Shown: positions 1 through 37,101 of the stretch, in pieces
Layout of the letters: each line of letters begins with the position of its first letter
Position numbering within the stretch: the stretch's first letter is position 1
DNA from: Novosphingobium sp.
GTDB taxonomy: Bacteria > Pseudomonadota > Alphaproteobacteria > Sphingomonadales > Sphingomonadaceae
Direction: 5' to 3'
DNA length: 37,101 nucleotides
NCBI GenBank assembly: GCA_031285165.1
Contig: JAITWR010000102.1
Coordinates: 1-37,101 of the forward strand
Notes under the pieces: generated by a model
What the model was told of the DNA's origin: nothing
Database searches by the model: none
The model's input: only the letters and a program-made list of their open reading frames with translations
Translations under genes and position numbers: made by a program

Positions 1-15
1 GGGAGGTTTCCCGTT

Positions 16-90
16 TGGTGACCCCAGCGGGAATCGAACCCGCGTTTCAGCCGTGAGAGGGCCGCGTCCTGACCGCTAGACGATGGGGCC
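16..90 (-). tRNA. tRNA-Glu (anticodon CTC), with encoded CCA
   Basis: Reverse complement GGCCCCATCGTCTAGCGGTCAGGACGCGGCCCTCTCACGGCTGAAACGCGGGTTCGATTCCCGCTGGGGTCACCA has a 7-bp acceptor stem, a GGTTCGATTCC T-arm, a CTCTCAC anticodon loop and terminal CCA. Confidence 0.95.
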
Positions 91-249
91 GTTACCGTCG
101 TCGCGATGGTCGTGACGGGGCCGGATCGGCTCGCGGCCATTACCGGGGGGGAGGGGAAAGGTAAACCCCCGAAATGGCGGCCGGGGCGGTGGCCATATTC
201 GCGGCTTTCGCCTACCGTTGCGGCAGGGTCATTGCGGCGGAACGGCACC

Positions 250-1533
250 GTGTCTTCGTACTTCAGGTTCATCGCGGCGAGCAGCTTCCTGGCGGCGCGA
301 TGGCGGGCGCGGCGCTTGCGCGATCGCGCATCGCTGGAGCGTTACCAGGCGCAGCGGATTGAGGCCCTGCGCAGCCATGTCGTGCGCCGGATGGCCTGTT
401 ACCGCCCCTTTCGCGACCGGCCGTTCGCCCGGTGGCCGGTCATCGACAAGGCCGGGCTCATGGCGCATTTCGCCGGGATGAACGTCGGCGGCATCGGGAT
501 CGCCGCGGTGCGCGATGCCATCGCGGCAGGTGCGGACCGGGTCGGCGGCTTCGTCGTCGGCCAGAGCACCGGCACCAGCGGCAATCGCGGGTACTATCTG
601 ATCAGCGATGCCGAGCGCTTCATGTGGCTCGGCACGATTCTGGCCAAGGCCCTGCCGGATGCCCTGTGGCGCCGGCATCGCGTGGCGCTGGCATTGCCGG
701 GGCTGTCCTCGCTCTACCGCGCGGCGAGCAGCGGCAGCCGCATCACGCTCGGCTTCTTCGACCTGGCGGAAGGGATCGCGCGCGGGGCGGACGGGCTGGC
801 CGCTTTCGCGCCGGATACGATCGTCGCCCCGCCCAGGGTGCTGCGCTGGCTGGCCGAGCGCGGAATGCTGCGGGCGAGGCATATCTTCAGCGGCGCCGAA
901 GTGCTGGACCCGCTGGATCGGCAGATCATCGAGGCGGCCACCGGCCGCATCGTGCGGGAAATCTACATGGCGACCGAGGGATTGTTCGGCGTGAGCTGCC
1001 CGCTCGGCACGCTGCATCTCGCCGAGGACGTGGTGCATTTCGCATGGGAGCAGCCGGCGCCGGGCAGTGCGCTGCAAGCGCCTGTCGTCACCGATTTCAC
1101 CCGGCGCGCCCAGGCGCTGGTGCGCTATCGCATGAACGATCTGCTCGAACTGGCGGCCGGGCCTTGCGCCTGCGGCTCGCCATTTCAGGCCGTGCGCCGG
1201 ATCGAGGGGCGGGCCGACGACATCTTTCATCTGGCCGGTCCCGATGGCGCGATCCGCATGGTGACGCCCGACGTGCTGCGCAATGCCGTTGTCGACAGCC
1301 ACCCGGCCATCCAGGATTTCCGTATCGAGCAGACCGGCCCGGCGAACGTCCGCGTCAGGCTGGACAGCCGGTTGCCGCCGGAAGCCGACGCGCTGGTCCG
1401 GGCGCGGCTCGCCGCACGCTTCGCCATGCTGGGGCTCGCGCCCGGGATCGTGGTGATCCGCGGGATCGAGCCGGGCTTCGATCGCAAGCTCCGGCGAGTT
1501 TGCCGGATCTGGCAAGGCTGTGGCTTACCGTGA
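250..1533 (+). CDS. Putative adenylate-forming enzyme (coenzyme F390 synthetase / phenylacetate-CoA ligase-like)
   Basis: ORF 106..1533; likely GTG start at 250 (VSSYFRFIAASSFLAARWRARRL). Motifs GQSTGTSGNRGYY, IFSGAEVLDP, YMATEGLFG, YRMNDLLEL, RIEGRADDIF. Confidence 0.75.
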   Translation: MSSYFRFIAASSFLAARWRARRLRDRASLERYQAQRIEALRSHVVRRMACYRPFRDRPFARWPVIDKAGLMAHFAGMNVGGIGIAAVRDAIAAGADRVGGFVVGQSTGTSGNRGYYLISDAERFMWLGTILAKALPDALWRRHRVALALPGLSSLYRAASSGSRITLGFFDLAEGIARGADGLAAFAPDTIVAPPRVLRWLAERGMLRARHIFSGAEVLDPLDRQIIEAATGRIVREIYMATEGLFGVSCPLGTLHLAEDVVHFAWEQPAPGSALQAPVVTDFTRRAQALVRYRMNDLLELAAGPCACGSPFQAVRRIEGRADDIFHLAGPDGAIRMVTPDVLRNAVVDSHPAIQDFRIEQTGPANVRVRLDSRLPPEADALVRARLAARFAMLGLAPGIVVIRGIEPGFDRKLRRVCRIWQGCGLP

Positions 1534-1678
1534 TCGCGCCAGTCGCCGGATAATGCGCATCCGCCGTGCCATCGCCCCGGCGCCTTCCGGCTCACCGGCG
1601 TTTTTTGCCGATGGACAAGTGCGGGGCGCGGATTAGGCTGGCCCGGTATCAATAACCGGAAAAAAAGAGGATCGGTCT

Positions 1679-2578
1679 GTGACGGATATCAGCGGCAAGG
1701 CGGCAGTGGTGACGGGCGGTGGCAGCGGCATCGGCATGGGGCTTGCCAGGGAACTGGCCAGGCAGGGCGCCCCGGTCGCGGTGGCGGACATCATCTTCGA
1801 AAACGCGCAGAAAGTCGCCGATGCGATCAACGCCGCGAACGGCAGGGCGGTGGCGATCCGGTGCGATGTCTGCGATCGCGAATCGATCCGGCGGATGCAG
1901 CAGGAGGCGACTGCGGCGCTCGGGCCGATCCAGCTCGTTTTCGCCAATGCCGGCGCCACTTCGTTCGATCCGCTGACGGAAATGTCGGACGACGATGTCG
2001 ACTGGATCATCGATGTCAACCTGATGGGCGTGATGCGCACCGTCCGCGCCTTTCTGCCGGGCATGATCGCGGCCGGAGGCGGGCATATCTGCGCCACGGC
2101 TTCGATGGCCGGGCTGCTGCCGGGATGGATTCCGGCGCACGCGCCCTATTCCGCGGCGAAAGCGGGCATCATCGGCCTGATGATGAATCTCCGGCTCGAG
2201 CTTGCCGGGCACGGCGTCCATACCACGAGCTATTGTCCGGGCGGCGTCGCGACGGGGATGAAAGTGAACAATGCCAGATATCGCCCGGCGAAATTCGGCG
2301 GTCCGGGCACGGGCGAGGTGCATGTCGGCGAGGAATCGCACGATGTCGCCGCCAGCCAGGCGTTCTACCGCCCCGAGGACATCGCGCCGATCGTGCTGAA
2401 CGCGGTCAGGAACAACCGCGCCTTCGTTTTCGACCATGCCGAGCAGCGCCCGCTGTTCCGCGAGACTTATGCGGATATCGTCGAGGGCTGCTATGACGAT
2501 ATCGCGGCCTGGGAAAAGGAGCACGGCCTGCCCGCCGCGAACCCGACGGGCGCGATGCTGGTGAATCCGGCGGGGTAG
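1679..2578 (+). CDS. SDR family NAD(P)-dependent oxidoreductase
   Basis: GTG start; TGGGSGIGMG cofactor motif, NAG motif, YSAAK catalytic motif. Confidence 0.9.
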   Translation: MTDISGKAAVVTGGGSGIGMGLARELARQGAPVAVADIIFENAQKVADAINAANGRAVAIRCDVCDRESIRRMQQEATAALGPIQLVFANAGATSFDPLTEMSDDDVDWIIDVNLMGVMRTVRAFLPGMIAAGGGHICATASMAGLLPGWIPAHAPYSAAKAGIIGLMMNLRLELAGHGVHTTSYCPGGVATGMKVNNARYRPAKFGGPGTGEVHVGEESHDVAASQAFYRPEDIAPIVLNAVRNNRAFVFDHAEQRPLFRETYADIVEGCYDDIAAWEKEHGLPAANPTGAMLVNPAG

Positions 2579-2643
2579 GCGCTGCCGGTGCGGTTCCGGT
2601 TCAGGCTGGGCCGGATGGAACCGCTTCGCCCCCTTTCTTCGTC

Positions 2644-2669
2644 CCCCTGAAACAAGTTCAGGGTGACGG
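2644..2669. repeat. Dispersed palindromic (REP-like) element, single copy
   Basis: CCCCTGAAACAAGTTCAGGGTGACGG, closely matching the pair at 30876-30971. Confidence 0.6.
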
Positions 2670-2731
2670 TGTGGGGGGAGGGGCCGCGAAGAAGAAGGAA
2701 CGGGTGCGGGGTGAGTGGTGCCGGCGATGCT

Positions 2732-3892
2732 TTAAGCCGGGCCGGGCCGCTTTCCGCGCTCATCCAGCCATTCGGCCAGCGCCGCCAGGCATTCGCGGCC
2801 CAGCAGGCGGCTGCGCTCGGGGCTCCACCCCCGGACCGGGTCGGGCAGGTCGTCATGGTCCTTGAACGGCATTTCCAGCGTCATCGCGACGGCGCCGAAG
2901 CGTTCGGCGATCTGGTTGGTCGACATCGACAGGTCGGCCTTGCCCGGCGGTGCCACCGGATAGCCGCGCCGCATCTGGAAATCGGGCGTGCGGCGGGCGA
3001 GGATTGCGCGGTAGAGGTGATAGGCGGAAAGCTGTTCCTGCTTCAGCGAGGGGATGCCCTCGAAGCCGGCGAGGAACACGGCGGGGATCGCCTCGTCGCC
3101 ATGGATGTCCATCGAGAAATCGACGCCGCTTGCATCCATGGCACCCAACAGCGCCAGCACTTCGGGCGAGCGTTCGGCGCTCGGTCGGTGCCATTCGCGG
3201 TTGAGATTGATGCCGACGGCATTGGTCCGCAAGTGCCCGCGGCGCGATCCGTCGGGATTGGCGTTGGGCACGATATGCAGCCGGCAGCGGCGGCGCAGTG
3301 TGCGGCCGACGGGATCGGCGGGATCGGTCAGCGCCGCAAGCGCGCCTTCCATCCACCATTCGGCCATGGACTCGCCGGGATGCTGGCGCGCGTAGAGCCA
3401 GACCCGGACCGGGCCGGTGCCCATTTCGAGGCAGTCGATCGGCTGGTCGTCGAGACTGGTGCCGAGGCAGCGGTAATCCACGCCGTCGCTTGCCGCCGTC
3501 CGGGCGATGAGGTCGTGGTGCCGCTCCATCGTATAGGGGGCGAAATAGGCGAACCAGCAGACATCGCTGCGCGGCGTGTAGCGGATCGTCAGCGTGCCGC
3601 CATCGGCCCCTTCCTCCCAGGTCGTCCCGGCGCGGCTCCAGCAATGCCGGTCTTCGGAAACGCAGGCGCGGTAGCCCGGCCAGCCCATCGGGTAGGCCGA
3701 GGCGCCGAGCCCGCCGATGCGCAGTTGCAGTTCACGTCCCTTGCCGCCGGTGACGCGGAAGTGGAACCACTGGAAGAAAGCGGAATCGCGGTCGGGCCGG
3801 ATCGCCAGCGCGGCCGTGGCGCCGGCAACCCGGAGAACCTCGATATTGCCGGAATCGAATGCGGAGGAGATGGCGATGTCGGTGCTGTTCAT
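2732..3892 (-). CDS. M14 family zinc carboxypeptidase (cytosolic carboxypeptidase-like)
   Basis: Start [19 protein letters not shown] at 3892; [11 protein letters not shown] (HxxE), [33 protein letters not shown] motifs. Confidence 0.85.
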
Positions 3893-4593
3893 CGCACCTG
3901 GATAGTTTCCCCCGAGGTGCCGGGAAAGCCCCTGAACAGCGCTTCGGCCAGCCGCGCGGCGATATCCTGCTCCGTCCAGCCCTTGCTGCCCTCGCGCACG
4001 GCGACTTCGGCGCGGCCTTCCCACAGGGTCTGGCCGGTCGCACGGTCGCGGATGCGGGCTTCGAGCCGGGTCGCGACCAGCGGCGGCCGGGGCTTCGACA
4101 GATCGATGTTGAGCCCCAGGCCATAGGCGGTGCCGCGATTGCCGATCGACATGCCCATTTCGCCGCTCACCGGCCTGCGCCTTTCCCCGGCCGCCTCGAC
4201 CGTGGTGCGCGTCACGGTGAGTTCCGCGAGCTGGCCGTCGTCGGCATCGGCGTGGGCGGTGTCATAACCGGCGCGCACCAGTTGGTCGATCACCGCCGCC
4301 TCGAAAGCGGCGCGGTCGCCCTGCGGCACGTAGTCCTGGCCGCGCGTGTCGGCGGCCACGGCGATGCGGCCGTGACCCAGAGCCCTGGCCGCATCGTCCC
4401 CGGCGACGAAGCGGTTGACCTCGATCCGGCCTTCGCGGCGGCCGGCGGTGGAGCGCGATGCGTCCCGGTCCGGCCCACCCCATGCGGCACCGTCCCAGCC
4501 GCCCCAGCCGCCGGGACGGGCCAGGGCGGGCACGGAGCCGGAAGCGGCGAGAATCAGGCCGGCAAGAACTGCCAATGTCGATCGAACGGGCAT
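3889..4593 (-). CDS. DUF4136-like exported protein
   Basis: Start [25 protein letters not shown] (signal peptide); C-terminal [30 protein letters not shown] typical of DUF4136; ATGA overlap with the downstream carboxypeptidase. Confidence 0.7.
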
Positions 4594-4671
4594 GGAAACT
4601 CCGGGCAGCGAGAGTCGTCTGCCTAGGCCGCCGGCGCTTTCCGCAAAATGAACGGGCGCGGCATCCGGGCG

Positions 4672-4693
4672 CCCGTTGTGCACCCGTTGTGCA
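4672..4693. repeat. Two perfect tandem copies of CCCGTTGTGCA
   Basis: Read directly: cccgttgtgca cccgttgtgca. Confidence 0.9.
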
Positions 4694-4813
4694 TGGGCGC
4701 CGGCCCGGCGAAAAAGCGCTGCCCAATCCGCCGTGCCGCTTGACTTGGCGGCGCTGGCCCCCTAACGGCCCGGCTTCGATTTTTGGGCGGCCCGCGCCGC
4801 GAAAGAGACAGCC

Positions 4814-4939
4814 ATGAAGATTCGCAACAGCCTCAAGTCGCTCAAGGGCCGCCACCGGGACAACCGCGTCATCCGCCGCCGTGGCCGGACCTATGTGATC
4901 AACAAGACCAACCGCCGCTTCAAGGCACGCCAGGGCTGA
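4814..4939 (+). CDS. rpmJ: 50S ribosomal protein L36 (zinc-motif-lacking form)
   Basis: [41 protein letters not shown], 41 aa, no Cys; absent from ORF track because of length. Confidence 0.95.
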
Positions 4940-4994
4940 AGCCTGCCGTTCCGCGCGCTTTGCCGGTGTTCCCGGTCCGGTCCGGGGTGACGGC

Positions 4995-5624
4995 ATGGTC
5001 GAGGCAGTCGTATTCGATGTCGGCAAGGTTCTGTTCGAATGGGACTTGCGGCATCTTTTCGCCAAGCTGATCGATGACCGCGACGAGCTGGAATGGTTCG
5101 TCGCCTATGTCGTCACGCCCGAATGGCATTACGAGCATGACAAGGGCCGGATGCTGGCGGACACGATCCCCGAGCGGATCGCCCTGTTTCCCCGCTATGA
5201 ACCGCTGATCCGCGCTTTCGCGGCGCGCTTCGACGAAACCATTCCCGGCCCGGTGCCGGGCAGCATCGAACTGGTCGAGGAACTTTCCGCTGGCGGCGTG
5301 CCGCTTTACGCGATCACCAATTTCAGTGCCGATTTCTGGCCGCCGTTCCGCGCCGGGCAGCCGGTGTTCGACCGCTTCCGCGACATCGTCGTGTCCGGGG
5401 TGGAGAAGCTGTACAAGCCCGATCCGGCGATCTTCGCGCTGGCGGCCGGGCGTTTCGGCCACGCGCCGGGCGCGATGCTGTTTATCGACGACAATGCCGA
5501 CAATGTGGCCGCGGCGCGCGCCTGCGGCTGGCAGGCGCATCACTTCACCCATGCGGCGGGCCTTGCCGCCGAGCTGCGCGAGCGCGGCCTGATTGGCCGA
5601 GAGCCCGTTGCGGGCCGGCAATAA
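4995..5624 (+). CDS. HAD superfamily hydrolase (subfamily IA)
   Basis: VVFDVGKVLFEWD, ITNFS, YKPDPAIF, MLFIDDNADNVAAAR motifs. Confidence 0.9.
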   Translation: MVEAVVFDVGKVLFEWDLRHLFAKLIDDRDELEWFVAYVVTPEWHYEHDKGRMLADTIPERIALFPRYEPLIRAFAARFDETIPGPVPGSIELVEELSAGGVPLYAITNFSADFWPPFRAGQPVFDRFRDIVVSGVEKLYKPDPAIFALAAGRFGHAPGAMLFIDDNADNVAAARACGWQAHHFTHAAGLAAELRERGLIGREPVAGRQ

Positions 5625-5717
5625 AGGCATTGTGCGCAAATTTCCGGGCCGCATCGATTGACCCGCGGGCAAATAGGCGACAGTGCTGTTCACTTGTCGG
5701 GGCCGAGGCGGAGCATA

Positions 5718-6410
5718 ATGGAGACACGAGCCAGGCGGCGCCCGCGCGATCCCGAAGCCACGCGCGAGGTGATTCTCGAGGCGGCGGGCACCCTGCTGGC
5801 CAAGGACGGGCCGGAGGGCGTCAGCCTGTCCGAAGTCGCCCATCTCGCCGGTGTCAACCGCGGCACCGCCTACCAGCATTTCGAAACGCGCGAGAAGCTG
5901 ATCCAGGCGGCGGTCGACTGGGCTTCGGACAAGCTGTTCCGCGCCGCTTTCGGCGACCCCGCGACGATCGGCGAGCGCCGCATCGAGGAAGTCGACATTG
6001 CCGGCATGACCGGGCGGCTGACCCAGTTCGCCATGGACAACCCGGAGCTTTGCCGCGTCTGGCTGATGCAGGTGCTGTCGTCGGCCGATCCGGCGCGCGA
6101 TCCGTTCTGGCGTGAATATTGCGGCTCGCTCGAACGCTTTGCCGCCAGCGATCTGGCAGTGCCGGGAGTCGATGCCGAAGTGCTTTCGGTGATCAACCTC
6201 GCCGGCATCTTCCTCTGGCCGATCTGGGCACGCGCCCATGCCGAAACTGATCGGGGGCGCACCGTGCTGGCGCGCCGCTTCGCCGACGAATGCCTGCGCC
6301 TGTCGATGTATGGCTCCTTGCGGGCCGAGGCTTATCCCGGCATAGCCGAACGGCTTCGCCGGCCGCGAGCTCCGGCTGCGGCATCATCCGCTTCACCGGC
6401 CGCCGATTGA
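5718..6410 (+). CDS. TetR/AcrR family transcriptional regulator
   Basis: METRARRRPRDPEATREVILEAAGTLLAKDGPEGVSLSEVAHLAGVNRGTAYQHFETREKLI HTH. Confidence 0.9.
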   Translation: METRARRRPRDPEATREVILEAAGTLLAKDGPEGVSLSEVAHLAGVNRGTAYQHFETREKLIQAAVDWASDKLFRAAFGDPATIGERRIEEVDIAGMTGRLTQFAMDNPELCRVWLMQVLSSADPARDPFWREYCGSLERFAASDLAVPGVDAEVLSVINLAGIFLWPIWARAHAETDRGRTVLARRFADECLRLSMYGSLRAEAYPGIAERLRRPRAPAAASSASPAAD

Positions 6411-6437
6411 CCGGCCATTTGTTTGAGGGAGATCCCA

Positions 6438-7421
6438 ATGTTTTCCGCGATCCTGATCGAAAAGACCGACGACGGCCAGAAAGTCTCGCTGACGCAGCTC
6501 GATGAGAGCCAGTTGCCCGAAGGCGATGTCACTATCGATGTCCAGTATTCGACGATGAACTACAAGGACGGCCTCGCCATCACCGGCGACGGTCCGGTCG
6601 TGCGCCGCTGGCCGATGGTTCCGGGTATCGATCTGGTCGGCACTGTCAGCGAATCCTCCAACCCGCAGTTTCAGGCCGGGGATGCGGTCCTGCTCAACGG
6701 CTGGGGCGTGGGCGAGGTGCATTGGGGCGGCTTTGCCACCAAGGCGCGGCTCAAGGGCGACTGGCTGGTCAAACTGCCCGCGACGTTCACCGGCCTTCAG
6801 GCAATGGGCATCGGCACTGCCGGCTACACCGCCTCGTTGAGCGTCGATGCGCTGATCAATTTCGGCGTGAAGCCGGAAGACGGCGAAGTCCTGGTTACGG
6901 GTACGCCCGGCGGTGTCGGTTCGGTCGCGGTTGCGCTGCTCAAGAAGGCGGGCTTCACTGTCGTCGCTTCCTATGGCGAGGAATCCGAGCAGGAATACCT
7001 GAAGACGCTCGGCGCCGATTCGTTCATCCAGCGCGCCGAACTGTCGGAGTCCGGCAAGCCGTTCCAGAAGGAGCGCTGGGGCGCCGTGGTCGATTCGGTC
7101 GGCAGTCACACGCTGGCCAATGCCATCGCGCAGACCAAATACCGCGGCACCGTCACGGCTTGCGGCCTGGCGCAAGGCAGCGACCTTGCCACCACCGTCA
7201 TGCCGTTCATCCTGCGCGGCGTCTCGCTGCTCGGCATCGACAGCGTGATGTGCCCGCAGAAGCCGCGCCAGGCCGCCTGGGACCGCCTCGGCCGCGATCT
7301 CGATCCGGCGCTGCTCAATACGATCGCGCACGAGATCAGCCTGGCCGAGACGATCCCCGCCGCGCGCGATCTGATCGACGGCAAGGTCCGCGGGCGTCTG
7401 ATCGTCGACGTTCGCCGCTGA
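6438..7421 (+). CDS. acuI: MDR family oxidoreductase, acrylyl-CoA reductase AcuI/YhdH-like
   Basis: MFSAILIEKTDDGQKVSLTQLDESQLPEGDVTIDVQYSTMNYKDGLAITG; VTGTPGGVGSVAVALLKKAGFTVVAS. Confidence 0.8.
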   Translation: MFSAILIEKTDDGQKVSLTQLDESQLPEGDVTIDVQYSTMNYKDGLAITGDGPVVRRWPMVPGIDLVGTVSESSNPQFQAGDAVLLNGWGVGEVHWGGFATKARLKGDWLVKLPATFTGLQAMGIGTAGYTASLSVDALINFGVKPEDGEVLVTGTPGGVGSVAVALLKKAGFTVVASYGEESEQEYLKTLGADSFIQRAELSESGKPFQKERWGAVVDSVGSHTLANAIAQTKYRGTVTACGLAQGSDLATTVMPFILRGVSLLGIDSVMCPQKPRQAAWDRLGRDLDPALLNTIAHEISLAETIPAARDLIDGKVRGRLIVDVRR

Positions 7422-7447
7422 GAGACGCGCCAGCCGGGAGAGACAAG

Positions 7448-8641
7448 ATGGCGGATATCGAAAGCAATCAGGGCGTCCGGATGGACCTTTCCGATGTCGA
7501 CCACCGGGTCGGCAAGCTCGTCGGCGGGGGGCAATTGTGGGAGCCTTGCGCCAAGTCCGATATCCGCCGCTGGGTCATGGCGATGGACTATGTGAACCCG
7601 ATCCACTGGGATCAGGAGTTCGCCGCCAGCAGCCGGTTCGGCGATATCGTCGCGCCGCAGTCGATCGCCGTGGCGCTCGACTACGGCCACGGCTGCCAGC
7701 CGGCCTGTGTCGGCCATATTCCGGGCTCGCACCTGATCTTCGGCGGCGAGGAGTGGTGGTGGTACGGCACGCTCGTCCGCCCCGGCGACAAGCTGTTCCA
7801 GGAGCGGCGCTTCTTCGACTACAAGGTCGCCGACACCAAGTTCGCCGGGCCGACGATGTTCTCGCGCGGGGACACGATCCATCGCAACCAGCGCGGCGAC
7901 ATGGTTGCCAAGGCGCGCTCCACCGCGATCCGTTATCTTGCCGCCGAGGCCGAGAAGCGCGGCATGTACGAAGCGATGGCGGGCACGCCGAAGCGCTGGA
8001 CCCGCGACGAGATCAGGGAGATCGACAGGCTCCGCCACGCCTGGCTGCTGTCGAACCGCGAGGGCAGGTCGCCGCATTTCGAGGAAGTGAAAGTCGGCGA
8101 CAGGTTGCCGCGCCGGGTGATCGGGCCGCATTCGATCGCCAGTTTCACCACCGAATACCGCGCTTTCCTGTTCAACATCTGGGGCACGTTCCACTGGACC
8201 GCGCCGGCCGGGGTGGAGGATCCGTGGATCAACCAGGATCCGGGCTGGGTCGAGGGCTTCGGTTTCGACGAGGATCTGGCCCTGGTCGATCCGCGCGCGC
8301 GTGACGGGCTCTATGTCGGCCCTTCGCGCGGGCATATCGACGACAGCTACGCCAGCGAGGTCGGCATGGCGCGGGCCTATGGCTATGGCGCGACGATGGC
8401 GGCGTGGAACACCGACTATCTGGCCTTCTGGGCCGGGCACGACGGCATGGTCCGCCATGCCAGATCGGATTTCCGCTCGCCGGCCTTTGAGGGCGACGTG
8501 ACGTTCATCGACGGCGAGGTGATCGACAAGATCGAGAAGTCCGAATGGGGCTTCCCGGTGGTCCAGGTGAAAGTGACCATGACGAACCAGGACGGCGCCA
8601 AGGTCGTCGTCTCCACCAACGAAGTGCAGTTGCCCTATTGA
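7448..8641 (+). CDS. Double-hotdog MaoC-type acyl dehydratase (FAS1-like dehydratase domain plus second hotdog)
   Basis: VMAMDYVNPIHWDQEFAASSRFGDIVAPQ in the N-half; SIASFTTEYRAFL ... RSDFRSPAFEGDVTFIDGEVIDK in the C-half. Confidence 0.75.
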   Translation: MADIESNQGVRMDLSDVDHRVGKLVGGGQLWEPCAKSDIRRWVMAMDYVNPIHWDQEFAASSRFGDIVAPQSIAVALDYGHGCQPACVGHIPGSHLIFGGEEWWWYGTLVRPGDKLFQERRFFDYKVADTKFAGPTMFSRGDTIHRNQRGDMVAKARSTAIRYLAAEAEKRGMYEAMAGTPKRWTRDEIREIDRLRHAWLLSNREGRSPHFEEVKVGDRLPRRVIGPHSIASFTTEYRAFLFNIWGTFHWTAPAGVEDPWINQDPGWVEGFGFDEDLALVDPRARDGLYVGPSRGHIDDSYASEVGMARAYGYGATMAAWNTDYLAFWAGHDGMVRHARSDFRSPAFEGDVTFIDGEVIDKIEKSEWGFPVVQVKVTMTNQDGAKVVVSTNEVQLPY

Positions 8642-8663
8642 GGGGCAGGGAGCGAGCGGAAAG

Positions 8664-10373
8664 ATGACGGGTTGGAACTATGTCGGCGGGGATTTGTCGA
8701 TCTCGCGCGGCATTCCGCTTGCCGATGAAGCGGGCATCGGCGCGCTGACTCTGGGCGGCTACCTGCGCGAAGTGACGCAGGCTTACGGCCCGCGCGAGGC
8801 GCTGGTCCTGCGCGAGGGCGACAAGGTCGTGCGCTGGACTTACGACGAGTTGTGGCAGCGCGCGATGGCAGTGGCCCGCGCGCTCGTCGCCTGCGGCGTG
8901 GGCAAGGGCACGCGCGTCGGCGTGCTCCAGACCAATCGCCCCGAATTCCTTGCTTCGCTGTTCGGCGCGGCTCTGGCGGGCGGCGTGGCGACGACGATCA
9001 GCACTTTCTACACCCCCACCGAGCTTGAGCAGGTGCTCCAGATGTCGGGCATCTCGGTGCTGCTGCTCGAACGCAGCGTGCTGAAGAAGGACTTCGCCGA
9101 CATCGTCACCGGCCTTGAGCCGGAAATCTCGACGGCGGCTCCGGGCGCGCTGGCTTCGCTCAAGTTCCCGTTCCTGCGCCATCTCGCCATGGTCGATAGT
9201 GATCGGGGGCAGGGCGCCATCGAGGGCTGGTCCACTTTTCTGGCGCGGGGCAATGACGTTGCACCCGAACTCGTCGCGGCGGCGAGTGCTGCGGTTGCGC
9301 CGGCCGATCCCGGCATTCTCAAGTTTTCCTCCGGCTCGACCGGCAAGGCCAAGGGCATCCTTTCCGCCCATCGCGGTGTCTGCCTGCAATTGTGGCGCTG
9401 GGCGCAGTGGTACGCGGTCGATCCGGCGATTCCGGTGCGGATGTGGTCGGCCAACGGCTTCTTCTGGTCGGGCAATTTCGCCATGGCGCTCGGCGGCACG
9501 CTGTCGCGCGGCGGATCGCTCGTGCTCCAGCGCTGGTTCGATGCCGAAGCGGCACTCAAGCTGATGGAAGTGGAGAAAGCCACGTTCCTCAACGCCTGGC
9601 CGCACCAGTGGGCTCAACTCGAAGCTGCGCCGAACTATGCGACCGCCGATCTTTCCGCGCTGCACTACATCGACGCCATGACCCCGATCGCGCGCCACCC
9701 GACGATTGCGACCACCTGGCGCGAGCCCGCGCAGGCCTATGGCAATACCGAGACTTTCACGCTGATCTCGGTCTATCCCTCGGGAACGCCCGACGCGGTC
9801 ACGGTGAACAGCCACGGCCTGCCCACGGCCGGCTCCACGCTCAAGATCGTCGCGCCGCTGACCGGCGAGACGATGCCGCTGGGCGAACGCGGCGAGATCG
9901 CGGTCAAGGGGCCGACGCTGATGCTCGGCTATGTCGGCATCCCGCTGGACCAGTCGCTCGATGACGAGGGCTTCCTGCGCACCGGCGACGGCGGCTGGAT
10001 CGATGCCGAAGGCAGGCTGTTCTGGGAAGGCCGGCTCAACGACATCATCAAGACTGGCGGCGCCAATGTCTCGCCGCTGGAAATCGACGCGGTCATCCGC
10101 GAGCATCCGGGCGTGAAGCTCTCGCAGACGGTCGGCGTGCCCGACGAACTGCTGGGCGAACTGGTGGTCGGCTGCATCGTGCCGCGTGAGGGCGCGGTGT
10201 TGAACGAGGACGAGATCAAGGGGTTCGCCCGGGAAAAGCTCGCCAGCTACAAGGTGCCGCGCCGCGTGCTGTTCTTCGCCGAGGCGGATCTCGAAACCAC
10301 CGGCAGTGCCAAGGTCAAGACCGCGGAACTGCGCAAGCTGGTGTCCGAACGGCTGGCGGGGGAAGCGGCATGA
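8664..10373 (+). CDS. AMP-dependent acyl-CoA synthetase/ligase
   Basis: KFSSGSTGKAKGILSAHRG, AYGNTETFT, RTGDGGWIDAEGRLFWEGRLNDIIKTGGANVSP, SYKVPRRV. Confidence 0.93.
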   Translation: MTGWNYVGGDLSISRGIPLADEAGIGALTLGGYLREVTQAYGPREALVLREGDKVVRWTYDELWQRAMAVARALVACGVGKGTRVGVLQTNRPEFLASLFGAALAGGVATTISTFYTPTELEQVLQMSGISVLLLERSVLKKDFADIVTGLEPEISTAAPGALASLKFPFLRHLAMVDSDRGQGAIEGWSTFLARGNDVAPELVAAASAAVAPADPGILKFSSGSTGKAKGILSAHRGVCLQLWRWAQWYAVDPAIPVRMWSANGFFWSGNFAMALGGTLSRGGSLVLQRWFDAEAALKLMEVEKATFLNAWPHQWAQLEAAPNYATADLSALHYIDAMTPIARHPTIATTWREPAQAYGNTETFTLISVYPSGTPDAVTVNSHGLPTAGSTLKIVAPLTGETMPLGERGEIAVKGPTLMLGYVGIPLDQSLDDEGFLRTGDGGWIDAEGRLFWEGRLNDIIKTGGANVSPLEIDAVIREHPGVKLSQTVGVPDELLGELVVGCIVPREGAVLNEDEIKGFAREKLASYKVPRRVLFFAEADLETTGSAKVKTAELRKLVSERLAGEAA

Positions 10374-10789
10374 TGCCGGGCGGTGCCGACTTCGCCGACT
10401 GGCTGGCGATCGCCAATCTCAAGGCCGCCTATTGCCGGCTGCTCGACACGAAGGACTGGGAAGGCTGGAGCCGGCTGTTTACCGAGGACTTCGTGCAGGA
10501 TGTCTCTCCCGGCGGCGGCGGCGTGTACCACGGGCGCGAGGCGGCCGTGGCGGCGACCCGCGCCTCGATCGAGACTGCCAGGACCGCGCATCAGGTCCAT
10601 TTCCCCGAGATCACGATCGCAGGGGACGAAGCGCGGGCGATCTGGCCTTTGCAGGACCGGCTGATCTGGGAAGACGGCCGCTCGCTCACCGCCTACGGCC
10701 ACTATCACGAACGCTACGTCCGCACCGCCGCCGGCTGGCGCATCGCCGAACAGAAGCTGACGCGGCTGCTGATGGATTTCGACAGATAA
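10370..10789 (+). CDS. NTF2-like / SnoaL-like family protein
   Basis: FADWLAIANLKAAYCRLLDTKDWEGWSRLFTEDFVQDV...HYHERYVRTAAGWRIAEQKLTR; ATGA overlap with upstream ligase. Confidence 0.85.
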   Translation: MMPGGADFADWLAIANLKAAYCRLLDTKDWEGWSRLFTEDFVQDVSPGGGGVYHGREAAVAATRASIETARTAHQVHFPEITIAGDEARAIWPLQDRLIWEDGRSLTAYGHYHERYVRTAAGWRIAEQKLTRLLMDFDR

Positions 10790-10819
10790 AGCCTGCCGGC
10801 CTGCCCGATTGCCCTCGTC

Positions 10820-11569
10820 TCAGCCGGCCGTGCGGGTGTCGGCTATGACCAGTTCCATCAGCCGCGCTGCGGGTTGCAGGTAATAGTCCGGGTCGCGGCG
10901 GCGGGCTTCGCCGAACAGGCCGATCAGGATGGAATCTGTGGCGACGGTCACGGTGCGTTCGATGCCCGTCATCAGCACGGTCGCCACGCCGCGCAGCGGT
11001 GCCTGCATGTCGTCGCCCTCGCCGTCCATCTGCGCGACGAACAGCCCGATCAGCGGCTCGGTCGATCGCACGCGATGGATCAGCATCCGCTCGTCACCGC
11101 TGTCGGCCATGGCATTGCGCAAGTGGAGCAGCCGCGAATGCCTTGCCCAGAATCCGTGATAGGCATTGATGAAAGCATGACAGCGATGCCTCAGCTCTGC
11201 ATCGGGCCAGCGCTCGCGCAGGATGGCGAGATAGCTTTCCTCCGCCGTGGCCATCACCGGATCGAGCACTGCCAGCAACACTTCGGTAAGATCGCCGAAG
11301 TAGTTGTAAAGCGAAGTCATGCCGAGCGAGGCCCGGCGGGCAATGGCGCTCATCGAGATCGGCGCATCCGCGGGATCGGCCAGCAGCGCGGCGCAGGCGG
11401 TCAGGATGCGGTCACGCGTTCCCCTGCCCTTGCGGCCGAGCCGTTGGCCGTTGAGGTTGTGGCTGACCCGGCCAGTTGTGCCGATCGTCGCGCCGGCCGC
11501 AGCGCCATGCGGTTCGGCGGTGCGATCGGCCTTCCTGCTGCCCGCCGCCATTACCCCCGTTCTTCCCAT
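10820..11569 (-). CDS. TetR family transcriptional regulator
   Basis: RDRILTACAALLADPADAPISMSAIARRASLGMTSLYNYFGDLTEVLLAV HTH; start uncertain (11569 or 11551). Confidence 0.8.
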   Translation of the reverse strand: MGRTGVMAAGSRKADRTAEPHGAAAGATIGTTGRVSHNLNGQRLGRKGRGTRDRILTACAALLADPADAPISMSAIARRASLGMTSLYNYFGDLTEVLLAVLDPVMATAEESYLAILRERWPDAELRHRCHAFINAYHGFWARHSRLLHLRNAMADSGDERMLIHRVRSTEPLIGLFVAQMDGEGDDMQAPLRGVATVLMTGIERTVTVATDSILIGLFGEARRRDPDYYLQPAARLMELVIADTRTAG

Positions 11570-11577
11570 GCCCCTGC

Positions 11578-13047
11578 CTATGCGCCTGCGGGATAGGCGA
11601 TCATCTTGGTTTCGAGAAATTCCTCGATCCCCTCGACCCCCCATTCACGGCCGATGCCGCTGGCCTTGTAGCCGCCGAACGGGATATCGCCGGCGATGCA
11701 CATGCCGTTGTTGACGCCCACCGAGCCGGTGCGGATGCGCCGGGCGATTTTCATCGCGCGGTCGAAACTACCCGAAACGCCGCCCGAAAGGCCATAGGCG
11801 CTTTCATTGGCGATGCGGATCGCGTCCTCGTCGTCCTTGTAGGGGATGACCACCAGAACCGGGCCGAAAATCTCCTCCTGGGCGATGCGCATGTCGTTCC
11901 TCACGTCGACGAAGACGGTCGGCTCGACGAAATAGCCGCTGCCCTTGTCGGGCCGCGCCCTGCCGCCGTACAGCAGCGTCGCCCCTTCGTCCTGGCCGAT
12001 CTGGATATAGCCCAGCACACGCTCCATCTGCCGCTTGTTGATCACCGGCCCCATCAGGTGCGCGGGATTGGCCGGATCGCCCCAATTGTCGCCCAGCCCC
12101 TCATAGCCCTGCTTGAGAATGGCTCTGGCTTCCTCATAGCGGCTTTCCGGTACCAGCAGGCGCGATTGCACGGCGCAGCCCTGGCCTGCGTGGAAAATCA
12201 GCATCGTGGTCAGCACGTCCATGGCGAAGTTCGGCGCATCGTCGAGCACGATCTTGGCCGACTTGCCGCCGAGTTCGAGGAACACGCGCTTCAGCGTCGG
12301 CGCGCCCTGTTCCATGATGCGCTTGCCCACGGCGGTCGAGCCGGTGAACGAGACGAGATCGACGCGCGGATCCTTGACCAGCATCTCGCCCGCTTCGGCC
12401 GGGTTCTGGCCGAACACGACATTGATGACGCCATCGGGGAAGCCGGCTTCCCTGGCAAGCTCGCCGAAAATGGCGCCGGCGCCGGGGGTGTCGGGCGCCG
12501 GCTTCAGAATCACGGTGCAGCCGGCGAGCAGCGCCGCGACGACCTTGCCGATATTGACATAGAGCGGGACGTTCCACGGAGTGATCGCGGCGACGACGCC
12601 GACCGGCTCGTAAACGGCGATGCGGTGGCTTTCGTAACCATAGCCGAACTTGTTGCCATAGTCCTTTTCCCACTGCACCCGGTCGAACACCTCAAGGTAA
12701 TCGTCCCAGCCCTGCAAGGCCAGGGCGACATGGGCCTTGTCGATCGCGCCCATGGCGGCGCCGGCTTCGTGGATGGCCAGCTCGGCCAGGCGCGGGCGGG
12801 CGGCTTCGAACAGCTCGCGGTATTTCCTGACCAGCGCGAGGCGCTTTTCCCGGTTGGTCGACCAGTCGGTCTCGTCGAAGGCGCGGCGCGCGGCGGCGAT
12901 CGCCGCCTCGACATCGCCGGCAGTGGCATCGGCGGCCTTGCCGACCGGCTCGCCGGTCCAGGGGCTGATGACATCGTAGGTGCGGCCGCCGGCGGCATCG
13001 CGCAACTGGCCGTCGATGAAAAGCTTGGCTTCGGGAAGTGTCGTCAT
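11578..13047 (-). CDS. NAD(P)-dependent aldehyde dehydrogenase
   Basis: ITPWNVPLYVNIGKVVAALLAGCTVILKPAPDTP, FTGSTAVGKRIM, LELGGKSAKIV, GQGCAVQSRL (catalytic Cys), EEIFGPVLVVIPY. Confidence 0.95.
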   Translation of the reverse strand: MTTLPEAKLFIDGQLRDAAGGRTYDVISPWTGEPVGKAADATAGDVEAAIAAARRAFDETDWSTNREKRLALVRKYRELFEAARPRLAELAIHEAGAAMGAIDKAHVALALQGWDDYLEVFDRVQWEKDYGNKFGYGYESHRIAVYEPVGVVAAITPWNVPLYVNIGKVVAALLAGCTVILKPAPDTPGAGAIFGELAREAGFPDGVINVVFGQNPAEAGEMLVKDPRVDLVSFTGSTAVGKRIMEQGAPTLKRVFLELGGKSAKIVLDDAPNFAMDVLTTMLIFHAGQGCAVQSRLLVPESRYEEARAILKQGYEGLGDNWGDPANPAHLMGPVINKRQMERVLGYIQIGQDEGATLLYGGRARPDKGSGYFVEPTVFVDVRNDMRIAQEEIFGPVLVVIPYKDDEDAIRIANESAYGLSGGVSGSFDRAMKIARRIRTGSVGVNNGMCIAGDIPFGGYKASGIGREWGVEGIEEFLETKMIAYPAGA

Positions 13048-13104
13048 TGTCCTGGTTTCCTGACTGGAATGCCTGATGAAATGATTGCGGGGGCCGGGCC
13101 GCGA

Positions 13105-13842
13105 TTACGGGTGGCGTGCCTCGATCGAGGCGTGCGTGACCCGCACGTCGGGCGGCAGGTCGATCAGTGCGCGGAACACGCCGGTCACAGAATCGACCCG
13201 GCTGATCGGGCGGCTGCGGAAATCGATGCCCACTGCGGCGCAAAGCCCGGCGAAGCGCATCGCCGCCTCGGGATCCCAGGCGTTGACCTCCTTGCCTTCC
13301 TCGTACATCGGCCCGGCGCGCACGGTGGAAACGCGGATGCCGGCCGGCTCCAGTTCCCTGGAAAGCGATTCGGTGAACCGCTCGAGCCCGGTCTTGGTGC
13401 TGGCGTAGAGCGAGAGCATCGGGAATTCGAGCGCGACCGCCTCGCTGGTGACATTGATGATCGCGCCGCCCTTTGCCATCATCGGAATGGCCGCGCGGCT
13501 GGTGAAGATCGGCCCGGCGAAATTGGTGTTCATGATCTTGAGGATCTGGTCGTCGGTGGCATCGGCGACCATGAACGGCTCGTAAATCGCGGCATTGTTG
13601 ATCAGCACGTCGATTCCGGGCAGGCGCTCGGCGATCCGCGCGAAAGCGGCGCGCACCGAATCGGGCTGGCCGACATCGCATTCGATCGCAAAATGCGGCT
13701 CGCCCAGTTCCTCGGCCAGCGCCTGCACTTTGGCATAGGTCCGGCCAAGCAGCACGACCGTCTCGCCCTCGCGCGCGAAGCGCCGCGCAAGCGCCCGTCC
13801 CAATCCGATCCCCGCGCCGGTAATGACTATCGCCTTGCCCAC
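13105..13842 (-). CDS. SDR family NAD(P)-dependent oxidoreductase
   Basis: ITGAGIGLGRALARRFA, NNAA, SLYASTKTGLE motifs. Confidence 0.9.
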   Translation of the reverse strand: MGKAIVITGAGIGLGRALARRFAREGETVVLLGRTYAKVQALAEELGEPHFAIECDVGQPDSVRAAFARIAERLPGIDVLINNAAIYEPFMVADATDDQILKIMNTNFAGPIFTSRAAIPMMAKGGAIINVTSEAVALEFPMLSLYASTKTGLERFTESLSRELEPAGIRVSTVRAGPMYEEGKEVNAWDPEAAMRFAGLCAAVGIDFRSRPISRVDSVTGVFRALIDLPPDVRVTHASIEARHP

Positions 13843-13950
13843 AGTTCAACCCATCCATGACAAACAGGATCGCACGGTTCCCAAAATCCGGCGCCGACGA
13901 CAAGGGAAATCGCGCAACGCTATGGCGATGGTTGCGCCTCCCGCCGTCCC

Positions 13951-14400
13951 TCAGCCGCCGGTGGGGGCCGTATCGAGCGCCTGGCGGCGCGAAAGGTTGC
14001 CGCGCATGCGCGCAAGAACTGCCATCGTCACCGCGCGATCCTCCTCGCTCACCCCTTCGAGCGCCATCTCGTAAGTCTCCAGCGCGAAAGGGTGCAGCCC
14101 GTCGAGCAGCGTTTGCCCTTTCCCGGTCAGGAACAGGCGCCAGGCGCGGCGGTCGGCCGGGTCGGGCCGGCGCTCGACCAGTTGCGCGTCCTGTAGCCGG
14201 TCGATCATCCGGCCGAGCGTGATCGGCTCCACCTCGAGCAGTTCGGCGAGGCCGCCCTGGTTGATGCCGCCGTTGAAACTGAGCAGGCTCAACACCAGCC
14301 ATTGCGGCCGGGTCGCGCCGATGCCGCGGGCACGCTCGTCGAAGCGGCGTCGCAAGAGGCGTGACACCTGGGCCAGCATTGTGCCAATATTCTCGTCCAT
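13951..14400 (-). CDS. MarR family transcriptional regulator
   Basis: IGATRPQWLVLSLLSFNGGINQGGLAELLEVEPITLGRMIDRLQDAQLVERRPDPADRRAWRLFLTGKG winged HTH. Confidence 0.9.
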   Translation of the reverse strand: MDENIGTMLAQVSRLLRRRFDERARGIGATRPQWLVLSLLSFNGGINQGGLAELLEVEPITLGRMIDRLQDAQLVERRPDPADRRAWRLFLTGKGQTLLDGLHPFALETYEMALEGVSEEDRAVTMAVLARMRGNLSRRQALDTAPTGG

Positions 14401-14421
14401 GGCTGCGAGATAATAGCAAGG

Positions 14422-14447
14422 CTTATTATAATCCAGCCTTATTCTAA
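14422..14447. promoter_or_regulatory. AT-rich divergent marR/cupin intergenic region with two direct repeats CTTATT(A/C)TAA
   Basis: CTTATTATAA at 14422-14431 and CTTATTCTAA at 14438-14447, 16-bp pitch, between divergent genes. Confidence 0.45.
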
Positions 14448-14470
14448 GCTGGTTGACCTTTTCGGCGCTG

Positions 14471-14530
14471 AAGGACGGCTATGGGAAGGACGGCTATGGG
14501 AAGGACGGTAATGGGGAGAACGGCAATGGC
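14471..14530 (+). repeat. Four tandem 15-bp units (first two identical), each with an in-frame ATG
   Basis: aaggacggctatggg aaggacggctatggg aaggacggtaatggg gagaacggcaatggc. Confidence 0.95.
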
Positions 14531-15047
14531 AGCAGGCGACGCACCGGGCTTCGAGATCTTCCGCGCCCGCGACGCGCAGGACTATGCCGCGGGCGGCCCG
14601 ATGGAAACCGCGCCGATGACCGCGGCCGAGGCCGCCGGCATGGCCGGCCTGATGCAGCACGGGATGATGGACGGCGGCGCCGTCAAGCTGCTCTACGCGC
14701 GCCCCGGCATGAGCCTGACCTATTGCTGGTTCAAAAGCGGCTATCCCCTGCCCCGCCACAGCCACAGCGCCGACTGCCTCTATTTCATCGTCTCGGGCAG
14801 TCTCAGGATCGGCACCGAGGAACTCGGTCCCGGCGACGGCTTCTTTCTCGGCACCGACGTACCCTACAGCTACGTGCCGGGCGAGAACGGAGTCGAGGTG
14901 ATGGAATTCCGCACTTCGGACAAATTCGATTTCAAGGCGCTGGCGAACAACCGCGCCTATTGGGACAAGGCCCTGGCCAACCTGCTGGCCGCCAAAGTAA
15001 AATGGCCGGAGGAAACCGCGCCACCTTCAGGAATGCAAATAGCCTGA
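14481..15047 (+). CDS. Cupin domain-containing protein
   Basis: MSLTYCWFKSGYPLPRHSHSADCLYFIVSGSLRIGTEELGPGDGFFLGTDVPYSYVPGENGVEVMEFR; start could be 14481, 14496, 14511 or 14526. Confidence 0.85.
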   Translation: MGRTAMGRTVMGRTAMAAGDAPGFEIFRARDAQDYAAGGPMETAPMTAAEAAGMAGLMQHGMMDGGAVKLLYARPGMSLTYCWFKSGYPLPRHSHSADCLYFIVSGSLRIGTEELGPGDGFFLGTDVPYSYVPGENGVEVMEFRTSDKFDFKALANNRAYWDKALANLLAAKVKWPEETAPPSGMQIA

Positions 15048-15082
15048 TCGCCCCGTTTATCCCCCATCGGGGGAGGAGCAGC

Positions 15083-15120
15083 ATGTTGGAAAATGTTTCA
15101 TGTGGAACATTTTCCAACAT
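15083..15120. other. Perfect 15-bp inverted repeat (8-nt spacer) between convergent genes, with parS-like centre TGTTTCATGTGGAACA (15094-15109)
   Basis: atgttggaaaatgtt-tcatgtgg-aacattttccaacat. Confidence 0.7.
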
Positions 15121-15146
15121 TCAGGCAGGCGCTGCCCCCCTGTCGG

Positions 15147-15965
15147 CTATTTCCCCTTGCCGCCCACGCCTTTGAGGTATTCCTCCATGCCCTTGAGGTA
15201 GCTGGGATTGAGCATGAGGCCCGAATTGCCCATGCGCTCGATATGGCGGCCGGCGTCGCGGCCGACTTCGGCGCACAGTTCGATCGCCACTTTCGCCGCG
15301 CCCATCTGCTCGCCGTTCTGTTTGGCGAGGTGGCGGCAGAAGTCCATGACTTCGGCCTCGAACGTCTCGTCGGGGAACACCTGGTGGACCAGGCCCATGG
15401 TGAAAGCCATGTCGGCGCTGGCCTGCTTGTTAGCCATGACCAGCCAGCGCGCCCAGTGCGGGCCGCAGACGCGGGTGAGGCGGCTGACGCCGTTTGATGC
15501 CGGCAGCACGCCGAACAGCCCTTCGGGGAAAGCATAGCCCGCGCTTTTCGCGGCCAGGCGGAAATCGCAGGACAGGCTCATTTCCAGCCCGCCGCCGACG
15601 CACATGGCATGGTGGGCGATGACGAAGGGCTTTTCGATATGCTCCATCTCGTCCCACAACTGCTGCATGTTGTTGAGATTGAGACGGTGGTTCTCGCGGA
15701 TCGCCCGCGCGCTCTGCACCCCGCTCACCGACGGCGAGACGACGCGCTGGCCGCCGGCCTTGAGATCCGCGCCGGCGCTGAAATAGCGCCCGGTGGCGCG
15801 GATCAGCATGACCTTGAGCGCGTCGCTGTCGCGAAAGTGCAGCACTGCCTCGGTCAAGAGGTCCATCATCTGCCGCGATATGGCGTTGAGTTTTTCGGGC
15901 CGGTTCAGCGTGGCGATCAGGATGCCGTCGCTTTCCTCGGTCAGCAGGTGGGGGGCATCGGACAT
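15147..15965 (-). CDS. Enoyl-CoA hydratase/isomerase (crotonase) family protein
   Basis: LNRPEKLNAISRQMMDLL, RYFSAGADLKAGG, HHAMCVGGGLEMSLSCDFRLAAKSAGYAFPEGLFGVLPASNG. Confidence 0.92.
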   Translation of the reverse strand: MSDAPHLLTEESDGILIATLNRPEKLNAISRQMMDLLTEAVLHFRDSDALKVMLIRATGRYFSAGADLKAGGQRVVSPSVSGVQSARAIRENHRLNLNNMQQLWDEMEHIEKPFVIAHHAMCVGGGLEMSLSCDFRLAAKSAGYAFPEGLFGVLPASNGVSRLTRVCGPHWARWLVMANKQASADMAFTMGLVHQVFPDETFEAEVMDFCRHLAKQNGEQMGAAKVAIELCAEVGRDAGRHIERMGNSGLMLNPSYLKGMEEYLKGVGGKGK

Positions 15966-16034
15966 TTGCATACTCCCATGAATTTTCCGTCGTCTGTCAT
16001 GCGCGGCCATAAGGCCCCGGTGAGCCGCCGCTCC

Positions 16035-18239
16035 CTAGGCGCGGGTGCGGGGGAGCCCCAGGCCTTTTTCAGCGATCATGCTGCGGTGGACTTCGCTGGA
16101 GCCGCCGTAGATCGTCGTGCCGTGGGCGTGGCGATAGTCCTGGTTGATCGCGCCGGCCGGCCCCTTGCGCTTCGACAGCGACCAGGGGGCGGTGAGATCC
16201 AGCAGGTCGCGCGAATCGGTGGTGAACCTTTCGGACGAGAACATCTTGGTCATCGGGCCGTAGGCGTGGTTCGCCTTCTTTTCCACCTGCGCCCAGTTGG
16301 CGCGGTATTGCAGCAGTTCGGCGGCGAGGTAGTTGGCGTAACTGCGCGCGAGGCGGCCCTGCGCGTTGGCCTGGTCGATCAGCCTGGCGCCGCCCGGCAC
16401 GGGGATCTGCCGGCACAGTTCCACCGCTTCCTCCAGCATCACCCGTTGCACTTTGGCGAAGCCGCCGCCGTGTTCCAGTTCGAGGCTGGCCGCCATCGTC
16501 CGGGCGCCGCCGTCGACTTCGCCCAGCCGCCAGGAATCGGGGATCTTCACCCCGTCGTAGAAAGTGATGTTGGTGCGCTCGTCCATGAAAGTATGGACCG
16601 CCTGCACTGTCACTCCCTCGGCTTTCAGCGGCACGATGAACATGGTCAGGCCCTTGTGTTTGGGCGCTTCGGGATTGGTTCGCGTCAGCATCAGGACATA
16701 GTCGGTCAGGTTGGCGCCGCTGGTCCACATCTTGGTGCCTTCGATCTTCCAGCCGTTCCCGTCAGGGATCGCGCGGCACTGCGCGGCGAAAACGTCCGAG
16801 CCGCTGCCCGGCTCCGAATAGCCGAGCGAGCAGATGGCATCGCCCGACATGACCCTGGCCAGCACGTCCTGCTTCAGTTCCTCGGTGCCGAAGCGGTGCA
16901 TGATCAGCGCTACCATCTGCGCGACGCTGGCCACCGGGTTGTTCCAGCCTTCTTCCTCGAAAGCATCGCGCGCGGCGGTGACGGCATAGGGGCTGAGGCC
17001 GCGGCCACCGACATCCCTGGGCAGTTGCAGATAGGCGAGATTCGCCTCGACCAGCTTCTTGTGGATGCGCGGGTTGTGGCCTTCCCACGAATAGTGGAAC
17101 TTCGCCCGTTCCTCGTCGGTCACGTTTTTGGCGAAGAATTCGTGGATTTCCTTCTGCACCTGGCGCGCTTCCTCGCCCAGGTCGAATTCGATCGGCACGG
17201 CGCCGGCATCGGGCAGGCTGGTGGTTTCGCCCGCATAGAGGCGGCGGCCGGCTTCGGCGAGAAGCTGCTCGGGATCGCCCAGCACCAGCGGCCAGGCTTT
17301 CGCGCGCAGGTTGTAGAGGTGGATGTCGTGCTCGATGGTAAGGCCGATGCCGCCGAAAGTGTGGACCGCTTGGGTGACGGTGCGCGCGGCGGCCTGCGCC
17401 GTCCACCAGCCGGCCAGCGAGACTTGCGCGGCGGCCTCCGCCTCGCCGTCGGCGATCGAGCGGATCGCTTTCCAGACGAGCAGCTTGCCACTGTCGATCT
17501 CGCAGATGAGATCGGCCATCGGGTGCGAGATGGCCTGGAACGTGCCGATCAGCACGCCGAACGCCTTGCGCTCACCGGCATAGGCGGCGGCCATTTTCAG
17601 CGCCTCGCGCGACAGGCCCGAAAGCGCGGCGCTGATCAGCAGCTTCCATTCCTCGATGCCCGCGGCGAAAGTAGCCAGCGCGGCATCGCCGCTGCCGAGG
17701 ACAGTGGCCGGCAGGCCGGCAAGGTCGATTTCGGCGATCGGCGTGGACGCCAGGTTGTCTTCGGCCACGCGCGCCTCGGCCGGCACGGTGACGAGCACCA
17801 CGTCGCTGCCCCGGCGTGCCACTACCACCTCGGCGACGAGCCCGCCGGCAACCCACTGGCGCGGCAGATCGGCAATGTCGCGCATGGCGATGGTGGCCAC
17901 CGTTTCACCGGCGATGACCCGGCCGAGCAGGTCTTCCGCGCCGCCCAGTTGCGCCAGCAGCCGCGCGGCGACGAGCGCTTCGGCCATGGGGCCGGATGCC
18001 AGCGTGCGGCCGGCTTCTTCCAGCACGATGGCGGCGTCGAACAGGCCGAGGCCAAGCCCGCCGGCCGCTTCCGGCACGCGCAGGGCGAAAGCGCCCAGTT
18101 CGGCCAGGCCGCGCCACAGCGCCGGGTCGAAACCGCTCGGCAGGGCCGCGCGCACGCGCGCGCTCGACGAATTTTCATCGAGGAAACGCGCGAAAGTGTC
18201 GCGGACCATTTCCTGTTCTTCGGTCAGGTCGAAATTCAT
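16035..18239 (-). CDS. Two-domain (fused) acyl-CoA dehydrogenase
   Basis: Start MNFDLTEEQEMVRDTFARFLDE at 18239; N-half ends HTFGGIGLTIEHDIHLYNLRAKAW, then a second ACAD with LGYSEPGSGSDVFA, EGTKMWTSGA, YGGSSEVHRSMIAEKGLGLPR. Confidence 0.9.
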   Translation of the reverse strand: MNFDLTEEQEMVRDTFARFLDENSSSARVRAALPSGFDPALWRGLAELGAFALRVPEAAGGLGLGLFDAAIVLEEAGRTLASGPMAEALVAARLLAQLGGAEDLLGRVIAGETVATIAMRDIADLPRQWVAGGLVAEVVVARRGSDVVLVTVPAEARVAEDNLASTPIAEIDLAGLPATVLGSGDAALATFAAGIEEWKLLISAALSGLSREALKMAAAYAGERKAFGVLIGTFQAISHPMADLICEIDSGKLLVWKAIRSIADGEAEAAAQVSLAGWWTAQAAARTVTQAVHTFGGIGLTIEHDIHLYNLRAKAWPLVLGDPEQLLAEAGRRLYAGETTSLPDAGAVPIEFDLGEEARQVQKEIHEFFAKNVTDEERAKFHYSWEGHNPRIHKKLVEANLAYLQLPRDVGGRGLSPYAVTAARDAFEEEGWNNPVASVAQMVALIMHRFGTEELKQDVLARVMSGDAICSLGYSEPGSGSDVFAAQCRAIPDGNGWKIEGTKMWTSGANLTDYVLMLTRTNPEAPKHKGLTMFIVPLKAEGVTVQAVHTFMDERTNITFYDGVKIPDSWRLGEVDGGARTMAASLELEHGGGFAKVQRVMLEEAVELCRQIPVPGGARLIDQANAQGRLARSYANYLAAELLQYRANWAQVEKKANHAYGPMTKMFSSERFTTDSRDLLDLTAPWSLSKRKGPAGAINQDYRHAHGTTIYGGSSEVHRSMIAEKGLGLPRTRA

Positions 18240-18353
18240 GGGTTTCCTCTCTCCCGCAATAAAGACCGGCGGCCCGGCGCGAAAATCCGCAACAGCACGG
18301 AATGGCCGCCGGCGGCAACGGGAATCTCGCACCATCGCCGCGGCGATCGGGCA

Positions 18354-18390
18354 ATAAAAAGGCGGCGCCTCCCCAGGGGGAGACGCCGCC
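18354..18390 (-). terminator. Rho-independent terminator downstream of the TonB-dependent receptor gene
   Basis: Minus strand: GGCGGCGTCTCCCCCTGGGGAGGCGCCGCC followed by TTTTTATT. Confidence 0.85.
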
Positions 18391-18422
18391 AGGTGCGGAA
18401 AAAGCCCGTGTGGCGCCCGGCC

Positions 18423-21029
18423 TTACTGGCCGAACTTGTAGCGCAGGCGGAAACCCCACATGCGCGGTTCGCCGACGATCGACGAGATAAAGCCGCGCGC
18501 GGTGTTGTCGTTGATTTGCTGGATGACTTTCTCGTTGGTCACGTTGGTCATGAAGAACGATGCGTCGATCGGCATCTGCGCGACGTTTTCCCAGTTGACG
18601 GAAAGGTTCAGCACGCTGGACGAAGGCGCAATGCCGCCGCCCGATCCCGGCACGCTGTCGGCAACGATGCGCCGGCGCGACTGGTAAACGAACGTGCCGC
18701 CCAGGCTGATCCTGCCGACCGAGGGATCGAGCGGCAGGGTGTAATTCGCCGAAGCGACCACCTGATGCGGCGGCCCGGAATTGGGCAGCGTATCGCACTG
18801 TTCGCCCGAGCAGCCTTTCGACAGCGGCGCCGTGATATCGTTGTACGGCCCCGGCACCACCGGGATGGTTACTTTCAGCAGCCGCGCATGGATATAGCCA
18901 TAGGACAGGTCGAGCCGCATTCCCTCGAAAGGCGAGACGTTCAGGTCCGCCTCGATGCCCCAGATCCGCGACTTGCCGGCATTGATGATCGTGGCGTTGC
19001 CGGTGCAGATGATGAAGTCGGTCTGGCCGGGAGGAAGCGGCTTGTTCTGATTGCAGGCGACGCCCAGTTGCAACTGCTGGTTACGCAAATTGTTGTAATA
19101 ACCAGCAATATTGAAGCTGCCCGGTATGGAGCCGCGCCAGCTCGTCTTGGCGCCGACTTCGAACGTATCGACCGTTTCCTTGTCATAGGGCTGGAGCGGG
19201 TCGGGACCGTAAACGGCGAGGCCGCCCTGGCGGTAGCCGCGCGACCATTTGCCATAGAGCATGACATTGTCGACCGGCTTGTAATCCGCCTGCAACAGCC
19301 AGGTCGGCGCCCGGGTGTTCTTGTGCAGGTTCTGCCGGCAGTCGGTCAGGGCGTCGGTGAGGCTGAGATAGGTCGCATAGTTTGCAGGATTGGGGGCACC
19401 GTTGTAGCCGGGAGCCTTGGGGTTTGTGCAGGCGAACCGGACATTGCTGGGCACCAGCGTGAACACCGGCGTCAGGTTGATCAGGTCCGTATTCATCTTG
19501 TCCCAGGTGTAGCGGATGCCGCCGGTCAGCGTCAGTTGCTCGGTCAGCTTGTAGCTGGCCTGGGCATAGAGCGCATAGTCGCGGAACCGGGACTGTTGCA
19601 GCGAGTAGGCGCCGGTGCCGCCGGAAATGGTCAGCGCGTTGTAAAGGGGGTTTCCAGACGGTACGAAGGAGGGGCCGCCGAGCACGGCCGCAGGCAGGCA
19701 GTTGAATACCAGGACATCGGTGCAGGCGGTGAACGATGCGGTCTGCACGCCCGACCAGCCCAGCGGATCGTTCAGCTCGGCATAGCCGCCGGCCTGCCAG
19801 GTGAAGCGGCCGTCACCCGGATGGCCCTGGAATTGCAGCTCTGCGACGAAAGAGCTTTGGGCGTTGGTATAGCCGGCCATGCCGTTGTTGTGGGTAAAGG
19901 CGAAGCCGCGAACGTCACGGCTCGTTTCATTGCCGAAAGTCACGCCCGGCAGCAGGGCATAGTTGCCGAACAGGTCGAGGTTGGTCTTGCCGCGCATTTC
20001 CCCGTAGGACAGGATGTTCTTGACCGTCAGGCTGTCGCTGGCGGTCCAGGTCAGCGTATTGATCACTTGCCAGGTTTCGGCGATCGACTGGGAATCGGGC
20101 ACGCGGTTCGATACCGACCAGAACCCATAGGGCGCTTCGCGCACCATCTGCGCCACCGATTCGTTGCCGAAAGCTGCCTGGTTGGAATTTCCGGGGAAGG
20201 CCGCGGTGATCTTCGGGATCATGCCGTTGCTTTGCGAATGGGTGTAGGAGAATATCGTGTAATTTTCCAGATTGGGCGTCAGTTCGCCAAGCATGCTGAG
20301 GCGCGCGGCCCAGTAGTTGACATCGCCCATGTCGCGGCCGTCGAATTTGCCGTCGCCGAGATTGCCGACATTCTTGAGATAGCCGTGGCGATCCTGATGA
20401 TCGACGCCGGCACGGATGCGGAACGTATCGGACAGCGGCACGTTGATCACGGCCTGTGCGCGCCACATATCGTAATTGCCAGCGCTGCCCTCGACATAGC
20501 CTTCAAGCTTGTCTGTCGGCTTTTTGGGGACCAGCAGCACCGCGCCGCCAGTGACGTTGCGGCCGAACAGCGTGCCTTGCGGCCCTTTCAGCACCTGCAC
20601 GTTCTGCAAATCGAACATCGCGCCCGGACCGGCGCCATCGCCGCCGAAAGTCGCGCCGCTGCCGCGCGGGGCAACGACATCGGCGAAGAACACGCCCACC
20701 GTCGCGAAGCTGCGCTGTTCCTGATAGAAGCCGCGGATGGTGAACGTGGTGTTGTCCGCGCCGTAACGGTTGTTGACTGCGAAGCCGGGCGTGAAGGAGG
20801 CGATGTCCTTCAGGTTCGAGATATTGTTGTTGGCCAGCTTGTTCTGGTCGAGCACGGTGATCGAGATCGGCACGTCTTGCAGGCGCTGCTCGATGCGCTG
20901 CGCGGTCACGACGATGTCATTGGCGGAGGTGTCCCCCCCCCCCCCCGTATCCTGCGCCCAGGCGGGCAGAGCGTTGCAGGCGGTGAGTATGGTTGCAGCG
21001 GCGAGCGCCGCTTTCCTGGTAATGGCCAT
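18423..21029 (-). CDS. TonB-dependent receptor
   Basis: Start MAITRKAALAAATILTACNALPAWAQ; DIVVTAQRIEQRLQDVPISITVLD (plug domain); C-terminal FFMTNVTNEKVIQQINDNTARGFISSIVGEPRMWGFRLRYKFGQ. Confidence 0.95.
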   Translation of the reverse strand: MAITRKAALAAATILTACNALPAWAQDTGGGGDTSANDIVVTAQRIEQRLQDVPISITVLDQNKLANNNISNLKDIASFTPGFAVNNRYGADNTTFTIRGFYQEQRSFATVGVFFADVVAPRGSGATFGGDGAGPGAMFDLQNVQVLKGPQGTLFGRNVTGGAVLLVPKKPTDKLEGYVEGSAGNYDMWRAQAVINVPLSDTFRIRAGVDHQDRHGYLKNVGNLGDGKFDGRDMGDVNYWAARLSMLGELTPNLENYTIFSYTHSQSNGMIPKITAAFPGNSNQAAFGNESVAQMVREAPYGFWSVSNRVPDSQSIAETWQVINTLTWTASDSLTVKNILSYGEMRGKTNLDLFGNYALLPGVTFGNETSRDVRGFAFTHNNGMAGYTNAQSSFVAELQFQGHPGDGRFTWQAGGYAELNDPLGWSGVQTASFTACTDVLVFNCLPAAVLGGPSFVPSGNPLYNALTISGGTGAYSLQQSRFRDYALYAQASYKLTEQLTLTGGIRYTWDKMNTDLINLTPVFTLVPSNVRFACTNPKAPGYNGAPNPANYATYLSLTDALTDCRQNLHKNTRAPTWLLQADYKPVDNVMLYGKWSRGYRQGGLAVYGPDPLQPYDKETVDTFEVGAKTSWRGSIPGSFNIAGYYNNLRNQQLQLGVACNQNKPLPPGQTDFIICTGNATIINAGKSRIWGIEADLNVSPFEGMRLDLSYGYIHARLLKVTIPVVPGPYNDITAPLSKGCSGEQCDTLPNSGPPHQVVASANYTLPLDPSVGRISLGGTFVYQSRRRIVADSVPGSGGGIAPSSSVLNLSVNWENVAQMPIDASFFMTNVTNEKVIQQINDNTARGFISSIVGEPRMWGFRLRYKFGQ
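20933..20946 (-). repeat. G14 homopolymer (C14 on + strand) inside the TonB-dependent receptor CDS
   Basis: Coding strand gat ac[G14]ac acc tcc gcc = D-T-G-G-G-G-D-T-S-A. Confidence 0.95.
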
Positions 21030-21311
21030 GATATTTCCCCTGATGAAGCGGACGGTGCCTCTATAGCCTTGAACGGAATAATCCATGAGCCCGCCCTGCT
21101 TACGCGACGGGTGCGGGATGGCCATGCCCATTCCCGCGGCGGGCGATGAAATTTCCGGCAGCGTTGCCGAGATGCAACGCATTCCGCAGGATATGAGAAA
21201 CAGTGTCTCTTTACTCCCGGCCCGGAGGGTGATTGTCCGCCCGTATCGTGGCGATCAGTGTCTCGGGGCAGCGGCGGCAAATGCGCTGAAAGCGCGTTTC
21301 GCAACGGTCTT

Positions 21312-22121
21312 TCAGGCCGCGTTGGAAAGCCGTTCCACCGTGGCGGTGAGCGTTTCGCCGGGGGCGAAGCATTGTTCGACTGCCTCGCCGATGCAGTGCA
21401 GCAGGCTTTCGCGGTTGACCCTGTCCTCCTGGCCGTAAACGAGGCCGACTGCCATCGGGTGCGGCTCGTCCTGACCCGGCAGCAGGACCGCCAGCACTTC
21501 CGCCGTCGCGCCGAAGCCGGCCTTGCCGTGGACATGGCCCCGATCCTGGCAGGCCTGCACCCGCGCGGCCATTTCCGCCAGGGCGAACTTGCGGCTCTCG
21601 CTCGCTTCGGCGTTGAGCCGGCGCAGGATGCCGTCGCGGCGCGGCTGGGCGATGGTGGAAAGCAGCAGCCAGCCCGCGGCGCTGTCGGTCAGCGGCTCCT
21701 GCAATCCGCCGAACAGGCCGCAGGTCGCCTGTGCCGCGGCGCGGGAGCCGGCGTGCCAGCTTACGATCTGCGCTTTCAGTTCGACGCGGCCGAACAGCGC
21801 CACCGAAAGGCCGGTCTGCGCGACCAGCCGGTCGATCAGCCCGACCAGCCTGCCGTCGCGGATCGCGCTGGTTTGCCCGGCGGTGCCGAGCAGCGCCGCG
21901 CGCGGCGCCAGGCTGTAGGAGCGTGAATAGGGATCCTTGTAGAGCAGGCCCAGCTCGACCAGGCTCGACAGCAGTTCGGACGTGCTCGACTGCGGCCGAT
22001 TATAGCGGCGCACGATATCCATCACCGTCGCTTCGCGATGCGTGTCGTCGAAATATTCGAGAACCTCGATAACGCGACGGGCGATCTTCGCCTTGTTCGA
22101 CGGGGCCGATGCGGCAGGCAT
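21312..22121 (-). CDS. IclR family transcriptional regulator
   Basis: ARRVIEVLEYFDDTHREATVMDIVRRYNRPQSSTSELLSSLVELGLLYKDPYSRSYSLAPRAALLG winged HTH. Confidence 0.8.
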   Translation of the reverse strand: MPAASAPSNKAKIARRVIEVLEYFDDTHREATVMDIVRRYNRPQSSTSELLSSLVELGLLYKDPYSRSYSLAPRAALLGTAGQTSAIRDGRLVGLIDRLVAQTGLSVALFGRVELKAQIVSWHAGSRAAAQATCGLFGGLQEPLTDSAAGWLLLSTIAQPRRDGILRRLNAEASESRKFALAEMAARVQACQDRGHVHGKAGFGATAEVLAVLLPGQDEPHPMAVGLVYGQEDRVNRESLLHCIGEAVEQCFAPGETLTATVERLSNAA

Positions 22122-22292
22122 GGAACCTCTCCTTCCATTTTTATGGCGGCGGGATTGCGCGATTTGCCCGTCATGTCAACAATAAATGAGAATATCTCTT
22201 TTTTCCCTTACCCTGGTTAGCTTTGCCGGGGCCGGGGCGGTGCGGAATTTGCTCTTTTGCGCATTGCGAATCGGGCGCCTAAAGGAGCGGGA

Positions 22293-23270
22293 GTGTCTAT
22301 CGACGACCTTTTTATCGACGCGCGGCGGCTATGGCCGGGCGAAACGGTCTGGGACGGGGCAATCGCCTTCGTCGATCTCGACCGGACGGCGGATGGGCCG
22401 GATGTCCTCGCCCTGCCGCCTTGCCCGGTGATCGGCATCGGCGATCCGGCCCATCCGCTCGGGCCGATGCTCGATGCGGTTGTCCAGCCGCCGGTCGGTG
22501 CCGGACTGCTGGCGCGGCAGGTGCTTGCCACGCCGCGGGCGGCCGCGATCACGGTGCAACTGCTGCGCCTGCTGCCGTCGCTGCCGGAAGGGCTGGGGCT
22601 CACGGCGGAATCGCTGGCCTATGCCGTCCTGCAAGGCAGCGAGGAACACACCCGCTGGCGGGCAGCGAATGCGCGGGCCTGCGACCGGAGCGAGGGGCGG
22701 GTTGCGGTGACGCGTGAGGATGCGCGGCTGACGATAACGCTCGATCACCCGGAAAGCGGCAATGCCATGGATCGGGCGATGCGCGATAGGCTGTGCGAAG
22801 CCTTCACTCTGGCCGCGCTCGATACCGGGATCACGCGGATCGTCCTCAGGGCCAATGGCAGGGTATTCAGCCTTGGCGCGGAGTTGAGCGAATTCGGCAT
22901 CACCACCGACCCGGCCTCTGCGCACGCCATTCGCGCCCGGACCCTGCCCGCCCATGCGGCGGCGCGTTGCGCCGACCGGCTCGAAGCGCGTGTCCAGGGC
23001 GCCTGCGTCGGTGCGGGGCTGGAACTGGCGGCCTGGGCGCGCCGGATCACCGCCTTGCCGAATGCCTGGTTCCAGTTGCCGGAGCTTGCCATGGGCATCC
23101 TGCCGGGGGCGGGGGGCTGTGTTGCGCTGACGCGGCGGATCGGGCGGCAGCGGGCCGCGCTGATGATCCTTTCGGGCAAGCGCCTCAGCGCGCGGCAGGC
23201 GCTAGGCTGGGGGCTGGTCGATGCGGTGGTGGACGAGCCGGCCCGCCACGAAAGTCGCGCACACGGCTGA
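22293..23270 (+). CDS. N-terminally extended enoyl-CoA hydratase/isomerase family protein
   Basis: GTG start after aaggagcgggag; crotonase core RLTITLDHPESGNAMDRAM, GRVFSLGAELSEFG, VQGACVGAGLELAAWARRI, PELAMGILPGAGGCVALTRRIGRQRA from about residue 130. Confidence 0.8.
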   Translation: MSIDDLFIDARRLWPGETVWDGAIAFVDLDRTADGPDVLALPPCPVIGIGDPAHPLGPMLDAVVQPPVGAGLLARQVLATPRAAAITVQLLRLLPSLPEGLGLTAESLAYAVLQGSEEHTRWRAANARACDRSEGRVAVTREDARLTITLDHPESGNAMDRAMRDRLCEAFTLAALDTGITRIVLRANGRVFSLGAELSEFGITTDPASAHAIRARTLPAHAAARCADRLEARVQGACVGAGLELAAWARRITALPNAWFQLPELAMGILPGAGGCVALTRRIGRQRAALMILSGKRLSARQALGWGLVDAVVDEPARHESRAHG

Positions 23271-24581
23271 CGATGACAGGGCGCCGCGTGCCGCCGCCCA
23301 GGGCCGGTCGAGCAGGCAGAGGTCGGCAATTGCGCCCGGCGCAATTCGGCGCGGGCGGGCGAGGTCGGCCGGATCGGCCAGATAGAGCGCCAGCGCCTGT
23401 TCCGGCGTGAGCGATTCGCCGGCGCCGATGACTTTTCCCGTGCGGGTGCGGCGTGAAACGGCGGCTGCCATTGCCTCCCACGGATCGGCGCCGGCGAATG
23501 GCGCATCGCTGCCGCCGGCGAGCGGGACGCCCGCTGCGATCAGGCTGCCCAGGCGATAGAGATCGGGATGATGGCGCGGCTCGACATCGGCCAGATAGCG
23601 GTCGCCGCGCTCGCCGACGAAGTGGGGCTGCGTCACGACCGCGAGCCCGAGTGCGGCTATCCGCGCCACCAGTTCGGGCGCGGCGATGGAGGCATGTTCG
23701 ATCCGGTCTCCGGGCAGCGCGCCAGCTTCCTCCAGCACGGCCAGGGCGAAGACCAGTTCTATTTCCGAAACGCAATGCACCGCGGCCGCGCGCTGCCGGT
23801 GATGCGCGGCGGCGACGAAGGTAACGGCATCATCGAAGGCCGGAAAAGTGGCTTCATGCAGATGGAGCTTGGCCGGGCCGAGCCGCCAGGGGCCGGCGGG
23901 GGCATCCGCCAGCGCCGCTTCCCCCGCGAGCAGGCAGTGCTGGAGCAATGCGCCGCTTTCCATCTGGCGGGTGAAATGCGCGGCCATGGCGGGATCGTTG
24001 CGCGGGGTCATGTCGGTGGCGCCGGTGACGCCGCAGCGCGCCAGCTCTGCCGAAACCTGTCCGAAATCGGGCGGGTGGCCGGCCAGCGCGGCTTGCAGCC
24101 AGCGGTCCTCGTCGAACAGGTGGCCGGTAGCGCGATCGAGGCCCGGCGGCGGTTCGGCGCGGGCCAGCAGTTCGGCAAGCGCCGGCGAATTGAGCAGCCA
24201 CAGCCGTCCCGAGCGATGCTGGATGCGTATGGGGCGGTCGGGAACCAGCCGGTCGAGCGCTGCGGCATCGGGCAGGCCCATCACGCTCTCGTGATAGCCG
24301 ATGCCGCGAATCCAGCCCGTGCCCGGCCGGCGGAGTTGCGCGGCGAGTTGTTCGGGCGTGTTTACCTCGGGCGGGCCGCAGGGCAGTGACGCCGCGCGCA
24401 CGGCCAGGCCGGCGAGATGGATGTGGTGGTCGTGGAGGCCGGGCAGGAGCGCCCCGCCGGAAGCGTCGATCACGGCCTCGCCGGGGCGCGGCGGCAAATC
24501 GCCGATTTCCGCGATCAGCCCTGCGGCAAGCCGGACATCGGCGCGCTTTCCCGCCCGGACTTCCGCGTCGCGGATCAGCAC
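23202..24581 (-). CDS. Amidohydrolase family protein
   Basis: VIDASGGALLPGLHDHHIHLAGL (HxH), RIEHASI, TQPHFVG, GGSDAPFAGADPWEAM. Confidence 0.9.
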   Translation of the reverse strand: MLIRDAEVRAGKRADVRLAAGLIAEIGDLPPRPGEAVIDASGGALLPGLHDHHIHLAGLAVRAASLPCGPPEVNTPEQLAAQLRRPGTGWIRGIGYHESVMGLPDAAALDRLVPDRPIRIQHRSGRLWLLNSPALAELLARAEPPPGLDRATGHLFDEDRWLQAALAGHPPDFGQVSAELARCGVTGATDMTPRNDPAMAAHFTRQMESGALLQHCLLAGEAALADAPAGPWRLGPAKLHLHEATFPAFDDAVTFVAAAHHRQRAAAVHCVSEIELVFALAVLEEAGALPGDRIEHASIAAPELVARIAALGLAVVTQPHFVGERGDRYLADVEPRHHPDLYRLGSLIAAGVPLAGGSDAPFAGADPWEAMAAAVSRRTRTGKVIGAGESLTPEQALALYLADPADLARPRRIAPGAIADLCLLDRPWAAARGALSSSAVCATFVAGRLVHHRIDQPPA

Positions 24582-25780
24582 GGCACGATGGCCGGAAAAT
24601 AGCGCGCGGTATCGGCGCCGGGTTTTCGGACCGGCGCGAACATCTCGCGCCGTCGGACATACGGGAATTTTTGGCCGAGCGCGGCGCCCCAGGCGTGCAG
24701 TTCCGCATGGAGCGCGGCCGGATCGTGCTCGCGTTCCTCTTGCAGCGCGCGTGCGGTGATTGCGCTCATGGCGAGGCCGATGCGGCGGGCCTGGCCGCTG
24801 CCGTAGGCACGCCAGCCCTCGATAGCGCCGGTAATGCCGGTCAGCGGGTCGGCGATGGCGTCGCCGACATAGCCGATCTCTCCGCTCGCGTCGGCCAGCG
24901 CGCGGCTGAGGCCGGCGGCGACGCCGCAGTCGTTGCCGATGCCGGTCCAGTCCGACGCCTCGCCGGTGGCGCCATGGCCGGTGACACTGAGCCAGACGAG
25001 GCCCGGTGTCTCGCGCACCAGCGCCCCGGCATCGATGCCGAGATGCCGGAGAGCGCGCACGCGCGAGGATTCGATGACGAAATCGGCGCGGCGGATAAGG
25101 GCGATCAGCGCCGCTTTGTGCGCTGCATCGGTGAAATCGACAGTCGCGCTGGCCTTGCCCTGGTTGATCAGGTCGAAGGTCGCGGGGTCATCGCGCCGGA
25201 TGAGATCGGGGCGTGTCGGGCTTTCGACTTTCACGACTTCGGCGCCCGCGAGCCAGAGCAGGTGCCCGATCAGCGGCCCCGCCCAGATGGCGGAAAGGTC
25301 GACCACCAGCGGGCGGTGGCCGGCGGGACGCTTGCGGTGCGGCCCGCGCGTCATCACTTCGACGGGCGGGGAGGGGGGCGCCTCGTCGGCCGAGGCGACG
25401 GGCAGGCCGAGCAGGCGGCCGCGCATCAGGAGATCGGCGCAATCGTGTCGCGCGACGGCAGCGGCGATCGCGTCGTTGTCGCGGATGTCGAGGCCGGCGT
25501 CGAGGAACAGTGCCGGCAGCAGTTCGCGGTCCTCGGCACGGATCAACGTCAGCGCGAACCAGCCGCCGTCGGCCGCCGGCATCAGGCGGCTGCCGCCGAT
25601 GCCGGCCGAGATCCGGCCGCCGATCACATAGCCGCCGTTCGCGCCGCGCTCTCCCACGATCGTCGCGCCGTCGAGCGCGGCGATGCGGGGGGAGCCGGTT
25701 TCTTTGGCGAGCAGGCGCAATCGGCGATCAGCCCAGCGCGCGAGGGGGATAGCGGGGCCGCTGCCGCCGTCAGTCGCCAA
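24575..25780 (-). CDS. CaiB/BaiF (family III) CoA-transferase family protein, apparently with altered domain order
   Basis: PLVVDLSAIWAGPLIGHLLWLAGAEVVKVESPTRPDLIR starts near residue 150; GDAIADPLTG contains the expected catalytic Asp; N-terminal end precise start uncertain. Confidence 0.8.
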   Translation of the reverse strand: MATDGGSGPAIPLARWADRRLRLLAKETGSPRIAALDGATIVGERGANGGYVIGGRISAGIGGSRLMPAADGGWFALTLIRAEDRELLPALFLDAGLDIRDNDAIAAAVARHDCADLLMRGRLLGLPVASADEAPPSPPVEVMTRGPHRKRPAGHRPLVVDLSAIWAGPLIGHLLWLAGAEVVKVESPTRPDLIRRDDPATFDLINQGKASATVDFTDAAHKAALIALIRRADFVIESSRVRALRHLGIDAGALVRETPGLVWLSVTGHGATGEASDWTGIGNDCGVAAGLSRALADASGEIGYVGDAIADPLTGITGAIEGWRAYGSGQARRIGLAMSAITARALQEEREHDPAALHAELHAWGAALGQKFPYVRRREMFAPVRKPGADTARYFPAIVPC

Positions 25781-27269
25781 GGAGCTTCTTGACCTCGCGG
25801 CGCAGCAGCTTGCCCATCTCGTTATAGGGCAGCTCGGCGACGAAGGTGATTCTGTCGGGCACGCGGCTGGAGCGCAGCCGGGCGCGGATCAGTTCCTTGA
25901 TCTCGTCCACGGCGGGTTCCAGATGGCCGTCGCGCAGCACCAGCGCCACGCCCACCGCTTCGCCCCATTCGACCGAGGGCACCGCGCAGGCGCAGGCATC
26001 GGCGATGGCCGGATGCGTGAGCAGCACGTCCTCGATCTCGCCCGGCGACATATTCTCGCCGCCGCGCACGATAACATCGTCGGCCCGGCCCGACAGGAAG
26101 ATGTAGCCGTCCTCGTCCATGTAGCCGGCGTCGCGGGTCGGGAACCAGCCGCCATCGACGAGCGCGCTCTTTTCCTTGTACTCACCCGAAACCTGCTCGC
26201 CGCGCACATAGATCTCGCCGTGCTCGCCGGGGCCAAGCACCTTGCCGTCCTCGTCGCGGATCTCGATCTCGACAGTTGGCAGCGGCTGGCCGAGCGAGGC
26301 GAGGCGCGCGCGGACTTTCGGATCGTCCGAGGCAAGCGCGGCGCGGTGGTCGTCGGGGCCGAGCAGTGCGATGGTCGAGCTGGTTTCGGTCAGGCCATAG
26401 GCGTTGGTGAAGCCGGCGTGCGGAAACAGCGCCAGAGCTTTCTGGATCACCTCGACCGGCATCTTGCCGCCGCCATAGGCGATCGCGCGCAGTGAGCCGG
26501 TTTCGACCGGGTTCCTGTCCTGTTCGGCGATGATGCGGCCCAGCATCGTCGGCACGACGAAGGCGTTGGTCACTTTCTCGCCCGCGACGAGCGAGAGCCA
26601 GCCTTCGGGGCTGAATGCCGGCAGCATGACCATGCGGCGCCCGGCGTAGATCGAGGACATGATCGCCGAAATGCCGGCGATATGGTACGGCGGGACCACT
26701 ACCAGCGCCGCGTCGTCCTCGTCGGCCGAAGCGAATTCGACCGAGCCGAGAATGTAGCCGAGCAGGTTAGAGTGCCGCAGGATCGCTGCCTTGGGGGCCG
26801 CGGTCGTGCCGCTGGTGAACAATTGCACGGCGACGCCTTCCGCGCCGGGATCGTATTCGCGATCCTCCGCTTCGGGCACCGGTTCCTGTGCCTGGAGCGT
26901 GAACTCCCTGCGCGGGAGCACGGTATGGCCCTGGTCGCCAGCGATCCGGGCCACGCGTTTCCCGTCGCCCACGACCAGCGCGGGCGCGATGCGGCCGAGT
27001 AGCGCCGCCAGATCGGCATCGGCCAGGCGATAGTTCAGCGGGCAATAGGGCACGCCGGCCAGGGCCGCGCCGAACAGCGCGATCACTGCCGCCTCGCTGC
27101 TCTCGTCGAGCAGCGCGACATAGTGCGCGCCGCTCCGCTCGATCAGCGCGCAGGCGCCGCGTGCGGCGCAAAGCAGTTCGCCATATGTCCAGCGCTTGCC
27201 GTCGCAGACGAGGCCGACGCGGTCGGGAGCGGCCTGCGCCGCCATTTCGAGAAGAAGCGCGATGTTCAT
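25770..27269 (-). CDS. Class I adenylate-forming enzyme / acyl-CoA ligase
   Basis: Start MNIALLLEMAAQAAPDRVGLVCDGKRWTYGELL; LFTSGTTAAPKAAILRHSN, NAYGLTETSST, RDAGYMDEDGYIFLSGRADDVIVRGGENMSPGEIEDVL, YNEMGKLLRREVKKLL. Confidence 0.95.
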   Translation of the reverse strand: MNIALLLEMAAQAAPDRVGLVCDGKRWTYGELLCAARGACALIERSGAHYVALLDESSEAAVIALFGAALAGVPYCPLNYRLADADLAALLGRIAPALVVGDGKRVARIAGDQGHTVLPRREFTLQAQEPVPEAEDREYDPGAEGVAVQLFTSGTTAAPKAAILRHSNLLGYILGSVEFASADEDDAALVVVPPYHIAGISAIMSSIYAGRRMVMLPAFSPEGWLSLVAGEKVTNAFVVPTMLGRIIAEQDRNPVETGSLRAIAYGGGKMPVEVIQKALALFPHAGFTNAYGLTETSSTIALLGPDDHRAALASDDPKVRARLASLGQPLPTVEIEIRDEDGKVLGPGEHGEIYVRGEQVSGEYKEKSALVDGGWFPTRDAGYMDEDGYIFLSGRADDVIVRGGENMSPGEIEDVLLTHPAIADACACAVPSVEWGEAVGVALVLRDGHLEPAVDEIKELIRARLRSSRVPDRITFVAELPYNEMGKLLRREVKKLLGD

Positions 27270-27292
27270 GCGGTTAACCGGCGTTCCTCTGT

Positions 27293-27583
27293 TCAGTCCG
27301 AAGCCGGCAGCGGCTTGGCGTCCTTGACGATAAGCGCCACGCCGTCGACCGACAGCGAGCCCTTGCCCGGCTTGACGCAGAGCAGTTCGTACTGGCCGCC
27401 GGCGTCGACATAGCGCTTGCCCATCAGTGTGCCGGCGGAGAAATCGGGGTTGAGCGCTGCGGGCTCGGCGGGCTTGGCCTCGCCCATCGGGGCGCCGCCG
27501 CATTCGATCGTGCCGCCGCCGGTGCGGATCACCATGACTTCGGTGTCGTCGGCAGCGCTTTTCAAACGGGTTCCAGGCTTCAT
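27293..27583 (-). CDS. Small conserved-looking protein of unknown function (96 aa)
   Basis: MKPGTRLKSAADDTEVMVIRTGGGTIECGGAPMGEAKPAEPAALNPDFSAGTLMGKRYVDAGGQYELLCVKPGKGSLSVDGVALIVKDAKPLPASD; tightly spaced between CaiB and ligase genes. Confidence 0.8.
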   Translation of the reverse strand: MKPGTRLKSAADDTEVMVIRTGGGTIECGGAPMGEAKPAEPAALNPDFSAGTLMGKRYVDAGGQYELLCVKPGKGSLSVDGVALIVKDAKPLPASD

Positions 27584-27617
27584 ATCACTTCCTTTGTAAT
27601 TTCTGACGATCGAACTC

Positions 27618-28844
27618 TCAGGCGATCGCACCGGACGCCTTTAGGCTTGCGATGCGATCCCAATCAAGGCCAAGCTCCAACAGTACCGTTTCAGTATGTT
27701 CGGAGTGCTCGGGCGCACGGGGTGTATCGACTGCGGCATGGTCGAATTGCACGGGGCTGCGCACGACACGGACCGGGGCGGAACCGTCGATCGGCGCGAT
27801 TTCGAGGAAGGCGTCGTTGGCGATCGCCTGCTCGTCGGCGCCGAGATCCAGCAGGCTTTGCGCTGCCGCCCACTGGCCTTTCATCGTCTTCAGGTGCTCG
27901 CGCCAGTAGTCGAATGTCTGCGCGGCGAAGGCGCCGATGATAAGCTTGCTCACTTCCTCGCTGTGTTTTGCCAGGCCCTTGGCATCGGCGAAGCGGGGAT
28001 CGCTCGCCGCTTCCGGCAGGCCGAGATGCTCGAACGTGTCGCGGATATAGTGATCGGGCACCATGATGAACAGGCTGATGACGCGCCCGTCCGATGTCTG
28101 GAAATGGCCCATGAACGGGTTGACCGCAGCCCCGCCGGTTTTGGGAATGCCGATGCGCATCATGCCGCCGCCGTGCAGATAGGGCGCGATGACCATGCCC
28201 GACATCCACATCGCGCTCGACAGCAGCGAGACATCGACCTCGGTGGGCTCGCCGGTCTGCGAGCGGTGGAACAGCGCCGCGGCGATGCCGCCGGCAAGGT
28301 TCATGCCGCTCATCGAATCGCCCATGCCGCCGATGCCCATCTGTAACGGCACGTCGAATTCCTGCGGTGTCATCGCATCCGCGACGCCGCTGTGGATCCA
28401 GAACGCGGTCATGTCGTAGCCGCCGCGGTCACGATCCGGTCCCTTGTCGCCATAGCCGCTGCCGCGCGCATAGATGATGTCCGGGTTGACCGCGCGGATG
28501 TGCTCGACATCGATTTTCAGCTTCTGCCGCGCGGCGGGCAGGTAGTTGGTGAGGAAGACATCGGCATCCCTGGCCAGATCGTAGATCAGTTGCTGGCCCT
28601 CGGCGGTCGAGATATCGATGCCGATGCTCCGCTTGCCCCGGTTGGGGTGCTGGATCATCGGATTGGCGACCGGGTCGAAAGTCATTCCGCCGATCGACCG
28701 GGCGCCGCGCTGGGCATCGCCGCGCACCGGATGCTCGACCTTGATGACGTCCGCGCCCCAATCGGCGAGAACCGCGCCGGCGGCGGGTACGAAGACGAAC
28801 TGGGCCACCTCGATAACCCTTACGCCTTTCATCACCTGCGTCAT
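27618..28844 (-). CDS. CaiB/BaiF family III CoA-transferase (paralog A)
   Basis: [82 protein letters not shown]. Confidence 0.95.
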
Positions 28845-28924
28845 CGCGAAACTCTCCCGTTCGGATCGCGCCCTGCGGGCCTGCCGCCCCCCCGCCATGG
28901 CGGGTCAGGGTTGCCGTGTGCGCG

Positions 28925-30160
28925 TCAGGCGATAGCGCCTTTCGCTTTCAGCTCCTCGATGCGATCCCATTCCATGCCCATTTCCATGAGCACGATCTCG
29001 GTATGCTCGGATGCCTGCGGGGCGCGGGTGGTTTCGAGCGGCTCGCCGTTCCACTGCACCGGGCCGCGCACCAGACGGAGCGGTGCGCCGCCGTCGGCGC
29101 CCTCGACCTCGATGATCATGTCGTTGGCTACCGTCTGGTCGTCGGTGATGAGGTCGCGCACGGTCTGGATCGGCGCCCACTGGCCCTTCATGGTCTTGAG
29201 GTGCTGGCGCCAGTATTCGAACGGCTTCTTCGAGAAGGCGTCGACGATGTAGCCGCTGGCGATCGCCGCGTTCTCGAACAGCTTGACCGGCTCGGAGAAG
29301 CGCGGGTCGTCGGCCAGTTCGGCAAGGCCCAGATGTTCGAAGATGTCGCGGATCAGCCCGGTCGGGCTCAACGTGCACAGGTTGATCCAGCCGCCATCGG
29401 AAGTGCGGAAGTTGCCCATGAACGGATTGACGCTGACGCCGCCCGACTTCGGCATCGAATTGGGGCGGTACTGGTCGGTTTCCATGACCTGCGCCAGCAG
29501 CGCGCCCTGCGCCCACCAGGCCGAGGACAGCAGCGAAACGTCCATCTCGACCGCTTCGCCGGTCTGCGAACGGTGGAACAGCGCCGCCGAAATGCCGCCG
29601 GCGATGAACATGCCGCCGATCGAGTCTCCGAAAGCCGGCATGCCCTGACTGAGCGGGCCGTCGAGTTCGGACGGCGTCATGGCGTGGGCGATGCCGCTGC
29701 GGTTCCAGAAGCAGGTGCCGTCGAAGCCGCCGACATGGCGTTCCGGCCCCTTGTTGCCCAGCGCGCTGCCGCGGGCGTAGATGATATCCGGGTTGACCGC
29801 GCGAATGTGTTCGACGTCGAACTTGTTCTTCTGGCGCACTTGCGGGAGGTAGTTGGTCAGGAAGACATCTGCGGTTTTGGCCAGTTCGTAAAGCACTTCC
29901 TGGCCTTCGGGTGTCGCCAGATCGATGCCGATGCTGCGCTTGCCGCGGTTGGGGTGCTCGATCAGCGTGTGGCGCAGCGGGTCGAGCTTGATGCCGCCCA
30001 TGTTGAGAAAGCCGCGCTGCGTATCGCCGCGCACGGGATGTTCGACCTTGATCACATCCGCGCCCCAATCGGCGAGGATCGCGCCGGCCGCCGGCGTGAA
30101 GGTGAACTGCGCCACCTCGAGAATGCGAACGCCCTGCATCACCTTTGTCGTCATGGTCAT
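28925..30160 (-). CDS. CaiB/BaiF family III CoA-transferase (paralog B)
   Basis: [82 protein letters not shown]. Confidence 0.95.
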   Translation of the reverse strand: MTMTTKVMQGVRILEVAQFTFTPAAGAILADWGADVIKVEHPVRGDTQRGFLNMGGIKLDPLRHTLIEHPNRGKRSIGIDLATPEGQEVLYELAKTADVFLTNYLPQVRQKNKFDVEHIRAVNPDIIYARGSALGNKGPERHVGGFDGTCFWNRSGIAHAMTPSELDGPLSQGMPAFGDSIGGMFIAGGISAALFHRSQTGEAVEMDVSLLSSAWWAQGALLAQVMETDQYRPNSMPKSGGVSVNPFMGNFRTSDGGWINLCTLSPTGLIRDIFEHLGLAELADDPRFSEPVKLFENAAIASGYIVDAFSKKPFEYWRQHLKTMKGQWAPIQTVRDLITDDQTVANDMIIEVEGADGGAPLRLVRGPVQWNGEPLETTRAPQASEHTEIVLMEMGMEWDRIEELKAKGAIA

Positions 30161-30377
30161 CCTGTCCCTGTGAGGTTGGGGGAGGGCGGTGCGACCGCCG
30201 ATGGCCTGTCCTGCGCGGATTCCGCCTGCGGATCAACCTTTCGGGCATCGCTGAGACGATTATAGGGCCGGCACTGCGCGATCCGTCCGCTCGCAGGATG
30301 ATGCGTTGCGGCATTCAGACGCTGCGCCGCAATAACTAGTGAGCATACTTATCTGTTTGCGAAAAATGCGACATTTG

Positions 30378-30424
30378 TTGCAAATTATGCAATTGACAGA
30401 TGGCTTATACTAAACTAGGTTAGT
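30378..30424. promoter_or_regulatory. AT-rich promoter/operator region with two inverted repeats
   Basis: TTGCA-AATTA-TGCAA (30378-30392), TTGACA (30393-30398), TATACT (30406-30411), near-palindrome ACTAAACTAGGTTAGT (30409-30424). Confidence 0.45.
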
Positions 30425-30468
30425 TTTTGTAAGGCACCTCCCCCATATTCCACCATCGGAGATTTTTT

Positions 30469-30786
30469 ATGAAGAAGTTTGCCGCTCTCGCCGCTGTGGC
30501 GACCCTTGCCGTTTTCTCCATCCCGGCGGCTTTCGCCGCTGAATCGTCGCAGACGGTTCGCGCCGCTACCGAGGCAGCTTCGGGCAGCGTTGCCGTCAAC
30601 GCCGGCAAGATGCTCTATGCCGGCAACGGTCAGCGCATCGCCCCGATCTACCGTGTCAGCTCGGAAGGCAATCCGCAGGTCATCCTGAACGGCAAGCTCG
30701 TCACCGTGCCGGCTTCGACGCTGTCGGATGTCGACGGCAAGGTCACGACCTCGCTGACCAAGCAGGAACTCGGCCGCGCCCAGTAA
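30469..30786 (+). CDS. Small exported protein of unknown function (105 aa)
   Basis: MKKFAALAAVATLAVFSIPAAFA signal peptide; followed by a strong hairpin terminator; ggag upstream. Confidence 0.85.
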   Translation: MKKFAALAAVATLAVFSIPAAFAAESSQTVRAATEAASGSVAVNAGKMLYAGNGQRIAPIYRVSSEGNPQVILNGKLVTVPASTLSDVDGKVTTSLTKQELGRAQ

Positions 30787-30810
30787 GCGCTGGCTGAATA
30801 CCAGGCATGA

Positions 30811-30841
30811 AAAAAGGGTGGTGCATTGCGCCGCCCTTTTT
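30811..30841 (+). terminator. Rho-independent terminator
   Basis: AAAAAGGGTGGTGC-ATT-GCGCCGCCCTTTTT hairpin with T-rich tail, just after 30786 stop. Confidence 0.85.
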
Positions 30842-30875
30842 GTTTGTCCGGCGGAACCGCTTCGTTCCCTTCCTC

Positions 30876-30971
30876 GTCACCCTGAACTTGTTTCAGGGTC
30901 CATCGGGCAGTTTTGTCCCTGTGGGCGCGGTGTCGGCGGAGGGATGGACCCTGAAACAAGTTCTGGGTGAC
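30876..30971. repeat. Inverted pair of 29-bp REP-like elements (BIME-like)
   Basis: GTCACCCTGAACTTGTTTCAGGGTCCATC (30876-30904) and GATGGACCCTGAAACAAGTTCTGGGTGAC (30943-30971), reverse complements with one mismatch. Confidence 0.85.
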
Positions 30972-31029
30972 GGGTGTGGGATGATGAGACAGGTGTGGGG
31001 CGAGTGGTGCCGAATATCCGCGTCCTGCC

Positions 31030-31740
31030 CTAGCTGACGGTTTCCCTGTGTCCGCTGTCGAAGGGTTCGGCCAGAAGCGCAACGAGCCGCCGGGCGACCG
31101 CTTCGGGCGGCTTTAGCGAAGCGGGATCTTCGCCCGGATAGGCGCGTGCGCGCATCGCCGTGCGGGTGGCGCCGGGATTGACGATGGCGACGCGCAGCTT
31201 CGAGATGTTCCGCGTTTCCTGCGCATAGCAGTCGAGCAGGGTTTCGAACGCCGCCTTGGTTGCGCCATAGGCACCCCAATAGGCGCGCGGCTTCATCCCG
31301 ACCGAGCTGCTCAGTCCCACTACGCGAGGGTTCTCGCTGCGCCGCAGCATGGGGTCGAAATTGGCGATCAGCGCCTGGGTGGCGAGTACGTTGACTGTCA
31401 GCGCCTTGTTGAAGGCGCCCTGATCGATATCGGCGACCGAGGAAAGCTGCGGCAGGATCGCGGCGTTGATCACCAGCATGTCGAGTGCCTGCCAGCGCTG
31501 CGAGATGGCGGCGGCCAGCCGGGCGATGCCGTCGGGCTCGGACAGGTCGACGGGCGCGATCGTGGCCTTGCCGCCGGCCTGGAATATCCGTTCCTCGACC
31601 TGTTCGAGCCCTTTGGCGGTGCGCGCGGTCAGCACGACATGCGCGCCGGCTGCGGCCAGCGCCTCGGCGGTCGCTGCGCCGATGCCGCGGCTGGCGCCGG
31701 TGACGAGCGCCAACTGGCCGGAGAAAGGCCCTTCTACCAT
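31030..31740 (-). CDS. SDR family NAD(P)-dependent oxidoreductase
   Basis: LVTGASRGIGAATAEALA, INAAI, YGATKAAFE motifs. Confidence 0.92.
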   Translation of the reverse strand: MVEGPFSGQLALVTGASRGIGAATAEALAAAGAHVVLTARTAKGLEQVEERIFQAGGKATIAPVDLSEPDGIARLAAAISQRWQALDMLVINAAILPQLSSVADIDQGAFNKALTVNVLATQALIANFDPMLRRSENPRVVGLSSSVGMKPRAYWGAYGATKAAFETLLDCYAQETRNISKLRVAIVNPGATRTAMRARAYPGEDPASLKPPEAVARRLVALLAEPFDSGHRETVS

Positions 31741-31753
31741 GCGAAAACTCCCG

Positions 31754-33223
31754 TCACGCGACGCTTTTGACTGGCAGCGTCAGCAGGTCGGGCAATTCCC
31801 GTTCGGCCAGGTCGGTGAGCCGGGTGGGGTAGTCGCCGGTGAAGCAGGCGTCGCAGAACTGCGGGCAGGCATTGGCGCGGCCGCTTTCGCCGACGGCGCG
31901 GTAAAGGCCGTCGATCGAGACGAAGGCCAGGCTGTCGGCGTGGATGAAGGCGGCCATCGCCGCGATGTCCATGCGCGCGGCGAGCAGTTTCGATCGCTCG
32001 GGCGTGTCGACGCCGTAGAAGCAGCTATGCTCGGTCGGCGGGCTGGCGATGCGCATGTGGATTTCGGCGGCGCCGGCATCGCGCATCATCTGGACGATCT
32101 TCAGCGAGGTGGTGCCGCGCACGATCGAATCGTCGATCAGGACGATACGCTTGCCTTCCACGATTGCGCGGTTGGCGTTGTGCTTGCGTTTGACATCGGC
32201 ATGACGCGCCCCGTCCGAGGGCTGGATGAAAGTGCGGCCGACATAGTGCGAGCGGATGATGCCCAGCTCGAACGGAATGCCCGATTGCTGGGCATAGCCG
32301 ATTGCCGCGGGCACGCCGCTGTCGGGCACCGGGATGATGAGATCGGCCTCGGCCGGCGCTTCCCTGGCCAGCTCGACGCCGATCCGCTTGCGCACTTCAT
32401 AGACCGAGCGGCCATCGAGCACCGAATCGGGCCGGCTGAAATAGACGTGCTCGAAAATGCAGGGCCGCGCCGGGAAGAGGCCGAAGGGCCGGTGGCTCGA
32501 GATCGTGCCCTGGTGATCGACCTGGACCAGTTCGCCCGGCTCGATCTGGCGGATCAGTTCCGCCCCGACGATGTCGAACGCCACGGTTTCGCTGGCGAAG
32601 ACGATCGCGTCGCCGATCCGGCCCATCACCAGTGGACGGATGCCCAGCGGGTCGCGGCAGGCGATCATGCCTTCTTTCGTCATGCAGATCAGCGAATAGG
32701 CGCCCTCGACCATGCGCAGCGCGTCGACGAAGCGGTCGAGCAGCGTCGGATAGCGGCTGGTGGCGACGAGGTGGATGATCACCTCGGTATCGGAGGTCGA
32801 CTGGAAGATGGCGCCGCGCTGCACCAGTTCGTGCCGCAGGGTCATCGCGTTCGAGATATTGCCATTGTGCGCGATCGAGAAACCGCCCGAGGCGAGGTCG
32901 GCGAACAGCGGCTGGACGTTGCGCAGGCCCGAGCCGCCGGTGGTCGAATAGCGGACATGGCCCGAGGCCATGTGGCCGGGCAGTTCGGCCAGCGCTTCGG
33001 CCGAGGCGAAGACTTGCGCGACATGCCCGAGGCCGCGGCGGGAATAGAATTCGCTGCCGTCGAAGCTGGTGATGCCGACAGCCTCCTGGCCGCGATGTTG
33101 CAGCGCGTGCAGCCCCAGTGCTGCCATGGCCGAGGCATCCCTGGCGCCGATAACGCCGAAAATGCCGCATTCCTCGCGCAGCTTGTCGCCGTCGCGATCG
33201 AGGAAAGGGTGAGTGAGGTTCAT
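31754..33223 (-). CDS. purF: Amidophosphoribosyltransferase
   Basis: Start MNLTHPFLDRDGDKLREECGIFGVIGARDASAMAALGLHALQHRGQEAVGI; IAHNGNISN; RIVLIDDSIVRGTTSLKIV. Confidence 0.97.
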   Translation of the reverse strand: MNLTHPFLDRDGDKLREECGIFGVIGARDASAMAALGLHALQHRGQEAVGITSFDGSEFYSRRGLGHVAQVFASAEALAELPGHMASGHVRYSTTGGSGLRNVQPLFADLASGGFSIAHNGNISNAMTLRHELVQRGAIFQSTSDTEVIIHLVATSRYPTLLDRFVDALRMVEGAYSLICMTKEGMIACRDPLGIRPLVMGRIGDAIVFASETVAFDIVGAELIRQIEPGELVQVDHQGTISSHRPFGLFPARPCIFEHVYFSRPDSVLDGRSVYEVRKRIGVELAREAPAEADLIIPVPDSGVPAAIGYAQQSGIPFELGIIRSHYVGRTFIQPSDGARHADVKRKHNANRAIVEGKRIVLIDDSIVRGTTSLKIVQMMRDAGAAEIHMRIASPPTEHSCFYGVDTPERSKLLAARMDIAAMAAFIHADSLAFVSIDGLYRAVGESGRANACPQFCDACFTGDYPTRLTDLAERELPDLLTLPVKSVA

Positions 33224-33368
33224 AGGATCTTCCGGCCGGGGACACGCCTTGTTGCAGGCGCATTTGGTCTTTGTCGGCCGCGAAAGCAAGGGGAAGGGCG
33301 GCGGTGCCGGCCGCTTCCCCGGATTGTCCTTGAATCCGCTACGGCACGGAGTTTCGGATCGGACACTT

Positions 33369-33872
33369 TCAGCCGCCGTAGAACACTTTCTCGCCCAGAT
33401 CCTTCATGTGCAGGACCGCCTCGTCGGGCCGGCCCTCGATCGCCTGGTTGAGCCGGGCGTTCGTAACTTCGGCGATGAAAGTGTGATGGTCGCCCAGCTC
33501 TACCACCTGCACGACCTTGCATTCGACCGCTGCCGGAGCCGAGGTGAGGACGGGCGCGCCGTTCGCGGCCCATGCCACCGCTTCGCCTGAAAGCTTGCCG
33601 TCGGCATATTCGGCGGGCTTGAAGAAAGTGAAAGCGGGACCGGCCTGGCCCTGACCGAGCAGGTTGAGCACGAAAGCGCCTTTCTTGCGCGCGATCGCAT
33701 AGACGCCCGAATCGCTCTTGACGCCGAGCGCGAGCAGCGGCGGTGCGAAGCTGGTCTGCGTCACCCAGTTAACGGTGGCGGCGGCGACCTCGCCGTCCCT
33801 GTCGCCCGCAGTCATCACGTAGATGCCGTAGGGAATCATGCGCAGCGCGGTTTTCCTGGCCTGGTCGTCCAT
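33369..33872 (-). CDS. Flavin reductase family protein
   Basis: Start MDDQARKTALRMIPYGIYVMTAGDRDGEVAAATVNWVTQTSFAPPLLALGVKSDSGVYA. Confidence 0.88.
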   Translation of the reverse strand: MDDQARKTALRMIPYGIYVMTAGDRDGEVAAATVNWVTQTSFAPPLLALGVKSDSGVYAIARKKGAFVLNLLGQGQAGPAFTFFKPAEYADGKLSGEAVAWAANGAPVLTSAPAAVECKVVQVVELGDHHTFIAEVTNARLNQAIEGRPDEAVLHMKDLGEKVFYGG

Positions 33873-34037
33873 GGCGAATCCTCTCCCGGTTGTTCCTGTC
33901 GCAGCAAGGATGGGGCAGCCGCGCACCCCGTGTCCAGAGGGGATCGGCGCGCCGGTGTTGCGCCAGGCCGCTTGCCAGCCGGATTCAGGCACCCTAAACC
34001 GCGGGCGACCCCAACGATATCCACAGGCAGCTCAAGC

Positions 34038-35279
34038 TTGATCCTCAGCCCTTTCGAATGGACCATAGCCAAGCGCTACATGCTGCCGGGGCGCGGCGAG
34101 GCTTTCATAGCGCTCGTCGCGGGTATCAGCCTCGTTGCGGTGATGCTTGGCGTTGCCGCGCTGGTCATCGTGATGAGCGTGATGAACGGCTTCCGCGCGG
34201 AGCTGTTCGACAAGATCGTGGGGCTGAACGGCCACGCCATCATTCAGGCCTATGGCGGCCGGCTGGAGAACTGGCAGGATGTCCTGCGGGACGTGCGCAG
34301 GACTCCCGGCGTCACCCGCGCCTCGCCGCTGATCGAGCAGCCGCTGCTGGCGAGTTTCAACGGCAGGGTCGAGGCGATTCTGCTGCGCGGCAACACGCCT
34401 GCGGATATCCGCCGCATCCGGCCGCAAGTGAAGGCGGGCCGGCTCGACGACTTGCGCCCCGGTGAGGGCAACGTCGCGATCGGCGCGCGGCTGGCCGAGA
34501 ACCTCGGCGCGCAAGTGGGCGACAGCATCACCATCATCAACCCGCAGGGCCGTTCGACACCATTCGGCACCGTCCCACGCCAGATCGCCTATCACGTCTC
34601 GGCGATTTTCGAGATCGGTGTCTATGACTATGATCAGGCTTTCGTCGTCATGCCGATTCCCGATGCGCAGACGCTGCTGCTCACCGGCGATTCGGTGGGC
34701 ATGATCGAGGTGACGACCGATGACCCCGACCGGGTTTCGCAGATCCTGCACCCGCTTGCCGAACGGCTTCGGGGCCAGGCGGTAGTGACCGACTGGAAGA
34801 CGATCAATGCGTCGCTGTTCGAGGCCCTGGCGGTCGAGCGTGTCGCCATGTTCGTCGTGTTGTCGATCATCGTGCTGGTGGCGGTGTTCAATATCCTGTC
34901 CTCGCTGATCATGCTGGTGCGGGCCAAGACGCGCGACATCGCGATCCTGCGCACGATGGGGGCGACGCGGCGCTCGCTGCTGAAGATCTTCGTGACGACG
35001 GGTTTCATCATCGGCGCGCTGGGAACGGCGGCCGGGCTGATCCTGGGCTTCGTCTTCCTCTATTTCCGCCAGCCGATCGTGCGCCTGGTCGAGATCCTCA
35101 CCGGCCAGAACCTGTGGGATCCGTCGATCCGCTTCCTTACCGAACTGCCCAGCCGCTCGGACCCGGTCGAGATCGCGGTGATCTGCATCATGGCGCTGGT
35201 GTTCAGCTTCCTGGCCACGCTCTACCCCGCGTTCCGTGCGGCGAGCACCGATCCCGTGCAGGTGCTGCGCTATGAGTGA
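34038..35279 (+). CDS. Lipoprotein-releasing ABC transporter permease (LolC/LolE family)
   Basis: Probable TTG start ([52 protein letters not shown]); C-terminal [20 protein letters not shown]. Confidence 0.92.
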
Positions 35280-35946
35280 TCCGATCGTTGCCGTCACCGG
35301 CCTTGAACGCAGCTTCCAGCAGGGCGGCGTCACTATCGACGTGCTGCGCGGTATCGACCTGGCCGTGCAGCCGGGCGAGATCGTCGCGCTGCTCGGCCCT
35401 TCGGGTTCGGGCAAGTCGACGATGCTCCAGGCGATCGGCCTGCTGGAAGGCGGCTTTGCCGGCAGGATCGAGATTGCCGGTGTCGATGCCACCAGCCTTG
35501 ACGGCGACGATCGCACGACGCTGCGGCGCGACCATCTCGGCTTCGTTTACCAGTTCCACCACCTGCTGCCCGATTTCAGCGCGATCGAGAACGTCGTGCT
35601 GCCGCAACTCGTTGCCGGCAAGACTCAGGGTGAGGCGAGAGGGCGAGCTATCGAGCTGCTTTCGGCGCTCGGCCTGGCCGAGCGGCTGGACCATCGGCCC
35701 AGCCAGCTTTCGGGCGGTGAGCAGCAGCGCGTTGCGGTGGCCCGCGCGCTGGCCAACAGGCCGCGGCTTGTCCTCGCCGATGAGCCTACCGGCAATCTCG
35801 ACGAGACGACCGCCGACCGCGTGTTCGGTGAGTTCCTCAAGCTGGTGCGGGGCGAGGGCAGCGCCGCGCTGGTCGCAACGCACAACGAGCGGCTGGCCAG
35901 GATGATGGATCGCGTGGTACGGCTGCACGACGGCAAGCTGGAATAG
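35272..35946 (+). CDS. lolD: Lipoprotein-releasing ABC transporter ATP-binding protein LolD
   Basis: [39 protein letters not shown] Walker [27 protein letters not shown]; overlaps permease end. Confidence 0.95.
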
Positions 35947-36497
35947 TGCGCGGTCCGGCGGCCCTTGCTCTCGGCATGCTTGCGACGCCGGCAGCGGCGC
36001 AGATGTCGCCGCCGGTGCCGCCCGCGGTGATCCCGACGCAGTGCACGGGCGCAGTGCACGGCCAGTTCGATTTCTGGATCGGCAACTGGAACGTCTTCAG
36101 GACGAACGATGCGCAGTCGCTGGTCGGCACCAGCACCGTCGACAAGATCTACAACGGCTGCGCGATCCGCGAAACCTGGAGCCCGTTCACGATGCTGCTC
36201 GGCGGCAGCCTCAACACCTGGGACAAGCACCGCGGCAAGTGGCGCCAGATCTGGATCGATGCCGACAATTCTCTGGTCGATTTCGAAGGCGGGCTGGCGG
36301 ACGGCAGGATGGTGCTGACCGGGCTGTGGCGCGGTCTGTTCGGTGCCGGCAAGGATGCGCTGATGCGGATGAGCTATGCGCCGCTGGCGGACGGCTCGGT
36401 GCGGCAAGTGGGCGAAACCTCGATCGACGGCGGCAAGACCTGGCAAGCCGCGTTCGATTTCACCTATCGCCGCCGCCCCGATTTCCCCCACCCGTGA
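35946..36497 (+). CDS. Exported DUF1579-like/lipocalin-like hypothetical protein
   Basis: GTG start sharing a base with the lolD stop; signal-like MRGPAALALGMLATPAAAQ; HGQFDFWIGNWNVF...IYNGCAIRETWSPF. Confidence 0.75.
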   Translation: MRGPAALALGMLATPAAAQMSPPVPPAVIPTQCTGAVHGQFDFWIGNWNVFRTNDAQSLVGTSTVDKIYNGCAIRETWSPFTMLLGGSLNTWDKHRGKWRQIWIDADNSLVDFEGGLADGRMVLTGLWRGLFGAGKDALMRMSYAPLADGSVRQVGETSIDGGKTWQAAFDFTYRRRPDFPHP

Positions 36498-36504
36498 TGG
36501 ATTC

Positions 36505-36984
36505 GTGACCACGATCGCCGACTTTTCGGCGACGCTGCCCGGCGGCGAGCGGTTGAACCTGGCCGACAAGGCGGGCAAGGTGCTGCTGATCGTCAACACC
36601 GCCAGCAAATGCGGCTTCACCCCGCAATATGCCGGGCTTGAGGCGCTGTGGCGCAAGTACCGCGATCGCGGTTTCGAGGTGATCGGCTTTCCCTGCAACC
36701 AGTTCGGCGGTCAGGAGCCGGGCGACGCCGGGGAAATCGCGCGCTTCTGCGAGGTCAATTTCGGCATCAGCTTTCCGCTGATGGCCAAAGTGGAAGTCAA
36801 CGGCCCCGGCGCCGTGCCGCTGTACGCCTGGCTGAAGTCGGAAGCGCCGGGCATCATGGGCACGCGGGGGATCAAGTGGAACTTCACCAAATTCCTGCTT
36901 GGACGCGACGGCAAAGTCGTCCGCCGTTATCCGCCGACGGTCAGGCCGGAGCGGCTGGAGCGGGATATCGAGGCGCTGCTCTAG
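36505..36984 (+). CDS. Glutathione peroxidase (Cys form)
   Basis: GTG start; IADFSATLPGGERLNLADKAGKVLLIVNTASKCGFTPQYAGLEAL, GFPCNQFGGQEPG, KWNFTKFLLGRDGKVV. Confidence 0.95.
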   Translation: MTTIADFSATLPGGERLNLADKAGKVLLIVNTASKCGFTPQYAGLEALWRKYRDRGFEVIGFPCNQFGGQEPGDAGEIARFCEVNFGISFPLMAKVEVNGPGAVPLYAWLKSEAPGIMGTRGIKWNFTKFLLGRDGKVVRRYPPTVRPERLERDIEALL

Positions 36985-37101
36985 ATCGTGCGGTTGTGCA
37001 GCCACGAGCCTTTCGGACAGGCTTCCCGAACTTCCCGAACTTCACCCATAACGGCCACGGCGAACTTTTTGCCGCGGCCGGAAATACGGCTGATAATCAA
37101 C

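Follow-up and report, generated by a model that had tools for sequence, protein, structure and literature searches.

A 14-nt G tract in the linker of a Novosphingobium TonB-dependent receptor gene as a candidate phase-variation site

Phase-variable tracts and the Novosphingobium locus

Runs of at least 8 G are variable in length in other bacteria (PMC5320596, PMC6321876). The closest described systems are the haemoglobin receptors HmbR and HpuA(B) of Neisseria, in which TonB-dependent uptake is turned ON or OFF by the length, modulo 3, of an in-frame poly-G tract; in Neisseria meningitidis the reported tract lengths are 8-15 for hmbR and 4 to about 19 for hpuA, both ranges including 14 (PMC3786947, PMC3352162). 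In the phasomes of Helicobacter canadensis and Campylobacter, long G tracts stand where coding regions begin (5′ end) or close to promoters, and frameshifts there truncate the product (PMC2823697, PMC6321876). Campylobacter tracts lie mostly in reading frames (PMC6321876), and length variation was seen in reads of H. canadensis (PMC2823697). For an alphaproteobacterial surface protein, BadA of Bartonella henselae, slipped-strand mispairing was also proposed (PMC8859334). In a limited full-text search of open-access papers, neither Novosphingobium nor Sphingomonas yielded a described case.

Here we analyse a G14 tract in a TonB-dependent receptor gene from a Novosphingobium genome (2.59 Mb, 208 contigs, 84% complete). 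The window, a stretch of 37,101 nts, makes up contig 31 of this genome in its entirety. A first-pass annotation had proposed the tract as a candidate phase-variation switch of the type known from Neisseria. The likeness to hmbR and hpuA lies in the TonB-dependent uptake, the in-frame poly-G and a reading frame depending on length modulo 3. However, Neisserial lengths vary between isolates and are tied to phenotype, whereas the present case consists of one sequence and of relatives devoid of a tract. HmbR and HpuA are moreover haem-uptake loci, whereas the Novosphingobium receptor resides in an acyl-CoA catabolic cluster; membership of the Neisserial group is not claimed. BadA differs in kind: it involves long domain repeats and recombination and is not a TonB-dependent receptor, in contrast to the mononucleotide tract considered here.

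The receptor gene and its tract

The features expected of a TonB-dependent receptor, namely plug, beta-barrel, signal peptide and TonB box, are all present in the predicted product (Table 1). Both domains scored above cut-off (PF07715, E=4.9e-14; PF00593, E=9.1e-35) and profile matches were to siderophore and colicin receptors in the PDB. The start codon ATG (21029-21027) has AGGGGA a few nt upstream. A sigma-70 scan around the receptor start gave no sites. An AlphaFold model built from only 8 sequences had a mean pLDDT of 46.5 and was uninformative for the N-terminus. A 1846-aa open frame on the + strand (15609-21149) was rejected as a gene: it lies opposite the receptor gene and the acyl-CoA dehydrogenase gene and is typical of the antisense frames of high-GC DNA.

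The receptor cluster comprises acyl-CoA dehydrogenase, enoyl-CoA hydratase, IclR regulator, amidohydrolase, CoA-transferase and AMP-ligase genes, and the same gene order is found around the best ortholog, in Novosphingobium sp. JCM 18896 (G177). The acyl-CoA dehydrogenase-type gene, 87 nt downstream on the same strand, is likely co-transcribed with the receptor. Since the receptor lies inside an acyl-CoA catabolic cluster whose gene order is kept in JCM 18896, it probably imports an organic substrate.

Table 1. Coordinates of the receptor locus in the window and of further G/C tracts in the source genome (C, contig)
Feature	Position	Strand	Remarks
TonB-dependent receptor, 868 aa	18423..21029	-	Plug PF07715 + TonB_dep_Rec_b-barrel PF00593
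Predicted signal peptide MAITRKAALAAATILTACNALPAWA	20955..21029	-	AxA-type cleavage before QDT, predicted from the sequence by eye
G14 homopolymer	20933..20946	-	from the third base of ACG (Thr28) through four GGG (Gly29-32) to the first base of GAC (Asp33)
TonB box DIVVTA	20901..20918	-	NDI[IV]VTAQR in all aligned orthologs, read by eye
Putative Shine-Dalgarno-like AGGGGAAA	21034..21041	-	upstream of ATG
IclR-type regulator	21312..22121	-	upstream of receptor
Acyl-CoA dehydrogenase-type protein	16035..18335	-	87 nt downstream of receptor, same strand
Enoyl-CoA hydratase/isomerase	15147..16010	-	next in same-strand gene set
G15	C62:14419-14433		inside LuxR-type regulator
C13	C126:14001-14013		28 nt upstream of ATG of OMP_b-brl (PF13505) gene
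C10	C8:2246-2255		about 20 codons before 3′ end of glycosyltransferase-like ORF
C10	C70		intergenic
Two runs of 11	C138		one near contig end

On the + strand the tract reads as C14, that is G14 in the coding strand of the minus-strand receptor gene, exactly as the first-pass annotation had it; the length of 14 is the assembly consensus in a genome of 208 contigs. In the coding strand its context is GCG CAG GAT AC[G GGG GGG GGG GGG G]AC ACC (tract in brackets). The corresponding protein, PAWA-QDTGGGGDTSAN-DIVVTA, places the signal peptide first, then a linker of 11-12 residues holding Gly4, then the TonB box. The tract was thus located, as had been claimed, directly after the predicted signal peptide, in a variable linker ahead of the conserved TonB box. 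Covering codons 28-33 of 868, it lies towards the 5′ end of the gene and exceeds the 8-9 minimum for a G/C repeat.

We computed the reading frame for tract lengths of 8 to 20. It is open at 14 G and at lengths differing by 3. Loss of one G yields a 40-aa product ending in DTGGGGTPPPMTSS and gain of one G a 37-aa product ending in DTGGGGGHLRQ, each with its stop shortly past the signal peptide, in agreement with the truncation at about 37-40 aa that had been announced for either slip. The anatomy of the locus accordingly matches the design expected of translational phase variation by slippage.

No second G/C run of at least 8 occurs elsewhere in the 37-kb window, and none of 100 dinucleotide-preserving shuffles produced a run of 14. 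Glycine is encoded in the receptor CDS by GGC 76 times, against 10 GGG (4 of them inside the tract), 6 GGA and 6 GGT, so that the asserted preference for GGC holds in this gene. When residues 21-40 were resampled synonymously with local codon use, a run of 14 arose in 1 of 20,000 trials. The tract is far longer than codon choice or composition would allow, and its earlier description as unexplained by codon usage stands.

The receptor linker in relatives

The comparison set, drawn from the same GTDB genus, includes Novosphingobium malaysiense, N. indicum, N. album and others. In five orthologs detected at the DNA level (G177, G128, G108, G159 and G133; 72-79% identity over the receptor gene, the nearest at about 79%) the linker contained no G run and was written in mixed codons throughout. 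The sequence of a further ortholog (G122) breaks off before the tract position. Similarly, orthologs recognised at the protein level (56-77% identity) and read at this position had mixed codons and no run. The tract was also absent from a MAG fragment (L211) whose N-terminal part is 83% identical at the protein level. Syntenic orthologs, such as the one in the JCM 18896 cluster, are among those that lack it.

We then searched for runs of at least 9 G lying no more than 30 nt ahead of a TonB-box motif, a pattern blind to unusual TonB boxes and to other codons. With the narrow motif (I-V-V-T-A) only the source genome matched among 196 genomes of the genus, and with the wider one (I-[IV]-V-T-A) it was again the only match among 401 genomes of the order. 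As no ortholog read carries the tract and no match was found elsewhere in the 401 genomes, the tract is, by this comparison, private to the source genome. A conserved switch was not borne out: the tract is missing in all relatives read at the site, where mixed-codon linkers are found instead. Of the proposed candidate switch, then, the frame logic, the position and the likeness to the Neisseria type hold, but conservation in relatives does not.

The linker is the least conserved N-terminal part of the receptor, spanning 5 to about 17 residues in orthologs, and this variability in sequence and length indicates that insertion is tolerated there. Such freedom would also suit a fixed Gly4 linker, neutral or structural, that has no switching or regulatory effect. 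Support for such tolerance comes from other proteins. In relative G046 (C1, about 1695550) an OmpR-type response regulator has an in-frame G11 in its inter-domain linker, and in relative G045 (C1, about 388310) an in-frame C12 (Pro4) lies inside a DnaJ-like protein; such in-frame tracts in linkers of unrelated proteins suggest that a run can develop in places where the protein is able to accommodate it. However, with GGC strongly preferred, Gly4 does not need four GGG codons flanked by G on both sides, and tracts of G8 or longer vary in Neisseria (PMC5320596). We consider a fixed linker very improbable.

The absence of the run from relatives makes it look like a recent expansion that would render the gene switchable. 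In the account that we favour and hold to be probable, though far from certain, the tract is real and private to this lineage. A G run in the free linker would have grown past the length at which replication slippage expands it, leaving the receptor presumably ON at 14 G. From the known biology of G tracts we infer that slippage would be frequent and the switching reversible; about two thirds of the resulting lengths would truncate the product after the signal peptide, so that the receptor could in effect flip OFF and back. The acyl-CoA genes behind the receptor would perhaps be switched too, through polarity.

G/C tracts in the source genome and the genus

The genome holds 27 G/C runs of at least 8 nt: 11 of 8 nt, 4 of 9, 2 of 10 and the rest of 11-22. 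Counts thus drop from 11 to 4 to 2 and are then flat up to 22, a profile that fits slippage expansion past about 10. The long runs situated away from contig ends are the receptor G14 and those given for other contigs in Table 1, one of the two in C138 being the exception. A MutS defect as the cause of tract expansion was ruled out, since mutS is intact (an open frame of 892 codons), a point that tells against the favoured account.

A second in-gene tract, the G15 of the LuxR-type regulator, puts the N-terminal 239 aa of that protein out of frame with its GerE HTH (DNA-binding) part. The closest homologue in JCM 18896 is one continuous ORF without a tract, and the two parts retain 51% and 60% identity to it, which indicates that the frame break is recent. 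The out-of-frame G15 is consistent with what slippage would leave; the break may be an OFF state reached by slippage, a pseudogene of recent origin or an assembly error of one base.

This last possibility applies to the receptor tract as well: its run could exist with a wrong length, or be poly-G produced by short-read chemistry or by low coverage at G-rich DNA. The assembly is a fragmented draft in which five contigs (C35, C93, C115, C181 and C208) have G/C runs of 11-22 nt no further than about 100 nt from their ends, among them several of the longest (22, 15, 14, 13 and 12 nt). This suggests that contigs were interrupted at G runs, and a miscount of one base could likewise explain the LuxR frame break. 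The receptor tract, however, is more than 16 kb from either contig end; the sequence to its left and right is unique, and a single intact frame runs through it that agrees with orthologs before and after the tract. Relatives whose genomes are finished or nearly so (G173, G005 and G183) also have long runs in the interior of long contigs. An artefact is, accordingly, improbable in our estimation.

The C13 close upstream of the OMP gene recalls the poly-C promoter tract of Neisseria fetA (PMC5320596). Unlike in fetA, no promoter was recognised by a sigma-70 scan around this tract, and the window's receptor gene carries its own run within coding sequence. The C13 was missing in those OMP homologues whose upstream sequence was read. 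The C10 in the glycosyltransferase-like ORF is a possible site of C-terminal frame variation, to judge by its location.

In a sample of 150 genomes from the genus, tracts of at least 11 nt are missing in 51 and few in most others, against 10 in the source genome. Outliers were G171 with 68 and G011 with 41 G/C tracts of at least 11, several of the latter in clustered intergenic arrays. About 90 tract loci taken from relatives were mostly intergenic, and several of their ‘in-gene’ tracts were antisense shadows typical of high-GC DNA. The genus differs here from H. canadensis and Campylobacter, which have tens of tracts. Under a uniform ORF rule, which passes over the LuxR gene with its broken frame and includes some antisense frames, internal tracts fell inside genes in 2 of 5 cases in the source genome and 11 of 81 in relatives (p = 0.16); in-gene enrichment is therefore not established.

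These observations bear on whether the locus is a selected contingency locus, in which stochastic ON/OFF switching pays, for example against phages or toxins that exploit the receptor or against the cost of an unused transporter, within a small switchable set composed of the receptor, the LuxR gene (G15), the OMP gene (C13) and the glycosyltransferase (C10). The 5′ site in a surface-protein gene, the length over 9 and the frame effects are those of strong candidates in H. canadensis (PMC2823697); the gene classes are typical of phasomes, and one gene is ON and one OFF in the assembly. Against this stand the lack of a tract in any relative examined, the mostly intergenic location of tracts in the genus with the in-gene comparison given above, and the OMP tract at which no promoter was recognised. 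Selection for switching at this locus appears rather unlikely. That the four genes form a small phasome driven by G/C-tract slippage, switching stochastically with the receptor ON at G14 and LuxR OFF at G15, also strikes us as unlikely; it would be a case of mononucleotide-tract phase variation in a free-living alphaproteobacterium. Our preferred reading of the receptor tract is that it expanded recently by slippage in a free linker, apparently switchable in principle and not demonstrably selected.

If the receptor does switch, slippage-driven phase variation of TonB-dependent receptors would extend from mucosal pathogens to an environmental alphaproteobacterium. It would then affect the uptake of a carbon substrate rather than immune evasion, with phage avoidance or nutrient bet-hedging as the likely driver. 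If there is no switching, the case shows that an unconstrained linker can take on the look of a contingency locus through neutral slippage, which would call for caution in genome scans.
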